The notes under the pieces: model-generated | Seen by the model: the letters and a program-made list of their open reading frames with translations, nothing else | The model's database searches: none | Told to the model about the DNA's origin: nothing | Part shown: positions 1 through 64,000 of the stretch, one piece after another | How the letters are laid out: every line of letters begins with the position of its first letter | How positions within the stretch are numbered: position 1 is the first letter of the stretch | Assembly (NCBI RefSeq): GCF_002797495.1 | Contig: NZ_PGEZ01000002.1 | Span: forward strand, 930,001 to 994,000 | Source: Mumia flava | Lineage (GTDB): Bacteria > Actinomycetota > Actinomycetes > Propionibacteriales > Nocardioidaceae | DNA length: 64,000 bases | Reading direction: 5' to 3' | Program-made: the position numbers and the translations under genes

Positions 1-816
1 CTCCTGGATCGCCTGCTGGATGTCCTCGGTGCCCGGGACCGTCGGGTTGCCGTCGGCGTCCTCGGGCCCGTTGACGGTCGTCCCCTCGACCCACACGGTC
101 GGGGTGCCCGACAGCGTGTTGCCCTCGGAGTCCTCGTCCTCGAACGCCTGCTTGGTCGCCTCACCCTCCGGCGACGCCCAGTCGCGGAACGGACGCCCGC
201 GGATGCAGTCGGCCGCCTCCGGGGTGCCGGACTCCTCCGCGAACTGGACGAAGTCGGACGCGTCGAGGTTGCCGCCCTCGGCGGGCTGGTTCTCGTAGGC
301 CAGCGTCGCGAAGGTGCGGTACGCCTCGGCGCCGCCCTCCTCGAACACGCACATCGAGGCAGCGAGCGCGTCCGAGGAGTACTCGGTCAGGAAGGACACG
401 GGCCGGAACTCGACCTCGATGGTGCCGGCAGCGACCTGCTCGTCGAGCCACACACCGGTCGAGGCCTCGAACGACTTGCAGTGCGGACACGCGAAGTCCT
501 CGAACAACGTCACCTGGACCGGATCACCACCGGCCGTACCACCCGCGTCGGAGGAACCGCCAGAACCACCCGCGTCCTCCGCGGTGTAGAGCACGCCGTT
601 GCCGTCGGTCAGACCCTCCGGAGCCCGGGTCGCCACGTCCGCGTTGTTGTCGATCGCCGTCTTCACAGCGAACCCGGCACCCGCGATCACCGCCACCACC
701 GCCACCACGATCACCGCGGTGATGATGTTGCGGCGCCGCTTCTCCTGCCGCTCCCGCTCCTTGCGCATCTGCTCAGCGCGCGCCTGCCGTGCGCGCTTGT
801 CGTCCTTGCTGGCCAC
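1..816 (-). CDS. Membrane-anchored DsbA-family thioredoxin-fold protein (3' end cut by window)
   Basis: The frame is open from a GTG at 816 to base 1 without a stop, so at least 272 residues are present and the C-terminus lies outside the window. A basic, charged N-terminus (Lys/Arg-rich, about residues 1-30) precedes one hydrophobic segment (IITAVIVVAVVAVIAGAGFA), which should anchor the protein with its thioredoxin domain outside. The domain begins near VQVTLFEDFACPHCKSF; CPHC is the redox-active motif of the DsbA/thioredoxin_4 family. The later GTPTVWVEG segment supplies the conserved cis-proline. Likely role: extracytoplasmic thiol oxidation or disulfide handling. It is divergent from orn, with about 100 bases between them. 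The family is clear but the substrate is not. Confidence 0.85.
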   Translation of the reverse strand, partial: MASKDDKRARQARAEQMRKERERQEKRRRNIITAVIVVAVVAVIAGAGFAVKTAIDNNADVATRAPEGLTDGNGVLYTAEDAGGSGGSSDAGGTAGGDPVQVTLFEDFACPHCKSFEASTGVWLDEQVAAGTIEVEFRPVSFLTEYSSDALAASMCVFEEGGAEAYRTFATLAYENQPAEGGNLDASDFVQFAEESGTPEAADCIRGRPFRDWASPEGEATKQAFEDEDSEGNTLSGTPTVWVEGTTVNGPEDADGNPTVPGTEDIQQAIQE

Positions 817-920
817 GGGCAGACAGTAGCGGCGGCCCGGGGTCATCCGAGCCATCCGTGCGTGCAGGCCGAAGGCGTGCGTGACGCGTTCGTCGGCGGT
901 CGGGACTAGGGTGATGTGTC

Positions 921-1568
921 GTGATGGACAGGCTGGTGTGGATCGACTGCGAGATGACCGGGCTCGACCTCGAGAACGACGCGCTCATCGAGGTGGCGGC
1001 CGTCGTGACCGACTTCGAGCTGCAACCGCTCGGCGAGGGCGTGGACGTCATCATCAAACCGCCGGCCGGAGCGGTGGAGCAGATGGGCGACGTCGTCACG
1101 CAGATGCACACCTCGTCGGGCCTGCTCGCCGAGCTCGACGGCGGCACGAGCATGGACGAGGCCCAGCAGCTCGTCCTGGACTACATCCGTGAGCACGTTC
1201 CGGAGGCGGGCAAGGCCCCGCTCGCCGGCAACACAGTCGGGACGGACCGCGCGTTCCTCGCGCGCGACATGCCCGAGCTGGAGGCGCACCTGCACTACCG
1301 GATCGTCGACGTCTCGTCGATCAAGGAGCTGTCGCGGCGGTGGTACCCGCGGGCGTACTTCAACTCCCCGGAGAAGAACGGCAACCACCGTGCGCTCGCC
1401 GACATCCTGGAGAGCATCGAGGAGCTCCGGTACTACCGTGAGGCCGTCTTCGTCCCGCAGCCGGGCCCGGACAGCGACACCGCCAAGGCCCTCGGGGAGA
1501 AGTACGCGGGGTCGCTCACCGGGAAGGGCGCGGAGGGCGGGACCCAGGATTCGGACCCCGCAGACTGA
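921..1568 (+). CDS. orn: Oligoribonuclease (DEDDh 3'-5' exoribonuclease)
   Basis: The 215-residue product opens with LVWIDCEMTGLD, the Exo I motif of oligoribonuclease, which carries the first Asp-Glu metal ligands. The remaining DEDDh elements follow, including NHRALADILESI near the C-terminus with the catalytic His and last Asp. The enzyme degrades 2-5-nt RNAs left by other RNases, and linear dinucleotides from cyclic-di-nucleotide turnover, in the cytosol. It is about 30 residues longer than the E. coli enzyme because of an acidic, Gly-rich C-terminal tail, which is common in actinobacteria. GTG at 921 is followed directly by ATG at 924 and either could start. tRNA-His lies about 50 bases downstream on the same strand, a frequent pairing in this group. 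Confidence 0.95.
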   Translation: MMDRLVWIDCEMTGLDLENDALIEVAAVVTDFELQPLGEGVDVIIKPPAGAVEQMGDVVTQMHTSSGLLAELDGGTSMDEAQQLVLDYIREHVPEAGKAPLAGNTVGTDRAFLARDMPELEAHLHYRIVDVSSIKELSRRWYPRAYFNSPEKNGNHRALADILESIEELRYYREAVFVPQPGPDSDTAKALGEKYAGSLTGKGAEGGTQDSDPAD

Positions 1569-1615
1569 CCCGGTATGCTTTCTACGCCGCACGCGGTGAT
1601 GCCGCGGTGCGCGCG

Positions 1616-1688
1616 GTGGGTGTAGCTCAGTTGGTAGAGCACCGGCTTGTGGTGCCGGTGGCCGCGGGTTCAAGTCCCGTCATCCACC
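1616..1688 (+). tRNA. tRNA-His (anticodon GTG)
   Basis: A cloverleaf can be drawn by hand: a 7-bp acceptor stem (GTGGGTG with CATCCAC, one G-T pair), a D-arm with AGCTCAGTTGGTAGAGC, an anticodon stem CCGGC/GCCGG with loop TTGTGGT giving anticodon GTG, and a T-arm with GGTTCAAGTCC. G at 1615 can pair with discriminator C1688, as expected for the extra G-1 of tRNA-His. The 3' CCA is not encoded. A possible -10 (TATGCT, 1574-1579) lies about 37 bases upstream. Confidence 0.97.
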
Positions 1689-1696
1689 CCCACGCG

Positions 1697-1728
1697 AAGG
1701 CCCGGAATCCGTACGGACTCCGGGCCTT
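1697..1728. terminator. Hairpin terminator shared by tRNA-His and the pseudouridine synthase gene
   Basis: AAGGCCCGGA pairs with TCCGGGCCTT, with an inner TCCG/CGGA extension. It lies just after tRNA-His and just before the 3' end of the convergent gene, so it can serve both directions. Confidence 0.8.
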
Positions 1729-1743
1729 CGGCATGTCCGGCCG

Positions 1744-2682
1744 TCAGGGTGTCGCAGCGGGTGTCGCGGGGCTGAGCGGGAGCGTGCGGGGGCTGACGAA
1801 CCGCCGCGGCGAACCGTCGACCGGGTCGGTGAACGCCAGCTCGCTCGCGAGCAGCTGGAGCGGACGCGCGAAGTCGTCCACGTCGACGTCGAGCACCTCG
1901 GGATAGAGCGGGTCGTCGACGATCGGGATCCCGAGCCCGTGCAGGTGCGCCCGCAGCTGGTGCGTGCGCCCGGTCAGCGGCTCGAGCCGGTACACCCCGA
2001 GATCGCCGATCCGTCGCTCCAGCGAGACCTGGGTCTCGGCGTTCGGGACCACGCCCTCCACGACCTCCACCTGGAACGTCCCGCGCCGCTTGACCAGATG
2101 GTTGCGGACCACGGTGGGCAGCTCCAGACCCGGCCGTACGGGAGCGAGCGCGCGGTAGACCTTCTGCGCCTCGCGCCGTTGGAAGAGCAGCTGGTACGGG
2201 CCGCGCCACCGCCGTTCCGTCGCGAGCACCAGCACACCCGACGTGACCCGGTCGAGCCGGTGCAGCGGGGACAGGTCCGGCAGGTCGAGCTCCTCGCGGA
2301 GCCGTACGACCACGCTCTCGCGCACGTGCCGCCCACGCGGGATCGTCGACAGGAACGCCGGCTTGTCCACCACGACCAGCCGTTCGTCGCGGTGCAGGAG
2401 CTCGACCCGGCCCGGCACGACGGGCTCGTCGCGCAGGTCGCGGTGGAACCACACGAACGAGTGCGGGCGGTACGGATCGTCGTCGCGGACCCGATCCCCG
2501 GCGTCGTCGACGAACCGGCCCTCGGCGAGCAGACCGTCCACGTCGACGCGTTCCGGGAGCCGCTGACGGAGCCACTCCCCCATGCTGGTCCACGGCGCGG
2601 GCGCAGCCGGGTCGCGGTCCGGCGTCCGCAGCCACACGGCGCGCAGGCCGTGGCGAGGCGGGAGCGGGGAACGCGGCGGCAC
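1744..2682 (-). CDS. RluA-family pseudouridine synthase
   Basis: The product contains LHRLDRVTSGVLVLA, the RluA-family catalytic signature whose Asp attacks the uridine, preceded by RLVVVDKPAFLSTIPRG, the conserved K-P substrate-loop segment. It should isomerise specific uridines in 23S rRNA or tRNA to pseudouridine. There is no S4 domain; the N-terminal 80 or so residues are basic and Pro-rich. The frame stays open upstream to an ATG at 2736, but that extension (rich in Cys, Arg and Trp) looks non-coding. GTG at 2682, reading VPPRSPLPPRHGL, is a better start and gives 312 residues. It is convergent with tRNA-His and divergent from the PutP-like gene. The target RNA site cannot be assigned from sequence. 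Confidence 0.9.
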   Translation of the reverse strand: MPPRSPLPPRHGLRAVWLRTPDRDPAAPAPWTSMGEWLRQRLPERVDVDGLLAEGRFVDDAGDRVRDDDPYRPHSFVWFHRDLRDEPVVPGRVELLHRDERLVVVDKPAFLSTIPRGRHVRESVVVRLREELDLPDLSPLHRLDRVTSGVLVLATERRWRGPYQLLFQRREAQKVYRALAPVRPGLELPTVVRNHLVKRRGTFQVEVVEGVVPNAETQVSLERRIGDLGVYRLEPLTGRTHQLRAHLHGLGIPIVDDPLYPEVLDVDVDDFARPLQLLASELAFTDPVDGSPRRFVSPRTLPLSPATPAATP

Positions 2683-2804
2683 CCGTCGATCGTAGGCGCG
2701 ACAGCACCACGCGCACGTACGACCCGACGCGCCCACGCTGCCGTGCGGCGCGCGAGGCGTACGGGTCCGTGAGACCGTGACGGGATCGGCGAGGGGAGAC
2801 GACG

Positions 2805-4304
2805 ATGTCCGACCGGACCTACGAGATCATCGCGTTGGCGATCTACTTCGCCGGGATGATCGCCATCGGGTACTACGCCTACCGCCAGACCTCGGACCAC
2901 GAGGGCTACATGCTGGCCGGTCGCAACCTCCCGTCCTGGGCCGCCGCGCTCAGTGCCGGTGCGTCCGACATGTCGGGGTGGCTCATGATGGGCCTGCCGG
3001 GCGCGATCTACGTGGCCGGGCTGATCGAGTCGTGGATCGCGATCGGGCTCACGGTCGGCGCGTACCTGAACTGGCGTCTGGTCGCCCCGCGGCTGCGCGC
3101 GTACTCCGAGGTCTCGCGGAACTCCATCACCATCCCGAGCTTCTTCGAGAACCGCCTGCGCGACCACACCCACCTGCTGCGCATCGCGTCGGCCGTCATC
3201 GTGCTCGTGTTCTTCACGTTCTACGTGTCGTCCGGCATGGTGGCCGGCGGCGTCTTCTTCGAGAGCTCGTTCGACTCCCCGTACCTCGCCGGGATGCTGC
3301 TGGTCGCCGGCGTGACGCTCTCGTACACGCTGTTCGGCGGGTTCCTCGGCGCCTCCCTCACCGACGTCGCCCAGGGCGTGATGATGATGGTCGCGCTGGT
3401 CGTCGTCCCGATCCTCGCGATCGCCGAGCTCGGCGGACCGGCCGACACGCTCGACGCGATCCGCGCCGTCGACCCGGACCACCTGTCGATGCTGGCCGGC
3501 GAACCGCTGACGTGGGCCACGTTCGTCAGCATCGTCTCCGCAGCCGCCTGGGGCCTCGGCTACTTCGGCCAGCCGCACATCATCGTGCGCTTCATGGCCC
3601 TGCGGAACCCGGCCGCCGCCACCAGCGCCCGCCGGATCGGGATGACCTGGATGATCATCTCGCTGATCGGCGCGGTGACCGCCGGCCTGGTCGGGGTCGC
3701 GTACTTCGCCGAGACCGGTGCCGAGCTCGGCGACCCCGAGACGGTGGTCCTGACGATGTCGCAGCTCCTGCTCCACCCGCTCGTCGCCGGGTTCGTGCTG
3801 GCCGCCGTCCTCGCCGCGATCATGAGCACGATCTCGAGCCAGCTGATCGTGTGCTCGTCGGCGCTCGTCGAGGACCTGTACAAGCTCGCAGCGAAGACGC
3901 CGCCCGCCCCCCGCACCCTGATCCTGCTCGGACGCAGCTGCGTGCTGGCCGTCGCGGTCGTCGCGGCGCTGCTCGCGATCGAGCCCGGCGACACGATCCT
4001 CGAGCTCGTCGGGTTCGCGTGGGCCGGGTTCGGCGCATCGTTCGGACCCGCGATCCTGCTGTGCCTGTTCTGGCGTCGCCTCACGAACATCGGCGCCGCC
4101 GCAGGCATGGTCGCCGGTGCGGTCACCGTCTTCGCGTGGGACGCGTGGGGGACGGACCTGTACGAGATCGTGCCCGGCTTCCTCGTGAACCTCGTGGTCG
4201 CCGTCGTGGTGAGCCTGATGACCTACCGCGACAACCCCGAGATCGATGCCGAGTTCGACCAGGCGGCCTCGCTGGTCGACAAGCGCGCGAAGACGGCGGC
4301 GTAG
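2805..4304 (+). CDS. putP: Sodium/proline symporter (PutP type)
   Basis: This 499-residue polytopic membrane protein is close in length to E. coli PutP (502). The segment SAGASDMSGWLMMGLPGA matches the Na+/proline-binding region of PutP, including the Asp and Ser used in Na+ coordination. About 12-13 hydrophobic helices follow, with the sodium:solute symporter fold throughout. It imports L-proline with Na+ across the cytoplasmic membrane. The start at 2805 is supported by GAGGGGAG about 10 bases upstream. No proline catabolic genes are adjacent, so a use in osmoprotection or nutrition cannot be distinguished. Downstream lies a cluster of short palindromes and then the convergent glpD. Confidence 0.92.
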   Translation: MSDRTYEIIALAIYFAGMIAIGYYAYRQTSDHEGYMLAGRNLPSWAAALSAGASDMSGWLMMGLPGAIYVAGLIESWIAIGLTVGAYLNWRLVAPRLRAYSEVSRNSITIPSFFENRLRDHTHLLRIASAVIVLVFFTFYVSSGMVAGGVFFESSFDSPYLAGMLLVAGVTLSYTLFGGFLGASLTDVAQGVMMMVALVVVPILAIAELGGPADTLDAIRAVDPDHLSMLAGEPLTWATFVSIVSAAAWGLGYFGQPHIIVRFMALRNPAAATSARRIGMTWMIISLIGAVTAGLVGVAYFAETGAELGDPETVVLTMSQLLLHPLVAGFVLAAVLAAIMSTISSQLIVCSSALVEDLYKLAAKTPPAPRTLILLGRSCVLAVAVVAALLAIEPGDTILELVGFAWAGFGASFGPAILLCLFWRRLTNIGAAAGMVAGAVTVFAWDAWGTDLYEIVPGFLVNLVVAVVVSLMTYRDNPEIDAEFDQAASLVDKRAKTAA

Positions 4305-4327
4305 GAGTCGGGCCGCTGGTGGTCTTC

Positions 4328-4517
4328 GTAGCCGGCTACGGAGTTGCGCACCGGGCCACGGAGGTTTCCCGCGTCGAGTCGGGGATTGCGTAGCCGGCTA
4401 CGGAGTCCGACTCGGCCGCGCGGTGCGGTGCGGGATTGCGTAGCCGGCTACGGAGTTGCGCACTGGGCGACGACGGTTTCGCCAGCCAGGTGCAGGTCAT
4501 CCCGGTTGGCTACGGAG
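4328..4517. repeat. Cluster of GTAGCCGGCTAC palindromes
   Basis: Three exact copies of the 12-bp perfect palindrome GTAGCCGGCTAC, each followed by GGAGT, start at 4328, 4390 and 4440. A fourth, degenerate copy (GGTTGGCTACGGAGT) starts near 4503. Copies 2 and 3 are also preceded by GGATTGC. The spacing is 50-62 bases. The cluster fills the gap between the convergent ends of the putP-like gene and glpD, so it may act in transcription termination or mRNA 3'-end stability. Confidence 0.8.
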
Positions 4518-6258
4518 TCTGCGCCGGCCGGGCGACCGGTACGACGTCGGCCGCGCCCATCCGTGCCGCATCGGCCGTCTCGTCGTCCGGCATGGTCTGG
4601 CTCTGCCGTTCGGCGTCGACGCGCGCGACGTAGTGCTCGATCTCGCGCTCGATCTGCTCCGGACCCCACCCGAGCGGTCCGGCGATCAGCGCGGCGACCT
4701 CCGCGCAGCAGTCCGTACCGCGGTCGAACGTCTCGATCGAGATCCGCGTGCGCCGGGTCAGCACGTCGTCGAGGTGCCGCGCCCCCTCGTGCGTGACCGC
4801 GTAGACGACCTCGGCCCTCAGGTAGTCGTCGGACGCGCCGAGCGGATCCCCCAGCGACGGATCGGCCGCGATCAGGTCGAGCACCTCGGTCACCATCGTC
4901 CCGTACCGCCGCAGCAGGTGCTCGATCCGCGCCACGTGCAGACCGGCCGACCGCGCGAGCAGGCGCCGGCGGTTCCACAGCGCCCCGAAGCCGTCGGCCC
5001 CGAGCAGCGGCACCCGCTCGGTCACGCACGGCGGGATCGACCGCGCGAGTCGGACGTCGAGGGCGTTCGCGGCCGCGTCGACGGCGTCGCGGGCCATCAC
5101 GCGGTACGTGGTGTACTTCCCGCCGGCGACCACCACCAGACCCGGCACCGAGTGCGAGACGGCGTGCTCGCGGGACAGCTGCGACGTCGCCTCCGACTCC
5201 CCCTCGAGCAGCGGCCGCAGCCCCGCGTACACACCCTCGACGTCGTCGGGCGTCAGCGGCGTCACGAGGACGGTGTTGACGTGGTCGAGGATGTAGTCGA
5301 TGTCGCGACGGCTCGCGGCCGGGTGGTCCTTGCTCAACGACCAGTCCGTGTCCGTCGTGCCGATGATCCAGTGCCGCTTCCACGGGATCACGAACAGCAC
5401 CGACCTCTCGGTCCGCAGGATCAGCCCGGACTCGCCGTGAATCCGGTCGCGCGGCACGACCAGGTGCACGCCCTTGCTCGCCCGCACGTGGAACTGGCCG
5501 CGCTCCGCCGCCAGCGCCTGGGTCTCGTCCGTCCACACCCCCGTCGCGTTGACGACCTGCGCGGCGTGGATCGCGAACGACTCCCCCGACTCCAGGTCGA
5601 CCACCTCGACGCCGGTGACGCGCTCCCCCTCCCGAAGCATCCCGGTCACGCGCGTACGGCTCGCGACGTGCGCACCGTAGGACGCGGCCGTACGGGCGAG
5701 CGTCATCGTGTGGCGGGCGTCGTCGACCTGTCCGTCGTAGTACTCGATCGCACCGACCAGCGCATCCTTGCGCAGCGCCGGCATGCGCCGCAGCGCCCCA
5801 CGCCGGCTCAGGTGACGGTGACGCGGGACGCCGCGCGACTGGCCCGACAGCCACGCCATCGAGTCGTACATCGCCACGCCCGTCCCGGCGTACACGCGCT
5901 CCCAGCCGCGGTGGGTCAGCGGGTAGAGGAACGGGACCGGCTCGACCAGGTGCGGCGCCAGCGTCTCCACCAGCAGCGACCGCTCCGCCAGCGCCTCCGC
6001 GACAAGCGCGACGTCGAGCATCTCGAGGTAGCGCAACCCGCCGTGGATCAGCTTCGAGGAGCGGCTCGACGTGCCCGACGCGAAGTCCCGCGCCTCCACC
6101 AGCCCGGTGACCAGCCCCCGGGTCGCGGCGTCCAGCGCACAGCCGGACCCGACGACACCGCCCCCGATCACGAGCACGTCGAGCGGCTCGTCCGTCGTCG
6201 CCCGCAGGGCGTCCAGAGCGGCGGCACGCTGGCGCGGCCCGAGCGCGACCGGCCGCAC
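4510..6258 (-). CDS. glpD: Aerobic glycerol-3-phosphate dehydrogenase
   Basis: The 582-residue flavoprotein has an N-terminal dinucleotide-binding motif VIGGGVVGSGCALDAATRG (about residues 30-48). The GlpD signature FASGTSSRSSKLIHGGLRYL follows. The length and the C-terminal helical domain fit class-II/III GlpD. It oxidises sn-glycerol-3-phosphate to dihydroxyacetone phosphate and passes electrons to the quinone pool at the membrane. The start is GTG at 6258, directly abutting the TGA of glpK at 6259-6261, so the two genes are transcribed and translated together. glpF and a glp regulator are not present on either side. Its 3' end runs into the palindrome cluster. Confidence 0.95.
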   Translation of the reverse strand: MRPVALGPRQRAAALDALRATTDEPLDVLVIGGGVVGSGCALDAATRGLVTGLVEARDFASGTSSRSSKLIHGGLRYLEMLDVALVAEALAERSLLVETLAPHLVEPVPFLYPLTHRGWERVYAGTGVAMYDSMAWLSGQSRGVPRHRHLSRRGALRRMPALRKDALVGAIEYYDGQVDDARHTMTLARTAASYGAHVASRTRVTGMLREGERVTGVEVVDLESGESFAIHAAQVVNATGVWTDETQALAAERGQFHVRASKGVHLVVPRDRIHGESGLILRTERSVLFVIPWKRHWIIGTTDTDWSLSKDHPAASRRDIDYILDHVNTVLVTPLTPDDVEGVYAGLRPLLEGESEATSQLSREHAVSHSVPGLVVVAGGKYTTYRVMARDAVDAAANALDVRLARSIPPCVTERVPLLGADGFGALWNRRRLLARSAGLHVARIEHLLRRYGTMVTEVLDLIAADPSLGDPLGASDDYLRAEVVYAVTHEGARHLDDVLTRRTRISIETFDRGTDCCAEVAALIAGPLGWGPEQIEREIEHYVARVDAERQSQTMPDDETADAARMGAADVVPVARPAQTP

Positions 6259-7776
6259 TCAGTCCACCTCCACCCAGTCGAGGGTGCGTTCGACGGCCTT
6301 CTTCCAACGGCCGTACGCCTCCGCGCGCCGCTCGTCGTCCCACTGCGGCGACCAGCGCTTCGACTCGGCCCAGTTGCTGCGCAGCTCGTCCTTGCTGGAC
6401 CAGAACCCGACCGCCAGCCCCGCGGCGTACGCGGCGCCGAGCGCCGTCGTCTCCGCGACCACCGGGCGGCTCACCTCGACGCCGAGGACGTCGGCCTGGA
6501 TCTGCATGCACAGCTCGTTCTGGGTCACGCCGCCGTCGACCTTGAGCACGTCGAGCTCGATCCCGGCGTCGGAGACCATCGCCTCGGCGACGTCGCGGGA
6601 CTGGAAGCAGATCGCCTCGAGCGTCGCGCGGGCCAGGTGGGCGTTGGTGTTGAACCGCGACAGTCCGACGATCGCGCCGCGGGCGTCGGAGCGCCAGTAC
6701 GGGGCGAACAGCCCGGAGAACGCCGGCACGAAGTACACGCCACCGTTGTCCTCGACCTGACGCGCGAGCGCCTCCGACTGGGCCGCGCCGGAGATGATCC
6801 CGAGCTGGTCGCGCAGCCACTGCACCGCCGATCCCGTGACCGCGATCGACCCCTCGAGCGCGTAGTGCACGGGCTCGCCGTCGAACTGGTACGCCGGCGT
6901 GGTCAGCAGCCCGGCCTCGCTGCGGACCAGGGTCTCGCCGGTGTTCAGCAGCATGAAGTTGCCGGTGCCGTAGGTGTTCTTCGCCTCGCCGGACTCGAAG
7001 CACACCTGCCCGACCATCGCCGCCTGCTGGTCACCGAGGATCCCGGTCAGCGGGACCTCGCCGGCGAACGGACCGTCCTCGCGCGTCGTGCCGTACGGGT
7101 CGCGCACCGACGAGGGCCGGATCTCGGGCAGCATCGAGGCCGGGATCCCGAAGATCTCGAGCAGCTCGTCGTCCCAGTCGAGCGTCTCGAGGTTCATCAG
7201 CATCGTGCGGCTCGCGTTCGTCACGTCGGTGACGTGGACGCCCCCGCGGCGACCGCCCGTGAGCTGCCAGGTGAGCCAGCAGTCGGTGGTGCCGAAGATC
7301 GCGTGCCCCGCCTCCGCGTCCTCCCGGACGCCGGGGACGTTCTCCAGCAGCCAGGCGATCTTGCCGCCGGCGAAGTACGTCGCGGGCGGCAGACCGGCCT
7401 TGCGCCGGATCACCTCCCCGTACCCCTCCCGCTCGAGCCGGGACGCGAGCTTGTCGGTCCGGGTGTCCTGCCAGACGATCGCCGGGTAGTACGGCCGGCC
7501 GGTGCGTCGGTCCCAGACGACCGTGGTCTCGCGCTGGTTCGTGATCCCGACCGCGGCGAGGTCGTCGGAGCCGAGTCCGGCCTTGGCCAACGCCGTCTGC
7601 ACCACGGCGCTGGTGCGCTCCCAGATCTCCAGCGGGTTGTGCTCGACCCAGCCGGCCTGCGGCAGGATCTGCTCGTGCTCGAGCTGGTGACGCATCACCT
7701 CCGAGCCCGCGTGGTCGAAGATCATGAACCGCGTGCTCGTCGTCCCCTGGTCGATCGCACCCACGTAGTCGGCCAT
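6259..7776 (-). CDS. glpK: Glycerol kinase
   Basis: The 505-residue FGGY-family kinase starts [17 protein letters not shown], containing the phosphate-binding loop of glycerol kinase. Later come the QQAAM segment and the [17 protein letters not shown] region typical of GlpK. It phosphorylates glycerol with ATP in the cytosol, the committed step of glycerol use, and its product is the substrate of glpD encoded immediately downstream. Gene order glpK-glpD with zero spacing defines a two-gene operon on the minus strand. The upstream region is unusual: within 50 bases of the start begins an inverted repeat pair and then the 32-bp tandem array, so the promoter must lie in or between these elements. 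Confidence 0.97.
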
Positions 7777-7821
7777 GCGTGCCGTTCTACCGCATCGGGC
7801 GGCTCTGCGCGGGGACCCGCC

Positions 7822-7897
7822 GGTCGAGGTCGAGCGGAGCGAGGATCGAGACCCGACGCTCGGGGTCTCGATCGCTCGCTACGCTCGCGCCTCGACC
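7822..7897. repeat. Inverted pair of the interspersed GGTCGAGG...GATCGAGACC element
   Basis: One copy at 7822-7853 (GGTCGAGGTCGAGC...GATCGAGACC) faces an inverted copy at 7864-7897 (GGTCTCGATCGC...CCTCGACC) across about 10 bases. The pair could fold into a long stem upstream of glpK. Related copies occur at 11269, 13747, 15352 and, more distantly, 21639. Confidence 0.85.
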
Positions 7898-8126
7898 GAC
7901 GGTGCCGAGACTGCGCTCGCGCCTCGACCGACGGTGCCGAGACTGCGCTCGCGCCTCGACCGACGGTGCCGAGACTGCGCTCGCGCCTCGACCGACGGTG
8001 CCGAGACTGCGCTCGCGCCTCGACCGACGGTGCCGAGACTGCGCTCGCGCCTCGACCGACGGTGCCGAGACTGCGCTCGCGCCTCGACCGACGGTGCCGA
8101 GACTGCGCTCGCGCCTCGACCGACGG
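7891..8126. repeat. Tandem array of a 32-bp unit, about 7.4 copies
   Basis: The unit begins CTCGACCGACGGTGCCGAGA and continues CTGCGCTCGCGC. Copies start at 7891, 7923, 7955, 7987, 8019, 8051, 8083 and 8115 with exact 32-base period and no visible divergence until the last, partial copy. The array appears to have grown by duplication of the right arm of the adjacent inverted repeat. It fills the space between the glpK start and the 3' end of the glycosidase gene. Because 32 is not a multiple of three and stops are absent, all frames read through it, which creates long artificial open frames. Confidence 0.95.
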
Positions 8127-8134
8127 GTGCCCGG

Positions 8135-10171
8135 CTACCGCCCGCGGGTCCGCAGGCCGAAGCCGTACGGGTACAGCGGGTCGTAGTCGGCGTCCCCGAC
8201 GTTGATCGGCTCCTGCTCGACGCTGCGCGGCCAGCTGACCGACAGCTTGCCGGTGAACCGCTTCGTGCCGAACAGCACGTCCGCGACGCCGGCGCCCTCG
8301 CTGCCGGGCAGCCACCCGGCGACGAGCCCGTCGATCTGGCGGAGCAGCGCCGGTTGGATCTCCAGCGGTCGCCCGGAGATCACGATCACGACGCACTGCG
8401 CGGCACCGGAGCACACGGTCTCGACGGCCTGCTGGTCGGCCTCGGACAGCTTCATGTCCTTGACCGGCCGCGGAACGCCGTTGTCGCCGGGGTCCCACGC
8501 CCACTGCGGACCGCCGACGTCACCGAAGCCCTCGGCGTACGGCGTCTCGCCGACGACCACGACACCGGTGGCGTTGCGCGGGACGGGTTCCGACGCGTCC
8601 TCGCTGACCACGATGTCGTCGCGACGGCTGGCGTCCTCGATCCCCTCGAGGATCGTGGTGCCGGGGAACTCGTGGTACGAACCGCCCTGCCACGTGAGCG
8701 TCCAGCCACCGGCCTGGTTGCCGAGGTTGTCGGCGTTGCTGCCCGCGACGTACAGCCGCTGGTTCTTGCGCAGCGGCAGTGCGGACCCGCGGTTCTTCAG
8801 CAGCACCTGGGACTTCGCGACGGCCGTGCGCGCGACCTTGCGGTGCTGCGCGGAGCCGATGTCGTCGGCGTGACGCCGGTCGGTGTACGGCTGCTCGAAC
8901 AGCCCCAGCTCGAACTTGGCGGTGAGGATGCGCCGGACGGCGTCGTTGATCCGCGCCATCGGGACGCGTCCCGCCTCGACCTCCTCGGTCAGGGCGGTGA
9001 TGAACTCGCGGAACGACGCGGGCTCCATCGCCATGTCGATCCCGGCGTTGACGGCGGTGCGGACCTGGGTGTTCCAGTCACCGGGGAGCTGGTGGATCGC
9101 CTCCCAGTCGCTGATCACGAAGCCGTCGAAGCCCCAGCGCCGCTTGAGCTGACCTGTGAGCAGGCCGCGGTGGGCGGTCATCTTCGTCGGGTTGCCGACG
9201 CCGTCGTTGGTCCAGTCGACGGAGGAGAACGACGGCATCACCGAACCGGCGCCGTACTTCTGCAGCGCCGGCAGGTACGGCGACAGCGCGAGCTCGGCGA
9301 ACTCCCGTCTGCTCACGATCGCGATGCCCTGGTCGATCGGGTAGTCGCCGGAGCCGGTCCCGTACTGCGTGAGGCCGTCGCCTGCGTAGTGCTTCGGCGT
9401 GGCGAGCACACGGTCGGCGCGGTCGAGCTGGCCCTCGCGTCCCTGGAGCCCACGGACGCCGACGGCCATCCGCGCGACCAGCTTCGGTGACTCGCCGAAG
9501 CTCTCGTACGTCCGGCCCCACCGGTCGTCGCGGGCGACGCACAGGCACGGCGCGAAGTTCCACTGCGGTCCGGTGGCGCGGGTCTCCTCGGCGGTGATGT
9601 GGGCGATCTTCTCGACCAGCTTGGGGTCGCGGGTCGCGCCCAGGCCGATGTTGTGCGGGAAGACGGTGGCGCCGTAGAGGTTGGCGTGCCCGTGCACGGC
9701 GTCCACGCCGTACAGCACGGGGATCTCGAGACGGGTCTGGAGTGCGGCGTCCTGGAAGGTGTCGACCATGTCGGCCCAGCCCTCGGGGGTGTTGTCCTCG
9801 GGGACGGAGCCGCCACCGGAGAGCACGCTCCCGAGGCCGAGCTCGGTGACGACGGTGGGGTCGGACAGGTTGGCCCGCTCGGCCTGGGTCATCTGGCCGA
9901 TCTTCTCCGCGAGGGTCATCCGCGAGAGGAGGTCGGCGACGCGCTTGCGGGTGGGCAGGCGCGGGTCGAGGTACGCGGGGCCGCTCCTCGCGGCGTCCGC
10001 GGTGCTGGTGGTGGCGGCGTTCGTGCCGGCGCTGGTGGTGGCCGGAGCCGAGGCGGTGCCGGCGGCGACGAGTCCGGCGACGAGGGCCGCGGCGGCGCCG
10101 ACGATGACGGCGGTACGGCGGCGTGGTCGTCCGTTCCTGGGTGGTGCGGTGGTGCGAGATGGGGTGTCCAT
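8135..10171 (-). CDS. Secreted glycoside hydrolase family 3 (beta-glucosidase / exo-beta-glucanase type)
   Basis: The 678-residue product has a basic N-terminus and hydrophobic segment (AVIVGAAAALVAGLVAAGTA, about 21-40), giving a signal peptide or anchor. The GH3 N-terminal barrel follows: RMTLAEKIGQMTQAE, the substrate-binding KHYAGDG near residue 260, and GFDGFVISDWEAIHQL with the nucleophile Asp near 353. The second domain has SQVLLKNRGSALPL, and the C-terminus ends in YPYGFGL, typical of GH3. It should release glucose from beta-glucans or oligosaccharides outside the cell, and it resembles the ExoI-type subgroup. GGAGGG precedes the ATG at 10171. The gene appears monocistronic; a CRP/GlxR-like site lies just upstream, consistent with carbon control. 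Confidence 0.92.
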   Translation of the reverse strand: MDTPSRTTAPPRNGRPRRRTAVIVGAAAALVAGLVAAGTASAPATTSAGTNAATTSTADAARSGPAYLDPRLPTRKRVADLLSRMTLAEKIGQMTQAERANLSDPTVVTELGLGSVLSGGGSVPEDNTPEGWADMVDTFQDAALQTRLEIPVLYGVDAVHGHANLYGATVFPHNIGLGATRDPKLVEKIAHITAEETRATGPQWNFAPCLCVARDDRWGRTYESFGESPKLVARMAVGVRGLQGREGQLDRADRVLATPKHYAGDGLTQYGTGSGDYPIDQGIAIVSRREFAELALSPYLPALQKYGAGSVMPSFSSVDWTNDGVGNPTKMTAHRGLLTGQLKRRWGFDGFVISDWEAIHQLPGDWNTQVRTAVNAGIDMAMEPASFREFITALTEEVEAGRVPMARINDAVRRILTAKFELGLFEQPYTDRRHADDIGSAQHRKVARTAVAKSQVLLKNRGSALPLRKNQRLYVAGSNADNLGNQAGGWTLTWQGGSYHEFPGTTILEGIEDASRRDDIVVSEDASEPVPRNATGVVVVGETPYAEGFGDVGGPQWAWDPGDNGVPRPVKDMKLSEADQQAVETVCSGAAQCVVIVISGRPLEIQPALLRQIDGLVAGWLPGSEGAGVADVLFGTKRFTGKLSVSWPRSVEQEPINVGDADYDPLYPYGFGLRTRGR

Positions 10172-10193
10172 GGGAGCCCTCCGCTCGATCGAC

Positions 10194-10209
10194 TGTGATC
10201 TAGGTCATA
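10194..10209. promoter_or_regulatory. Possible CRP/GlxR-like site upstream of the GH3 gene
   Basis: TGTGATCTAGGTCATA fits the TGTGA-N6-TCACA pattern with one mismatch. It sits 23-38 bases before the GH3 start in the most AT-rich part of the gap. The same CTAGGTCA core recurs in the lcp promoter at 45286. Inference only. Confidence 0.35.
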
Positions 10210-10293
10210 CCCACAGCGATCGAATATTGCGGAGCGAGCAACTTACCGCAAGTGCTGAATTTGTTGGATTGAACGGGCGATGTCGACGCTTGC

Positions 10294-11183
10294 CTACGGC
10301 CCCGGCGGTTGAGGAATCTCCAGATCGAGCTGCGTCAGGAATGCGGCCGCGGCCGGGGTCGGGCGGTGCCGGCTCCACGCGACGTACTCGTCGCGCACGG
10401 GGGCGTCGTCGACCGGCACCGTCCGTACGCCCGGGAGCGTCGCCGCGTACGCAGCGGGGAGGAACGCGACGCCGAGCCCTTCGCTGACGAGCCGCCCCGC
10501 GAGGTCGCCGGTCGTGACCTCGAAGGCGACGTGCCGCGTCACCCCGGCGGCGGCGAAGGCGACGTCGGACTGCAGCCGGCCCGGCGTCCCAGCCGAGAAG
10601 TCGACGAACGGGTGGTCGGCGAGCGCGGCCAGGTCCGTCCGGTCGACGTCGGCGAGCGGGTGGTCCGGCGCGAGCACGGCGACCAGCTCACCGCGTCCCA
10701 GCCGCCGGCTGCGGACGCCGGCAGGCTCGACCGCTGGCGGCAGGCCGAGGAACGCGACGTCGATCGCGGCGGCGGCGATCTGCGTCGCGAGCTCCTCGCT
10801 CCCTCCCGTGCGCAGGCTGACGTCGACCCGGGGGTGGGCGTCGCGGAACCGACGGACCGCCGCGGGGATGTCCGCCGCGGTCACCGTCGGGATCGCCCCG
10901 AGCCGCAGCCGCCCCGACACCTCCCCCGACGCCGCGCTCGCCTCGCGCGGGCCCGTTCCGCGGCCTCCACCGAGGCCCGCGCGTCCGGCAGGAACGCCTC
11001 TCCGGCCGCGGTCAGCAGGACGCGTCGGCTGGTCCGGTCGAACAGTCTCGCGCCGATCTCGCGCTCCAGCTTCGCGACCTGGTGACTGAGGGCGGACTGC
11101 ACGACGTGGCACTGCTGCGCGGCGCGGGTGAAGCTGCCGGTCTCGGCGATCGCGATCACGTAACGCAGCTGCTGGAGGTCCAC
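10294..11183 (-). pseudogene. LysR-family regulator broken by a frameshift
   Basis: The N-terminal winged-helix domain (VDLQQLRYVIAIAETGSFTR ... VVQSALSHQVAKLE) is in one frame from GTG 11183. The effector-binding domain (SGRLRLGAIPTVTAADIPAA to the end) continues in the neighbouring frame. The switch falls near 10950-10965 (ARASVEAAERARA then EASAASGEVSG). One base missing after the codons for ERARA would explain it. Both halves are otherwise intact, about 297 residues in total, so the defect is recent or a sequencing error. It is divergent from the MFS gene at 11262 with about 80 bases between, the usual arrangement of a LysR protein and its exporter target. Confidence 0.8.
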
Positions 11184-11261
11184 GAATCCATCGTGGATCA
11201 CGATCGTAGCCGTGACAAGAATGCGTTGGATTCATGACCTTGACCGCCGCACGCTGGAGGC

Positions 11262-12638
11262 ATGACCCGGTCTCGATCGTTCGCTCCGCTCACGCCTCGA
11301 CCACCGGCCCCCGGACTCCCGTCGGTCGAGGCCGAGCGCAGCGAGGACGCACCCCCGTCGGCCGAGGCCGAGCGCAGCGAGGATCGAGACCCCGGACTCC
11401 CCATCCCCTCCCGTACCCTCCTGCTGCTGATGGCGGCGTCCACCGGCCTGTCGGTCGCGGGCAACTACATCGCCCAGCCGCTGCTCGAGCTGATCGCTCA
11501 CGATCTCGGGCTCACGACCACGACCGCAGCGCTGATCGTGACGATGAGCCAGGTCGGGTACGCGGTCGGGCTGCTGCTGCTCGTCCCGCTCGGCGACCTG
11601 GTCGAGCGACGCGGACTGGCCGTCGCGCTCTTCGCCGGGACCACCGTGTCGTTGCTCGCCTCGAGCGTCGCGCCGGGTGGAACCGTGCTGCTCGCGACGA
11701 CGGCGCTCACGGCGCTGTTCTCGGTCGCGGCGCAGGTCGTGGTGCCGTTCGCGGTCACGCTGGCCACGCCGGAGCGACGCGGCCGGGTCGTCGCGACGGT
11801 CATGAGCGGGCTGCTGCTCGGGAGCATCCTGTCCCGTCCGGTCGCGGGCGCGATCGGGGAGGTCGCCGGCTGGCGCGCGGTGTACGCCGTGCTGGCCGTG
11901 GGCGTGGCCGCGATCGGCGCCGCGCTGTGGCGACGTCTCCCGCGCCTGCGCACGCCGGCCGCGATCCGCTACCCGCGCCTGATCGGGTCCACGCTCGCTC
12001 TGCTCGTCGCGCAGCCCGTCGTACGGCGTCGGTCGGTGATCGGGGCGCTGTCGCTGGCGTCGTTCAACGTGTTCTGGACCGCCCTGACGTTCCTGCTCGC
12101 TCGGAGGTACGGACTGTCGGAGACGGTGATCGGGATGTTCGGGCTGGTGGGGCTCGCCGGGGTGGTCGCGACCCCGATCGCGGGCCGCCTGGTCGACGCC
12201 GGCCGGCTGCGTACGGTCACGGTCGGATCGGCGGCGCTGCTCGCGGGCGCGTGGCCGATGATCGCGCTCGGCGGCGGTTCGCCGGCGTGGCTCGTCGCGG
12301 GAGCACTCGTCCTCGTGGTCGGTCAGACCGCACTGATGAACGCCAACCAGAACGCCGTCCTCGGCCTCGACCCAGCGCTGCGCAACCGGGTCAACTCGGC
12401 GTTCATGACCGCGTTCTTCGCCGGCGGCGCGCTGGGGTCCGCGGCGACGCCGCTGGCGTGGACGCTGGCCGGGTGGCCCGCGGTCAGCGCGCTCGGGGGT
12501 GCGCTGGCCGCGGCCGCCCTCGCGACGGCAGCAGCGACCAGCTCCCCCGGCGCGGCTGTCAGGCGTCGGGGGTGGAGCCTCCGACGTCGCCGTGCGGGAC
12601 GTGCTGAGCCGGGATCTGCCCGAACCGCCCCTTGTTGA
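11262..12638 (+). CDS. Major facilitator superfamily exporter (drug/metabolite type)
   Basis: This 458-residue, 12-helix transporter has the DHA1-like motif GDLVERRGLAVALF after helix 2 and GRLVDAGRLRTVTVGSAALL in the second half. It probably exports a small molecule by proton antiport; the substrate is unknown. The N-terminal 40 residues (from ATG 11262) are encoded by copies of the interspersed repeat (PSVEAERSED, SAEAERSED). They precede the first membrane helix at TLLLLMAASTGLSVAG, so they look like a neutral insertion into the cytosolic tail. The last 25 residues are Arg-rich and overlap the 3' end of the convergent pirin gene by about 80 bases, so the true stop may have been lost. Regulation by the divergent, frameshifted LysR is likely. 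Confidence 0.85.
   Translation: MTRSRSFAPLTPRPPAPGLPSVEAERSEDAPPSAEAERSEDRDPGLPIPSRTLLLLMAASTGLSVAGNYIAQPLLELIAHDLGLTTTTAALIVTMSQVGYAVGLLLLVPLGDLVERRGLAVALFAGTTVSLLASSVAPGGTVLLATTALTALFSVAAQVVVPFAVTLATPERRGRVVATVMSGLLLGSILSRPVAGAIGEVAGWRAVYAVLAVGVAAIGAALWRRLPRLRTPAAIRYPRLIGSTLALLVAQPVVRRRSVIGALSLASFNVFWTALTFLLARRYGLSETVIGMFGLVGLAGVVATPIAGRLVDAGRLRTVTVGSAALLAGAWPMIALGGGSPAWLVAGALVLVVGQTALMNANQNAVLGLDPALRNRVNSAFMTAFFAGGALGSAATPLAWTLAGWPAVSALGGALAAAALATAAATSSPGAAVRRRGWSLRRRRAGRAEPGSARTAPC
11269..11392. repeat. Interspersed repeat elements inside the MFS 5' coding region
   Basis: An inverted-orientation copy starts GGTCTCGATCGTTCGCTCCG at 11269. Two direct copies follow (GGTCGAGGCCGAGCGCAGCG type), the last ending GATCGAGACC at 11392. 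All are in frame with the transporter and begin 7 bases after its ATG. Confidence 0.85.
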
Positions 12639-13548
12639 AGTCCTCGTACGCGGCGAGCACCTCGGCCTTCGTGTTCATCACGAACGGCCCCGCCCACGCC
12701 ACGGGCTCGCGGATCGGCAGGCCGCCGAGGATCACGACCTCGAGCGACGGGTGGCGCGACTCCTGGCGCGGATCGGCGGCCACGGTGATCGTCTCGCCTG
12801 GTCCGAGCACGGCGAGCTGGCCCGTACGCAGCGGGCGGCGCGCGGCGGAGACCGTACCGTCGCCCGACATCACGTAGACCAGAGCGTTGAAGTCCGCGCG
12901 CCACGGGATCGTCATCGACGCACCGGGCGAGACGCTCGCGTGCACCATCGCCATCGGCGTGTGCGTGCTGCCCGGGCCCGTGACGCCGTCGACGTCTCCG
13001 GCGATCACGCGGATCAGCGCGCCGGCGTCGTGGGAGGTCGCGAGCCCGACCTCCGAGCTGCGCAGGTCCTGGTAGCGCGGGGTGGCGAGCTTCTGCGTCT
13101 TCGGAAGGTTCACCCAGAGCTGGAGACCGTGGAACAGCCCGCCCTGCGCGACCAGCCACTCCGGCGGCGCCTCGATGTGCAGCAGGCCCGCACCGGCGGT
13201 CATCCACTGGGTGTCGCCGTCGGTGATCGAGCCGCCCCCGCCGTGGGAGTCGGCGTGGTCGAAGACGCCGTCGAGCATGTACGTCACCGTCTCGAACCCG
13301 CGGTGCGGGTGCCACGGCGTGCCCTTCGGCTCCCCGGGCGCGTACTCGACCTCGCCCATCTGGTCCAGATGGATGAACGGGTCGAGCGCGCGCAGGTCGA
13401 CGCCCGCGAACGCACGGCGGACCGGGAAGCCCTCCCCCTCGTACCCGCTCGGTGCCGTCGTGATGGTGGCGACGGCGCGATCCTCGTGCTCGGGCACGGT
13501 GACGACGCGCGGCAGGACGGTCCAGTCGGGAGCGGTGACGGCGGGCAT
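12559..13548 (-). CDS. Pirin-family cupin protein
   Basis: A bicupin of 329 residues. The metal site is complete: HPHRGFET supplies two His, and GAGLLHIE supplies the third His and the Glu, matching the Fe-binding residues of human pirin and E. coli YhhW. Pirins include quercetin 2,3-dioxygenases and redox-sensing transcription cofactors, so the activity cannot be fixed from sequence. ATG 13548 has GAGGAGG 5-7 bases upstream; an ATG at 13575 in the same frame has no such site. The upstream sequence is AT-rich with a CAAGTTAG half-site resembling the MarR sites at 22199, so it may respond to the same quinone/phenol signal. The 3' end overlaps the MFS gene tail to tail. Confidence 0.92.
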   Translation of the reverse strand: MPAVTAPDWTVLPRVVTVPEHEDRAVATITTAPSGYEGEGFPVRRAFAGVDLRALDPFIHLDQMGEVEYAPGEPKGTPWHPHRGFETVTYMLDGVFDHADSHGGGGSITDGDTQWMTAGAGLLHIEAPPEWLVAQGGLFHGLQLWVNLPKTQKLATPRYQDLRSSEVGLATSHDAGALIRVIAGDVDGVTGPGSTHTPMAMVHASVSPGASMTIPWRADFNALVYVMSGDGTVSAARRPLRTGQLAVLGPGETITVAADPRQESRHPSLEVVILGGLPIREPVAWAGPFVMNTKAEVLAAYEDFNKGRFGQIPAQHVPHGDVGGSTPDA

Positions 13549-13716
13549 GACGGCCTCCTCGGTGTCGAACTCCAAGTTAGTTTAAGTCTGTACTATCCGC
13601 AACACCCAGGCAGCTCGCATGCATTCCCAGTCCCGCCGCCTCCGCGCTCCCGGCCGCCCGGGCGGGAGGAAGGCGTCCACGGCGCTCCCCCTCCGGAACG
13701 GATCTAGGCTGCTGCC

Positions 13717-15342
13717 ATGGACTCCCCAGAGGTGGACACCCCCGCTGGTCGAGGCGCGAGCGCAGACGGCGACACCCCCGCTGGTCGAGGCGCGAGCGCA
13801 GCGAGTGATCGAGACCCGGTCCCCACCGACGCCGATGTCGTGATCGTGGGCGGCGGCCACAACGCGCTCGTCGCCGCGACACTGCTGGCCCGCGCCGGCC
13901 TCCGTACGACCGTGCTCGAGCGACTCGACCACACCGGCGGCGCCGCGGTGTCGCAGCGGCCGTTCGCCGAGGTGGACGCACGCCTGTCCCGGTACTCCTA
14001 CCTCGTGAGCGTGATGCCGGACGGGCTGATCGCCGACCTCGGACTGAACGTCGAGCTCCGCTCCCGCGCCACCGCCTCGTACACCCCGTACGGCAGCGGC
14101 GGCCTCCTCGTCGAGACCCACGAAGGTGACGCGACCGCGCGGTCGTTCGCGGAGCTGACCGGCGGCGACCGGGAGTACGCGGCGTGGCGGGCGTTCTACG
14201 ACGACGTGGCGCTGCTCGCCCGCGCGGTCGCGCCGACGATGCTCGACCCGCTGCTGCCCGCGACCGCGTTCCGCGACCAGGTCCCGCGCAACGTCTGGCA
14301 CGACATCGTCGAGGCGCCGCTCGGTGCGACGATCGAGCGGCGGTTCCACGACGACCTCGTCCGCGGGGTCGTCGGAACGGACGCCCTGATCGGGACGTAC
14401 GCGTCGCTGCACGACCCGTCGCTGATCCAGAACCGCTGCTTCCTCTACCACCTGATCGGCAACGGGACCGGAGAGTGGCGCGTCCCGGTCGGCGGGATGG
14501 GCGCGGTCACCGACGAGCTGAGGCGCGTCGCCGAACAAGCCGGCGCCCGGATCAGCACCGGGTGCGAGGTGACGTCGATCGACGCGGACGACGACGGCGT
14601 CCAGGCGCGCGGCGACGGGTTCGCGGTGCGCGGACGGTGGCTTCTCTCCGGAGTCGCACCGTACGTGCTGGCGGGGCTGCTCGGCGAGGAGCGCCCGCAG
14701 AAGCCGCAGGGTTCTCAGCTCAAGATCAACCTGCTCGTCGACCGGCTCCCCCGCCTGCGCAGCGGAGCCGACCCGACGGTCGCGTTCGCGGGCACCTTCC
14801 ACCTCGGCGAGGCGTACTCGCAGGTCGAGCAGGCCTTCGCAGCGCCGTCACCGGACGTCGCGTGCGGCGAGCTGTACTGCCACACGCTCACCGACCGCTC
14901 CATCCTCGGGGCCGACCTCGCGGCGTCCGACGCGCAGACCCTCACGTACTTCGGCCTGCACTGGCCGGTCGACGCGTCGGGGCCCGAGGCGGCCGAACGT
15001 GGCTGGCGGTCGTTCGTCGCCGCGATGGACGAGCACCTCGCTGAACCGCTCGAGTCCGTGCTCGCGCACGACGCGGACGGTCGGCCGTGCGTCGAGGTGA
15101 AGACACCGACGGACGTCGAGCGCGACCTCGCGATGCCCGGCGGACACATCTTCCACGGCGACCTGCAGTGGCCCTGGCTCCCCGAGTCCGCACGTGCGTC
15201 GGACACGCCGCAGAAGCGGTGGGGCGTCGCGACCGCGCGGCCGCGGGTGCTGCTGTGCGGGTCCGGCGCCGTACGCGGTGGCGCGGTCAGCGGCCTCGGC
15301 GGGCACGACGCCGCGCGGGCCGTGCTGGACCTCGAGAGCTGA
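13717..15342 (+). CDS. Phytoene desaturase-like FAD-dependent oxidoreductase (PYROXD2-type)
   Basis: The 541-residue flavoprotein has the Rossmann motif VIVGGGHNALVAATLLARAG followed by LERLDHTGGAA, and a C-terminal FAD-contact segment LLCGSGAVRGGAVSGLGGHD. This matches the COG1233 NAD(P)/FAD oxidoreductases rather than true carotenoid desaturases, and no crt genes are nearby. The substrate is unknown. About the first 33 residues are encoded by the interspersed repeat (DTPAGRGASA repeated) and precede the domain at DADVVIVGGG. The original start may therefore have been interrupted by insertion; no good ribosome site precedes ATG 13717. The gene is divergent from pirin and appears monocistronic. 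Confidence 0.85.
   Translation: MDSPEVDTPAGRGASADGDTPAGRGASAASDRDPVPTDADVVIVGGGHNALVAATLLARAGLRTTVLERLDHTGGAAVSQRPFAEVDARLSRYSYLVSVMPDGLIADLGLNVELRSRATASYTPYGSGGLLVETHEGDATARSFAELTGGDREYAAWRAFYDDVALLARAVAPTMLDPLLPATAFRDQVPRNVWHDIVEAPLGATIERRFHDDLVRGVVGTDALIGTYASLHDPSLIQNRCFLYHLIGNGTGEWRVPVGGMGAVTDELRRVAEQAGARISTGCEVTSIDADDDGVQARGDGFAVRGRWLLSGVAPYVLAGLLGEERPQKPQGSQLKINLLVDRLPRLRSGADPTVAFAGTFHLGEAYSQVEQAFAAPSPDVACGELYCHTLTDRSILGADLAASDAQTLTYFGLHWPVDASGPEAAERGWRSFVAAMDEHLAEPLESVLAHDADGRPCVEVKTPTDVERDLAMPGGHIFHGDLQWPWLPESARASDTPQKRWGVATARPRVLLCGSGAVRGGAVSGLGGHDAARAVLDLES
13747..13816. repeat. Interspersed repeat pair inside the 5' end of the flavoprotein gene
   Basis: Two direct copies start GGTCGAGGCGCGAGCGCAG at 13747 and 13783; the second ends GATCGAGACC at 13816. 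They encode DTPAGRGASA twice, in frame with the downstream FAD domain. Confidence 0.85.
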
Positions 15343-15351
15343 GCCGCGCCC

Positions 15352-15430
15352 GCCGGTCGAGCCGACGACACCCCGCCGGTCGAGCCCGTCGCTACCTCAC
15401 GGAGTGCCGGCCATCGATCGAGGCGCGATC
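15352..15430. repeat. Degenerate interspersed repeat copies
   Basis: Two short CCGCCGGTCGAGCC fragments (15352-15385) and a GATCGAGGCGCGATC fragment (about 15416-15430) lie between the flavoprotein gene and the SILSIGS gene. They are degraded relatives of the elements at 7822, 11269 and 13747. Confidence 0.55.
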
Positions 15431-15438
15431 ATGGCACC

Positions 15439-15726
15439 GTGCACCACGATGACGACGCCACTTCGCTGTGGTCCTACCGCTCGAGGCGATCGATCCTGTC
15501 GATCGGGTCCGACCGCTCCATCCTCTCGATCGGCTCGACCGGATCGGTCCTCTCGATCGGCTCCGCCGGATCCTTCGCCTCGGTGCTGTCGGTCGCGTCG
15601 TTCTGCTCGGTCCTCTCGGCCTTCTCCGCCGTCAGTGAGCGCTCGGGGTTCTCGTGGCACAGCCGGCGCGGATGGTTCGCAGCGGACGCGGGCCAGGCCT
15701 GCTGCGAACCCGACTCCGAGGGGTGA
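15439..15726 (+). CDS. Small Ser-rich protein with SILSIGS-type repeats, unknown function
   Basis: From GTG 15439 the frame encodes 95 residues. An acidic/polar N-terminus (HHDDDATSLWSYRSR) leads into repeats SILSIGSDR, SILSIGSTG, SVLSIGSAG, then weaker SVLSVAS, SVLSAFS. A Trp-containing tail (FSWHSRRGWFAADAG) ends in CCEPDSEG. Ser recurs every three residues with alternating Ile/Leu/Val and Gly, a pattern that could build a narrow beta-solenoid or a membrane-associating amphipathic strand. The repeat is protein-level as well as DNA-level, since synonymous codons vary between copies. It sits just before tRNA-Lys. I recall similar anonymous proteins in actinobacteria but know no function. The start has no strong ribosome site. 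Confidence 0.6.
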   Translation: MHHDDDATSLWSYRSRRSILSIGSDRSILSIGSTGSVLSIGSAGSFASVLSVASFCSVLSAFSAVSERSGFSWHSRRGWFAADAGQACCEPDSEG

Positions 15727-15748
15727 CCGACGTCGCTCCCCCTCGATT

Positions 15749-15777
15749 TTGGGGCGGTTGGAGGCGACTGCTAGAGT
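15749..15777 (+). promoter_or_regulatory. Probable promoter of tRNA-Lys
   Basis: TTGGGG (15749-15754) and TAGAGT (15772-15777) are separated by 17 bases. The mature tRNA begins 36 bases after the -10 element. Confidence 0.5.
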
Positions 15778-15812
15778 TCCTACTGCTTCGGGCGACGGCC
15801 CAGAGGCACCAC

Positions 15813-15885
<73 letters not shown>

Positions 15886-15898
15886 CAACCGCATGTAT

Positions 15899-15939
15899 GG
15901 CCTCGGCTGAGGGACGACGTTTCGTCTTCGGCCGGGGCC
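15899..15939 (+). terminator. Hairpin terminator after tRNA-Lys
   Basis: GGCCTCGGC pairs with GCCGGGGCC (one T-G pair). An inner GACGA/TCGTC stem caps the hairpin. Confidence 0.7.
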
Positions 15940-15999
15940 TTGCACGTTGTCGGGTGATTCCTGACAGGTGGTTCGGCTGATGGCTGACACCCAGACGCC

Positions 16000-16890
16000 C
16001 TAGGCCCTCGCCCGGAAGACGCTGTCCCAGGCGGCCCAGCACTTCTCCACGTACTCGCGCCGACCGTGAGCCAGACCGAACGCGAGATCCTCGAGCAGCC
16101 CGCATGCGGCGTAGAAACCGGCGCGCGGGGCGACGGTGTCAGGGTCGCCGCCGTGCGCCGAGTAGACCCTCATCGCGCGGGCGAGCGAGTCCCGCCCCAG
16201 GTCGCGTAGCAGCCGACCGACGTCGACCGCCGGATCGGTGATCGCGGCGTCGGACCAGTCGATGATCCCGGTGACTCGCGCGTCTCCCCCGTCGGCCGCG
16301 TCGACCAGCACGTGCTCGATCCCCAGATCGTTGTGCGTGAATCGAAGGCCGGTGGTCGGATCCGGCGCCGGTCGAGCGAGGAAGGCCCGGACGTCGGTGC
16401 GCTGACCTGATGTCAGCTCGTCGTCGACGACACCGGCGTGATCAGCAGCCTCGTCCCTCCACTCCGTCGGCGGTGTGGTGTCGGTCGGGACGACGTCCGC
16501 GAAGGTCGTCGGTGAGCAGGCGTGCAGCTCCGCGAGGGTGCGCGCCATCTCGTCCGTCGCCCTGCCCGTCATCATCGTGCTGCGGTCGGTGACGTCGATG
16601 AGCCGCCGCCCGGGAAGGGGACGCACGGTCAGAACACCGGGTACGGGCGCGACCGAGACCACCGTGGGGACCGGGACGGACACGCGAGCTGCCACGCGCC
16701 GCAGGAGCTCCGCATCGCGTTCGAGGTCGGGGTTGGGCGACGCCGGCCAGTCGAACGCGACGGTGGCGAGGTCGCCGTGGTCCCCGACGCGATAGGTACG
16801 GGTCTCGCCGCCGACGTCGTACAGCTGGACGTCGGCGACTCCCAGGACTGTCCGCAGAGTGTCCTCCTGCGCCTCCACCGACGACCGCAT
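16000..16890 (-). CDS. Aminoglycoside phosphotransferase-like kinase (APH family)
   Basis: The 296-residue product has the APH/choline-kinase fold signature FTHNDLGIEHVLVD (catalytic loop with Asp) and VTGIIDWSDAAITDPAVDVG (metal-binding DxD-like segment). An N-terminal kinase lobe precedes it. Such proteins phosphorylate hydroxyl groups on aminoglycosides, homoserine, sugars or other small metabolites. The usual Asn of the catalytic loop is replaced by His (EHVL), which is common in a large uncharacterised actinobacterial subgroup. A resistance role should not be assumed. It is divergent from an MFS exporter gene at 17067. Confidence 0.85.
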   Translation of the reverse strand: MRSSVEAQEDTLRTVLGVADVQLYDVGGETRTYRVGDHGDLATVAFDWPASPNPDLERDAELLRRVAARVSVPVPTVVSVAPVPGVLTVRPLPGRRLIDVTDRSTMMTGRATDEMARTLAELHACSPTTFADVVPTDTTPPTEWRDEAADHAGVVDDELTSGQRTDVRAFLARPAPDPTTGLRFTHNDLGIEHVLVDAADGGDARVTGIIDWSDAAITDPAVDVGRLLRDLGRDSLARAMRVYSAHGGDPDTVAPRAGFYAACGLLEDLAFGLAHGRREYVEKCWAAWDSVFRARA

Positions 16891-17066
16891 CCGTCGACCC
16901 TAGCCGGGGGGACGGGCGCGCCGCCGTCGCTGCGAGGCGACTGCCGGATGCGTCGAGGAGCGACCGAGCTGACGCCGCGCGACCCGGGTCGGCGACGTGT
17001 CCGCCTGCCTACGGTCGCAGCGATCGGGCGACCGGAAGGAGCCGGGGTGGCGAGGCGGGCAGCTCG

Positions 17067-18314
17067 GTGAGTCGCACGGAGCGCGCACCTGGTCCTGCTA
17101 CGTCTCGGTTGCGGGACCGGAGGCGCGCGTACGTCAGCCTGGTCGCGCTCGCGGTCGCCGCGTTCGCCTTCAACACGGTCGAGATCCTGCCCGTCGGACT
17201 GCTTCCCGAGATCGCTGCGGGGCTGGGGTTGTCGCCTCCGCAGGCCGGCATGCTCGTCACGGCGTACGCGCTGACGATCGCCGTGGGAACGGTGCCGGTC
17301 GTCGCGGCGTCGACTCGCGTGCGTCGGCGGACCGTGATCCTCGGGGTGGTCGCCGTCCTCACGGTCGCCACGGTCGTGTTCGTGGTGGTTCCGGCGGTCG
17401 GCAGCGTCTTCGGCTCGAGGGTCGCGACCGCCGTGGCGCACGGAGTGATGTGGTCGCTGATGGGTCCGGCCGCCGTGGCGCCCTATCCCGAGCACCTGCG
17501 GGGGCGGGTGCTGTCCGTGCTCGCGACCGCGGGTGCCGCTGCGATCGTCGGCGGCTTGCCGGCAGGAACCTGGTTGGGAGGGCTGCTCGGATGGCGAGTC
17601 CCCTTCGTCGTCGTGGCGGTCCTGGGGATCGGGTCGGTCGCGATGCTCGCTGCCTGCCTGGACGACCACGACGACGCGCGCCCGGAGATCGGACGGGCCC
17701 GCTCGCGCGCGCCCGATGCCTTCGCGTTCGCTCTGGTGCTCGTCGTCCTCGCGGCGTCGGTGGCCGCCACGTTCACGGTCGTCACCTTCGTCTCGCTCCT
17801 TCCCGTCGACGGCGGGATCAACGGCGCCCGCCGCGCAGCCGTGCTCACGACGTTCGGGGTGAGCGGAGTCGCCGCGGCGGCTCTGCTCGGGCGCCTGCTG
17901 GACCGTCGACCCCGTGCCGCCTTCGCGCTCGCGCTCGGCCTGCAGGGAGGCGGGCTGATCGCACTGACGGCAGCCGCTGCGTGGGGACCTGCGCTCTGGC
18001 CGGGCGCCGCCCTGCTCGGGGCGGCCGCGACGACCGTCCCGCTGGTGTGCCAGTACGTCGTCTACGACCTGGCGCCGGCGCGGCTGGAGCTCGCGCTCGC
18101 GCTGGCCTCCCTGGCGTACAACGCAGGCGTGGCGCTCGGCGCCGGGCTCGGCAGCTGGGCGCTCCGCACCCACGCGAGCGACGCGCTCGTCCCGGCGTCG
18201 CTGGTGGTCTGGACCGCCGCGGCCGCGGTCTGCGCCGTTGCACGCCGACGCACGAGCATGCAGGCGATCACGGTGTCGCTTCTCGACGTACCGCGTGAGG
18301 ACCGAGCCGAGTAG
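17067..18314 (+). CDS. MFS exporter, AraJ / sugar-efflux DHA1 type
   Basis: The 415-residue protein has 12 predicted helices. The first reads FNTVEILPVGLLPEIAAGLG with the next-helix context LVTAYALTIAVGTVPVVAAS, typical of the AraJ/arabinose-efflux COG2814 group. It likely exports sugars, amino acids or drugs by proton antiport; the substrate is unknown. The start is GTG 17067. The peptidase gene at 18324 follows after 9 bases, so the two are probably co-transcribed. It is divergent from the APH-like kinase; a kinase-exporter neighbourhood could be a small self-protection module, though nothing in the sequence proves that. Confidence 0.88.
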   Translation: MSRTERAPGPATSRLRDRRRAYVSLVALAVAAFAFNTVEILPVGLLPEIAAGLGLSPPQAGMLVTAYALTIAVGTVPVVAASTRVRRRTVILGVVAVLTVATVVFVVVPAVGSVFGSRVATAVAHGVMWSLMGPAAVAPYPEHLRGRVLSVLATAGAAAIVGGLPAGTWLGGLLGWRVPFVVVAVLGIGSVAMLAACLDDHDDARPEIGRARSRAPDAFAFALVLVVLAASVAATFTVVTFVSLLPVDGGINGARRAAVLTTFGVSGVAAAALLGRLLDRRPRAAFALALGLQGGGLIALTAAAAWGPALWPGAALLGAAATTVPLVCQYVVYDLAPARLELALALASLAYNAGVALGAGLGSWALRTHASDALVPASLVVWTAAAAVCAVARRRTSMQAITVSLLDVPREDRAE

Positions 18315-18323
18315 CGTCGCGAC

Positions 18324-19193
18324 ATGACGCACGTGGTGTCACCCTCCGAGCAGCGGACAGCCGTCGCGGTGGTCGCGCGTCTGATCGAGCGTCACTACGT
18401 GTTCGCACAGGACGCGCGGACCTACGAGGACGCACTCCGGGCAGGGGTCAGACTCGACGACACCGTGCCCGCGGCGGACTTCTGCCGTGCGGCGACCGAG
18501 GCGCTGCGCAGCATCGACCGCCACTTCGCCGTCACCTGGGGCACCTCTGAGACCGTCCTCCGCGTGACGACGACCCCCGACGACGGCCCGGCGATCACCG
18601 CCGACGTCGTCGGCAGCGTCGGCGTGCTCGCGGTGCGCGTCTTCGACGACGCCGACGCCCCGGCCGCCCGGGAGGTCGCCCGGGCCGCTGCCCAGGAGCT
18701 CGAGGGTTGCGCGTCGGTGATCGTCGACCTGCGCGCCAACCCGGGCGGGTGGCCGTCGATGGTGGAGTACCTCCTCGCGCCGTTCCTCGGCGCGCACCCC
18801 GTCCACGTCGTGACCTTCCGCAGCACGCGTGCTCCGGCCCGGATGGCGTGGACACGACCCGACCCGGACCTCCCGGACCTCTCACGCGTCCGCGTGATCG
18901 TCGTCGTCGACCAGCACACCGCATCGGCCGCAGAGAGCTTCGCGTACGCGCTGCAGACGACGGGCCGCGCCACCGTGGTCGGCGAGCGGACCGCGGGCGC
19001 GGCCAACCCCGTCGAGCTGTTCACGGATCCGACCGGGCCGGCGGTCTACATCCCGACGGGCGCGCCGATCGACCCCCGCAGCGGGACGAACTGGGACCAC
19101 GTCGGCGTACGACCGGACGTCGGTGCACCGAGCGGCGACGCACTCGCCGTTGCGCGTGACCTGTCCACGGTCGCGGCCCCACCGTCGGGCTGA
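18324..19193 (+). CDS. S41-family (C-terminal processing type) peptidase, short form
   Basis: The 289-residue product has the S41 core: ASVIVDLRANPGGWPSMVEY (strand plus oxyanion loop) and VVDQHTASAAESFAYAL, with the catalytic Ser in TASAAE. GERTAGAANPVELF follows. An N-terminal helical region (HYVFAQDARTYEDAL) resembles the IRBP/TSP cap. No PDZ domain, signal peptide or transmembrane segment is visible, so it may act in the cytosol, unlike CtpA. The catalytic Lys of the classic Ser-Lys dyad is not obvious; the Ser-His-Glu tricorn-like arrangement is an alternative. It follows the MFS gene by 9 bases. Confidence 0.85.
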   Translation: MTHVVSPSEQRTAVAVVARLIERHYVFAQDARTYEDALRAGVRLDDTVPAADFCRAATEALRSIDRHFAVTWGTSETVLRVTTTPDDGPAITADVVGSVGVLAVRVFDDADAPAAREVARAAAQELEGCASVIVDLRANPGGWPSMVEYLLAPFLGAHPVHVVTFRSTRAPARMAWTRPDPDLPDLSRVRVIVVVDQHTASAAESFAYALQTTGRATVVGERTAGAANPVELFTDPTGPAVYIPTGAPIDPRSGTNWDHVGVRPDVGAPSGDALAVARDLSTVAAPPSG

Positions 19194-19439
19194 CGACCAC
19201 GTACCCGCGACGGCGGCGCGCGCCGACGACCGACGGGTTCCGGCCGCGATCCGCGCCGCAGGTGTCCGTGGTGGCGCGACCGCGCCCACGATGGCGGGAA
19301 CCACGGTCCCGCTGCGGACGACCACGCCGTCCCACGGGGCTGTCCCTCCCACGAAGGACGCCCGCATGGAGCGACGGATCGTCACCGCCGTGGCGACGCG
19401 ATCGTGCTCGCGCTGCTCCGTCCGCGCGCGTGGCACGCC

Positions 19440-19559
19440 GTGAGAGACCTCGCGCTGGTCGCCGCCGCTGCGTGCGCGTTGCTGCTGTACGTGGTGGTCG
19501 CCCCCACCTACCCCGAACACGAACCGCCGGTCCGCCCCACGTTGCGGTCGACACGGTGA
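19440..19559 (+). CDS. Candidate small membrane peptide, otherwise empty gap
   Basis: The 397-base gap between the S41 peptidase and the AraC gene shows no long convincing gene. From GTG 19440, a 39-residue frame reads VRDLALVAAAACALLLYVVV then APTYPEHEPP and a basic end. That is one membrane helix with a short Pro-rich tail. There is no clear ribosome site and the hydrophobicity may be chance in GC-rich DNA. Confidence 0.25.
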   Translation: MRDLALVAAAACALLLYVVVAPTYPEHEPPVRPTLRSTR

Positions 19560-19590
19560 GCTCCTGGCGAGGCTGCGGTCTACGACATCC

Positions 19591-20559
19591 CTAGCCGTCC
19601 CCCTGCTCCCCCAGCGCGCGGAGGCGCCACTGCGCCGGGGACGCGCCGTACGTCTCCCGGAACCGCCGCTGGAAGTGGCTCACGCTGCGGAATCCCCAGG
19701 CATGGGCGACGGAGCCGATCGGGACCCGGGCGAACCGGCGTGACGACAGCGTCCCTGCGACCCGTCGGAGCCGCCGCTCGATCACCCACTGCTCGAACGA
19801 GACCCCGGCTTCGGCGAAGCGCGCGTACGCGTACCGGCGCGAGACGTTCATCCGGGCCGCGAGGCTGTCGAGCGACAGGGACGGGTCGCGGAGATCGTCG
19901 TGCGCGAGGGCGAGGGCGCGCGTCACGAACGTGTCCGCGAACCGGTCCTTCACGTCGCGTCGCGGCGGCGCGGCGGAGATGAGCAGGGCGCGCAGGAGGT
20001 CGACGCCGGCGCGCTGTGCCGCCTCGGCCGCGAGCGGGTCGGCCGAGATCCGCTCGGCGTCGCGGAACAGGGCGGCGAAGAACCGCTGGGCGGTCCGGTA
20101 GAGCGGACTCCGCTCCAGGTTCCCCGCCCCGTCGATGATGACCTGCTGAGGCAGATCGAGGAGCTCGCGCGGCACCTGGAACAGCGTGCCCGTCCCGTGA
20201 GAGGGCTGACGGAAGCTCTGCAGCTGCTCGGAGTCGATCACCGACAGGTCCCGGGGTCCCACGACGGTGCGCCGGCCGAGGTAGTCGAGCTCGCCTCCGG
20301 AGACGATCGGCACGCTCAGAGCAGCGCCGCGGTTGCGCGCGATGGACTGGCGGTTACGGGTGAGGTGGAACCCGGTCGACTCGGTCGCCGCCACGGCGCA
20401 CGCGCCCATGGGATAGAGGTCGAGCGTCGTGACCAGGCCGCCCGGAGCGTCGGTGTCGATGTGCTCGAGGCGGCTCGGGAAGAGGCTGCTCTCGTACGCG
20501 TCGTGCAGACGGTCCAGGGTCTCCGCCGGAGGCAGGGTGCGTGAGTCGAACAGCCGCAT
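19591..20559 (-). CDS. AraC-family transcriptional regulator (AraC-binding-like-domain type)
   Basis: The 322-residue product has an N-terminal ligand-type domain resembling the FeaR/AraC-binding-like group. A C-terminal pair of helix-turn-helix motifs follows: SLDSLAARMNVSRRYAYARF and VPIGSVAHAWGFRSVSHFQRRFRETYGASPAQ, the AraC signature. It binds DNA as an activator, probably of the alpha/beta-hydrolase gene that diverges from it at 20772 across about 210 bases. The inducer is unknown. Confidence 0.9.
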   Translation of the reverse strand: MRLFDSRTLPPAETLDRLHDAYESSLFPSRLEHIDTDAPGGLVTTLDLYPMGACAVAATESTGFHLTRNRQSIARNRGAALSVPIVSGGELDYLGRRTVVGPRDLSVIDSEQLQSFRQPSHGTGTLFQVPRELLDLPQQVIIDGAGNLERSPLYRTAQRFFAALFRDAERISADPLAAEAAQRAGVDLLRALLISAAPPRRDVKDRFADTFVTRALALAHDDLRDPSLSLDSLAARMNVSRRYAYARFAEAGVSFEQWVIERRLRRVAGTLSSRRFARVPIGSVAHAWGFRSVSHFQRRFRETYGASPAQWRLRALGEQGDG

Positions 20560-20771
20560 GGTGGACCGCCTTCAGCGTTCGGAGCGAGCGACGCGACAAC
20601 GACCGGGGTTCACCGCAAGGTTGGTCCCTCCCCGCTGCACCGTCAAGACGTCCGAGGTGCGCGCCGGTCGTGCACGGAGAGGGCGGTGCGCGTGCACGCA
20701 CAGCGAACCGGCCCGACGTCCGCGGTTCTAGCGTCGTCGCATCTCCTGTCCGCCAGCGAAGGGATCCGATC

Positions 20772-21644
20772 ATGTCCGACTACGTGGAGTACGAGCCCAC
20801 CGCGTCCGAGCTCGGAGAGGTCGCCGCCGCCAACCGGTCGGGCCGACCACCGGTCGTCTTCGTCCACGGCCTCTGGCTGCTCGACTCGAGCTGGGATCGG
20901 TGGGCCGCCATGTTCGAGGAGGCAGGGTACGCAGCCGTCACCCCCGGCTGGCCCGACGATCCGCCGGACGTGGAGGCGGCACGCGACGACCCGAGCGTGT
21001 TCGCCAACAAGAGCGTCGGTGACGTGGCCGCGTACCAGCAGAGGATCATCGAGCGGCTCGACCGCAAGCCGGCGCTCATCGGGCACTCGTTCGGCGGTCT
21101 CCTGGTGCAGATCCTCGCCGGCCGCGGACTGTCCGCGGCGACGGTCGCGATCGATCCTGCCCCCTCGCGCGGTGTGCTGCCGCTGCCCGCGGCGGCGCTC
21201 AAGGCCTCCGCGCCGGTGCTCACGAACCCGGCCAACCGGCACCGAGCCGTGTCCCTGACCTTCGAGCAGTTCCGATTCGGGTTCGCCAACGCGGTCACCG
21301 ACGAGGAGGCTCAGCAGCTGTACGACGAGTTCCACGTCGCCGGCTCGGGTGTCCCCGTCTTCCAGGCCGCTTTCGCCAACGTGAACCCGCGTAGCGAGAC
21401 GAAGGTCGACAACCTCGCCGCCGACCGCGGACCGATGCTCGTCACGGCGGGCGAGATGGATCACCAGGTCCCACCGGCGATCTCACGGGCGACCTACGAA
21501 CGGCAGGCGAAGAACGAGGACGCCGTCACCGAGTACGTCGAGATCCCGAAGCGCGGCCACTCGCTCACGATCGACTCCGGGTGGCAGGAGGTTGCGCAGA
21601 CCTGCCTCGACTTCGTCGACCGCTTCGCGCGCACCGCTGGTTGA
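20772..21644 (+). CDS. Alpha/beta hydrolase
   Basis: The 290-residue hydrolase has VVFVHGLWLLDSSWDRW (oxyanion His-Gly), the nucleophile elbow GHSFGG, the acid in MLVTAGEMDHQVP and the catalytic His in PKRGHSLTI. No signal peptide is visible, so it is cytosolic. ATG 20772 is preceded by GAAGGGATC; a longer upstream frame has no domain content. It is divergent from the AraC regulator, which probably controls it. Its stop codon (TGA 21642-21644) lies within a GGTTGAG repeat fragment, so an insertion may have trimmed or replaced the original C-terminus. The substrate is unknown. Confidence 0.88.
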   Translation: MSDYVEYEPTASELGEVAAANRSGRPPVVFVHGLWLLDSSWDRWAAMFEEAGYAAVTPGWPDDPPDVEAARDDPSVFANKSVGDVAAYQQRIIERLDRKPALIGHSFGGLLVQILAGRGLSAATVAIDPAPSRGVLPLPAAALKASAPVLTNPANRHRAVSLTFEQFRFGFANAVTDEEAQQLYDEFHVAGSGVPVFQAAFANVNPRSETKVDNLAADRGPMLVTAGEMDHQVPPAISRATYERQAKNEDAVTEYVEIPKRGHSLTIDSGWQEVAQTCLDFVDRFARTAG

Positions 21645-21677
21645 GCGGCACCATCGTCGGTTGAGCTTGTCGAAACC
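21639..21677. repeat. GGTTGAGC-type interspersed repeat fragment
   Basis: A short GGTTGAGCGGCACC copy at 21639 is followed by GGTTGAGCTTGTCGAAACC at 21659-21677. The latter is a widespread actinobacterial repeat core (from memory). The first copy supplies the stop codon of the hydrolase gene. Confidence 0.6.
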
Positions 21678-21678
21678 C

Positions 21679-22173
21679 TCAGACCCGCCCGTCGGTGCAC
21701 GTACGGTCGGGGTCGATGCGCGCCAGCACGGCCTCGCCGATCCCGCGCAGCGCGTCGAGCTGCTCGGGCGTGACCGCGTCGATCAGGACCTCCCGTACCC
21801 GCTCGACGTGGCCTGGCGCGGCAGCGACGACCTTGGCGTACCCGGCGTCGGTGAGCCGCGCGCAGGTCCGCCGACCGGGGCCGCGCATGCGCTCGCGGGT
21901 CACCAGGCCCTCGCGCTCGAGCCGCGTCACCGTGTGCGACAGACGCGACAGGGAGCCGGAGGTGAACTCGGCGATGTCGCTCATCTGGAGGGTGTGGTCG
22001 TCCTGCTCGGACAGCACGGCCAGGATCATGTACTCGAAGAAGCTCAGCCGCTGGTCGTGCTGGAGCTGGGCGTCGAGGGCGTTCGGCAGCTTCACGATCA
22101 GCGCGGCCACGGCGAGCCACGCGGCGCGCTCCTCCGGCGAGAGCCACCGCACCTGATCGTCCGTCGTCGTCAT
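21679..22173 (-). CDS. MarR-family transcriptional regulator
   Basis: The 164-residue winged-helix protein has the MarR core: LSFFEYMILAVLSEQDDHTLQMSDIAE, the recognition helix SGSLSRLSHTVTRLEREGLV, and the wing RERMRGPGRRTCARLTDAGY. It probably represses the divergent DoxX-dioxygenase operon and itself from two palindromes in the shared promoter (22199-22244). By analogy with MhqR-type systems the signal may be quinones or phenols. No conserved Cys is present, so sensing would be by ligand rather than by thiol oxidation. Confidence 0.92.
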   Translation of the reverse strand: MTTTDDQVRWLSPEERAAWLAVAALIVKLPNALDAQLQHDQRLSFFEYMILAVLSEQDDHTLQMSDIAEFTSGSLSRLSHTVTRLEREGLVTRERMRGPGRRTCARLTDAGYAKVVAAAPGHVERVREVLIDAVTPEQLDALRGIGEAVLARIDPDRTCTDGRV

Positions 22174-22198
22174 GGACCCGAGCGTACGACCCCATTTC

Positions 22199-22244
22199 TT
22201 GACTACTCAAGTTATTGCGGACTAGGCTTTAATTGAATAGTCAA
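22199..22244. promoter_or_regulatory. Two TTGA-N4-TCAA operators in the MarR/DoxX divergent promoter
   Basis: TTGACTACTCAA (22199-22210) and TTGAATAGTCAA (22233-22244) are matching palindromes, each followed by GTTA, 34 bases centre to centre. They sit between divergent starts and overlap an AT-rich promoter, as expected for MarR binding. Confidence 0.65.
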
Positions 22245-22259
22245 GTTAGAAGGTTCCCC

Positions 22260-22631
22260 ATGAACATCGCTCTGTGGATCATCGCCGGCGTCCTCGCCGC
22301 CCTGTTCCTCGTCGCCGGCCTCACGAAGGCCGCCCAGCCGAAGCGCAACCTCGCCGCGAACATGGCGTGGGTCGAGGACTTCTCCGACTCCACGATCAAG
22401 CTGATCGGCGTCGCCGAGATCCTCGGCGCGGTCGGGCTGATCCTCCCCGCAGCCCTCGACATCGCGCCGATCCTCACGCCGCTCGCCGCGAGCGGCCTGG
22501 CGGTCACGATGGTGCTCGCCGCCGTCGTGCACGCGCGTCGCCAGGAGTACCCCATGATCGCGGTCAACGTCGTGCTGTTCGCGCTCACGGCGTTCGTCGC
22601 CGTCATGCGCTTCGGCCCGCAGGCGTTCTGA
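22260..22631 (+). CDS. DoxX-like membrane protein
   Basis: The 123-residue protein has four hydrophobic helices. It begins MNIALWIIAGVLAALFLVAG, followed by LTKAAQP and IKLIGVAEILGAVGLILPA, the DoxX_2 family pattern. DoxX proteins accompany thiol, quinone and catechol detoxification enzymes; the pair DoxX plus extradiol dioxygenase resembles B. subtilis catDE. ATG 22260 is chosen because AGAAGG lies 5-10 bases upstream and the first helix begins at once. The dioxygenase gene follows after 18 bases, and MarR is divergent. Confidence 0.88.
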   Translation: MNIALWIIAGVLAALFLVAGLTKAAQPKRNLAANMAWVEDFSDSTIKLIGVAEILGAVGLILPAALDIAPILTPLAASGLAVTMVLAAVVHARRQEYPMIAVNVVLFALTAFVAVMRFGPQAF

Positions 22632-22649
22632 CCCGCGCAGGAGGACCCG

Positions 22650-23519
22650 ATGACGGCCGACCCCTTCAACCCGGCGACACCCGCCGGGGCGTACGACGCG
22701 CTGCTCGCCGAGGTGCTGCCGCGAGCCGGCGACCACCGTCCCTGGGAGCCCGCCGACGGGGCGATGCCTGCGTTGTTCGTCAGTCATGGCGCGCCGCCGA
22801 CGCTGGACGACCCGACGTGGCTGCGCGACCTGTACGACTGGGCGCGGCGGATGCCACGACCGCGCGCGATCGTGGTGGTCTCCGCGCACTGGGAGAACGC
22901 CCCGCTCGCGATCTCGGCCCCCGAGGCGGGCACGCCGTTGTACTACGACTTCGGCGGCTTCCACCGTCGCTACTACGAGCTGCAGTACCGGACGCCGGAC
23001 GCCACCGCTCTCGCGCACCGGGTCGCCGGCTCGCTCGCGGACACCACTCCCCTGCACCAGCACGTCGGCCGCGGTCTGGACCACGGCGCGTTCATCCCCC
23101 TGATGGCGATGTACCCGGCGGCCGACGTGCCTGTCGTCCAGCTCAGCATGCCGAGCCTGGAGCCGGAGGCCCTCCTGGCGCTCGGGGAGCGGCTGCGGTC
23201 GCTGCGGGCCGAAGGCGTGCTGGTGATGGGGTCGGGCTTCATGACGCACAGCTTCGACGTCTTCCGGAACCCTCAGCTCGGCGCTCACCTCGAGGCGTTC
23301 GACACGTGGGCCGCCGACGCGCTCGCCCGCGGTGACGTCGACGCGCTGACCGACTACCGCACGAAGGCGCCGGCGGCGCGGATCGCGCACCCGACCGCCG
23401 ACCACTTCGTCCCGCTGCTGCTCACCGTCGGCGCCGGTACGCACCCGGGAGAGGCGCCGACGACGGCGATCGAGCGGATGGTGTTCGGCAACTCGATCCG
23501 CTCGCTCCAGGTCGCCTGA
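22650..23519 (+). CDS. Class III extradiol (LigB/DODA-type) dioxygenase
   Basis: The 289-residue product shows the family order: ALFVSHGAPPTLDD, IVVVSAHWE, RGLDHGAFIPLMAMYP, VMGSGFMTHSF and HPTADHFVPLLLTVGA. The conserved His residues are the Fe(II)/Zn(II) ligands and acid-base groups of LigB-type enzymes such as YgiD. It should open the ring of catechol-like substrates. GGAGGA precedes ATG 22650. It is co-transcribed with DoxX and under the divergent MarR, which suggests inducible removal of catechols or quinones rather than growth on aromatics, because no downstream ring-fission genes are present. Confidence 0.9.
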   Translation: MTADPFNPATPAGAYDALLAEVLPRAGDHRPWEPADGAMPALFVSHGAPPTLDDPTWLRDLYDWARRMPRPRAIVVVSAHWENAPLAISAPEAGTPLYYDFGGFHRRYYELQYRTPDATALAHRVAGSLADTTPLHQHVGRGLDHGAFIPLMAMYPAADVPVVQLSMPSLEPEALLALGERLRSLRAEGVLVMGSGFMTHSFDVFRNPQLGAHLEAFDTWAADALARGDVDALTDYRTKAPAARIAHPTADHFVPLLLTVGAGTHPGEAPTTAIERMVFGNSIRSLQVA

Positions 23520-23564
23520 GGCGCGCAGGTCGGCCGTCGCAGCGCGCGTCGCTCCGCTCGACGC

Positions 23565-23726
23565 TCAGGCGCGCGACCCGAACAGCGACTCGGTCGAGCC
23601 GAGGAACCAGTGGCGGCGGACGCACCGCACCTTCACGTGCTCGACGGGCCCGGCCGTGCTCTCCTCGCAGAAGCGCCAGAGCACCTCGGCGGGCGCATCG
23701 CAGCCGGGGCAGGACGTCAGGTCCAC
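23565..23726 (-). CDS. Zinc-ribbon microprotein 1 (53 residues)
   Basis: From GTG 23726 the short frame reads VDLTSCPGCDAPAEVLWRF, then CEESTAGPVEHVKVRCVRRH and WFLGSTESL to a stop at 23565. CPGC and C-x3-HW supply four candidate zinc ligands. A second copy with about 50 percent identity lies at 29371-29529. The conservation pattern (CPxC, APAEV, GPxEHVxxRCV, HWF) shows selection at the protein level. There is no signal or membrane segment, so it is cytosolic. A DtxR/IdeR-type iron box lies 26-44 bases upstream. Function unknown; a redox or metal-dependent partner role is conceivable. Confidence 0.75.
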   Translation of the reverse strand: MDLTSCPGCDAPAEVLWRFCEESTAGPVEHVKVRCVRRHWFLGSTESLFGSRA

Positions 23727-23751
23727 GGGTCAGCCACCCTTCTCGCGTCTA

Positions 23752-23770
23752 TTAGGTAAGCCAACCCTAA
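23752..23770. promoter_or_regulatory. DtxR/IdeR-type iron box
   Basis: TTAGGTAAGCCAACCCTAA matches the 19-bp consensus TTAGGTTAGGCTAACCTAA at 15 positions with intact TTAGG/CCTAA arms. It is centred about 35 bases upstream of the zinc-ribbon microprotein start and 134 bases upstream of the divergent YDDSN gene. Confidence 0.65.
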
Positions 23771-23894
23771 CTGAGGTGCCAGACCAGGGGCCGCACCAGG
23801 GTGTTCCGGGGCGCGATCGACCGCGCTCGTTCACGAGCATCGGGTGCGTCGGCGCCGACCGGCGGCGACGCACCCGAGCGCGAGGAGCTGCGCG

Positions 23895-25277
23895 ATGTTC
23901 GAGAACCAGATCCCCAGGTACGCCTTCCTGATCGTGGCGGTGCTCGCTGCCGTCTGGATGATCCGAGCCACCCCTGACCAACCACCGGCCACGGTCGCCG
24001 ACCAGCAGACCGTGGTGCCGCCGGTGGAGGTCACGGTGAACCCAGGGCGCGCGCCCCGCGGACGCGGCCCCGCGCGCCCGGAGGACGGGGCCGCGCCGCG
24101 CACGAGCACGACCGTCGCGGCTCCCTCCGCCACGACCGGAACCACGGTGCGTGAGCGCGTCGTACGGACGATCACCCGCCGGACCCGTGCCGCCGAACGC
24201 ACCCGCACAGCGCAGGCACGCCTGGGTGGCGCGGACGCCAAGGCACCTCCCTCCGTCGCCGTCCCCGCCGTGATCGAAGTCGTCCAGCCGCGACGACCCA
24301 AGGGCGAGGAGCAGACCGTCGGGGCCGCCGGCGGGACGCAGGTGATCGCCACGGCGGGGTCGATCGTCTACGTCGGTGACGACGGCCAGATGTACGCCAA
24401 CACCGGCGCCGCGGCGTCCGGTGGCGTGATCGGTCTCGGCGTCGACGACTCCGACCTCCGGTCGGGGCGCGTCACCGTGCCGGCGGACCTGCTCACCAGC
24501 GTCGCGACGATCGCCTCGGCACCGAACCACGGCAACGGGTCGTTCGAGCTGCTGCGAGCCGACGACGGGCGCGCGATCAGCATCAGCGGGTTCGAGGACC
24601 ACTCCGTCAGCGTGATCGGCGACGACCAGATCGTCACGTACGACGACTCCAACGTCTTCATCGCACGCGACGGACAGATCAACGCCAACACCGGAGACAC
24701 CGACTCGAGCGGTCTCAACGCGGTCGACGTGATCGGCTCGTACGTGCGCTCGGGCAACTCCGGTGACGGCGAGGAGCCCGAGGACGACGAGGACGAGGAC
24801 GAGGAGGACCGCGACGACGACGGCGAGCAGTCGTCGGACGATCTCGAGGACAGCGCCGCCGGGCGACAGTCGGCCCAGGCCGCCGCGACGCTCGCGACGG
24901 ATGACGACGACGAGGACGACGACGGGGACGACAGCGACGAGAGCTCGGAGGAGGCCGGGCACGCGGGCCGCGGGACCTACTCCGAGGTCACCGACGAGGG
25001 TGCGTCCGTCGCCAGCGGCGACCAGACGCTGGTGATCGGCGCGGACGGCTTCGACGACGTGTCGATCCGGTCGTACGGGAGCCGCAACATCGTGACGTAC
25101 GACGACTCCAACGTGGTGATCGGCGGCACGGGGAAGGTGAACGCGCAGATCGGTGACAGCGACACCGGCGGCGCGGTCGTCATGGGGATCGTCTACTCGA
25201 CCGTCACGGCCGGGTGCGAGGGCGACCTCTGCTACTCGGTGCTCGCCCCGACCGCGCAGGCCGGCGGACATCCGTAG
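23895..25277 (+). CDS. Membrane-anchored protein with repeated YDDSN modules and acidic linkers, unknown
   Basis: ATG 23895 follows GAGGAG and gives 460 residues. One N-terminal helix (YAFLIVAVLAAVWMI) anchors the protein. A Pro/Thr- and Arg-rich stalk follows (to about residue 140). Three related modules come next: IVYVGDDGQMYANTGAAASGG, IVTYDDSNVFIARDGQINAN-TGDTDSSG, and IVTYDDSNVVIGGTGKVNAQ-IGDSDTGG. Modules 2 and 3 are joined by a strongly acidic Asp/Glu run (about 290-345). A short C-terminal tail carries two Cys (GCEGDLCYS). The modules look like beta-strand pairs repeating G-x-I/V-N-A, and the acidic stretch could bind cations. No known domain is recognised. The gene ends at a 52-bp perfect palindrome. 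Confidence 0.75.
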   Translation: MFENQIPRYAFLIVAVLAAVWMIRATPDQPPATVADQQTVVPPVEVTVNPGRAPRGRGPARPEDGAAPRTSTTVAAPSATTGTTVRERVVRTITRRTRAAERTRTAQARLGGADAKAPPSVAVPAVIEVVQPRRPKGEEQTVGAAGGTQVIATAGSIVYVGDDGQMYANTGAAASGGVIGLGVDDSDLRSGRVTVPADLLTSVATIASAPNHGNGSFELLRADDGRAISISGFEDHSVSVIGDDQIVTYDDSNVFIARDGQINANTGDTDSSGLNAVDVIGSYVRSGNSGDGEEPEDDEDEDEEDRDDDGEQSSDDLEDSAAGRQSAQAAATLATDDDDEDDDGDDSDESSEEAGHAGRGTYSEVTDEGASVASGDQTLVIGADGFDDVSIRSYGSRNIVTYDDSNVVIGGTGKVNAQIGDSDTGGAVVMGIVYSTVTAGCEGDLCYSVLAPTAQAGGHP

Positions 25278-25282
25278 ATCGA

Positions 25283-25334
25283 CCGGACGCGCCTGCACCC
25301 GCCGCGACGTCGCGGCGGGTGCAGGCGCGTCCGG
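25283..25334. terminator. 52-bp perfect palindrome, bidirectional terminator
   Basis: The arm CCGGACGCGCCTGCACCCGC followed by CGCGAC is exactly reverse-complemented by the next 26 bases, with no loop (centre 25308/25309). It starts 6 bases after the YDDSN gene and ends 13 bases before the 3' end of the convergent 62-residue gene, so it should stop both transcripts. Confidence 0.9.
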
Positions 25335-25346
25335 GGCCGATCCGTG

Positions 25347-25535
25347 TCAGGCGATCGGTTCGTCGGCGCGTACCCGCGGGGCCAGCGCGGCCGCGAGGAG
25401 GCTGCGCAGCCTGACGCCGTAGCCGGGGACGACGGGCTCGTCGTCGTCGATGCGGTCGGAGCTCGACGTGAGCCGGGCGAGCTCGGACGTGACGTGCAGG
25501 GAGAGTGCGCTCAGGACGGTGCTGTGGTCGTTCAC
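25347..25535 (-). CDS. Small 62-residue protein following the first LuxR-ATPase gene, unknown
   Basis: GTG 25535 has GGAGG 8-12 bases upstream, a good ribosome site. The product reads VNDHSTVLSALSLHVTSELA then RLTSSSDRIDDDEPVVPGYG, and ends VRLRSLLAAALAPRVRADEP-IA. Two amphipathic helices flank an acidic, Pro-containing turn. There is no signal or Cys. It lies 95 bases after the regulator on the same strand and is closed off by the palindrome terminator. It may be a small partner of the regulator or of the ECF sigma factor; I do not recognise the family. Confidence 0.6.
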   Translation of the reverse strand: MNDHSTVLSALSLHVTSELARLTSSSDRIDDDEPVVPGYGVRLRSLLAAALAPRVRADEPIA

Positions 25536-25629
25536 GGTCCACCTCCGCGGTCGGTGCCGGCCCGGCGGCCCCGGGCACGCGGCTCTGCCTGGTCGACCGC
25601 GCCGACGCACGCGGCGTGACGACGGCGCG

Positions 25630-28428
25630 CTAGGAGGCCGTGTCCGAGAGCGCCGACTGCAGCTGGTTGCGGGAGCGGATCCCGAGCTTCGCGTAGACCT
25701 TCCGCAGGTGCCACTCGGCCGTGTGCGCGCTGATGAACAACCGCGCACCGATCTCGCGGTTCGTGCACCCCTCGCGCGCGAGCCGGGCGACGTTCAGCTC
25801 CTGGTCCGTCAGCTCCTCGGCCGCGCCGGCACCGCGCGTGCGCAGCGTCTCCCCGGTCGCCCTCAGCTCACGCTGGGCGCGCTCGGCGAAGGCGGTCAGG
25901 CCGCACTCCGACAGCACCGCGTACGCCGCCCGCAGCTGAGCCCGGGCGTCGACACGGCGTCCGGCCCGGCGCAGCATCTCGCCGTACAGCAGCTGGCTGC
26001 GTCCACGGAGCATCGGCACGCGGATCCGGTCGAAGTCGTCGATCGCCGCCTGGAAGCAGGCCTCCGCCTCGTCCGGATCGAGCAGCTGGGCCCGGGCGAG
26101 CGACACGACCGCGTGCGCCCACGCGCTGTCGTCCACGACCGGCTGCGTGAGGCGTTCCAGTCGTTCGAGCGCCTCCTGCGCGACGGCCCGCTCGTCGACC
26201 CGCACGGCGGCCTCGACGATCTCCAGCAAGGTCCGCATCGCGTGCCCCAGCTCGTCGGCGTACGGCAGCTCCCCCCGACCCGCGGCGAGCGCCTCGGCGT
26301 AGCGGCCCGCGCCGTTGTACGCCAGCGCCTCGGCCATGTTCGCGGCCGTCAGCGCGTACGCCTCGCCACGCTCGTAGGCGTCCTCGCGAAGCTGCCGGGC
26401 GCGGCGCTCGACCTCGTCGAGGTGGCCGCGGTAGGCGGCGATGAACAGCCGGCCGTACTGCGGGACGGCGTGCCCGGTGATCGCGAGGATCGCGTCGATG
26501 TCGTCGCAGATCGCCTCGGCCGCGTCGAGGTCCCCGTCGAACGTGCGCAGCACCATCAGCAGGCTCAGCGCCATCGGCAGGACGGTCACGACGCCACCGG
26601 CACGGGCGATCTCGACCTGCCGCTGCGTCAGCGTGCGGAGGGCCTCGGTGTCCCACACGTCCTGCGCGGTGCGGGCACCGAACCACATCCAGTGCAGCGC
26701 GCTCGCGCCCGGCGGGTCGTCGACGAGGGCCTTCAGCGCGCGGCGCACCGTCGGCAGCGCCGCCTCCGGTCCGCGCGAGTACAGCAGCGCCTGGCCGCGC
26801 AGGATCAGGTCCTGCGCCCGTTCCGAGCTGTCGTGCTCGGTCGCCTCCAGGATCACCTCCGCGACCTCGGTCACGGCCCCGGGCTCGCCGAGCCGGCCGG
26901 CGTAGACCGCAGCCGAGAGCGCCTCGATGTAGGTGTCGCGTGCCAGGGCGGGGTCGTGCGGCTCGAGTCGCCGTGCGGCGTGCAGCAGCATCCGCGGCGC
27001 CCTGCGGTCACGGCGCAGGGCGTAGTGCGCCCGTGCGCGGACCCGTCCGGTCAACGCCTCCTGCACGGGCGCGAGCGGTTCGTCGCGCAGGCTGTCGAGG
27101 AGCCGCAGTGCGACCTCGGGAGCGCCGGCGTCGTGCTTGGCGGTCGCCGCGGCGATCAACCGGTCGACCCGTCGGCCCTGCTCCGGCGTGAGCTCGGCGG
27201 CACGCTCGAGGAACGCCGCTGCCGCCGCAGCTCCCCCGCGCGACCGTGCCCGCACGGCCGAGGTCTCGAGGTCGGACGCCACCTCCTCGTCGGGCTGCAC
27301 CGTCGCGTTCGCGCGGTGCCACGCGCGACGATCGGGGTCGCGGTCCACGTACGTCGCGTCCGCGAGCGCCGCGTGCACGAGCCGACGCTCCTCCGGCTGC
27401 GCGGCCCGGTAGACCGCGGAGCGGACCAGCGGATGGCTGAAGCTCACCCGGGCCGCACGCACGAGCGCCCCGGCCTCCTCGGCCGCGTCGAGGTGCTCGG
27501 GACCGATGTCGAGGGCGGCGCTCGCACGCCAGAGCAGCCCCGGGTCCCCGGTCGGGTCGGCCGCCGCGAGCAGGAGCAGCCGTCGGGTGGGCTCCGCGAG
27601 CAGGTCGGTCCGCGCCAGGATGCTCTCCTCGATCCGGCTCTGCAACGGCATCGACCGGGCCAGACCGAAACCACCCGCGAGCTCCGTCGGGCTCAGGCTG
27701 CGCGGAAGCACACGCAGCGCCAGCGGGTTGCCGGCGCTGTCGGCGATCAGCTGGTCGCGCACCCGTTCGTCCAGCGCACCCGGGAACGCCGTGCCCAGCA
27801 GTGCGCGTGCGTCGTCGTCCCCCAGGCCTTCGACGCGCAGCTGCGGCAGGTCGGTGAACGGCTCGTCGACCTCGCGCATCGCGAAGACGATCGCCACGCC
27901 CTCGGTCCCGAGCCGTCGCGCCACGGACGCGAGCGCGCGTGCCGAGACGTCGTCCAGCCAGTGCGCGTCGTCGACGACGCAGACGAGCCCGCCTCCGCTG
28001 TCATCGTCGGCAGCGGCCACGTTCGCCAGCAGGTTGCGGACCGCGAGCCCCATCACGAGCGGGTTCGGCATGCCGGCGTCCCGCACGCCGAACGCCGTCT
28101 CCAGGGCCTGCCGCTGGGGCTCCGGAAGGTCCCCGGCCGCCTCCATCAGGTGACCGCAGAGCAGCTCGAGGCCGGCGTACGGCAGACACACCTCGCTCTC
28201 CGCCGCGATCATCCGGACCACGCGGACGTCCTGTCCGGCTCGATCGGCGAGGGCGTCCAGCAGCGCCGTCTTCCCGACCCCGGCCACGCCGCTCACGACG
28301 ACGGCCCCGCTGCGACCCTGCCGCGCCTGGTCGACGAGCGACCACAGGCGAGCCAGCTCGCGGTCCCGGCCGAGCAACGCGGTGGCACGGCGGGTCCGGG
28401 GCGGCTGCGGGGTCGACCGGTCGGTCAT
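25630..28428 (-). CDS. Large ATP-binding LuxR-family regulator (LAL), copy 1
   Basis: About 932 residues from ATG 28428 (MTDRSTPQPPRTR). An N-terminal AAA-type ATPase has Walker A GVAGVGKTAL and Walker B LVCVVDDAHWLD. A long helical repeat region (TPR-like, about residues 350-850) follows. The C-terminal LuxR helix-turn-helix reads LTDQELNVARLAREGCTNRE and ISAHTAEWHLRKVYAKLGI. LAL proteins activate transcription in response to small ligands, as MalT does. It is the third gene of a probable minus-strand unit (zinc-ribbon microprotein, ECF sigma, LAL, 62-residue protein). The target may be the hydrolase pair on the other strand at 29719-31445. A frame upstream of 28428 has no domain content. 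Confidence 0.9.
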   Translation of the reverse strand: MTDRSTPQPPRTRRATALLGRDRELARLWSLVDQARQGRSGAVVVSGVAGVGKTALLDALADRAGQDVRVVRMIAAESEVCLPYAGLELLCGHLMEAAGDLPEPQRQALETAFGVRDAGMPNPLVMGLAVRNLLANVAAADDDSGGGLVCVVDDAHWLDDVSARALASVARRLGTEGVAIVFAMREVDEPFTDLPQLRVEGLGDDDARALLGTAFPGALDERVRDQLIADSAGNPLALRVLPRSLSPTELAGGFGLARSMPLQSRIEESILARTDLLAEPTRRLLLLAAADPTGDPGLLWRASAALDIGPEHLDAAEEAGALVRAARVSFSHPLVRSAVYRAAQPEERRLVHAALADATYVDRDPDRRAWHRANATVQPDEEVASDLETSAVRARSRGGAAAAAAFLERAAELTPEQGRRVDRLIAAATAKHDAGAPEVALRLLDSLRDEPLAPVQEALTGRVRARAHYALRRDRRAPRMLLHAARRLEPHDPALARDTYIEALSAAVYAGRLGEPGAVTEVAEVILEATEHDSSERAQDLILRGQALLYSRGPEAALPTVRRALKALVDDPPGASALHWMWFGARTAQDVWDTEALRTLTQRQVEIARAGGVVTVLPMALSLLMVLRTFDGDLDAAEAICDDIDAILAITGHAVPQYGRLFIAAYRGHLDEVERRARQLREDAYERGEAYALTAANMAEALAYNGAGRYAEALAAGRGELPYADELGHAMRTLLEIVEAAVRVDERAVAQEALERLERLTQPVVDDSAWAHAVVSLARAQLLDPDEAEACFQAAIDDFDRIRVPMLRGRSQLLYGEMLRRAGRRVDARAQLRAAYAVLSECGLTAFAERAQRELRATGETLRTRGAGAAEELTDQELNVARLAREGCTNREIGARLFISAHTAEWHLRKVYAKLGIRSRNQLQSALSDTAS

Positions 28429-28515
28429 CGGGCGCTGCTCGCCGGCCGAAGGGTGGGCGCCATGCCTCAGGATACGGTGCGCGCGGCCGGGACCGCCTCG
28501 TGTGCGCTGCACCCC

Positions 28516-29232
28516 TCAGACCGGCGTCGCCACGACCGGCCGCCTCCACCGCTCCGGAACGCGTGCGGTCGGTGCCACCGGGCGGATCGTCGCGCGTCGG
28601 CGTCGGACGCGTCGGGCGCGCTGGGCCAGGAGTCGCTCGAGGTCCGCCCGCTCCCCCGTGCGGGTCGCCGCCAGGAACGCGCGCACCAGCCGGTCACGCT
28701 CGACGGTGTCGACGTCCCGTACGGGCTCGCAGGCGAGGTGCACCTGGGCGCGTCGGACCAGCTGACGTGCGCCGGAGACGCTGGTGCGCAGGATCCGCGC
28801 GACGTCGCGGTACGGGTAGTCGAGCCCGCGTCGCAGCACGTAGGCCGCGAGCTCCGTCGAGGTCACCCGCTCCATCAGGACCGTGATCGCGTCCTCGACG
28901 TCGGCGGCCCGGTCGAACGGGTCCGGCGGCGTGCCGAGCCGGGGCCGTGCCTCCGGCACCGCCGCGGTCGTCGCCTCGTGCCGACGCGCCGCCGACTGGA
29001 CGACGTTGATCGCGAGGTTGCGGGTGGTCGTCGTCAGGAAGGCCGCCGGGTTCGTGATCCGCGCGCGGTCGGTGCGCTGCCAGCGCACCCACGCCTCCTG
29101 GAGGACGTCCTCCGCCGTCCCGGCGTCCCGGACGATCCGGGCTGCGATCCGCTCCAGCCGGAGACGGTGGCACAGGAAGACGTCGAGGGCGTCGCCCAGA
29201 TCGACGTCGGGGCTGCGGCATGAGTCGAGCAT
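28516..29232 (-). CDS. ECF sigma factor with a vestigial C-terminal extension (ECF41-like)
   Basis: The 238-residue protein has region 2 (AEDVLQEAWVRWQRTDRARI and TTTTRNLAINVV) and region 4 (LDYPYRDVARILRTSVSGAR and QLVRRAQVHL). The following DRLVRAFLAATRTGERADLE-RLL matches the start of the SnoaL-like domain of ECF41-type sigma factors. Instead of that domain (about 100 residues) the protein ends in an Arg-rich tail after about 35 more residues. ATG 29232 has GAGGAG upstream. There is no anti-sigma gene nearby. The LAL regulator follows after 87 bases. Whether the short tail is functional or a truncation cannot be decided here. Confidence 0.85.
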   Translation of the reverse strand: MLDSCRSPDVDLGDALDVFLCHRLRLERIAARIVRDAGTAEDVLQEAWVRWQRTDRARITNPAAFLTTTTRNLAINVVQSAARRHEATTAAVPEARPRLGTPPDPFDRAADVEDAITVLMERVTSTELAAYVLRRGLDYPYRDVARILRTSVSGARQLVRRAQVHLACEPVRDVDTVERDRLVRAFLAATRTGERADLERLLAQRARRVRRRRATIRPVAPTARVPERWRRPVVATPV

Positions 29233-29370
29233 GATGGCTCCTCGCGGTCGAGACGGATGCACCGGAGTGCGGGTGTCTCCACCGTGCGGGCGTGGGCCGG
29301 CAGATCGCGCCCTGGTGGTGCGTGGTCGGGTGCGTAGCCACCACGCGGCCACGTGGCCGGGCGGACCGCC

Positions 29371-29529
29371 TCAACGAGACGGCAGGAGACGCTCGGCCAG
29401 CCCCACGAACCAGTGCCCGAGGACGCACCGCAGGCGGACGTGCTCCATCGGCCCGTCCGTGCTCTCCAGCGCGAAGCGCCCGGTCACCTCCGCGGGTGCC
29501 CCGCAGTCCGGGCAGGTCGTCAGCTCCAT
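29371..29529 (-). CDS. Zinc-ribbon microprotein 2 (52 residues)
   Basis: ATG 29529 with GGGGGAG upstream starts MELTTCPDCGAPAEVTGRFA, then LESTDGPMEHVRLRCVLGHW and FVGLAERLLPSR, stop at 29371. It is a clear paralogue of the microprotein at 23565-23726, with CPxC and C-x3-HW as candidate zinc ligands. Residue Cys20 of copy 1 is Ala here, so only four ligands are common to both. It sits about 140 bases upstream of the ECF sigma gene on the same strand. Unlike copy 1, no iron box is seen before it. Function unknown. Confidence 0.75.
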   Translation of the reverse strand: MELTTCPDCGAPAEVTGRFALESTDGPMEHVRLRCVLGHWFVGLAERLLPSR

Positions 29530-29718
29530 CGTGCTCCCCCGTCGCCGGCCGGCCCTGCGTACGGACCGGTCTGTGCACCGACGACCACGCCGCCCCCATC
29601 GCCGTGACGCCGATCCGGCACGGCGAGGTCACAACCGGTGCCGCAGCGCTGTCGCACGAGAGGACGGGCGCCGGCCCGGCGCTGTCACGCACCGATCCCA
29701 TCGGAGAGGACCCCGACC

Positions 29719-30669
29719 ATGACCGACCACCACCACCTCGAACCGGAGGCGCAGGCGATCGCCGACGCGACCGCGAACCCGCCGTACTTCTACGAGATGA
29801 CCCCGCAGGACGCCCGCGCGGTCCTCGACGACCTCCAGGCGAAGCCGGTCGCCATGCCCGACGTCGAGGAGACGTGGGTGAGCGTCGCCGCCGCCGTCGG
29901 CGACGTCCGCGTCCGGATCGTCCGACCGCCGGGGGCGTCCGACGCCCAACCGGTCGTGCTCTACATGCACGGCGGCGGCTGGGTGCTGGGCAACGCCGGC
30001 ACGCACGACCGGCTCGTCCGCGAGCTCGCGGTCGGGGCCGGGGTCGCGGTCGCGTTCGTCGAGTACGACCGCTCGCCCGAGGCCCGCTACCCCGTGGCGC
30101 TCGAGCAGGGGTACGCGACGGCGCGCTGGATCTCCGAGCACGGCGCCGCACACGGACTGGATCACGAACGGGTCGCCGTGGCCGGGGACTCCGTCGGCGG
30201 CAACCTGGCCGCGGCGCTCACGCTCCTCGCGCGGCAGCGCGGCGACGTGACGTTCTGCCACCAGTCGCTCTACTACCCGGTGACCGACGCCGGCCAGGAC
30301 ACCGCGAGCTACCGGGAGTTCGCCGACGGGCCGTTCCTGCTCGCGAAGTCGATGGCCTGGTTCTGGGACGCCTACCTGCCCGATCACAGCAGACGCGACG
30401 CCATCACCGTCTCGCCGCTGCGTGCCACGCTCGAGGATCTCGCCGGACTGCCCGAGGCGTTCGTCGTGGTCGACGAGAACGACGTGCTGCGCGACGAGGG
30501 CGAGGCGTACGCCCGCCGGCTGGGCGAGGCCGGGGTGCGGACCACGATCGTCCGCTACGGGAGGACGATCCACGACTTCATGATGCTCAACCCGCTGCGC
30601 CCCACCGCAGCCACCACCGCGGCCACCGAGCAGGCGATCCACGTCCTGCGCACGGCGCTGCGGCCTTGA
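29719..30669 (+). CDS. Alpha/beta hydrolase of the hormone-sensitive-lipase family
   Basis: The 316-residue esterase has the HSL oxyanion motif LYMHGGGWVLGN and the nucleophile elbow VAGDSVGGNLAAAL. The acid is in AFVVVDENDVLRDEG and the His in GRTIHDFMML. It likely hydrolyses short acyl esters in the cytosol. ATG 29719 is preceded by GAGAGGA. The C-terminus and helix pattern match the acetyl-hydrolase group. A second hydrolase gene follows after 41 bases on the same strand. The pair faces the ECF-LAL unit, which may regulate it. Confidence 0.9.
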   Translation: MTDHHHLEPEAQAIADATANPPYFYEMTPQDARAVLDDLQAKPVAMPDVEETWVSVAAAVGDVRVRIVRPPGASDAQPVVLYMHGGGWVLGNAGTHDRLVRELAVGAGVAVAFVEYDRSPEARYPVALEQGYATARWISEHGAAHGLDHERVAVAGDSVGGNLAAALTLLARQRGDVTFCHQSLYYPVTDAGQDTASYREFADGPFLLAKSMAWFWDAYLPDHSRRDAITVSPLRATLEDLAGLPEAFVVVDENDVLRDEGEAYARRLGEAGVRTTIVRYGRTIHDFMMLNPLRPTAATTAATEQAIHVLRTALRP

Positions 30670-30710
30670 CCCCCACCTTCCGCCCGTCCACCACCAGAAG
30701 GAGATCCATC

Positions 30711-31445
30711 ATGAACGACAACATCCCGACCGTCGTGCTCGTGCACGGCGCGTTCGCCGAGTCGGCGAGCTGGTACCCGGTCGTCGAGGCCCTCGGCCAG
30801 CACGACGTCGAGACCGTCGCCGTCGCCAACCCGCTGCGCAGCGTCAGCGGCGACGCGGCGTACCTGCGTGACGTGATCGCCGGGCTGGGACGACCGGTCC
30901 TGCTCGTCGGCCACTCCTACGCCGGTCTCGTGATCACCGAGGCGGCCTCGCGCAACCCGTCGGTCACCGGTCTCGTGTACGTCGCGGCGTTCGCGCCGGA
31001 CCACGGCGAGAGCGCGCTGCAGCTGTCGACGACCTACCCCGGGAGCACGCTCGGGGAGGCCCTCACGGCGTACCCCGTCAGCAGCGGCGGCAACGAGCTC
31101 GTGATCCGACAGGACGTGTTCCACCAGCAGTTCGCGGCCGACCTCTCGGCCGGCCTGGCGAGCCTGATGGCAGCGACCCAGCGCCCGGTCACCGAGCGTG
31201 CGCTCTCCGAAGGGCTGCCCACCACGGAGCCGGCGTGGGCCACCCTGCCGTCGTGGTTCGTCTTCGGTGACTCCGACCGCAACATCCCGCCCGCCGCGCT
31301 GCGCCACGAGGCGAACCGCGCGGGCGCACGGAGCGTCACGCAGCTGCGGGGCGCGTCGCACGCGGTCGCGCAGTCGCGTCCGACGGCGGTCGCCGACGTG
31401 ATCCTCGAGGCACTCGGCGAGTGCACACGAGCGGACGCTGCCTGA
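30711..31445 (+). CDS. Alpha/beta hydrolase (EstC/salicylate-esterase-like)
   Basis: The 244-residue protein begins TVVLVHGAFAESASWYPVVE. It has the nucleophile elbow VGHSYAGLVI, the acid in WFVFGDSDRNIPP and the His near RGASHAVAQSRP. The short form with this elbow is widespread in actinobacteria and includes esterases of unknown substrate. AGAAGGAG lies 6-13 bases before ATG 30711. It is co-transcribed with the HSL-type esterase upstream and ends at a strong hairpin terminator. Confidence 0.88.
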   Translation: MNDNIPTVVLVHGAFAESASWYPVVEALGQHDVETVAVANPLRSVSGDAAYLRDVIAGLGRPVLLVGHSYAGLVITEAASRNPSVTGLVYVAAFAPDHGESALQLSTTYPGSTLGEALTAYPVSSGGNELVIRQDVFHQQFAADLSAGLASLMAATQRPVTERALSEGLPTTEPAWATLPSWFVFGDSDRNIPPAALRHEANRAGARSVTQLRGASHAVAQSRPTAVADVILEALGECTRADAA

Positions 31446-31463
31446 CCGGCGCCGCGACCGAGA

Positions 31464-31499
31464 CGAAGGGTGGACCTGCCCCAGCAGGTCCACCCTTCG
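31464..31499. terminator. Bidirectional hairpin terminator
   Basis: CGAAGGGTGGACCTGC pairs perfectly with GCAGGTCCACCCTTCG around a CCCA loop (16-bp stem). It lies between the convergent hydrolase and NmrA-type genes. Confidence 0.88.
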
Positions 31500-31524
31500 C
31501 ACGCGCCATGTGGCTCGCCGCGGA

Positions 31525-32277
31525 TCAGGTGCGCACCTGGCGCTCCGCCCAGTCGCGGTAGCCGACGGTGCTGAGCTCGGCGCCCGGGCCGGGCACCAGG
31601 CTGTCGTCCTCGAGCGTCGTGCCGAAGTACCGCGCGTCCGGGTCGGCGACGACCTCGCGGTCGTCGCCCGCGAGCCGCAGCGCCGTCTCGATCAGGTCGG
31701 ACATCCGCACCCGGTCGGGACCGCCGATCTCACGAACCCCCTCGCTCGGGTCGCCCGCAGCGGTCCGTGCCACGGCCGCCGCGACGTCGTCGGACGCCAT
31801 CGGCTGGAAGTGTGCTGTCGACAGCCGCGCCACCCCGTCGGTGGTCGCCTCCTCGGCGATCGCCCGGAGGAACTCGTAGAACTGCGTCGCGCGGACGATC
31901 GTGAACGGGATCCCGGACTCCGTGATCAGACGTTCCTGCGCTGCCTTCGCCCGCAGGTACCCGCTCGCGAGCAGCCGGTCGTTGCCCACGACCGACAGGG
32001 CCACGTAGTGGCGGACGCTCGCACGCCGGGCCGCGGCGAGCAGGTTGGTCGACGACGTGACGAAGAAGTGCATCACGTCGTCGTCGGCGAACGACGGCGA
32101 GTTGGACACGTCGACGACGACCTCGGCCCCCGCGAGCGCGTCGTCGACTCCTTCGCCGGTCAGGGTGTCGGTGCCGGTGGCGGGCGAGGCGGGCGTCGCG
32201 TCGTGGCCGTGCTCCTCGAGCAGGGCGACGACCCTCGACCCGATCAGGCCGGTACCGCCGATGACGGTGATCTTCAT
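31525..32277 (-). CDS. NmrA-like NAD(P)-binding protein
   Basis: The 250-residue protein starts MKITVIGGTGLIGSRVVALL, the GxxGxxG nucleotide-binding motif of atypical SDRs. It continues with HYVALSVVGNDRLLASGYLR-AKAAQERL and FTIVRATQFYEFL, as in NmrA/YcfA-like proteins that sense or use NAD(P)H. The catalytic Tyr is not in the classical YxxxK arrangement: Tyr-Leu-Arg-Ala-Lys (YLRAK) is close and may serve. AGAGGAG precedes ATG 32277, and a GAGACC/GGTCTC palindrome lies just upstream. The role is probably redox detoxification or sensing. Confidence 0.88.
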   Translation of the reverse strand: MKITVIGGTGLIGSRVVALLEEHGHDATPASPATGTDTLTGEGVDDALAGAEVVVDVSNSPSFADDDVMHFFVTSSTNLLAAARRASVRHYVALSVVGNDRLLASGYLRAKAAQERLITESGIPFTIVRATQFYEFLRAIAEEATTDGVARLSTAHFQPMASDDVAAAVARTAAGDPSEGVREIGGPDRVRMSDLIETALRLAGDDREVVADPDARYFGTTLEDDSLVPGPGAELSTVGYRDWAERQVRT

Positions 32278-32295
32278 GGTGACTCCTCTGGTCCG

Positions 32296-32311
32296 GAGAC
32301 CTTCTGGTCTC
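32296..32311. promoter_or_regulatory. Perfect 16-bp inverted repeat upstream of the NmrA-type gene
   Basis: GAGACCTTCTGGTCTC, 19 bases before the ATG, is a possible operator or leader hairpin. No regulator can be assigned. Confidence 0.35.
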
Positions 32312-32313
32312 AC

Positions 32314-32332
32314 CCGCTCCGACCGGGAGCGG
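32314..32332 (-). terminator. Possible terminator of the large secreted protein gene
   Basis: CCGCTCC pairs with GGAGCGG across GACCG, about 32 bases after the stop of the 2017-residue gene. Confidence 0.45.
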
Positions 32333-32363
32333 CCGGAGCGCGTGACGCCGCCGCCCAGGTGGC

Positions 32364-35300
32364 TCAGCCCCTGACCCGCGCCGACCTCGCCGAGCGGACC
32401 TCCACCGTGCGGTACCCGGGCTTGCTCACGGTCACGCGCAGACGCAGCCGCTTCCCGAGGAGGCCCTTGCGCACCCGCAGCGAGGGACCGTCGGCGCCCC
32501 GGATCACCTTCTTCCCGGCCAGCCACTGGTAGCGGATCCTCACCGGCGCGGGCCTCCAGCGGACGTTCGCCGCCCTGACCCGATTGCCGACCCGTGGCTT
32601 GCCAGCGATCCGCGGGCGCGGACCGACGAGCCTGCCGGGAGCGACCGGCCCGGCCGCGGCCGACGTGACCGCCGATCGCACGTACCCGTGCAGCGTGGCG
32701 GTCACCCGCACCGTGATCCGCTTGCCGACCAGCGCCGGCCCGAGCGCGAGGCGCGTGCCGGTCCGTCCGCGGATCGCACGGCCGTTCGCGTACCACTGGT
32801 AGCCCAGGCGCACGCCCGCCGGGCGCCACGTTCCCGGGTGCACCGTCAGGGTCCGGCCGAGGGCGGCGGACCCGGTGATCCGCGGTGTCCCGGCGACCAG
32901 CGTTCCCCGTGCGACGGGAGGGGTCGGCTCCGACGTCCGGCTCACCGACGCGTACCCGTCCAGCGCACCCGTGACCTCGACCGTGATCCGCCGGCCGACC
33001 AGTGCGGCGCCCAGAGCGAGCTCGTCGTCGTCGGCGCCCGCGATGGCGGCGCCGTCGGCGTACCACCGGTACGACAGCTCGACCCCGTCCGGACCCCACT
33101 CCCCTGCGTTCGCCACCAGCGTGCTGCCCACCGCGACGGTCCCGGCGACCACCGGCGTCGCAGCCGTCAGCTCCCCGGCCGCCGTGGCGGTGAAGGTGTG
33201 CACCTCGCTGTCGTGCACTCCCCCGTACGGTCCGGAGACCCGGACGTACCAGCCGTGCTCCCCGGCCTCGACGTCACGCCAGACCGCCTCGACGCTCGAC
33301 CCGCTCGGCACGTCGTCGAACGCGTCGACCTCCTGCGTGGTGAGCACGTCGGCGCGGAACGCGTCGGTCGCGAGCGACTTCGTACGCGGCTCCAGCCCGA
33401 CCGCGACGTACGGGATCTCGAACTCCTGCTGCCCGGGCGGGTCGTTCAGCGACACGTCGTCAGAGTCGAAGTCCTCCAGCGACGGCGAGTACGTGCGGAC
33501 GACGATCCTCTGCTGCTCGTTGTCGAAGTGCAGCAGCCGCAGGTAGCCCAGACCGCCCTCCGGCAGACCCTGGTAGTCGAACAACATCGAGTAGACCGTG
33601 CGGTCGGGCGTGCCGTCCCCGTCGTCGTCGAAGTCGTCCGTGCGGGTGTACGCGTCGTGGTAGTGGCCCGAGCTCACGGCGAAGACGTTCGGGTTCGGCG
33701 TGACGACCTCGTCGAAGATCCGCTGCGGGATCGGGCCGAGCGTGCCGGTGGTGAGGAGGTACTCGTGCAGGTTGATCCACACCTTGCGCTCCGGGTACTG
33801 GCGGATCACGGAGTTCATCCAGGCGATCTGCTCGTCTCCGGGGCCCCACCCCATCGACAGCACGAGGAAGTCGATCCCGCCGGCCGAGACCAGGTCGTAG
33901 TGGCCGCGGTTGTTCTGGATCTGACCGCCGTACCACGGGTTGGACGCGTAGCGATCGGCGCCGAACCACTTCCCGAACATGCTGTAGTCGTTCGCCGCGT
34001 GACCGACGTCGTGGTTGCCCGCCAGCACCCCGTACGGGAGGCCGGCCTCGTCGAACGCGCGGTACGCCGGGTCGGCGTTCTTCCACTCGTACTCGGGGTC
34101 GTCGTTGTCGCCGGAGAAGACGGTCGCGACGTGGTCGTCGACGATGTCACCGGTGTGCAGCACGTACTGCAGGTTGAGGTTGTCTCGCTCGTCCAGGAAG
34201 AACTGGTTGATGTTGCGCTGGTGCCGGTAGAACGTCTCCGGGTTGCCGTCGCCGGCCTTCCAGCCCTGGTTCTCGTTGTAGTACTGCGTGTCCGACTCCC
34301 ACCCGATCGTGAAGTCGTAGTCCTGGCGCGGCGTCGCGCCCTGGTGGTACGGCGTGACGGCGCTGCCGCGGTCGCTGCGGTCGGTCCCCGCGAAGCCCTC
34401 GGAGTGCTGCACGAGGACGGTGAGCTCACCGTCGACCACGTGGTCGGCGACGGCGACGGTGGCGGCGAGCTCGAAGGCGGCCGACTCGTCCTCGGCGTCC
34501 GTCGTGACGTGCCGGTCGACCTCCTGCCAGCTCTCGTCCGCGGTGTCGAGGACGTACATCAGGACCTTGGCGTCGGCGTTGGCCGAGCCCGACCACGCGA
34601 GCCGGACCGTTGCGTCGTCGCCGGCGTCGTCGGGCACGTTGACGGTGAACAGCTGGTACGGCAGGGCGCTGTCCGAGCTGATCGTCTGCTCGACACCGTC
34701 GGCGCCGACCATCGCGTCGAGGTCGTCGTCCGTGAGGAGAGTGCGGTCGTCGCGGTCGAGAGTCAGCGCCTCGGTGGTGGTGCCGGCATAGCTCTCGACC
34801 GCCGCGTCGGCCGGGTCGTAGGTGAACCCCGTGCGGAAGCTCACGCTGAGGTCGTCACCCTCGGCCGACGTCGGCGTCGCCTCCAGCGTCACGTCGCCGG
34901 TGCGGACCTCGCTCCCGTCGTCGGGCCCGCCGAGGTCGACCGACGAGGACTCGTCGCCGGTGGCGAAGGTGATCGTCCGTGTGGTCGTGTTGCCGAGTGC
35001 GTCGGCGGCCTTCACCACGAGGACGTGGCTGCCCGGGTCGAGCTCGACCGACGACGTCGCGTACGGGAGCGTGACCGCGGCACCGTCGAGCGTCGCCGTC
35101 ACGCGGTCCACCCCCGAGCCGGCGTCCTCGGCGCTCGCGTCGACCGTGAGGTCGCCCCGGTAGGTGCGCCCGTCCTCGAGCGGCGTCGTGACGGTGGGCC
35201 GCGTGTTGTCGACCACGACGGTGCGCTCCAGCGTGTCCTCGCCCACCGTGGCCGTGACCGCGTGCTCACCGTCCACGGCGGTCGTCGTGTCCCACACGTA

Positions 35301-38300
35301 CGCCTGGGAGTCGAACGCGTCGTCCGGGATGGCGAAGGTCGCCTCCACGTAGTCGTACGTCGAGGAGCCGTCGCCCATCGCGATCGACGTCGTCGGGTCG
35401 AGGTCCAGCGTGGTCCGCACCGGAGGGTCGTACGCGGTCGCGCCGTTGGTCGCGTGGACCCCGACGAGCTCCGGACGCAGCACCCGGCCGTCGGGCAGGG
35501 CGAGGCGGAGGTTCCTGATCGTGAAGTCGTCGTTGTTGTCGTCGGTGCTGAGCTCGGGATAGCCCTTCGTGCCCGACCAGACGCTCACGGTCAGCGGCTC
35601 GCCCTTCGCGATCCGATCGACCGGGATCTCGCTCGGGACGGTGACGAGGCTGCTGTAGAAGCCCTCGTCGAAGATCGTGAGGACGTCGTCGCCGAGCTTC
35701 ACGCCGTTGCGGAAGAACGCGTCGGTGTTGGTCGCCTCGAACGCGAACAGCGGCGCCTTCTCCAGCGTCGGGACCGTGGCGCCGACGTCGGTGCCGTCGA
35801 TCCGGAGACCCAGGGTGGACGGGTCGCCGGAGGTCGACCCTGCGATCCGGGTGTCGCCGCCGACGAACTGGCCGTCGCGCACGTTCAGCCGCACGGGCGC
35901 GGGGTCCTCGGTCTGCAGGGTGATGCGGACCGGCCCGTATGTGGTGGTGTTCGCCCCGTCCCGGGCGACGACGGAGTACTCGATCCACTTCTTCCCGTAG
36001 AGGTCGACATCGGGAACCGTGTAGTAGTAGCGGTTCGGTCCGTCGAACGCGAGCTGGTGGGTGACCGGCTCGTCGACGTCCGTGTCCAGGGTCAGCGCGA
36101 CCGTGCGGACCTGGTGGTCGTCGGTGACGTCGAAGGCGAGCTCGAGGTCGTCGGTCACCGGGACCTCGGGTCCGCCGCGCAGGTCGACGACCTCGGGCGC
36201 CTCGTCGTTCGCGGGATCGCCGACCAGCCCCGACGGCACCTGGCTCGGTGCGGTGTAGCCCGGGGAGGCGGTGTCGATCCCGACCTGTGTCTGGACGGTG
36301 CCCGATTCCCAGCGGTACTGGATCGGCTGGTCGGCGACCGTCTCGGCATCGCTCATGTAGTCCGCCCGGCTGATCTCGTGGCCGGTGTTGGTCCGCACCT
36401 GGATGCCGCGCGGCCCGCCGTTGGCCATGCCTCCGACCTGCATCTCGAGCAGGTCGGTGCCGGCGGTCAGGCGGCTTCCCCAGTGGGCGTTGAAGTCCTC
36501 CGCGGTCAGCGCCTGGTTCGCCGCGTTCTTGACCCACAGGACGATCACCTGGCCGGGCTCGACCACGGTGTCGTCGGGTACGGAGGGCCACAGCGCGCTG
36601 CTGGTGATGACGTGGCTCGCGTCGATGTAGAGGTAGCTGATCGTGAAGTCGCGCCAGCGTACGGGTGACTCCGAGGCGTTGTAGACCTCGATGAACTCGT
36701 ACCCGTCCGATCCGCCGACGTTCGCGGTGTCGGGCGCCACCTCGGTCACCTGGAGGATCGGCGCGTCGAGCGCGGGGTCGACCGCCGGCGGGGTCGGCTG
36801 CTCCGGGACGCTCGGCCCGGTCGGCTCGGTCGGCGTCGGCTCGGTCGGCGTCGGGGTCGGCTCCGTCGGCGTGGTCGGGTCGCCTGCGACGAGCTGCTCG
36901 TCCGCGACCACGCCCGGCGTCGGGGCGTCGTCGGCGAACGAGGTCGACTGCGCGATCAGCGCCGGCACCCGGTAGTGGGAGGAGACCGCAGGCGTCGTGG
37001 GGGCACGCGGGGCGAGGTAGCTCCAGCTGACGGTCCGCATCGCACCCGGAGTCGATGCGTCGACGAGCCCGAGGCTGCGAGCACCGCCGTTCGCGATCCC
37101 GCCCTGGCCCTCGACGCGCACGACGTCGACATCCGCGGCGACGTCACCGTAGAACGCGCGGAAGTCGGCCTCGGTCTGGGCGTACGTGTCGAGCCCGGTG
37201 GCGGTGTAGTCGAGCCAGAAGACCGTGCTGCCGTGCGCCGGAACCGTCGCGTCCAGGGGCGCCGAGGTGACCGCGTTGCCGGCGACACCGTCGGAGGTCG
37301 CGAACGTCAGCGCGGACGCGAGCACCTCGTCGCTCGGCGTCGCGCTCGTGCTGTAGCTCGCGCCGATGCCGTGCTCGGCGAGGTCGATCGGCTCGTCGGT
37401 CGTGTTCGTGACCTCGAAGAACTCGTAGAGGTCCGGGACGTTGCCGGGCGTGCCGTTGTCGGGATGGATCTCGGAGATGAAGAGGTCATCGCCGGTCAGC
37501 GGGTCGCTCGGCGGCGTGGTCGGGTCCGTGGTCGCCGGGTCGGTCGGCGTCGGCTCCGTCGCGGTCGGCGTCGGCTCCGTCGCGGTCGGCGTCGGCTCCG
37601 TCGCGGTCGGCGTCGGCTCGGTCGCGGTGGGTTCCGTGGCCGTCGGTGTCGGCTCGGTCGGTGTCGGCTCGGTCGGTGTCGGCTCGGTCGGCGTGGGCGG
37701 GGTCAGCTGCTCGGGATCGAGGACGCCCGGCGACACCCCGTACTCGGTCTCGACGGAGCCGTCGTGCCAGACCGGAGCGGACGTGCTGGTCGCATCGTCG
37801 GCCGGCACGCGGAAGTGGACGGCACCGTTCGGGACGGACGTCCTCGACGGCACCCAGGACCGACTGATCTCCGACCCGTCGGCGCGGACGACGCGGACCG
37901 CGCGGCCTCCGCCGTTGTTGAAGCCGTTCTGGCCGGTCAGGTGGACCAGCGGCGCCTCGTCCTCGAGTCCGTAGAAGGCGCGGAAGTCCGCGTCGGTCTT
38001 GTCCAGGTAGTTGCTGTTCTGCAACCAGAAGACGGTCGTCCCGTGGGCGGGGACGACGGTGGGCACCGTGGGGAGCGGAAGTGTCGTCCCCTCCCCACCG
38101 CGGGTCAGGACGGTGCCGCCGGTCTGCCCGTCGGCGTCCGAGGTCGTGTAGACGAGCTCGATGCCCTGAGCGTCCAGGTCGATCGCCTCGTCGGTCCGGT
38201 TGTGGACCTCCACGTACTCGTAGAAGTCCGTCCCGGTGTTGTCCCCGTTGATCTCGGAGACGAACAATCCGCTCGCGGGGACCTCGGCACGGGCTGCCTC

Positions 38301-38417
38301 CGGCGCGCGCTCGGCAGCGTCGGCGGCTCCGAAGCCGCTTCCGACGACCGCGGTGGCGAGGACGGCGACGGTGAGGGTACGCAGGCTGCGCAGGCGTCGA
38401 GGCACGGGGGGATCCAC
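32364..38417 (-). CDS. Giant secreted protein: three lamin-tail domains, metallophosphoesterase, C-terminal Ig-like repeats
   Basis: The 2017-residue product starts at GTG 38417. Signal peptide about 1-34. Lamin-tail domains (LTD) begin near 48 (LFVSEINGDNTGTDFYEYVE), 308 (LFISEIHPDNG) and 554 (LQVTEVAPD), separated by Thr-Pro-Glu linkers (about 239-302 and 516-544). Ig/Big-like modules lie at about 720-1250. A calcineurin-like phosphoesterase spans about 1369-1645: SDTQYYNENQGW, LHTGDIVDDH, VLAGNHDVGHAAND, INLHEYLLTTG, SGHYHDAY. Three repeats at about 1749-2017 follow the pattern G..W.P.GV...YQWYA.G..I.G. It probably hydrolyses extracellular phosphate esters or nucleic acids while bound to the envelope. 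There is no LPxTG or transmembrane anchor. It has its own transcript. Confidence 0.9.
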   Translation of the reverse strand: MDPPVPRRLRSLRTLTVAVLATAVVGSGFGAADAAERAPEAARAEVPASGLFVSEINGDNTGTDFYEYVEVHNRTDEAIDLDAQGIELVYTTSDADGQTGGTVLTRGGEGTTLPLPTVPTVVPAHGTTVFWLQNSNYLDKTDADFRAFYGLEDEAPLVHLTGQNGFNNGGGRAVRVVRADGSEISRSWVPSRTSVPNGAVHFRVPADDATSTSAPVWHDGSVETEYGVSPGVLDPEQLTPPTPTEPTPTEPTPTEPTPTATEPTATEPTPTATEPTPTATEPTPTATEPTPTDPATTDPTTPPSDPLTGDDLFISEIHPDNGTPGNVPDLYEFFEVTNTTDEPIDLAEHGIGASYSTSATPSDEVLASALTFATSDGVAGNAVTSAPLDATVPAHGSTVFWLDYTATGLDTYAQTEADFRAFYGDVAADVDVVRVEGQGGIANGGARSLGLVDASTPGAMRTVSWSYLAPRAPTTPAVSSHYRVPALIAQSTSFADDAPTPGVVADEQLVAGDPTTPTEPTPTPTEPTPTEPTGPSVPEQPTPPAVDPALDAPILQVTEVAPDTANVGGSDGYEFIEVYNASESPVRWRDFTISYLYIDASHVITSSALWPSVPDDTVVEPGQVIVLWVKNAANQALTAEDFNAHWGSRLTAGTDLLEMQVGGMANGGPRGIQVRTNTGHEISRADYMSDAETVADQPIQYRWESGTVQTQVGIDTASPGYTAPSQVPSGLVGDPANDEAPEVVDLRGGPEVPVTDDLELAFDVTDDHQVRTVALTLDTDVDEPVTHQLAFDGPNRYYYTVPDVDLYGKKWIEYSVVARDGANTTTYGPVRITLQTEDPAPVRLNVRDGQFVGGDTRIAGSTSGDPSTLGLRIDGTDVGATVPTLEKAPLFAFEATNTDAFFRNGVKLGDDVLTIFDEGFYSSLVTVPSEIPVDRIAKGEPLTVSVWSGTKGYPELSTDDNNDDFTIRNLRLALPDGRVLRPELVGVHATNGATAYDPPVRTTLDLDPTTSIAMGDGSSTYDYVEATFAIPDDAFDSQAYVWDTTTAVDGEHAVTATVGEDTLERTVVVDNTRPTVTTPLEDGRTYRGDLTVDASAEDAGSGVDRVTATLDGAAVTLPYATSSVELDPGSHVLVVKAADALGNTTTRTITFATGDESSSVDLGGPDDGSEVRTGDVTLEATPTSAEGDDLSVSFRTGFTYDPADAAVESYAGTTTEALTLDRDDRTLLTDDDLDAMVGADGVEQTISSDSALPYQLFTVNVPDDAGDDATVRLAWSGSANADAKVLMYVLDTADESWQEVDRHVTTDAEDESAAFELAATVAVADHVVDGELTVLVQHSEGFAGTDRSDRGSAVTPYHQGATPRQDYDFTIGWESDTQYYNENQGWKAGDGNPETFYRHQRNINQFFLDERDNLNLQYVLHTGDIVDDHVATVFSGDNDDPEYEWKNADPAYRAFDEAGLPYGVLAGNHDVGHAANDYSMFGKWFGADRYASNPWYGGQIQNNRGHYDLVSAGGIDFLVLSMGWGPGDEQIAWMNSVIRQYPERKVWINLHEYLLTTGTLGPIPQRIFDEVVTPNPNVFAVSSGHYHDAYTRTDDFDDDGDGTPDRTVYSMLFDYQGLPEGGLGYLRLLHFDNEQQRIVVRTYSPSLEDFDSDDVSLNDPPGQQEFEIPYVAVGLEPRTKSLATDAFRADVLTTQEVDAFDDVPSGSSVEAVWRDVEAGEHGWYVRVSGPYGGVHDSEVHTFTATAAGELTAATPVVAGTVAVGSTLVANAGEWGPDGVELSYRWYADGAAIAGADDDELALGAALVGRRITVEVTGALDGYASVSRTSEPTPPVARGTLVAGTPRITGSAALGRTLTVHPGTWRPAGVRLGYQWYANGRAIRGRTGTRLALGPALVGKRITVRVTATLHGYVRSAVTSAAAGPVAPGRLVGPRPRIAGKPRVGNRVRAANVRWRPAPVRIRYQWLAGKKVIRGADGPSLRVRKGLLGKRLRLRVTVSKPGYRTVEVRSARSARVRG
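37548..37700. repeat. Coding minisatellite for the Thr-Pro-Glu linker
   Basis: Degenerate 12-18-bp units (GTCGGCGTCGGCTCCGTCGC and variants) encode TPTEP and TPTATEP repeats on the minus strand within the giant secreted protein. A shorter tract lies at about 36830-36865. Copy number probably varies between strains. Confidence 0.8.
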
Positions 38418-38525
38418 TCTCTGTTGTCGGGCAACGGAGCGACGCTAAGGACGCGAGGCGAACACGTTCCCCGTGCCGGGTGAACTCCTCGTGTCCAGTC
38501 GATGGCAGATCGGAGCCGTCGAGCA

Positions 38526-39587
38526 CTACCCCGCGCGTCGTACGGACTCCTCCGACTCCTCGATCAGCTGCACCCGCTGGCGCGGCACGCCCGCGTCGTG
38601 GTCGCGGATCCACCCGACCAGGTGCTCGCGCACGTGGCAGCGCAGGTCGAAGAGCTTCGGCGCGTCCGACGCGGTGACGAGCACGCGGACGCGGACCCAG
38701 CCGCCGACCGCGTCGGTCACCTGGAGCACCTGGCCGCGTCCGTCCCACAGGTCGGTCGTCGACAGCGCCACGTCGAGCTGCTCACGCAGCGCGTCGGGGT
38801 CGACGCGCCAGTCGACGTCGAGCTCGACCGACCCGAGCAGCTCCGACTTGTGGCGGGTCCAGTTCTGGAACGGCGTGGTCGTGAAGTACGTCGAGGGCAG
38901 CACGAGCCGCCGGTCGTCCCACAGCCGCACCACCACGTACGTCAGGGTGATCTCCTCGATCCAGCCCCACTCGTCCTCGACGATCACGACGTCGTCCAGC
39001 CGAACGGCGTCGCCGAAGGCGATCTGGATGCCGGCGAACACGTTCGCGAGGACCGACTGCGCCGCCAGCGCCGCGACCACACCGGCGAGACCGGCCGACG
39101 CCAGCACGCTCGCGCCGACCGTCCGGACGTCGGGGAACCCGAGCAGCACCGCACCGAACGTCACCACCGCGCCGAGTGCGATCGTCAGCCGACGGATCAC
39201 CAGCACCTGGGTGCGGACCCGGCGGGCCAGGCGGTTGTCGGCGGTGTCCACGCGGTAGCGGGCCAGACCGACGTCCTCGAAGAACAGCACGACGGAGGTG
39301 ACGAACCAGCCGGCCGCGATCACCGCCAGGACCCGGGCCACGACCGCGCCCCAGACCCACCACGCGGCATCGGAGTCGGCCGGGCGAAAGGCCGCGACCA
39401 CCGGGTTGAGCGTGATCATCAGGACGAGCACGCGGAACGGCACGCGGGCGCGCCGCTCGAGCCCGGCGACCTGCGGCCACCGTCGGGCGAGGAGGCGGCA
39501 CGCGAGCCGGGTGGCCACCAGCACGGAGAGGGCGACGCCGAGGGCGATCGCGACGCCGAGCAACGTCTCGGTGAGTTCCGTCATCAC
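38526..39587 (-). CDS. MscS-family mechanosensitive channel
   Basis: The 353-residue protein has four or five N-terminal helices. The pore helix VGASVLASAGLAGVVAALAA is followed by QSVLANVFAGIQIAFGDAVR, then VEDEWGWIEEITLTYVVVRLWDDR, the MscS middle beta-domain. TPFQNWTRHKSELLGSVELDV opens the C-terminal vestibule domain. It releases solutes on hypo-osmotic shock, or adjusts ion flow, at the cytoplasmic membrane. There is no ligand-binding extension. The start is one of two adjacent ATGs. It lies 92 bases after the alarmone synthetase gene on the same strand. Confidence 0.92.
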   Translation of the reverse strand: MMTELTETLLGVAIALGVALSVLVATRLACRLLARRWPQVAGLERRARVPFRVLVLMITLNPVVAAFRPADSDAAWWVWGAVVARVLAVIAAGWFVTSVVLFFEDVGLARYRVDTADNRLARRVRTQVLVIRRLTIALGAVVTFGAVLLGFPDVRTVGASVLASAGLAGVVAALAAQSVLANVFAGIQIAFGDAVRLDDVVIVEDEWGWIEEITLTYVVVRLWDDRRLVLPSTYFTTTPFQNWTRHKSELLGSVELDVDWRVDPDALREQLDVALSTTDLWDGRGQVLQVTDAVGGWVRVRVLVTASDAPKLFDLRCHVREHLVGWIRDHDAGVPRQRVQLIEESEESVRRAG

Positions 39588-39679
39588 CCCATGCTTGCGG
39601 GAGAACGGCCGTCACCGAAGGGGAAAGTGGCGACCGTCACGCGGTCGATCGCCGGGTGCTCGAACGCTCGCCCGTCGGC

Positions 39680-40396
39680 TCAGGCGTCCTCCCCGAGCGA
39701 GCGGACCTCCGACCGCAGCCGCCCCATCTGGTCGTCGAGAGCGTTCGCCGTCGCGGCGACCGAGAGCAACGTGTCGGTGAGGTCGTCCGGGACCTTCCCG
39801 TCGTACTTGTAGAAGATCTGGTGCTCCACGCTCGCCCAGAAGTCCATCGCGATCGTCCGGATCTGTACCTCGACCGGCACCTTCGCCGTCCGGTCGGACA
39901 GGAACACCGGCACCTCGACGATCAGGTGCAGGCTGCGGTAGCCGTTGGGCTTCGGGTCACGGATGTAGTCCTTCGTCGCCAGCACCGTGAGGTCGGGCTG
40001 GGCGGTCAGCATCTCCGCGAAGCGGTAGGTGTCCTCGGTGAACGAGCACGTGACGCGGATCCCCGCGATGTCACGGATCCGCTCACGGATGATGCCGAGG
40101 TCCGGCGGGCACCCCGTACGCTCCAGCTTGTCCCCGAGGCTGCTGATCGACTTCAGGCGTGACTTCACGTGCTCGATCGGGCTGTAGTCGTGGGAGTGCT
40201 CGAACTCCTCCCGCAGGATCGTGATCTTCGTGAGGACCTCGTCGAGCCCGAACTTGTACTCGAGCAGGAACCGCTGCACGGCCTCCTGGATCGCCCGCAG
40301 GAGCTCGCGCGGGCTGCCTTCGTCGGGCTCGAGCCCGGTCAGGCCGCGGAACGCTTCCAACGGGTCGCTGCCGCTCATTCCCTCGAATCGCGCCAT
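39680..40396 (-). CDS. Small alarmone synthetase (RelA/SpoT-domain, YjbM/RelQ type)
   Basis: The 238-residue protein contains only the synthetase domain. Its motifs are HVKSRLKSISSLGDKLERTG, RIRDIAGIRVTCSFTEDTYR and DYIRDPKPNGYRSLHLIVEV, then VEVQIRTIAMDFWASVEHQI with the catalytic Glu. It lacks the hydrolase, TGS and ACT domains of long RelA. It should make (p)ppGpp from GTP/GDP and ATP in the cytosol. An internal ATG at 40378 (MSGSDPLEAF) is an alternative start. The VOC gene precedes it and MscS follows on the same strand; co-transcription is uncertain. Confidence 0.92.
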   Translation of the reverse strand: MARFEGMSGSDPLEAFRGLTGLEPDEGSPRELLRAIQEAVQRFLLEYKFGLDEVLTKITILREEFEHSHDYSPIEHVKSRLKSISSLGDKLERTGCPPDLGIIRERIRDIAGIRVTCSFTEDTYRFAEMLTAQPDLTVLATKDYIRDPKPNGYRSLHLIVEVPVFLSDRTAKVPVEVQIRTIAMDFWASVEHQIFYKYDGKVPDDLTDTLLSVAATANALDDQMGRLRSEVRSLGEDA

Positions 40397-40468
40397 ACCC
40401 CAGTATGGGGAGGCGGACCTGGGAGCCGCCTGTGCGGCGACGGTCCGCGTGCCGGCCCGTCGGACGAG

Positions 40469-40957
40469 TCAGGGGCGAGCAACGACCTCGGACCCGAGCA
40501 TGCCCTCGGCGACCTCCCGGATCTCGGAGTCGGGGACGTCGCGGGACCGCAGGTCCGCGAGCGCGGCCGCGTACATCGGGCTCGGTGCGTGGAACTCCAG
40601 CGCGATGCCGTCCGGGTCGCGGAAGTTCAGGTGCCATCCCAGCGGCTGCTCCTGGATCGGCGTGTACTCGACCCCGGCCGCGTCGAAGCGCTCGACCCAC
40701 TCGTCGAGCTCGGCGCGGTCGGCGGCAGCGAGCCCGAGGTGGTCCAGGCCCGTGGTCAGCTCCGAGAAGCGGTCGGAGGACCCGTTCGGGTGGCGGATCA
40801 GCGCGATCGTGAAGCCGCTCTCGCGGTCCATGCACACGCGCCCGTACCCGAAGTCCAGCAGGGGCAGGAAGCCGAGCACGTCGGCGTAGAAGCGTGTGCT
40901 GACCTCCAGGTCACGTACCGAGAACGCGACGTGGTTGACGCCGGAGAACGCGGCCAT
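40469..40957 (-). CDS. VOC-superfamily (glyoxalase/extradiol-type) protein
   Basis: The 162-residue protein has two beta-alpha-beta-beta-beta modules. SGVNHVAFSVRDLEVSTRFY carries the first metal His, TGLDHLGLAAADRAELDEW the second, and WHLNFRDPDGIALEFHAP the C-terminal Glu. The metal site of a glyoxalase- or dioxygenase-like enzyme is thus present. The last 35 residues are a helical extension. The substrate cannot be named. Confidence 0.87.
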   Translation of the reverse strand: MAAFSGVNHVAFSVRDLEVSTRFYADVLGFLPLLDFGYGRVCMDRESGFTIALIRHPNGSSDRFSELTTGLDHLGLAAADRAELDEWVERFDAAGVEYTPIQEQPLGWHLNFRDPDGIALEFHAPSPMYAAALADLRSRDVPDSEIREVAEGMLGSEVVARP

Positions 40958-41059
40958 GAGTCCTCCCGCCGTCGCAGCGACATTCCCTCAGATCGACGCT
41001 CCAGCACCGGCCCGGGACCGTCAAGCGCCATGCATCCCGCGGCGTCTGCCACACGTGCG

Positions 41060-41677
41060 CTACTCGCGGCAGTACTCGTGCTCGTCCTCGGCTCGGGCCG
41101 GGTTCGCGGCACAGGTCCCGAGCACGGCGTCGACGACGGTGACGTGGTCCTCGCCTCCGGTCCGGTACTCGACCTCGATCCCGTCGACGATGACCGCGGT
41201 GTCCGTCGGAACGGGCAGGACCACGGCGAGCACGAGGCCCGTGCTCGCGCTGCCGTCGCCGCACTCCCGGACGGGACCGGACGAACCCGGCACCGCACCG
41301 AAGGCCGCCGGAAGGGACCGAGCAGCGCCACCTCCCGTACGGATCGGCTCGGCCGCCGAGGGCCAGGCGGCGCGGAAGTCCACGTGATCCGCTCCCGTCA
41401 GGCTCACCGCTGCGGCCGACAGCAGCTCCACGTCGGCGGCGGCGCCGCTGCTCAGGCAGCCGTCGAGCGTCGTGAACATCGGCCGCGGCGACGGCGCCAT
41501 CAGGTACGTGTAGGCGCCGCCGGTGAAGCGCAGAGGGCCGCCGGTGTCACGCGAACGTCCGTCGGCCCCGGCGCAACCGACGAGGAGTCCCGCGGCTGCA
41601 ACAAGCGCTAGCGGCCGACGTACTCCAAACGGCGGATCACGTTGCAGCGACCAGTTTCGCGTGCGGCGGGTTCGCAT
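41060..41677 (-). CDS. Lipoprotein, paralogue A of a divergent pair
   Basis: From ATG 41677 the product is 205 residues. The lipobox is in ALVAAAGLLVGCAG, so the mature protein starts with a lipid-modified Cys on the outer face of the membrane. Conserved blocks are shared with the lipoprotein at 42009-42626: GGPLRFTGGAYTYLMAPSPR-PMFTTLDGC near the N-terminus and IVDGIEVEYRTGGEDHVTVV near the C-terminus, followed by two Cys that may pair. A TTG at 41707 extends the frame without domain content. I do not recognise the family. Confidence 0.75.
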   Translation of the reverse strand: MRTRRTRNWSLQRDPPFGVRRPLALVAAAGLLVGCAGADGRSRDTGGPLRFTGGAYTYLMAPSPRPMFTTLDGCLSSGAAADVELLSAAAVSLTGADHVDFRAAWPSAAEPIRTGGGAARSLPAAFGAVPGSSGPVRECGDGSASTGLVLAVVLPVPTDTAVIVDGIEVEYRTGGEDHVTVVDAVLGTCAANPARAEDEHEYCRE

Positions 41678-41835
41678 CCTTGCCGCGACGAGCGAGCCGA
41701 TACTCAAGACTCACCCTCCGGTTGTAGCCCGTGTTGTCCCTGATCCAGGGGCCTTTGGGGCAACTCGTGAAATGGGTGTAGTGGGGACGCTAACGTTGGG
41801 CCGGTGACGGGTCGGCAAGAACGGTCTCCACGAAT

Positions 41836-41862
41836 CTTTGGGCTTGACCCTTTGGGCTTGAC
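41836..41862. repeat. Two tandem CTTTGGGCTTGAC copies
   Basis: The 13-base copies lie at 41836-41848 and 41850-41862 in a comparatively GC-poor region between the two lipoprotein genes. The second overlaps a TTGAC that could be a -35 box, so this may be an operator or a promoter duplication. Confidence 0.5.
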
Positions 41863-41893
41863 GTGACATTCCTGGCGCAGACACACTCGTAAA

Positions 41894-42025
41894 GTGGAGT
41901 GCATCTCTCGTTTGATCGTAGCCCGGCACATCACAACGGCCCGAATGACAGTTTTGGCCATCGCCGCCGTCCTGGTCGCAACCTTCACTGGCGCACCCAG
42001 CTCCGCAGTTGAACAGCCCACGTAG
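41894..42025 (+). CDS. Possible short leader/secreted peptide upstream of lipoprotein B
   Basis: The frame from GTG 41894 (43 residues), or from ATG 41945 (26 residues), reads MTVLAIAAVLVATFTGAPSS then AVEQPT and stops. It looks like a signal peptide with an Ala-x-Ala end and almost no mature part, and it overlaps the next gene's TTG by 17 bases. It could be a translational leader or a decayed gene. The rest of the 331-base gap between 41678 and 42008 shows only the direct repeat. Confidence 0.2.
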   Translation: MECISRLIVARHITTARMTVLAIAAVLVATFTGAPSSAVEQPT

Positions 42026-42626
42026 CGGCCGCCTCCTCGCCGTCCTCACTCTGGGCGCTGCCCTCCTGCTAGGCGCCTGCTCGTCGGCAGCAGGCGGCCG
42101 CACCGTGCACGAGGACGGAGACGGACCGCTGTCGGTGGCCGACGCCGGAGGCGGCGCAAACTCGATCCTCGCACCCAAGAAGAAACCCTGGTTTGCGACC
42201 TTCGGGTGGGCCAATCCGTGCACCACGACCGGCGACCTGATCGTCGTCGATGACGTCCGCTACCAGTTCAAGGTCACACCACTATCCGTGCGCACCCTCG
42301 CCTTCGACGCGCGGAGATGGCGCGGTACCACTGGCATCGGATCGACAAAAGGCACCCCACAAGCACAGTTGGCCTCCGACGAGGTCCGCGGAAAGATCCT
42401 CGGGCCCGCCGAAGGTTTCAAAGTGACTGTCACCTGCGGCGAGGCGAGTCAGAGCGAGGACCAACTCCTTCAGCTGCTGACCGTGCTCAAGGCAGGTGCC
42501 CGCGGCGCAGAGGTAACCGACTATCTCATCGACTACACAGCCGGCGGCAAGGACTACACCCTCAAGGTGAACTGGCAACTTGTCGCCTGCGGGACAGCCA
42601 CATCCCCGAACATGTGCCAGCCCTAG
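42009..42626 (+). CDS. Lipoprotein, paralogue B of a divergent pair
   Basis: A 205-residue product from TTG 42009, with no better start in frame. The lipobox is in LTLGAALLLGACSS. Two blocks align with paralogue A: DGPLSVADAGGGANSILAPK-KKPWFATFG against its GGPL...LAP.PRPMFTTL, and VTDYLIDYTAGGKDYTLKVN, followed by VACGT and MC near the end. Base composition is lower in GC3 than the neighbours, which suggests later arrival or relaxed expression. Function unknown; an envelope-bound sensor or binding protein is possible. Confidence 0.75.
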   Translation: MNSPRSGRLLAVLTLGAALLLGACSSAAGGRTVHEDGDGPLSVADAGGGANSILAPKKKPWFATFGWANPCTTTGDLIVVDDVRYQFKVTPLSVRTLAFDARRWRGTTGIGSTKGTPQAQLASDEVRGKILGPAEGFKVTVTCGEASQSEDQLLQLLTVLKAGARGAEVTDYLIDYTAGGKDYTLKVNWQLVACGTATSPNMCQP

Positions 42627-42797
42627 CCCTTGCCCTAACCCGGATCGTCCACGACGCTGCGGGCTGATCGGCATGGAGAACACCGAAGGGCGTCCTGAAC
42701 AGGGACGGACGTGGACGTGCGACAGTTCACGCTTCAGTCCTGGCCCTGGGCTGCCGCGATCGTCGCCCTGTTCGCGAACATCACCGCGATCGTGCAC

Positions 42798-43094
42798 TCA
42801 CTCCAGGGGCCAGCGGATCTCGGCGAAACCGCTGGCGTCGAGCATGAGGTGCGTGTCGGTCTGGACGAGCCGCAGCAGGACGTGGTCGCAGCCCTGGCAG
42901 CGCGCGACGATGCCCGGGCCCGCCGTCCAGACCCGTACGGCCGGGACCGGCCCGTCGTGCCCGCAACCGCCGCACCGGCCGTACGCGCCGGTGAGGTCGC
43001 GCACGAACACGGCCGACAGCTCGCCGCCGAGGACGTTGCCGTCGAGGAAGTCCTCCCCCGTCTCGCGGTCCGTCTCGTCGTGCTGGTCACTCAT
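42798..43094 (-). CDS. DUF6510-like zinc-ribbon protein
   Basis: The 98-residue cytosolic protein has YGRCGGCGHDGPVPAVRVW and GIVARCQGCDHVLLRLVQTD, giving two C-x2-C pairs for one zinc. DGNVLGGELSAVFVRDLTGA precedes them, as in the DUF6510 family. It is the last gene of a three-gene unit with the FAD reductase (15 bases upstream) and the molybdo-oxidoreductase. That partnership recurs in actinobacteria (from memory) and implies a shared task, perhaps maturation or electron transfer. Confidence 0.8.
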   Translation of the reverse strand: MSDQHDETDRETGEDFLDGNVLGGELSAVFVRDLTGAYGRCGGCGHDGPVPAVRVWTAGPGIVARCQGCDHVLLRLVQTDTHLMLDASGFAEIRWPLE

Positions 43095-43109
43095 GGCTGC
43101 TCCTGCTCC

Positions 43110-43856
43110 TCAGACCCCGGTGGGGCCGAACCGCTCCGTCTTGATCCGGGCCGGGTCGTGCCCGAGTGAGATCAGCATCGCCGCGACCGACTCCACGAAC
43201 CCGGTGGGGCCGCACACGAACGTCGCGGGTGCGAAGTCCGGCGGCCACGCCCAGCTGACCAGGTCGGCGACCTCGATCCGACCGACCGGGCGGGCGGCCT
43301 CCTCGGGCGCCTCGCGGGTGTAGAGGAACGCCACGTCGAGCGCCTGGTCGTCCGGACCCGGGTGCGCGAGCTCGCGGCGGAACATCCGGTCCGCGGGCGT
43401 CCGTACGGAGTAGAGCAGCCGGAACGGCGTCCGCGACCTGGCCTCGCGGCGGGTCCGCACCATCGAGACGAGCGGGACGATCCCGGACCCGCCGGCGATC
43501 AGGGTCACCGGAGTCCCGTCGGGCTCCCACACGAACCACTCGCCGATCGGGCCGCGGACCTCGATCTCGTCGCTGACCGCGAAGTCGTCGGCGAGGTACG
43601 GCGACACCTCGCCGTCGGCGACGCGTTGCACGGTGACCGCGACCCGGCGGCGTCCGCCCTGCGTGCTCGGCGCCGCGGCAGGGCTCGACAGCGAGTAGCT
43701 GCGTGTCGCGGTGTAGCCGTCGTCGGCGGTGAGCCGCAGATCGACGTGCTGGCCGGCGAGATTCCCGGGCCAACCCTCGACGTCGAGCTCGAGCGTCACC
43801 GCGCTCGCGGTCTCGGCCGTGCGGCTCACGCAGGTCGCGCGGCGCCAGGTCGCCAC
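43110..43856 (-). CDS. FAD/NAD(P)-binding oxidoreductase (ferredoxin-reductase fold)
   Basis: The 248-residue protein has the FAD-binding RSYSLSS motif, GPIGEWFVWEP, the NAD(P) motif LIAGGSGIVPLVSMVR and the C-terminal CGPTGFVESVAAMLISLGHD, ending ERFGPTGV. It lacks the 2Fe-2S domain found in many relatives. It should transfer electrons between NAD(P)H and a partner, most likely the molybdopterin protein whose gene ends 1 base upstream of its start. The operon order is molybdo-oxidoreductase, reductase, DUF6510. Confidence 0.9.
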   Translation of the reverse strand: MATWRRATCVSRTAETASAVTLELDVEGWPGNLAGQHVDLRLTADDGYTATRSYSLSSPAAAPSTQGGRRRVAVTVQRVADGEVSPYLADDFAVSDEIEVRGPIGEWFVWEPDGTPVTLIAGGSGIVPLVSMVRTRREARSRTPFRLLYSVRTPADRMFRRELAHPGPDDQALDVAFLYTREAPEEAARPVGRIEVADLVSWAWPPDFAPATFVCGPTGFVESVAAMLISLGHDPARIKTERFGPTGV

Positions 43857-43857
43857 G

Positions 43858-44454
43858 TCAGTCGCCCCGGTACCGCTGCTCGCGCCACGGGTCGCCGTAG
43901 TCGTGGTAGCCGAGCGTCTCCCAGAATCCGGGTCGGTCGTGCGCCATCAGCGTGATGCTGCGGACCCACTTCGCCGACTTCCACAGGTACAGGTGCGGTA
44001 CGAGGAGCCGCGCCGGCCCGCCGTGCTCGGGATGCAGCGGCTCCCCCTCGTACGTGTGGACGATCCAGGCGCGTCCGCCGCGCAGGTCAGCGAGCGGCAG
44101 GTTCGTGGTGTAGCCGCCGTACGACCCGACGGTCACGTACGAGGCCGAGGTCTCGACCCCGTCGAGCAGCACGTCGACGTCGACGCCGGTCCAGTGGGTG
44201 CCGAACTTCGACCACCGGGTCACGCAGTGCAGGTCGACGGTCGGGGTGCTCTGCGGGAGCGCCATCAGGTCCTGCCACGTCCAGCTGCGCTGCTCGCCGC
44301 TCTCGGCAGTCAGGTCGAGGCTCCAGCGATCGGTCGTGACCCGCGGCGTCGGACCGGCGGACAGGACCGGGAAGTCGCGGGTCTCGTACTGGCCGGGCGG
44401 CAGGTCGTGCTCGGACTCACGCGCGCGGCGGCGGAATCCCGGAGTCAGCGGCAT
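43858..44454 (-). CDS. Sulfite-oxidase-fold molybdopterin oxidoreductase (YuiH/MsrP-like)
   Basis: The 198-residue protein has VDLHCVTRWSKFGTHWTGVD, where the Cys is the molybdenum ligand. GSYGGYTTNLPLADL, PLHPEHGGPARLLVPHLYLW and KSAKWVRSITLMA are typical of the stand-alone oxidored_molyb domain. There is no Tat or signal peptide, so it is cytosolic, unlike MsrP. It probably reduces or oxidises a small substrate using the FAD reductase encoded next as electron partner. The first gene of the unit starts 66 bases from the 3' end of the TetR gene on the same strand. Confidence 0.9.
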   Translation of the reverse strand: MPLTPGFRRRARESEHDLPPGQYETRDFPVLSAGPTPRVTTDRWSLDLTAESGEQRSWTWQDLMALPQSTPTVDLHCVTRWSKFGTHWTGVDVDVLLDGVETSASYVTVGSYGGYTTNLPLADLRGGRAWIVHTYEGEPLHPEHGGPARLLVPHLYLWKSAKWVRSITLMAHDRPGFWETLGYHDYGDPWREQRYRGD

Positions 44455-44519
44455 GGCACGAGAATAGGTCCGCAGGAGCGGACCGGCACCTGGTCGAGCG
44501 GTGGGACGGGCGCCGTACG

Positions 44520-45179
44520 TCAGATCCGCGGTGCAGGCGGCTCGAGCATGGGCACGAGGACGGTCCGGGCGACCGCCCGGAGCTGCTCGACGTCGTCGAT
44601 GTCGATCACCTCGCTCGGCGTCACGAGGAACGACGTCGAGATCCGCACCATCAGCTCGCCGACCAGGTCGACGTCGACGTCGTCGCTCACGTTGCCGGCC
44701 ACCTGCTCGCGGCGGAGCTGGCCCGCGACGAAGCGGCTGACGGTGGCCAACGTGCGACCTGCGTCGACCATCATCGAGTGCACGACCGGGTCGGGCTCGG
44801 CGGCGAGCAGGGCTCCGATGACCGGGTTGTGCCGGATCGCCCGCAGCGCGCTGGCGAAGCCGACCTCGACCCGCTCGGCGACCGTGCGGGCAGCACCGAT
44901 ATCCACGAGGAACTGCGCGAAGTACGCCCGTACCTCGCGGCGCACGACCTGCTCGACGAGGACGTCCTTCGTGGCGAAGCGTCGGTAGACCGTGATCCGC
45001 GAGACCCCTGCACGCCGTGCCACGTCGGCCATGGTGGTCCGCTGGACTCCCACCCGGCTGAACTGCTCGGACGCTGCTTCGAGCACCCGTGTGGTGATGG
45101 CGTCCTCCTCGGCCAGGCTCGCGTCCTCCGCGAACGCGCGCGCCAGCAGCGAGTCCGTGTCGGTGCCCGGCGTCGCCAT
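44520..45179 (-). CDS. TetR-family regulator divergent from lcp
   Basis: The 219-residue protein from ATG 45179 has the TetR helix-turn-helix QRTTMADVARRAGVSRITVY, then RRFATKDVLVEQVVRREV, and a C-terminal ligand-binding region. It is divergent from the latex clearing protein gene across 181 bases that carry an inverted repeat. In rubber-degrading Gordonia a TetR protein (LcpR) represses lcp, so the same role is inferred here. A longer upstream frame has no domain content. Confidence 0.88.
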   Translation of the reverse strand: MATPGTDTDSLLARAFAEDASLAEEDAITTRVLEAASEQFSRVGVQRTTMADVARRAGVSRITVYRRFATKDVLVEQVVRREVRAYFAQFLVDIGAARTVAERVEVGFASALRAIRHNPVIGALLAAEPDPVVHSMMVDAGRTLATVSRFVAGQLRREQVAGNVSDDVDVDLVGELMVRISTSFLVTPSEVIDIDDVEQLRAVARTVLVPMLEPPAPRI

Positions 45180-45279
45180 GCCACGACCGTACCGGGACGG
45201 GCGCGCTCGGACGGCGAACTCCGGATTGTCACGCGCCGTACCCGTCCGGAGGAGGGACTGGCGCAACCGCGCGGATTGT

Positions 45280-45295
45280 GGTGTCCTAGGTCACA
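45280..45295. promoter_or_regulatory. CRP/GlxR-like site in the lcp promoter
   Basis: GGTGTCCTAGGTCACA has an exact right half (TCACA) and a weaker left half of TGTGA-N6-TCACA. It shares the CTAGGTCA core with the GH3 promoter at 10200-10207 and abuts the inverted repeat at 45296. Carbon control of lcp is known in other species; here it is inferred. Confidence 0.4.
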
Positions 45296-45334
45296 CGAGA
45301 TACACGGTGCCTCATTTTGTATCTCTGTATCTCG
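45296..45334. promoter_or_regulatory. Inverted repeat, candidate TetR operator of lcp
   Basis: CGAGATACA (45296-45304) and TGTATCTCG (45326-45334) are perfect 9-bp arms. A third TGTATCTC half-site lies at 45318-45325 directly before the right arm. The element ends 26 bases before the lcp ATG, in a locally AT-rich stretch. Confidence 0.65.
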
Positions 45335-45360
45335 ACCGCGACCTGGACAAGGAGCCCGTC

Positions 45361-46602
45361 ATGCCCGAACTCAGCAGGCGCAAGATCCTGATCGCCGGAG
45401 GCGCCCTCGGGGCCGCCGGCGCACTCGGCGGCCTCGGCGCCATGCCACCGGTGATGGCGCGGCCGCAGTGGAGCTGGACCGCGGCGATGTCGGTCGCCGG
45501 CGGCAGCGGCACGGGCATCGACCCGCAGTGGCTCTGGGACGACGAGGTCGACTCCCTCATGGCCGCCGTGATCGACCGCGGCGACGTGCCGCTGGTCAAC
45601 CAGCACCTCGAGACCTGGACGCGCAACGACCAGCCCGTCCCCGACGGCCTGCCCGCCGACGTGAAGAACTGGATGAACCGCGCGCGCGCTCTCCCCGACT
45701 GGGTGGACCACGGCAAGCTCCGAGCCGCAGCCGACTTCAACAAGTCCCGCGGGATCCTCCTCAACCTCTGCAACGGCCCCGGCGGTGGGATGCTCAGCAC
45801 CGCCATCCCGCGAGAGGCACGCGCGGTCTACTACTCCAAGGGCGGCGCCGACATGGAGGACCGGGTCGCGAAGACCAGCATCCTCGGATTCTCCGTCGGT
45901 GATCTGAACGCCTACCAGCCGGACGGCGACTGCATCGTCCAGGCCGTCAAGACCCGGATGGTGCACGCGTCCGTGCGCCACCTGCTGCCCCAGTCCCCGC
46001 ACTGGACCGAGACGAGCGGCGGCCAGAAGATCCCGATCAGCATCGCCGACGTGCTCGTGACCTGGCACAGCCTGCCGACGTGGACGATGCAGAAGCTGCT
46101 CGAGTGGGACGTCCGCATGACGACCGAGGAGTCCGAGGGCTACCTGCACAGCTGGCAGGTCACCGCCCACATGCTGGGTGTTCCCGACGAGTACATCCCC
46201 GGCAGCTGGGACGCCGCGAACCTCCAGTCCAAGCAGATCTTCGACCCGGTGCTCGGGCCCACCTCCGAAGGCGTCATCCTCACCGACATCCTGCTCGGGC
46301 AGCTCGCCGAGCAGACCAGCCCCGGAAGCCTCAGCCGACCCGCGGTGAACGCGCTCGCGCGGTTCCTCGTCGGAGACAAGATCGCCGACTGGGACGGCAT
46401 CCCGCGCGAGCCGTTCTGGGAGTCGGCCATCCGCGCGGTCTGGCCGGCGTTCATCCGGCTGCGTGAAGGGGCGATCCGGCTGCCGCTGGTGCCGAGCCTC
46501 GCCTGGGCGATCGACGAGGCGGCACGCAACTACCTGATGTTCTACCTGACCAAGGGGCAGGGCACGCACATCTCCATCCCCGACACCAACCGCACGTTCT
46601 GA
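45361..46602 (+). CDS. lcp: Latex clearing protein (heme b rubber oxygenase)
   Basis: The 413-residue protein opens with a Tat-type signal SRRKILIAGGALGAAGALGG. The DUF2236 core is complete and aligns with Streptomyces K30 Lcp at a constant +4 offset: Glu152 (E148), Arg168, Lys171, Thr172 in DRVAKTS (R164, K167, T168), and His202 and Arg206 in MVHASVR (H198, the heme ligand, and R202). The secreted b-type cytochrome cleaves the double bonds of cis-1,4-polyisoprene to oligo-isoprenoids with aldehyde and ketone ends. AAGGAG lies before ATG 45361. Two molybdenum-hydroxylase genes follow, as in lcp-oxiAB of strain K30. Regulation is probably by the divergent TetR and a CRP-like factor. Confidence 0.93.
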   Translation: MPELSRRKILIAGGALGAAGALGGLGAMPPVMARPQWSWTAAMSVAGGSGTGIDPQWLWDDEVDSLMAAVIDRGDVPLVNQHLETWTRNDQPVPDGLPADVKNWMNRARALPDWVDHGKLRAAADFNKSRGILLNLCNGPGGGMLSTAIPREARAVYYSKGGADMEDRVAKTSILGFSVGDLNAYQPDGDCIVQAVKTRMVHASVRHLLPQSPHWTETSGGQKIPISIADVLVTWHSLPTWTMQKLLEWDVRMTTEESEGYLHSWQVTAHMLGVPDEYIPGSWDAANLQSKQIFDPVLGPTSEGVILTDILLGQLAEQTSPGSLSRPAVNALARFLVGDKIADWDGIPREPFWESAIRAVWPAFIRLREGAIRLPLVPSLAWAIDEAARNYLMFYLTKGQGTHISIPDTNRTF

Positions 46603-46613
46603 GGCCCCCAGGG

Positions 46614-48911
46614 ATGACGAACCACCACGGAACGGAGCAGCCCCGCCCGGACGGGATCGGACGACGGCGGTTCCTCGGGTACGTGCTCGCGGCGCCGACC
46701 CTGGCCGCGGCGGCGCAGATCGACGCACCGGGCCGCGCCCAGGCCGCGGTCACCCCCCAGCCGACGGACATCGTGGACCTCAACGACCTGATGACCGTCG
46801 CCGCGCTGCCGACGTCGCACCTCGTCACGGTGATGGTCAACACCGACGGAACCGTCTCGTTCGCCCTGCCCAGGGCCGAGGTCGGGCAGGGCATCACGAC
46901 GTCGACCGCGATGCTGATCGCCGAGGAGCTCGACGTCGGTCTCGAGCGGGTGAAGGTCTCGCTCGCCGACGCCCGTCCCGAGCTCGTCTTCAACCAGCTC
47001 ACGGGCGGCTCGAACACGACGATCGCGACGTACGAGCCGATCCGGGTGGCGGCGGCGGTGGCCCGCAAGCAGCTCCTGCTCGCGGCCGCCGCTCAGCTCG
47101 GCGTACCGACCGGGGACCTGACCCTCGCCGACGGTACGGTCACCGCCCCCGACGGCACCGCCCTCGACATCGGTTCGCTCGCGGAGAAGGCGGCCAGCAC
47201 CCACGTCCACCGTGTGTCGGTCTCCCTCAAGCCGAGGTCGCAGTTCGCCGTGATCGGCACCGCACGCACCCGCGTCGACGCCCTCGCTGCGGTGACCGGA
47301 CGCAAGACCTTCGCGATGGATCTGGACGTCCCGGACGCGAAGCCCACGATGGTCTGCCGCGCCCCCACCCTGAACGGGACGCCACGGTCGGCCGCGAACC
47401 TCGCCCAGGTCCGCTCCATGCCCGGAGTCACCGACGTGGTGACGATCTCGACCGGGATCGCCGTACGGGCGGAGACGTTCGGCCAGTGCATCGACGCGAT
47501 CCAGGTGCTCGAGGTCGCGTGGCGGGACGGGACGGCGGAGGGGAAGTCCGACGACGACGTTCTCCGCGAGCTGCGCTGGGCCGAACCCTCGCTCGGGCTG
47601 CCGCCGCTCGCACCGACGATCGACGAGCGGTTCACCTTCGCGTTCCGCAGCAACAGCGCGCTCGAGACCAACTGCGCCGTCGCGGACGTCCGGTCGGACC
47701 GGGCCGAGATCTGGTCCTCGCTGAAGTCCCCGATCGTGGCCCAGCAGACGATCGCGGCCAAGCTGCGGCTGCCGGTCCGCGACGTCACCGTCCACGTGAC
47801 CGAGGGCGGTGGTTCGTTCGGGCGCAAGCTCTTCTTCGATGCCGCGCTGGAGGCGGCCGAGATCTCCCGAGCGATCGGCAAGCCGGTGAAGCTCATGTGG
47901 CACCGCGCCGACGAGCCCCGCCAGGGCCGCACGCACCCGATGGCGACGTCGCGGGTGCGCACCTGGTACCTCGGCGGCCACGTGCTCGGGTTCAAGCAGG
48001 CGCACACCAGCGTGGCCACCGACCTCGGGCACGGCTTCGGCGAGCTCGTCACGGCGACGGCGGCGCACCTGCCGATCGCCGACCAGGCGTTCTCCCAGGT
48101 GTTCTTCCAGCTCTCCCAGACGATGCCGTACGAGTTCGGCGCCAGCAGCCGGATCCTCAACGAGACCGACCGCGGCTTCAACACCGGCAGCATGCGCAAC
48201 GTCTACTCCCCCGACGTCACGTGCTCCCGCGAGCTCGTCGTCGACCGTCTGGCCGCGCGGATGCGGGAGGACCCGTACCGGTTCCGGCGGCGGATGCTGC
48301 GGACGGACCGCGCGCGAGCGGTGCTGGACGAGGCGGCCCGGGTCGGAGAGTGGGGCCGGTCGCTGCCCGACGGCGTCGCCCAGGGAATCGCGTTCCACGA
48401 CGAGTACCGCGCCGTCAGCGCCGTCCTCGTCGAGATCGACTGCCGGCCGCAGACCGTGGGACGCCAGATCCGAGACGCCGTGACCGGGCCGCGCGTGACG
48501 AAGGCCGTCGTCGCGGTCGACGTCGGCCTCGCCGTGAACCCGAAGGGTCTGGAAGCCCAGATGATGGGCTGCGTGATGGACGGCATCGCGCACGCCCTGA
48601 CGGCCGGGCTGCACCTGCGCGACGGCGCGTTCCTCGAGGCGAGCTGGGACAACGACTTCTACACCCGGCAGTGGAACACGCCTCCGGACTTCCGGGTGGT
48701 GGTGATGCCGCCGACGACCGGCGAGCCCGGGGGCGCCGGAGAGCTCGGGGTCGCCGGCGCGATGGCGGCCGTGGCCTGCGCGTACGCCCGGGCGACCGGG
48801 TCGATGCCGACCCGCTTCCCGATCAACCACGGCACGCTGTCGTTCGAGCCGAAGCCCCCCGTACCGCCCGTACCGCAGTCACCGACCGACGGCCTGGACC
48901 ACGTCCGCTGA
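46614..48911 (+). CDS. Xanthine-dehydrogenase-family molybdopterin-binding subunit (Oxi-type aldehyde oxidase, large subunit)
   Basis: The 765-residue protein has a twin-arginine signal GRRRFLGYVLAAPTLAAAAQ, so the complex is exported. Molybdopterin-binding segments include LPRAEVGQGITTSTAMLIAE, NQLTGGSNTT, VTEGGGSFGRKLFFDAALEA and the C-terminal GEPGGAGELGVAG, with the catalytic Glu. It matches the isoquinoline-oxidoreductase/aldehyde-dehydrogenase (IorB-like) subgroup. The start lies 11 bases after lcp. In Streptomyces K30 the corresponding oxi genes are needed to oxidise the aldehydes made by Lcp; the same role is inferred. The small 2Fe-2S subunit follows. Confidence 0.92.
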   Translation: MTNHHGTEQPRPDGIGRRRFLGYVLAAPTLAAAAQIDAPGRAQAAVTPQPTDIVDLNDLMTVAALPTSHLVTVMVNTDGTVSFALPRAEVGQGITTSTAMLIAEELDVGLERVKVSLADARPELVFNQLTGGSNTTIATYEPIRVAAAVARKQLLLAAAAQLGVPTGDLTLADGTVTAPDGTALDIGSLAEKAASTHVHRVSVSLKPRSQFAVIGTARTRVDALAAVTGRKTFAMDLDVPDAKPTMVCRAPTLNGTPRSAANLAQVRSMPGVTDVVTISTGIAVRAETFGQCIDAIQVLEVAWRDGTAEGKSDDDVLRELRWAEPSLGLPPLAPTIDERFTFAFRSNSALETNCAVADVRSDRAEIWSSLKSPIVAQQTIAAKLRLPVRDVTVHVTEGGGSFGRKLFFDAALEAAEISRAIGKPVKLMWHRADEPRQGRTHPMATSRVRTWYLGGHVLGFKQAHTSVATDLGHGFGELVTATAAHLPIADQAFSQVFFQLSQTMPYEFGASSRILNETDRGFNTGSMRNVYSPDVTCSRELVVDRLAARMREDPYRFRRRMLRTDRARAVLDEAARVGEWGRSLPDGVAQGIAFHDEYRAVSAVLVEIDCRPQTVGRQIRDAVTGPRVTKAVVAVDVGLAVNPKGLEAQMMGCVMDGIAHALTAGLHLRDGAFLEASWDNDFYTRQWNTPPDFRVVVMPPTTGEPGGAGELGVAGAMAAVACAYARATGSMPTRFPINHGTLSFEPKPPVPPVPQSPTDGLDHVR

Positions 48912-48940
48912 GCCACCCGCCGAGCACAGGAGAAGAACGC

Positions 48941-49417
48941 GTGCCGAACCACACCTTCGTCGTCAACGGAGACCGGATCACCGTCGACCTCCCCGACGAC
49001 GTCCGGCTGCTCTGGGTGCTGCGCGACGTGCTCGGGATCACCGGCCCCAAGTACGGCTGCGGCATCAACGTGTGCAAGGCCTGCACCAGCCACATCAACG
49101 GCCGCGCTTTCAACCCGTGCGCGGTCCCGGTCTCCGAGGTGGGGCCGGACGACGAGATCACCACCATCGAAGGGCTGCCCGCCACCGTCGGTCGCGACCT
49201 GCACCCGATGCAGGAGGCGTGGCTGGAGCACGACGTCGCGCAGTGCGGATACTGCCAGCCCGGTCAGATCATGGCGGCGGTCGACCTCGTCCGGCGGGTC
49301 GAGGCCGAGGGCCGCGAGATCACCGACGACGACCTCGACACCCTCCGCAACATCTGCCGCTGCGGGACCTACCCGCGCATCCGCGACGCGATCAGGACCG
49401 GCGCCGCCGCGATGTAG
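48941..49417 (+). CDS. 2Fe-2S subunit of the molybdenum hydroxylase
   Basis: The 158-residue protein from GTG 48941 (AGGAGAAG upstream) carries the plant-type ferredoxin cluster motif YGCGINVCKACTSHINGRAF plus Cys at NPCAV. The second all-helical cluster is in QCGYCQPGQIMAAVDL and NICRCGTYPRIRDAI. This two-cluster arrangement is that of CoxS/IorA small subunits. It lacks a signal peptide, so it would be exported folded with the Tat-bearing large subunit. It is the third gene of the lcp operon. No FAD-binding subunit or maturation factor is encoded here, so electrons must go to an external acceptor such as a cytochrome. Confidence 0.93.
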   Translation: MPNHTFVVNGDRITVDLPDDVRLLWVLRDVLGITGPKYGCGINVCKACTSHINGRAFNPCAVPVSEVGPDDEITTIEGLPATVGRDLHPMQEAWLEHDVAQCGYCQPGQIMAAVDLVRRVEAEGREITDDDLDTLRNICRCGTYPRIRDAIRTGAAAM

Positions 49418-49534
49418 ACCGTGGTGCCGGCGCACGGTCAAAGCCGGCCCTGTCGGCGCGCGCAGGCCCTATCGTGAGGTGCAACCGCACCGGCCGGGCC
49501 GGCTGCACCCGCACGCCCACGCAGATGGACGCCT

Positions 49535-51193
49535 ATGCCGAGACCGACGATCCTCACCGTCGACGACGACCCCCAGGTCGCCGACGCGCTCGTCCGGGAC
49601 CTCAAGGACCAGTACGGCGAGGAGTTCCGCGTCCTCGGGGCGACGTCCGGCGCCGAGGCGCTGGACCTGCTCGCGTCGCTGGCGCTGCGCGGCGACCCGG
49701 TCGCGCTGATCGTCACCGATCAGCGGATGCCGTCGATCAGCGGGACCGAGCTGCTGGCCCGCTCCCGCGAGCACGCTCCCGACGCGAAGCTCCTGCTGCT
49801 CACCGCGTACGCCGACACCGACGTCGCGATCGCGGCGATCAACGAGATCGGCCTCGACTACTACCTGCTCAAACCGTGGGACCCGCCGCAGGAGCGGCTC
49901 TTCCCCGTCGTCGAGGACCTGCTCGGCGACTGGCGGTCGGCCCACCCCGACGTCACCACGCAGATCAGGGTCGTCGGCGACCGGTGGTCCGACCGGACGT
50001 ACGAGCTGAAGACGTTCCTCGCCCGCAACCACGTCCCGTACCTGTGGCTGGACGTCGAGCGCGACGCGGAGGGGCGCCGGCTGCACGAGGCGGCCGGCGG
50101 GGACGATGCCGACCTGCCGCTGGTGCTCCCGCCGGACGCTCCGCCGCTGCGCTCGCCGAGCGTGCGCGACCTCGCGACCGCGCTCGACCTGCACACCGAC
50201 GCCAGCCAGCCGCTCTACGACGTGTGCATCGTCGGTGGTGGGCCCGCCGGGCTGGCCGCGGGCGTCTACGCCGCGTCGGAAGGGCTGAGCACCGTGATCG
50301 TCGAGCGGCAGGCGCCGGGCGGGCAGGCAGGCCAGAGCGCCGCGATCGAGAACTACCTGGGGTTCCCCCGCGGACTCAGCGGCGCCGATCTGGCGCAGCG
50401 GGCCCTCGCGCAGGTCATGCGGTTCGGCGCCGAGCTCGTGCTCGCCCGCGACGTGGTCGGTCTGGAGCGGCGGGGCCCCGTCCGTGCGGTCCTGCTCGAG
50501 GGCGACGGGGTGGTCGAGGCCCGCTCGGTGGTCGTGGCCAGCGGCGTCGCGTACCGACGGCTCGAGGCCGACGGGATCGAGCGGCTCCAGGGGCGCGGGG
50601 TCTACTACGGAGCGACCGCCAGCGATGCCGCGCAGGTCCGTGACGACGTGGTGTACGTCGTGGGTGGGGCGAACTCCGCGGGGCAGGCCGTGCTCAACCT
50701 CGCGCGTTACGCGAAGGAGGTCGTGATGGTGGTCCGGGGCACCGACCTGGCCGACACGATGTCGAGCTACCTGGTCGAGCGCATCACCAGCACTCCGAAC
50801 ATCACCGTGCGGACCGACAGCGAGATCGCCTCGGCCGACGGTGACGGGCACCTCGAGCGCCTGTGCGTGCGGACGCGGTCGAGCGGCGAGTCCGACGAGG
50901 TGGTCGCGCACTGGCTCTTCGTCTTCATCGGAGCCTCACCTCGGACGGACTGGCTCGGTGGTGACGTCGCTCGCGACGACCACGGCTTCGTCCTCACCGG
51001 TCCGGACCTGACGGCGCGCGCGACCTCGCCGACCTGGCCGCTCGAGCGACCGCCCGGCCTGCTCGAGACCACCGTGCCCGGCGTGTTCGCCGCCGGCGAC
51101 GTGCGGCTGGACTCGATGAAACGGGTCGCCTCGGCCGTCGGCGACGGAGCGATGTCGATCTCGCTCGTGCACCGCTACCTCGGGTCGTTGTGA
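49535..51193 (+). CDS. Response-regulator / thioredoxin-reductase-like FAD protein fusion
   Basis: The 552-residue protein has an N-terminal receiver domain (about 1-125): TILTVDDDPQVADAL, the phospho-Asp in LIVTDQRMPSISG, and YYLLKPW with the Lys. A linker leads to a TrxR-type flavoprotein (about 225-552): CIVGGGPAGLAAGVYAASEG, ERQAPGGQAGQSAAIENYLG, and GVFAAGDVRLDSMKRVASAV. The redox CxxC site is absent (GVYYGATASDAAQ in its place), so it cannot act as a classical thioredoxin reductase. Its stop overlaps the start of the histidine-kinase gene (TGATG), so the two form a pair. The output may be flavin-based redox chemistry rather than DNA binding. Confidence 0.9.
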   Translation: MPRPTILTVDDDPQVADALVRDLKDQYGEEFRVLGATSGAEALDLLASLALRGDPVALIVTDQRMPSISGTELLARSREHAPDAKLLLLTAYADTDVAIAAINEIGLDYYLLKPWDPPQERLFPVVEDLLGDWRSAHPDVTTQIRVVGDRWSDRTYELKTFLARNHVPYLWLDVERDAEGRRLHEAAGGDDADLPLVLPPDAPPLRSPSVRDLATALDLHTDASQPLYDVCIVGGGPAGLAAGVYAASEGLSTVIVERQAPGGQAGQSAAIENYLGFPRGLSGADLAQRALAQVMRFGAELVLARDVVGLERRGPVRAVLLEGDGVVEARSVVVASGVAYRRLEADGIERLQGRGVYYGATASDAAQVRDDVVYVVGGANSAGQAVLNLARYAKEVVMVVRGTDLADTMSSYLVERITSTPNITVRTDSEIASADGDGHLERLCVRTRSSGESDEVVAHWLFVFIGASPRTDWLGGDVARDDHGFVLTGPDLTARATSPTWPLERPPGLLETTVPGVFAAGDVRLDSMKRVASAVGDGAMSISLVHRYLGSL

Positions 51194-52578
51194 TGCTTGC
51201 CGACGAGCTGGGCACGATCGAGCTGCTCGCCGGTCTCACCGAGGAGCAGCGCTCGGAGCTCGCGTCGCGCGCGGACGTCGTGGCCTTCGCGCGGGACGAG
51301 GTCCTGTGGATCGAGGGCGAGCACGCCGACAGCTGGTGGGTGCTGCTCGAGGGGGTGGTCGCGCTGTCGCGCAGGGTCGGCCGCGAGGACGTGATCGTCG
51401 CGAGGATGGACGTTCCCGGGCGGTGGGCCGGAGGGTTCCAGGCGTGGGACGACGAGGGCTTCTACCTCGCGACCGCGCGCGCGACGAGCAACGGCCGGAT
51501 GCTGCGCCTGGACGCGACCGACCTGCGCGCGCTGCTCGACGCCTGGTTCCCGTTCGGCGGGCACCTGGTCAACGGGCTCTACCACACCGCCCGGTCGGTC
51601 GAGTCCACCGTCCGGCAGCGCGCCTCGCTCATCACGCTCGGCACGCTCGCGGCGGGACTCGCCCACGAGCTCAACAATCCGGCCGCTGCCGCGACCCGAG
51701 CGGTCGACGGTCTCGGCGAGGCCTGCGACGCCCTCCTCGGATGCCTGATCGGTCTCGCTCGGCACGACCTGACGCCCACGCAGTTCCTCGCGCTCGACGA
51801 CCTGCGGAGCGAGCTCCGGGCTGCTCCTCGGCCTCCGGACGCTCTGACCCTCGCCGACCGTGAGGACGAGCTCGCCGACTGGCTCGTCCGGCATGCCGTG
51901 AGCCGACCGCGGAGACTGGCCGCGACCTTCGCCGCCGCCGGCGCCGACGTCGTCTGGGCCGGCCGGGTCTCCGCCGCGCTCCCCGGGCCCGCGCTCGAGC
52001 TCGGTCTCGGCTGGGTCGCGGCGACGCTCGATGCCTCCACCCTCCTGGAGCGGACGAAGGAGTCGACGCGGCGAGTCTCCGAGCTCGTCGCCTCGGTCCG
52101 TTCGTACTCGCAGATGGACCGCGCCTCCCGGCAGGAGATCGACGTCCGGGACGGGCTCGAGAACACCTTGACGATGCTCGGCCACCGACTGCACGGTCCG
52201 ATCGACGTCGTGCGCCGCTACGACGACCCACCCGCGATCGACGCGCACCCGGGCGAGCTCAACCAGGTCTGGACCAACGTGATCAGCAACGCGCTCGACG
52301 CGATGGACGACGCGGGGACGCTGACGATCGCGGCGTACGGCGAGCAGGACCACGTGGTCGTCGAGATCGGCGACACCGGGCCGGGCATGCCCGACGACGT
52401 CGCGGCTCGGGCGTTCGAACCGTTCTTCACCACGAAGGAGATCGGCGACGGGACCGGACTCGGCCTCGACATCGCACGACGGATCGTCGTCGAACGACAC
52501 GGCGGGACGATCGACCTCCGCACGTCGGCGGACGGGACGACGATGGTGGTCCGGCTCCCGGTGCACAGGGCGGAGTGA
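51193..52578 (+). CDS. Histidine kinase with N-terminal cyclic-nucleotide-binding-like domain
   Basis: The 461-residue protein has a cNMP-type beta-barrel (about 1-130; DSWWVLLEGVVALSRRV and PGRWAGGFQAWDDEGFYLAT). A phospho-acceptor helix follows with LAAGLAHELNNPAAAATRAV (His in AHELNNP). The ATPase domain has NQVWTNVISNALDAMDDAG (N box), EIGDTGPGMPDD (G1), FFTTKEIGDGTGLGLDIARR (F and G2). There is no transmembrane segment, so it is cytosolic. ATG 51193 shares its A with the stop of the response-regulator fusion, its evident partner. The ligand of the barrel is unknown; the canonical phosphate-binding Arg is not obvious. Confidence 0.9.
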   Translation: MLADELGTIELLAGLTEEQRSELASRADVVAFARDEVLWIEGEHADSWWVLLEGVVALSRRVGREDVIVARMDVPGRWAGGFQAWDDEGFYLATARATSNGRMLRLDATDLRALLDAWFPFGGHLVNGLYHTARSVESTVRQRASLITLGTLAAGLAHELNNPAAAATRAVDGLGEACDALLGCLIGLARHDLTPTQFLALDDLRSELRAAPRPPDALTLADREDELADWLVRHAVSRPRRLAATFAAAGADVVWAGRVSAALPGPALELGLGWVAATLDASTLLERTKESTRRVSELVASVRSYSQMDRASRQEIDVRDGLENTLTMLGHRLHGPIDVVRRYDDPPAIDAHPGELNQVWTNVISNALDAMDDAGTLTIAAYGEQDHVVVEIGDTGPGMPDDVAARAFEPFFTTKEIGDGTGLGLDIARRIVVERHGGTIDLRTSADGTTMVVRLPVHRAE

Positions 52579-53330
52579 GCAGTACAGTCCTCGAGATGGA
52601 CCCGATCACGATCGTCACGGGCGGCACCCGAGGGATCGGCGCGTCGGTCGCCCGTCGCCTGGCGACCGAGGGGCACACCCTGGTGCTCGGCTACGCCCAC
52701 GACGACGGAGCGGCCCGCGACCTGAGCGACGAGCTCACCGAGCAGACCCCGGTCCGACTCGTCCGTTCCGACATCACCACCGACCGCGGAGTCGAGGCGC
52801 TGTACGAGGCTGCCGCCGAGCTGGGTGAGGTCACCGGCCTCGTGAACAACGCCGGTGCGACGCTTCACCTCGGCACGCTGGCGACCACGCCGACCGCCAC
52901 CGTCCGGGCGGTCGTGGACCTGAACCTCACCGCCGCCGTCCTGTGTGCACGACGCGCCGTGATCGCGTTCGAGGAAGCCGGGACCCCGGGCACGATCGTC
53001 AACGTCTCCTCCGTCGCGGCAGCGACCGGGTCGCCGGGCGAGTACGTCCACTACGCCGCGGCCAAGGCCGGGATCGACGCGCTCACGTACGGGCTCGCGA
53101 AGGAGACGGCAGCACTCGGGATCCGCGTCGTCGGAGTTGCGCCCGGGATGGTCGAGACCCGGATCCACGCCGACGCCGGCGACCCCGACCGGCTCGAGCG
53201 TCTCGCCGGGCGGATCCCGATGGGCCGCGTCGGCGTCCCGGACGACATCGCGTCCGCGATCGCGTGGCTGCTCACGGACGAGGCGTCGTACATCACCGGG
53301 ACGACCCTGCGGGTCGCCGGAGGTCTGTGA
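52575..53330 (+). CDS. Short-chain dehydrogenase (FabG-like)
   Basis: The 251-residue SDR has the cofactor motif VTGGTRGIGASVARRLA, NNAG, catalytic Ser in VNVSSVAA and YVHYAAAKAGIDAL (YxxxK). Its closing TGTTLRVAGGL is typical of classical SDRs. An NADPH-dependent ketone/alcohol oxidoreductase is likely; the FabG-type role in fatty-acid synthesis is only one option. GTG 52575 overlaps the kinase stop (GTGA); ATG 52596 is the alternative start. Overlap implies translation together with the signalling pair. Confidence 0.9.
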   Translation: MSSTVLEMDPITIVTGGTRGIGASVARRLATEGHTLVLGYAHDDGAARDLSDELTEQTPVRLVRSDITTDRGVEALYEAAAELGEVTGLVNNAGATLHLGTLATTPTATVRAVVDLNLTAAVLCARRAVIAFEEAGTPGTIVNVSSVAAATGSPGEYVHYAAAKAGIDALTYGLAKETAALGIRVVGVAPGMVETRIHADAGDPDRLERLAGRIPMGRVGVPDDIASAIAWLLTDEASYITGTTLRVAGGL

Positions 53331-53422
53331 CCGGACCGCACGGGAAGCCCGGGCCCCGACCGGGGACGGTGCCCGTGTCGCGCACGGGTCCGATCGCGCC
53401 GCACGGGCGTGACCGTGGGTTG

Positions 53423-53905
53423 GTGTCCACACCATCACCGACGCCCGCGCCGCACCACGCGCGCACGCCCGTACGCCCCGTCGTCGTCGGCATCGACGGC
53501 GGGCCGCGGGATGCTCGAGTCGTCGCGTGGGCAGGAGTCCGTGCGTGGGCCGGTCGCCATCCGCTGCGCCTGGTGCACGCGTTCCGACAGACGACCTCCA
53601 CCGATCCGTTCGGCACGATCTCGTGGTGGGATCCGGCCGCGCGGGACGAGGCCGAGCAGTTCGTCGCACGCGTAGCGGCCCACGTCCGGGCCCGGGCGCC
53701 CTCGGTCCAGGTCACCACGACCACCCTCGCGATGGGCCCGGTGGCAGCTCTCGCCTGGGAAGGCAACGGGGCCGAGGTCGTCGTCATCGGGCGCAGCCGA
53801 CGGGCGTGGTTCCGGCCCACGGGCCTGTCGGTCGAGGCGCGGCTGGCCCGGCGGGTGCCCGGACGTGTCGTCGTCGTCGGCCCGGACGACGAGACGCTGC
53901 GGTGA
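53423..53905 (+). CDS. Universal stress protein domain
   Basis: About 160 residues from GTG 53423. RPVVVGIDGGPRDARVVAWA opens the UspA fold, followed by HPLRLVHAFRQ and AEVVVIGRSRRAWFRPTGLS, ending in GRVVVVGPDD. The ATP motif G-x2-G-x9-G-S/T is degenerate, so ATP binding is doubtful. A GTG at 53327 overlaps the SDR stop (GTGA) in the same frame and would add 32 low-complexity residues; which start is used is open. It is last of the cluster and convergent with a LAL gene, whose stop is only 4 bases away. Confidence 0.75.
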   Translation: MSTPSPTPAPHHARTPVRPVVVGIDGGPRDARVVAWAGVRAWAGRHPLRLVHAFRQTTSTDPFGTISWWDPAARDEAEQFVARVAAHVRARAPSVQVTTTTLAMGPVAALAWEGNGAEVVVIGRSRRAWFRPTGLSVEARLARRVPGRVVVVGPDDETLR

Positions 53906-53909
53906 CCGC

Positions 53910-56678
53910 TCAGGCCTCGGAGTACGCCGAGGCGAGCTCCTTGCGCGAGGTGACCCCGAGCTTGCGGAACACCTTGTGCAGGTGCCACTCCACCGTCCGC
54001 GGGCTCACGAACAGCTGGGCCCCGATCTCGGGGTTGCTGTGGCCTGATGCTGCGAGCTTCGCGATCTGGGCCTCCTGGGCCGAGAGCTCCTCGCGGCCCT
54101 CGGAGGACCGCGCCACGGTACGTTCCCCGGCGGATGCCAGCTCCTGCCGGGCACGCTCCTCGAAGGCCTCCATCCGGATGTCCGTGAACAGCTCGAGAGC
54201 TCGGCGGAGCTCGACCCGTGCATCGTCTCGGCGGCCGGCGCTGCGGAGCCACTCGCCGTACAGCAGGTGTGCGCGGGCCAGCTCGGGGCGGAGCGAGGTG
54301 CGGGCCAGCCGTTCTGCGGCCTCCCGGTAGGCCGGCTCCGCGTCGGCGCCGCCGGTGAGCAGAGCGCGGGCCCGCGCCTGGATCCCGAGCGCCCAGTCGC
54401 CTCCGGCGGCGTCGGTCGCCTCGGCGAGACGCTCGTAGGCCTCGCGCGCAAGATCGTGCCGGGAGCTCCGCACCGCGGACTCGACCAGCTCGCTCGTCGC
54501 CCAGCTCGACACGAACAGCTCGGGGGTGTCGTCCGCAGCGGCCTGTGCGTACGGGAGCGCGCGGTCGTGCTCACCGCGGCCGTTGTAGAGCATCGCCGCA
54601 GACCAGCGCGCGTACTGGATCGCGATCCCCTGGCGCCCGGCGGTCGCGTCGTCGATCGTGCGGCCGATCAAGGTCACCGCCTCGCTCTCCCGCCCCCGCA
54701 TGCCGGCGAGAACCAGCGCGCCGTACGGGGCCACCCTCGTCCCGGTCGCCTCCGTGACGGCCTCGGCCTCCGCGACGAGCGAGGCCGCGCGGGTGAAGTC
54801 GCCACCGAGCGCCTCCGCCTGCGCGAGCACGTTGGCGCCCACCGGGAGAACGGTCAGTGCACCGGCCTCCCGCGCGGCCGTCACCTCGCGCGACGTCACC
54901 GACCGGCAGGTGTCGTAGTCCCACGCCATCACGGCCGCGGCGGTCGCGAGCCACCCCCACCGCAGCACGTCCTCGAGCGTCACGGCGTCGCCGTCGAACC
55001 CCTGCGCGGCTCTGCGGAGGACCGGCACGGCCACGGCGCGTCCGCGCGTGATCGCCTGGGCGAACCCGGCGAGCAGGAGCGTGGGCGGCGTGTCGGTGAC
55101 CGTGCCGGCGCCGCTCTCGCCGTCCCAGCTCGCCGCGTGGGTGGAGACCTCCCGCAGACCGATGCGACCGGCGAGCGGTCCGGCGAACAGCGCCGCGCTC
55201 CAGGCGTCGAGGCAGGTGCGCTGCGCGAGCCGAGGGTCGAGCGGCTCGAGCAGGGTCGCCGCGTCGAGCAGGAGGGCCGGAGCGTCGCCGTCGCGGCTGC
55301 GGGAGTACGCCGTGTCGGCCCGGACCAGCTCCGCGCGCGCACGCTGCAGCTCGCTCAGCGGTGCGGCCTCCGCGGTCGCGAGCAGCCGCAGGGCAGCGTC
55401 GAACGCCCCGGCCTGCAGGCTCACCTCCGCGGCCACCAGCGCGCGCTCGGCTCGCTGCACGGGGTCCTCGCTGAGGGCCGCCGCACGTTCGAGGAAGCGT
55501 GCGGCGGCCCCGAGGCCGCCGCGGGCCCGGGCCCGGTCCGAGGACCGTTCGAGCAGGTCCGCGACCGCCGCGTCCGGACCGTCCGCCGCCATCGCGCGAT
55601 GCCACGCCCGTCGGTCGGGATCGGTCTGCGCGTCGGTGGCCTCGGCCAGCGCGCGGTGCACGGCCCGGCGATCATCGGGCGACGCGTGGTCGTAGATCGC
55701 CGAGCGGACGAGCGGGTGTCGGAAGCTGACCCGGCTGTCGATCCGCAGGAGCCCGTCGGTCTCGACGCTGTCGGCGGCCGAGAGCCCGATCCCCAGGAGG
55801 TCGGTTGCTCTCCAGAGGAGCACGGGGTCGCCGCTCGGCTCGGCGGCCGCGAGGAGCAGCAGCGTGCGTACCTCGTCGGGGAGGCCCTCGAGCCGCACGC
55901 GGTACGCCTTCTCCACCTGCCCCGGAGCAGGAGCCGACTGCGTGGTCGCCAAGCCGCCGACGACGTCGCCCGAGCCCGGACCGCGGGGCAGCTCCAGCAG
56001 GGCGAGCGGGTTCCCGCGCGCTTCGGAGACGACCCGGTCGAGCACGGCCGCGTCGAGCGGGCCGGGCGTCACCTGCCGCAGCAGACGGCGCGCGTCGTCG
56101 TCGTCGAGCCCGTGCAGGGTCAGCTCGGGCAGACCCGACAGGTCGTCGCCGTCGACGACCGGGTCGCGCACCGCGAACACGATCAGCACCCGATCGGCAC
56201 CGAGCCGTCGAGCGACGAACGCCAGGACCTGGCGGGAGGCCTGGTCCAGCCACTGGGCGTCGTCGACCACGCAGACCAGCGGCTGCGACTCTGCCGCCTC
56301 CGAGAGCAGCGTCAGGACCGCGAGGCCGATCAGGAAGCGGTCCGGCGGCGCGCCCCCGTGCAGGCCGAAGGCGACGCCCAGCGCCGCCGCCTGCGGCGCC
56401 GGCAGCGCGCCCAGGCCATCGAGGAACGGCGCGCACAGGAGGTGCAGCCCGGCGTGGGCGAGCTCGACCTCCGACTCGATCCCGTTGGCCCGGACCACCC
56501 GGAACCCCTCTGCGCGGTCGCACAGGTCGTCGAGCATCGCGGTCTTGCCCACGCCCGCCTCGCCCCGCACCACCAGCACACCGCTGCGCCCGCCGCGCAC
56601 GCTCGACAGGAGCCGGTCGAGCGTCTCGCTCTCACGGCGTCGCCCCAGCAGCGTCGGACCAGACCCGGGTCCCGGCAT
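53910..56678 (-). CDS. Large ATP-binding LuxR-family regulator (LAL), copy 2
   Basis: About 922 residues from ATG 56678 (MPGPGSGPTLLGRR). Walker A is GEAGVGKTAML and Walker B LVCVVDDAQWLD. GNPLALLELPR marks the ATPase lid region. A long helical-repeat segment follows. The C-terminal LuxR HTH reads LSAQEAQIAKLAASGHSNPE and VSPRTVEWHLHKVFRKLGV. It is closer to copy 3 than to copy 1 in the recognition segment. It lies downstream of the secreted carboxylesterase on the same strand but behind a hairpin terminator, so it probably has its own promoter. The inducer is unknown. Confidence 0.9.
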   Translation of the reverse strand: MPGPGSGPTLLGRRRESETLDRLLSSVRGGRSGVLVVRGEAGVGKTAMLDDLCDRAEGFRVVRANGIESEVELAHAGLHLLCAPFLDGLGALPAPQAAALGVAFGLHGGAPPDRFLIGLAVLTLLSEAAESQPLVCVVDDAQWLDQASRQVLAFVARRLGADRVLIVFAVRDPVVDGDDLSGLPELTLHGLDDDDARRLLRQVTPGPLDAAVLDRVVSEARGNPLALLELPRGPGSGDVVGGLATTQSAPAPGQVEKAYRVRLEGLPDEVRTLLLLAAAEPSGDPVLLWRATDLLGIGLSAADSVETDGLLRIDSRVSFRHPLVRSAIYDHASPDDRRAVHRALAEATDAQTDPDRRAWHRAMAADGPDAAVADLLERSSDRARARGGLGAAARFLERAAALSEDPVQRAERALVAAEVSLQAGAFDAALRLLATAEAAPLSELQRARAELVRADTAYSRSRDGDAPALLLDAATLLEPLDPRLAQRTCLDAWSAALFAGPLAGRIGLREVSTHAASWDGESGAGTVTDTPPTLLLAGFAQAITRGRAVAVPVLRRAAQGFDGDAVTLEDVLRWGWLATAAAVMAWDYDTCRSVTSREVTAAREAGALTVLPVGANVLAQAEALGGDFTRAASLVAEAEAVTEATGTRVAPYGALVLAGMRGRESEAVTLIGRTIDDATAGRQGIAIQYARWSAAMLYNGRGEHDRALPYAQAAADDTPELFVSSWATSELVESAVRSSRHDLAREAYERLAEATDAAGGDWALGIQARARALLTGGADAEPAYREAAERLARTSLRPELARAHLLYGEWLRSAGRRDDARVELRRALELFTDIRMEAFEERARQELASAGERTVARSSEGREELSAQEAQIAKLAASGHSNPEIGAQLFVSPRTVEWHLHKVFRKLGVTSRKELASAYSEA

Positions 56679-56758
56679 GGCGACACAGTACCGGCGGTGC
56701 GGCGGTCCGGCGCCTTCGTGCGCTGCACCGTACGCTCCGGCACGTCCGGCGCGCGTGA

Positions 56759-56801
56759 CGTACGGGAGGCGCCGCACCCCCGCGACGACGCCTCCCGTAC
56801 G
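56759..56801. terminator. Hairpin terminator after the carboxylesterase gene
   Basis: CGTACGGGAGGCG pairs perfectly with CGCCTCCCGTACG (13-bp stem, 17-base loop), 18 bases downstream of the esterase stop on the minus strand. Confidence 0.75.
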
Positions 56802-56818
56802 GGCCTGTGTGCGCCGGC

Positions 56819-58474
56819 TCAGCCGAACGCCTTCCAGAACGCGCAGTGGTGGCGCTCGGCGAACGTGCCGTCGACGACGGGACCGGTCGACGTGAGCGAG
56901 AGGATCCGTTCACGCCGGTCGTCGAAGCGCGGCCACGTGCCCTGCCGGGTCGACGGCGATCCGGTGGCGGCGAACTGTGCCCACGCACTCCTCATCGTCC
57001 GGGCGAGCGCCTCCTGGCTCGGCGTGAGCGTCGCGGGAGCCGCGTTCGGGAGGCCGAAGAGGTACTGGAGCTCGGTCTGGTGGGTCGCGACGTACGGCGG
57101 GCCGAGCGCGTCCGGCACGAAGCGCTCGGGCGCGGTGTCGTCGTTGAACTCGTAGCCGTACGTCGGGACGTACTTCGCCGCAGCCCGGTCGAGCACGAGG
57201 GCGGGGCACGAGAAGTTCGCATCCGACGACAGCGCGCTGAACGCCAGCGCCGCCGACCCGTACGACTCCACGGGATACTCGGCTGCGGCAGCCGCCGCCT
57301 TCGGCGCCGAGACACCGAGGGTCGTGGAGATGACGTCCTCGTACGAGTCCACGGTGATCGGACCCGGCAGCGCAACGGTCGCGCCGTTGCTGACGCTGAG
57401 CCCCAGGTTGGTGAAGATCCGCTCCTCCTCGTGGTTCGACCCGTTGACCAGCGGGACGCGGTGGAACCGACCGGCTGCGATCGCTGACCCCACGGACTCC
57501 CGGATCACGGCGCCGTCGACGATCCCAGGGGTGTACGACAGCGGCTCGTTGGCCACGAGCGTCGACGCGGGGAGGGCGCGCAGGCACTCGGCCGTCTGCT
57601 CGGGGCAGCCGGCCGCCTCCGCGAAGGTGCGCCCGTCGGCCTCGCCCTGCCTGAGCGACTCCTGCTTCGGCGCGAACGCCCCGCTCTGGACGACCGCACG
57701 CTGGAACAGCCCGCGCGCGCCCGGCGACACCAGCTGGTTGAGCACCGACAGGCCGCCCGCGGACTGGCCGGCGATCGTCACGTTGCGCGGGTCGCCTCCG
57801 AACCGGCCGATGTTGCGCTGCACCCACCGCAGCGCCGCCTGCTGGTCCATCAGCCCGTAGTTGCCCGACGCGCCGCCGCGGTGGCGTGCCAGCGCGGGGT
57901 GGGCCAGGAAGCCGAGCGGACCGAGCCGGTAGTTGATGGTGACGACCACGGTGCCCTCGGCGGCGAGCTGGGTCGCGTCGTAGTCCGCTCCCTCCCCGAT
58001 CGCGTAGCCTCCCCCGTGGATCCAGACCAGCACCGGCAGCGCCCGACGACCGTGCGGCGCACGGGTCGGCGCCGTCACGTTCAGCGCGAGGCAGTCCTCG
58101 CTGCTGCCGTTCGGGCTCGGAGGCGCCTGCGGGCAGACCGGTCCGAACGCGCTCGCGTCGCGGATCCCCCGCCACGGGCGTACGCGCTGCGGCGGGCGCC
58201 AGCGCAGCGACCCCAGCGGCGGCGCCGCGTACGGGACCCCGCGGAACTCCTGCACGTCCCCGGTGACGGTGCCGCGCAGCAGACCGCCGTCGACCTCGAC
58301 CACCGGGGCGCGGTGGCTGTGCTGCGCATGGCCCTTCGACGGGTTCGCGGCTGCGTCGGGGACGACGGTGTCCGGTGAGAACCCGGCGACGACGCCGAGG
58401 AGTGCGAGCAGCACGATCCCGACCCGCAGCGCCACCGGGCGCCGCGACGGTGGTGCTGTCTTCTGTGTCTGCAT
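56819..58474 (-). CDS. Secreted type-B carboxylesterase
   Basis: The 551-residue enzyme has a signal peptide (ALRVGIVLLALLGVVAGFSP) from ATG 58474 with GAAGGAG upstream. Type-B motifs are all present: SSEDCLALNV, oxyanion WIHGGGYAIGEG, nucleophile elbow IAGQSAGGLSV, acid in VNGSNHEEERIF and catalytic His in THQTELQYLFG. It hydrolyses carboxylic esters outside the cell. Cys pairs (EDCL with the preceding PVC) suggest a disulfide. Its promoter shares a CCCGGG-rich element with the VOC gene at 63483. The flanking LAL genes are likely regulators. Confidence 0.92.
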   Translation of the reverse strand: MQTQKTAPPSRRPVALRVGIVLLALLGVVAGFSPDTVVPDAAANPSKGHAQHSHRAPVVEVDGGLLRGTVTGDVQEFRGVPYAAPPLGSLRWRPPQRVRPWRGIRDASAFGPVCPQAPPSPNGSSEDCLALNVTAPTRAPHGRRALPVLVWIHGGGYAIGEGADYDATQLAAEGTVVVTINYRLGPLGFLAHPALARHRGGASGNYGLMDQQAALRWVQRNIGRFGGDPRNVTIAGQSAGGLSVLNQLVSPGARGLFQRAVVQSGAFAPKQESLRQGEADGRTFAEAAGCPEQTAECLRALPASTLVANEPLSYTPGIVDGAVIRESVGSAIAAGRFHRVPLVNGSNHEEERIFTNLGLSVSNGATVALPGPITVDSYEDVISTTLGVSAPKAAAAAAEYPVESYGSAALAFSALSSDANFSCPALVLDRAAAKYVPTYGYEFNDDTAPERFVPDALGPPYVATHQTELQYLFGLPNAAPATLTPSQEALARTMRSAWAQFAATGSPSTRQGTWPRFDDRRERILSLTSTGPVVDGTFAERHHCAFWKAFG

Positions 58475-58525
58475 GATGGGCTCCTTCGGTGATGGAGCCT
58501 CCACCGTCGTCGCTCGCGCGCTCAC

Positions 58526-58574
58526 CTCGCGCCCGTGCTCACCCCCGGGTCGCGACGCCCCCGTGCCCGGGCCG
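58526..58574 (-). promoter_or_regulatory. Shared CCCGGG-rich promoter element, esterase copy
   Basis: CTCGCGCCCGTGCTCACCCC leads into CCGGGTCG and, after a 12-base insert, GTGCCCGGGCCG. The same order of blocks occurs at 63542-63578. It lies 52-100 bases before the esterase ATG. A regulator-binding role is inferred. Confidence 0.5.
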
Positions 58575-58605
58575 CAGACCTGGTGCGCCCGGCGGCGACG
58601 GGTCC

Positions 58606-61458
58606 CTACCCTCCCCCGCCGGCGCGCTCGAGAGCCGAGCGCAGCTGGCGACGCGACGACAGACCGAGCTTCGCGAAGACCTTGTGCAGGTGCCACTCGA
58701 CCGTGCGCGGGCTCAGGAAGAGCTGCGCACCGATCTCGGTGTTCGTGCTGCCTGCCGCGGCCAGGCGCGCGATCTGGTGCTCCTGGGCGGTCAGGTCGTC
58801 CAGCGTGTCCGGCGTCCGACGGCGCGCGGTCTCACCCGTCGCCGCCAGCTCGCGGCGCGCTCGCTCGGCGAAGGCGTCGGCTCCCATCTCGGTGAACATG
58901 GTGTGGGCGAGCCGCAGCTGGTGGCGCGCGTCGACCCGTCGGTTCTCCCGTCGCAGCCACTCGCCGTAGACGAGGTGCGTGCGCGCCAGCGCCGTGCGAA
59001 CGGACGTCTGCCCGAGCAGCTCCAGGCTCTCCTCGTACAGCGTCTCGGCCTCGGCGCCCTCGCACAGCATCGCGCGACAGCGCGCCGCGACGCCCCGGGC
59101 CCAGGCCGTCCCGCAGCCGTCCGCGATCTCGACGAGCCGATCGACCGCCTCGCGTGCGCGGTCGTGCCGCGCGCTGCGCACCGCCGCCTCCGCCCGTTCG
59201 GCCACGCACCACAGCGCGAGGCCCAGGTCGTACGGGTGCTCGGCGATCTCCTCGGTCGCCTCGAACGCCTCGTCGTAGCGGCCGAGGGCGTTGCGGACCA
59301 ACGCGCTCATCCAGCCGGTCGCGACGAACCATTGTCCCTCTCCGCGGTCGAGCACGCCGGCGCTCCTGCTCGCCCGCAGCGCATCGGTCGCCGCGAGGTC
59401 ACCGCGGTAGGCCGCCAGCCATCCCGAGCGGTCGAGGCTGGCCGGTGAGCCGATCACCTCGACGACGGTCGCGGCATCCGTCGCGATGGCGGAGGCCGTC
59501 GCGACGTCACCGACCAGGAGCGCGTACGACACCTGCTCAGCCATCGCGACGGGCAGCAGCGCCACCCTGCCCGAGCGGCGCGCGAGACGGACCTGCCGCT
59601 CGCTGAACCGAGCCAGGGCGGCGTCGTCGGCCACGATCCGCGCGACCAGGCAGCCGACCCACAGCCACCTCAGCGCGTCGTCGTCCTCGACCGTCTCCTC
59701 GTCCAACGCGTCCAGCGCCGATCGCAGCGCCGGCGCTCCCGCGGCGTACCCGTCGGTGGTCAGGACGGCGAGGCCGTGCAGGATCAGGTCGCTCGCACGC
59801 TCCGGCTCTCCCAGCGACCCTACCTCCTCGGCGGCCAGGACGGCCGCCGCGACGTCACGCACGTCAGCTCCGCGCGCGAGCCGCCCGGCCGACAGTGCCG
59901 CCAGGAACGCCCACAAGAAGGTCTCGCGGGCCGTGGTCGGGTCGTGCGGGGCCAGGCCGTGGGCAGCCCGTACGTAGAGAGCGGTCGCGTCGCGCCCGCG
60001 CGCCGTCGCGTACGAGACGTGGGCGCGCACGAGGTCGGCGCGGGCGCGCTCGTGGTCCCCGAGCGGGCCGGCCTCCGCGATCGCCACGAGCCGAAGCGCC
60101 TCCTGCGCGGAGCCGACCGGGTAGGTCTCCTCGGCCGCGGCGAGAGCCCGACGGGAACGGACGGCCGGGTCCGGGGTGAGCTCGACGGCACGTGCCCGGA
60201 ACGCCGCCCCGGCAGCGATCCCGCCGCGGCCCCGGGCACGGTCGGCCGACGCCTCCAGCTCGGCCGCGACGGTCTCGTCCAGGCCGGCCGTGGCGCGGGC
60301 GAGGTGCCAGGCCCGACGGTCGGGGTCGGACTCGCGGTCGGTCACCTCCGCCAGCGCGCGGTCCGCCGCCCGCCGCTCCTGCGCCGACGCGGCGTGCCAC
60401 GCGGCCGAGCGTACGAGCGGGTGGCGGAACAGAACGTGTCCGGCCAGGTTGACCAGGCCCTCCTGCGTCGCGGGTGCGGCGGCCTCCGGCCCGACCCCGA
60501 GGCGTTCGGCGGCCTTGAAGATCCGGACGGGGTCACCGGCGGGCTCGCACGCCGCGAGAAGGAGCAGGAGACGCGTGTCCGCCGGGAGATCGGCGATCTG
60601 GCGCGCGAAGCTCTGCTCGACGCGGCGCGACACCGACCGTTCGGAGGGCACGGGATGGCCGTCGGCGACCTGGTCGGAGCGGCGACCGCGGTTCAGCTCG
60701 AGCAGCGCGAGAGGGTTTCCGCCGGACTCGGCCACGATGCGGTCGCGGACGGCCGCATCGAGCGAGCCTGGGACCACCGCGTCGAGCAGCTCGCCCGCGA
60801 TCGCGGGCTCGAGCCCGGCGAGGCGCAGCTCCTCGACGCCGGTCAGGAACCTGTGCCCCACGCCGTCGCGCACGGCGAAGACCAGCCCGACGGACTCGGC
60901 CACGAGCCGCCGTGCCACGAAGGCCAGCACCTCGGCCGACGCACGATCGAGCCACTGGGCGTCGTCGACCACCCACACCAGCGGCCGCCCGGAGGCGACG
61001 ACCGACGCCAGGCCGAGCAGGGCCAGCCCGACGATGAACCGGTCCGGCGGGGTTCCCTCCTTGCGGCCGAACGCCACCGCCAGGGCGTCGGCCTGCGGCT
61101 CGGGGAGCTCGTCGAGGCGGTCGAGGAACGGCGCGCAGAGCTGCTGCGCTCCCGCGTAGGCGAGCTCCATCTCGGACTCGACGGCCGTCGACCGGACCAC
61201 CTGGCACCCCGCGACCTCGGCGCCGCGGCCGACGTGGTCCAGCATCGCGGTCTTGCCGATCCCGGCTTCGCCCCGCACCGCGAGCGCACGGCTCTGGCCG
61301 GCGAGCAGGCTGGCGACGAGACGATCGAGGACCTCGCGCTCGCGTCGCCGGCCGAGCAGCCGAGGAGCATCGTCCTCGACCGCCGGCGGGAACGGCCGAC
61401 GCACCACGACCCCGGCGGAGAGCGGAGTCTCCGGCGGCGCCGGGTGCGGCCCGCTCAC
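58606..61458 (-). CDS. Large ATP-binding LuxR-family regulator (LAL), copy 3
   Basis: The 950-residue protein from GTG 61458 has Walker A GEAGIGKTAML, Walker B LVWVVDDAQWLD and SGGNPLALLELNRG. A helical-repeat region and a LuxR HTH follow: LTAQEHQIARLAAAGSTNTE and LSPRTVEWHLHKVFAKLGLS. Its start lies 1 base after the stop of the haloperoxidase-type hydrolase gene, so it is the last gene of a VOC-SnoaL-hydrolase-LAL operon. That linkage suggests it senses a substrate or product of these enzymes and activates the operon and possibly the esterase. Confidence 0.9.
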   Translation of the reverse strand: MSGPHPAPPETPLSAGVVVRRPFPPAVEDDAPRLLGRRREREVLDRLVASLLAGQSRALAVRGEAGIGKTAMLDHVGRGAEVAGCQVVRSTAVESEMELAYAGAQQLCAPFLDRLDELPEPQADALAVAFGRKEGTPPDRFIVGLALLGLASVVASGRPLVWVVDDAQWLDRASAEVLAFVARRLVAESVGLVFAVRDGVGHRFLTGVEELRLAGLEPAIAGELLDAVVPGSLDAAVRDRIVAESGGNPLALLELNRGRRSDQVADGHPVPSERSVSRRVEQSFARQIADLPADTRLLLLLAACEPAGDPVRIFKAAERLGVGPEAAAPATQEGLVNLAGHVLFRHPLVRSAAWHAASAQERRAADRALAEVTDRESDPDRRAWHLARATAGLDETVAAELEASADRARGRGGIAAGAAFRARAVELTPDPAVRSRRALAAAEETYPVGSAQEALRLVAIAEAGPLGDHERARADLVRAHVSYATARGRDATALYVRAAHGLAPHDPTTARETFLWAFLAALSAGRLARGADVRDVAAAVLAAEEVGSLGEPERASDLILHGLAVLTTDGYAAGAPALRSALDALDEETVEDDDALRWLWVGCLVARIVADDAALARFSERQVRLARRSGRVALLPVAMAEQVSYALLVGDVATASAIATDAATVVEVIGSPASLDRSGWLAAYRGDLAATDALRASRSAGVLDRGEGQWFVATGWMSALVRNALGRYDEAFEATEEIAEHPYDLGLALWCVAERAEAAVRSARHDRAREAVDRLVEIADGCGTAWARGVAARCRAMLCEGAEAETLYEESLELLGQTSVRTALARTHLVYGEWLRRENRRVDARHQLRLAHTMFTEMGADAFAERARRELAATGETARRRTPDTLDDLTAQEHQIARLAAAGSTNTEIGAQLFLSPRTVEWHLHKVFAKLGLSSRRQLRSALERAGGGG

Positions 61459-61459
61459 G

Positions 61460-62308
61460 TCACGCTCGTCCTGCGAGGAACTCGAGCAGCGCCGAGTTGA
61501 CCTCCTCGGGGAAGGTCCAGCAGACGTTGTGCGGGCCCTCCTCGACCTCGACCACCCTCAGGTCGACGATCAGCTCCTCGTCGCGCAGCCGGGCCGCCGT
61601 CGCCTCGAACGGAAGGATCCGGTCCGCCGTGCCGTGGATGACCAGCGTCGGGACGTCGATCTTCGGCAGGTCGGGCCGGAAGTCGGTGAGCCACGAGTCG
61701 ACGCAGGCGTACGACGCGTACGCCGACGAGCCCGCCGCCACACCGAAGGCGTTGCGGAGCGCCGCGTCGCTGATCCGCTCCGGCGCCAGGACGTCGGTGT
61801 TGAAGAAGTTCGCGAAGAAGTCGTCGAAGTACGCGTAGCGGTCCGCGACGACCGCCTCCTTGATCTCCTCGAACACGCTCCCCGGCACCCCCTTCGGGTT
61901 GTCCTCGGTCTGCAGGAGGTACGGCGGGATGACGCCGATCAGCACGGCACGGTCGATCCCCTCCGAGCCGTACGTCCCCAGGTACCGCGTCACCTCGCCC
62001 GTCCCCATCGAGAATCCGACGAGCGTGGCGTCCTCGTCAAGCGCCAGGTGGTCCAGGACCGCCTTCAGGTCGGCGGCGAACGTGTCGTAGTCGTAGCCCG
62101 TCGTGGGCTGCGACGACGCCCCGAAGCCTCGCCGGTCGTAGGTGATGCAGCGGAAGCCCTCGGCGAGCAGCGCGCGTTCCTGGCGCTCCCAGGAGGCCCC
62201 GCTCAACGGGTAGCCGTGCACGAGGACGACCGGGTGGCCGGTGCCGTGGTCCTCGTAGTGGATCTCGATGTCGGTGGAGTTCTCCTGACCGACGATGACT
62301 GTTCCCAT
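61460..62308 (-). CDS. Alpha/beta hydrolase, cofactor-free haloperoxidase/perhydrolase type
   Basis: The 282-residue enzyme has VVLVHGYPLSGASWERQERA, RRGFGASSQPTTGYDYDTFA, the nucleophile elbow LVGFSMGTGEVTRYLGTYG, the acid in VIHGTADRILPFE and the His in EGPHNVCWTFPEEV. The GFSMGTGEV elbow is that of bacterial non-heme chloroperoxidases, which are esterases with perhydrolase side activity. There is no signal peptide. It is co-transcribed with the LAL gene downstream; the SnoaL-like gene lies 75 bases upstream. Confidence 0.92.
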   Translation of the reverse strand: MGTVIVGQENSTDIEIHYEDHGTGHPVVLVHGYPLSGASWERQERALLAEGFRCITYDRRGFGASSQPTTGYDYDTFAADLKAVLDHLALDEDATLVGFSMGTGEVTRYLGTYGSEGIDRAVLIGVIPPYLLQTEDNPKGVPGSVFEEIKEAVVADRYAYFDDFFANFFNTDVLAPERISDAALRNAFGVAAGSSAYASYACVDSWLTDFRPDLPKIDVPTLVIHGTADRILPFEATAARLRDEELIVDLRVVEVEEGPHNVCWTFPEEVNSALLEFLAGRA

Positions 62309-62383
62309 GGTGATCTCCTTGTCGTGGGACGGTCGATGGATCGGTGGGTGGGTCCAGTACGGGGTCCGCCGGGTGGTCCGGCG

Positions 62384-62827
62384 TCACGACCGGTCGACCC
62401 GGATGCGGGTCAGCTCGAGCGAGCGGATCAGCCAGCGGCCGTCGTGACGCACGTAGGTCTCGTGGAAGTGGCCGAAGCCGTGCGCCCGGCGGCCGAGGTC
62501 GCTGCCGGTGGCCGGATAGATGAGGTGGTCCTCCATCGCCCAGACCCCGTCCGCGCGGGTGGGCGACACGATCGTGAGCTCGGCGCTGAACGCGTGCACC
62601 ACGACCTGGGCGCCGCCGAGCCGCCGGCTCAGCGTCAGGCCCACGTCCGGTGCGTCGGCGAAGTACGTCAGGTGCCCGTCCACGTCGTAGACGCGGACCT
62701 GCCCGTTCGGTGCGAACAGCGGGTCCAGCTCGCGCCAGGCGCCGGCCCCGAGCAGGCGGCAGTACCGCGCCTTCAGCGTGCGGAGCTCCTGCACGGCGAC
62801 GAGGCGGTCGACGTCGCCGGTCGTCAC
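62384..62827 (-). CDS. SnoaL/NTF2-like nuclear-transport-factor-fold protein
   Basis: The 147-residue protein starts at GTG 62827 and overlaps the stop of the VOC gene by four bases (GTGA). VQELRTLKARYCRLLGAGAW, ELDPLFAPNGQVRVYD, GRRAHGFGHFHETYVRHDGR and WLIRSLELTRIRVD fit the SnoaL_4 / ring-hydroxylating-beta-like cone fold. Such proteins include isomerases, dehydratases and binding proteins for small hydrophobic ligands. A specific activity cannot be assigned; the Tyr/Asp/His typical of catalytic SnoaL are only partly visible. Confidence 0.82.
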   Translation of the reverse strand: MTTGDVDRLVAVQELRTLKARYCRLLGAGAWRELDPLFAPNGQVRVYDVDGHLTYFADAPDVGLTLSRRLGGAQVVVHAFSAELTIVSPTRADGVWAMEDHLIYPATGSDLGRRAHGFGHFHETYVRHDGRWLIRSLELTRIRVDRS

Positions 62828-63483
62828 GTCGGGAGCTCCTGGCCCGCCTGCTCGCGCACCATGTACTCGGCGTACCAGTCGGGCCACCCCGGGTCCTCGT
62901 GTCCGGTGCGGGCCTCGTGCTCGCCGTGGGCCGCGGCCGCCCTCCGCAACGCCTCCGCCAGCGCGGCGGAGTCGCCGAACGAGGTCCACAGGATCCGCCC
63001 CGGGATGCGCGCCGTCACCTCCTGGACGATCCACTCGTTGCCGTCAGGGTCCTCGAACGACACGAACGATCCGTACGACCGACGCTCGGGCGCGAGACCC
63101 TCGACGCGCTCGGCCGTACCCGCGTGGTGGAACACGCCCCCCGAGTCGTGGAAGATCCCGCTCACCTCGACCTCGCGGCCGACCAGGTCGGATCGCGTGG
63201 CCTCGATGTCGGACACGACGAGCTGGAGGCCCCGGACGGAGCCGGGCGCCGCGGACGTCAGCCCGGTCCCGAAGATCACCGACGTGGGCGACCCCGGCGG
63301 CGTGAACTCCACGACGCGGAAGTCGTCGCTCATGGACTTGTCGATGTCTTCGCGCCACCCCAGTCGCGAGTAGAACGCCTTGGCGCGGTCGACGTCGCTG
63401 ACCGGGATGACGACGACCTCGATCTTCATCGTCGCCGTGGCGACATCGCGGGTCGTGCGTCGCTCCATCTCGATGCTGCTCAT
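62824..63483 (-). CDS. VOC-superfamily protein, first gene of the LAL-3 operon
   Basis: The 219-residue protein from ATG 63483 (GAGAGGAC upstream) has MKIEVVVIPVSDVDRAKAFY, GLQLVVSDIEATRSDLVGRE and FVSFEDPDGNEWIVQEV, the VOC fold. The usual first metal His is Val (VVVIPV), and no equivalent His is visible at GLQLVV, so the metal site appears incomplete and the protein may bind ligands rather than catalyse. A C-terminal extension (WPDWYAEYMVREQAGQELP) recurs in this subgroup. Its promoter holds the CCCGGG-rich element shared with the esterase. Confidence 0.83.
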   Translation of the reverse strand: MSSIEMERRTTRDVATATMKIEVVVIPVSDVDRAKAFYSRLGWREDIDKSMSDDFRVVEFTPPGSPTSVIFGTGLTSAAPGSVRGLQLVVSDIEATRSDLVGREVEVSGIFHDSGGVFHHAGTAERVEGLAPERRSYGSFVSFEDPDGNEWIVQEVTARIPGRILWTSFGDSAALAEALRRAAAAHGEHEARTGHEDPGWPDWYAEYMVREQAGQELPT

Positions 63484-63541
63484 GGCTGCGTCCTCTCGTG
63501 GGTCGGCTCTGTCTCTCGACCATGACCCCGACCGACGTGCG

Positions 63542-63578
63542 CTCGCGCCCGTGATCACCCCGGGTCGTGCCCGGGCCG
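63542..63578 (-). promoter_or_regulatory. Shared CCCGGG-rich promoter element, VOC-operon copy
   Basis: CTCGCGCCCGTGATCACCCC leads into GGGTCGTGCCCGGGCCG. It contains GTGATCAC and two CCCGGG palindromes 5 bases apart. It lies 59-95 bases before the VOC ATG. The matching copy is at 58526-58574. Confidence 0.5.
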
Positions 63579-63583
63579 GACGG

Positions 63584-64000
63584 GTGCGTCACGTCGGTCG
63601 TCGTGCGGACGAGCGAGGGGCGCGCGCTCGCTTCGATCTGGAGCGGGCAGTCCGCGATGCCGCTGCTGCGGGGATGACGCAGGCCGAGATCGCGTATGAG
63701 ATCGGACGCAGCCAACCAGAAGTTTCCCGGCTCCTGCACTTCCGCGGCACGAGCGCGCGCAAAGGCCCTCCGGCACCGGCGCCGCGCCATCAATGCGCTC
63801 GTACGCGACGCCGGTGGGCGTCACGTACGAGTCTTCGGTTCGGTCGCCACGGGCGTTGATCGCGACGACTCCGATATCGACCTGCTGTTCACGATGACGA
63901 AGCCGATGAGCCTGATGGCCCTTGGTCGGCTCGAGCAGAAGATCAGCGACCTCGTCGGCGTGCGGGTGGATCTGGTCCCGGACAGCGCGGTGCGTCCTGA
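63584..64000 (+). pseudogene. HTH-nucleotidyltransferase (MNT-like) gene, frameshifted and cut by the window
   Basis: From GTG 63584 (or 63551) the first frame encodes a helix-turn-helix: MTQAEIAYEIGRSQPEVSRL then LHFRGTSARK. After CGCAAAGG (about 63759) the protein continues only in another frame: ALRHRRRAINALVRDAGGRH, VRVFGSVATGVDRDDSDIDL and LFTMTKPMSLMALGRLEQKI, open to base 64000. GS-x10-DxD is the nucleotidyltransferase motif of MNT/MntA antitoxins. One extra A in the AAA run explains the break. Base composition is less GC-rich than the neighbours. A HEPN partner, if any, would lie beyond the window. Confidence 0.75.

Follow-up and report, generated by a model that had tools for sequence, protein, structure and literature searches.

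Does a stretch of the genome of a Mumia species, 64,000 nucleotides long and referred to here as the window, hold the genes for attacking natural rubber, and what would control them? Judged by its sequence, this Mumia, a soil-type actinobacterium of the Nocardioidaceae, carries a gene set of known type for cleaving natural rubber, with the pieces predicted to be oxidised outside the cell. We hold, with a probability of about 0.88, that the window contains an intact lcp-oxiB-oxiA rubber-degradation operon that would be controlled by the divergently encoded TetR-A. This reading, shared with the original prediction, is founded on homology to the LcpK30 structure, on a tree and on strong conservation of gene order. 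It is not new, the operon being a further example of an established type, intact by sequence; regulation is the less known side of this locus.

Gene content of the locus

44520..45179, minus strand: tetR-A, TetR/AcrR-type regulator, probable LcpR (PF00440, E 1.3e-14; divergent from lcp)
45299..45331, no strand: predicted TetR-A operator, 33 bp (score 17/20; conserved element)
45361..46602, plus strand: lcp (LcpA clade), latex clearing protein, b-heme rubber oxygenase, 413 aa (5o1l, PF09995, residues, tree)
45361..45459, plus strand: predicted Lcp Tat signal peptide (SRRKIL; cleavage near VMA-RP by eye)
46614..48911, plus strand: oxiB, molybdenum-cofactor large subunit, 765 aa (PF20256, PF02738, 8gy3_C)
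46614..46745, plus strand: predicted OxiB Tat signal peptide (GRRRFLG; cleavage near AQA by eye)
48941..49417, plus strand: oxiA, 2Fe-2S small subunit, 158 aa (8gy3_B)

All four genes that had been predicted, for a TetR regulator, Lcp, a molybdenum large subunit and a 2Fe-2S small subunit, are found at these positions in the order tetR < > lcp-oxiB-oxiA, with intergenic gaps of 11 bp between lcp and oxiB and 29 bp between oxiB and oxiA. The lcp frame runs from an ATG at 45361 to a stop at 46602; oxiA starts with a GTG at 48941 and its product has eight cysteines. The arrangement earlier termed lcp-oxiAB is present, but in the published naming OxiB is the large and OxiA the small subunit (PMC8235351), which makes it lcp-oxiB-oxiA. 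To call the locus complete was an overstatement: its four genes are intact, but the genome carries two more lcp genes, and genes for uptake and beta-oxidation would sit elsewhere.

The window protein is a member of the LcpA clade

The lcp product matches LcpK30 (PDB 5o1l) with a phmmer E of 5.4e-152 and contains PF09995 (39.9 bits, cut-off 23). Alignment with this characterised enzyme gives 222 identical residues among 402 aligned (55.2%), and the six LcpK30 residues that had been listed as conserved (E148, R164, K167, T168, H198 and R202) are indeed all kept at an offset of exactly +4, so that R164, T168 and H198 correspond to R168, T172 and H202. These three are reported to be nearly invariant and required for activity (PMC6311187, PMC5522427), and roles have been described for His198, Lys167, Arg164 and Thr168 (PMC5522427). 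The further step, from these residues to an active enzyme, does not follow: all 144 Lcp rows sampled, including some of only about 42% identity, have the six unchanged, which makes them a sign of belonging to the family and not of activity. Tree analysis agrees with membership, placing the window protein inside the LcpA clade (25 rows, SH-aLRT 100). In this quick tree, drawn without bootstrap, it is sister to Mumia xiangluensis LcpA and LcpK30 lies outside its clade. A Tat motif, SRRKIL, is present by motif at residues 5-10, and RRxx[LFMIV] occurs in 131 of 132 sampled Lcp rows.

A predicted exported molybdenum hydroxylase

OxiB contains MoCoBD_2 (PF20256) and MoCoBD_1 (PF02738) in an order rearranged relative to xanthine dehydrogenase, and has a GGAGELG motif at 706, which we take to be the catalytic Glu site. 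The aldehyde dehydrogenase of PDB 8gy3 is the best solved match for both subunits, 8gy3_C for OxiB (E 1.2e-25 over residues 75-737) and 8gy3_B for OxiA (E 4.4e-38, plus 36 further distinct sequences). It differs from the Mumia operon, which has no cytochrome c gene, in presumably having a cytochrome subunit. A search for a cytochrome c partner found none at the window operon. Of 60 loci examined with a crude gene caller, just 2 had CxxCH frames; the same caller recovered the small subunit at 45 of the 60 and missed it in the window.

As had been proposed, the hydroxylase carries a Tat signal by motif (GRRRFLG at OxiB residues 16-22) and there is no FAD gene within the operon. RRxFL is present in 53 of 57 OxiB rows and a variant RR motif in the remaining four, while no signal peptide was seen on OxiA, for which only one of 57 rows has an RR pair within the first 40 aligned residues. 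That a Tat-borne OxiAB works outside the cell has already been proposed (PMC11169899, PMC8235351). From operon linkage and published work on K30 we infer that its substrates would be isoprenoid aldehydes. An XdhC/CoxI-family gene is also present in the genome.

Conservation, distribution and alternative readings

We compared 58 loci fetched by Lcp similarity from a set of genome contigs (genome_contigs). The layout tetR-A<>lcp-lcp-oxiB-oxiA is found in 48 of them (counting L021 and L056 as having the usual order), and the window operon, in which the molybdenum large subunit is followed directly by the 2Fe-2S subunit downstream of lcp, is its single-lcp form. Of the 58, 54 also contain oxiB, the pairing of lcp with oxiB spanning 14 named genera. 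Two pairs of flanking genes were rejected as parts of the operon, since they are not lcp neighbours in these loci: a molybdopterin oxidoreductase with an FAD/NAD reductase (43110-44454) and a response-regulator/FAD protein with a kinase (49535-52578). The exceptions are a weak reductase match beside lcp in L056 (31%) and another in L072 (29%), which is outside the 58-locus set.

The strongest challenge to our reading concerns OxiAB, which might be a general exported aldehyde oxidase captured beside lcp rather than one specific for isoprenoid aldehydes. Among 294 Nocardioidaceae genomes OxiB relatives occur in 121 and Lcp in 26, and the OxiB of G191 and G084, two unlinked copies at 72-74% identity, are placed next to the Mumia OxiB (100/99). 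Neither is beside lcp, and no Lcp was matched in G084 at E 1e-40. Against this, a 100/100 branch in an OxiB tree of 30 rows (L065, at 52% identity and on a long branch, was omitted) unites all 22 lcp-linked OxiB with only these two unlinked ones, leaving six unlinked OxiB on its other side, and the high frequency of oxiB in lcp loci argues in the same direction. We regard a general oxidase as unlikely, though deserving of weight. Since OxiB relatives are commoner than Lcp in the family, oxiAB by itself should be treated with caution as a sign of rubber degradation.

A second possibility is that the natural substrate of Lcp is the double bond of another polyprenyl or terpenoid compound and that rubber cleavage is incidental. 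PF09995 marks Lcp as part of a broader fold family, all seven residues checked persist in relatives of about 42% identity, and the isoprene degrader Nocardioides sp. WS12 is described as having rubber-degradation genes, its use of rubber being no more than presumed (PMC10731047). This explanation has to be set against the similar operon of Actinoplanes sp. OR16, which is induced on rubber and whose strain has three Lcp that, once purified, consumed O2 when given latex (PMC7413915), as well as against the pairing of lcp with oxiB across genera, and we consider it improbable.

An LcpA-type gene is present in only two of the 294 Nocardioidaceae genomes and groups near Actinosynnema LcpA (SH-aLRT 87). 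This restriction may point to import of the locus; the window OxiB, however, clusters with those of Mumia and of two further members of the Nocardioidaceae. That the locus is silent or a non-functional import is very improbable, for while Lcp more than 53% identical to the window protein occur only in the window genome and M. xiangluensis among these genomes, the lcp and oxiB frames are free of internal stops, and the heme and Mo-site motifs and the predicted operator are all kept. With a rubber-degradation operon as the preferred reading, the locus documents the lcp-oxiB-oxiA form in a genus of the Nocardioidaceae and makes a cheap and specific prediction, that the strain grows on latex.

A conserved candidate operator for TetR-A

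The product of tetR has a TetR_N domain and its gene diverges from lcp, as expected of an LcpR-type regulator; its start was placed by judgement at the ATG at 45179, in a frame that extends without a stop as far as a TTG at 45266. Relatives of TetR-A with 59-70% identity are divergent from lcp in 53 of the 58 loci, and in a TetR-A tree the window protein falls inside a 29-row group within which branching is not resolved. The predicted operator has GATAC at position 0, a degenerate half-site at 8 and GTATC at 20 and 28, and is separated from the start codon of lcp by 29 bp. Its score was reached by none of 200 shuffles. The element is found at a score of at least 15/20 in all 54 tetR-A<>lcp gaps, against 0.02 loci per shuffle round, and, in an independent test, in nine of nine distinct Nocardioidaceae tetR-A loci (scores 18-20), whereas 15/20 is not reached at any of the 21 distinct lcp loci that lack tetR-A. 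The window site is the only one in the genome to match the three full half-sites with two or fewer mismatches. Taken together, these patterns point to 45299-45331 as the probable TetR-A binding site. From this analysis comes a rule, based on sequence, for assigning lcp genes to the TetR that controls them; it could help in inducing rubber degraders.

According to the model that we propose, TetR-A would stay bound to this element until released by an inducer connected with polyisoprene. Lcp, exported by Tat, would then cleave the double bond of cis-1,4-polyisoprene with O2 at a b-type heme, probably with His202 as proximal and Lys171 as distal ligand, yielding oligo-isoprenoids with keto and aldehyde ends; cleavage and products are established for LcpK30, and the ligands are assigned from that enzyme. 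OxiB would be exported by Tat with OxiA travelling along as a hitchhiker, and OxiAB would turn the aldehyde ends into acids outside the membrane, handing the electrons to an acceptor.

Comparison with known systems

Streptomyces sp. K30 likewise has a single lcp followed by the large and small subunit genes; its Lcp lies outside the window clade and it is reported to have one lcp (PMC9108482), where the Mumia genome has three. Actinoplanes sp. OR16 resembles this Mumia in its divergent TetR, in lcp followed by oxiB-oxiA, and in a third lcp at a separate place, which adjoins a double TetR and has a TATGTTAATG-type palindrome. It differs in having two lcp in the operon and two described regulators; the window operon has a single lcp, and lcp genes adjoin TetR of three types in its genome. 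In the two-lcp layout of OR16 the genes are reported to be transcribed as an operon and induced by rubber, with the adjacent TetR binding the promoter of lcp (PMC7413915). By gene position the counterpart of the window lcp would be OR16 Lcp2, described as about seven times less active than Lcp1 (PMC7413915); this assignment is unsure because Dactylosporangium lcp2, which also adjoins oxiB, is related to OR16 lcp1 (PMC11169899).

The lcp2VH2 palindrome of Gordonia polyisoprenivorans VH2, as quoted in PMC7413915, scores 16/20 on the four-half-site layout of the 33-bp element. It alone fits, since the lcp1VH2 palindrome scores 8/20 and that of OR16, rejected as an equivalent, 6/20; the likeness to the LcpR_VH2 system was judged on the sites. 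Gordonia is said to be without an oxiAB homologue (PMC8235351).

Three lcp genes beside three regulators

A Mumia species with three Lcp genes was already counted in a 2021 review table (PMC8235351). In the genome analysed here, an LcpB gene lies about 65 kb from the window operon beside TetR-B, which is of another kind, and a separate contig carries an LcpC gene that adjoins a double TetR (TetR-C). The TetR next to the three lcp genes are no more than distant relatives of one another, and their three different predicted sites each occur once in the genome. Other Mumia have lcpB(-lcpA)-oxiB-oxiA behind a TetR-B site of the TATTGGCA n3 TGCCAATA type; the window species instead has lcpA-oxiB-oxiA behind the TetR-A site, with lcpB alone beside TetR-B. 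We give even odds to the proposal that the three lcp genes are under three different TetR/operator pairs and that the operon has been rewired within Mumia, regulator and operator swapping as a pair around a constant oxiB-oxiA. If so, rubber cleavage and aldehyde oxidation could respond to different signals in sister species. The same genome has six Mce-type matches, all in one cluster.

A four-gene locus of known type

The genome of Mumia flava considered here (4.40 Mb, 99.75% complete) contains the window at C2:930001-994000, and the four genes that the original prediction placed in this locus are all present:

44520-45179, - strand: tetR (tetR-A), divergent from lcp
45361-46602, + strand: lcp, facing tetR
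46614-48911, + strand: oxiB, large molybdenum subunit, 11 bp after lcp
48941-49417, + strand: oxiA, 2Fe-2S subunit, 29 bp after the large subunit

Gene names follow published usage, in which OxiB is the large and OxiA the small subunit (PMC8235351). The interpretation as a rubber-cleavage locus is sound; the operon is another example of an already known system, and the added value lies in its regulatory pattern.

Because the 58 comparison loci were selected for Lcp proteins closely resembling that of the window, the sample leans towards the window's operon type. The order tetR-A<>lcp-lcp-oxiB-oxiA is found in 48 of them (44 plain, two with an extra tetR-A and two whose apparent reordering is of technical origin), and the single-lcp operon of the window is therefore a minor variant of this layout. 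Outside the 48, the L065 operon likewise has one lcp, and a single-lcp form has been reported for Streptomyces sp. K30 (PMC9108482). Loci cut by contig ends (L022, L032) fall outside the 48, as does a split locus (L047); elsewhere a different TetR lies beside the operon (L012, from Mumia), lcp stands alone (L069), no tetR-A match was found (L026, L029, L034), or oxiB was not seen within 4.7 kb downstream (L013). An oxiB gene is present in 54/58 loci. When genes of 60 loci were clustered, the sole non-core family occurring in more than 12 loci was ligase-like (18 loci; named by eye).

On the same strand as the adjoining tetR, a sulfite-oxidase-type molybdopterin protein (PF00174) and an FAD/NAD reductase are encoded at 43110-44454 (-), a pair not seen beside lcp in the 58 loci bar a weak reductase match in L056. 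The region after oxiA, 49535-52578 (+), encodes a fusion of a response regulator with a thioredoxin-reductase-like FAD domain and, in an overlapping gene, a histidine kinase that has a cyclic-nucleotide-binding domain; neither was matched next to lcp in any of the 58 loci.

The Lcp protein

A phmmer search with the window Lcp matched two distinct sequences, both LcpK30, the Lcp of strain K30 (5o1l, E 5.4e-152; 5o1m, E 5.1e-141), with 222 of 402 aligned residues identical. The six LcpK30 residues from which an active enzyme had been predicted do occur at a constant +4 offset, as does R195, and roles for His198, Lys167, Arg164, Thr168 and Glu148 are described in PMC5522427. The heme-pocket residues do not vary in any of the 144 Lcp rows sampled, six of which have an identity of about 42%; they are therefore markers of the family and its heme pocket, and on their own no demonstration of activity. 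It should be noted that Lys167 is given for only 59% of 495 sequences in PMC5522427, and our sample is thus narrower than that family. In a quick 81-row tree, built without bootstrap, the window Lcp is the sister of M. xiangluensis LcpA (support 100) within a 25-row LcpA clade (SH-aLRT 100), whereas LcpK30 falls outside this clade. Six Nocardioidaceae Lcp relatives (L106-L111) sit on a long branch (1.91) and keep all seven heme-pocket residues checked; no TetR-A match was found in the short loci examined.

The OxiAB hydroxylase

OxiB contains both MoCo-binding domains, in an order rearranged relative to xanthine dehydrogenase, and the best solved matches are 8gy3_C for OxiB and 8gy3_B for OxiA. 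The Tat motif RRxFL is present in 53/57 OxiB rows, the remaining four carrying a variant RR motif, and an RR pair occurs in only 1/57 OxiA rows, a distribution that fits hitchhiker export of OxiA. Extracellular oxidation by Tat-borne OxiAB has already been proposed (PMC11169899; PMC8235351). The window operon has no FAD gene, and CxxCH frames lie beside the operon in only 2/60 loci.

Across 294 Nocardioidaceae genomes, with three candidates scored per genome for OxiB and up to six for Lcp, OxiB relatives (E 1e-100) occur in 121 and Lcp (E 1e-40) in 26; from these numbers we infer that most OxiB family members must serve other needs. The lcp-linked type is nevertheless a real group, because one branch of a 30-row OxiB tree (100/100) separates 22 lcp-linked and two unlinked rows from six unlinked ones. 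The two unlinked members come from G191 and G084. Their oxiB-oxiA pairs (L113 and L114, respectively; OxiB 72-74% identity) have no adjoining lcp, and no Lcp match was found in G084 at E 1e-40.

Three lcp genes with distinct regulators and predicted operators

Two further lcp genes are present in the window genome: one at C2:1040357 (50%), facing a different regulator, TetR-B, and one at C1:348476 (49%), followed by a 417-aa double TetR, TetR-C. The three regulators are mutually distant (TetR-A/TetR-B, 51 residues, E 0.032; TetR-A/TetR-C, 47 residues, E 2.6e-5; TetR-B/TetR-C, 88 residues, 34%, E 4.8e-10). The arrangement of LcpC and the double TetR (L071:7468-9978, on C1) resembles the lcp3 layout of Actinoplanes OR16, and the gene pair occurs in nine Nocardioidaceae loci, the window genome included.

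The tetR-A<>lcp gaps contain a nested palindrome, GATACn3GATACn7GTATCn3GTATC. All 54 gaps, the window's own and those of 53 comparison loci (the other five of the 58 lack a tetR-A gap), carry a predicted site scoring at least 15/20, with at least 16 in 49 and at least 17 in 39. Each round of dinucleotide shuffling yielded 0.02 loci at a score of 15 and 0.0 at 16. For the window gap the score is 17, a value reached by 0/200 shuffles. As the motif had been defined on these same gaps, it was tested on loci outside that set, and scores of 18-20 were obtained at 9/9 distinct Nocardioidaceae tetR-A<>lcpB loci. Where tetR-A is absent, the scores are 10-12 (TetR-B, four; TetR-C, nine; no TetR-A match, two) or, in six far relatives, 12-14, so that none of the 21 reaches 15. 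The window's three full half-sites (at most two mismatches) occur once in the genome, and their reversed control not at all. On the same four-half-site layout the lcp2VH2 palindrome of Gordonia polyisoprenivorans, bound by LcpR_VH2 (quoted in PMC7413915), scores 16, whereas that of lcp1VH2 reaches 8 and that of OR16 reaches 6.

The TetR-B loci have TAYTGKCAn3TGCCRATA in common (4/4 Mumia loci, the same from which the pattern was read), and its one occurrence in the window genome is at C2:1040280. Upstream of the LcpC gene lies TATGTTAATGGCGAATCACA, which agrees at 17/20 bases with the palindrome that PMC7413915 quotes for LcpRB; TATGTTAATGn3AATCACA (at most two mismatches) is found once in the genome, at this position. 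All three site types are predicted to be bound by TetR proteins. Since OR16 has a TetR-C-type regulator that bound both of the strain's lcp promoters (PMC7413915), cross-talk may likewise occur between the regulators of the window genome. In excerpts on lcp regulation from papers other than the primary LcpR_VH2 and LcpRB reports, no account of a TetR-A operator with four half-sites was found.

Gene order within Mumia

Mumia is tabulated with one species and three Lcp genes in PMC8235351, and according to PMC10731047 Nocardioides sp. WS12 has genes for rubber degradation. Of the titles listed for Mumia with rubber or polyisoprene, and for Nocardioid- with latex clearing protein, none concerned growth of Mumia on rubber. 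The genus includes M. xiangluensis (G005:C7:121015, which is L012, NZ_WJYO01000007.1), where the order is TetR-B<>lcpB-lcpA-oxiB-oxiA. G002 and G003 have TetR-B<>lcpB-oxiB-oxiA, no Lcp was found in G001 at E 0.001, and the sole Lcp match in G004 is at 23%. In the window species lcpA-oxiB-oxiA lies beside TetR-A, and lcpB alone beside TetR-B. These differences suggest a possible rewiring of the operon within the genus, in which either arrangement may be the older. The four Mumia LcpB rows form one clade (100; 81-row quick tree), as do the four Mumia OxiB (99/99; 30-row tree). Six consecutive Mce-type (MlaD) matches at C1:2694147-2700075 of the window genome constitute a candidate uptake system.
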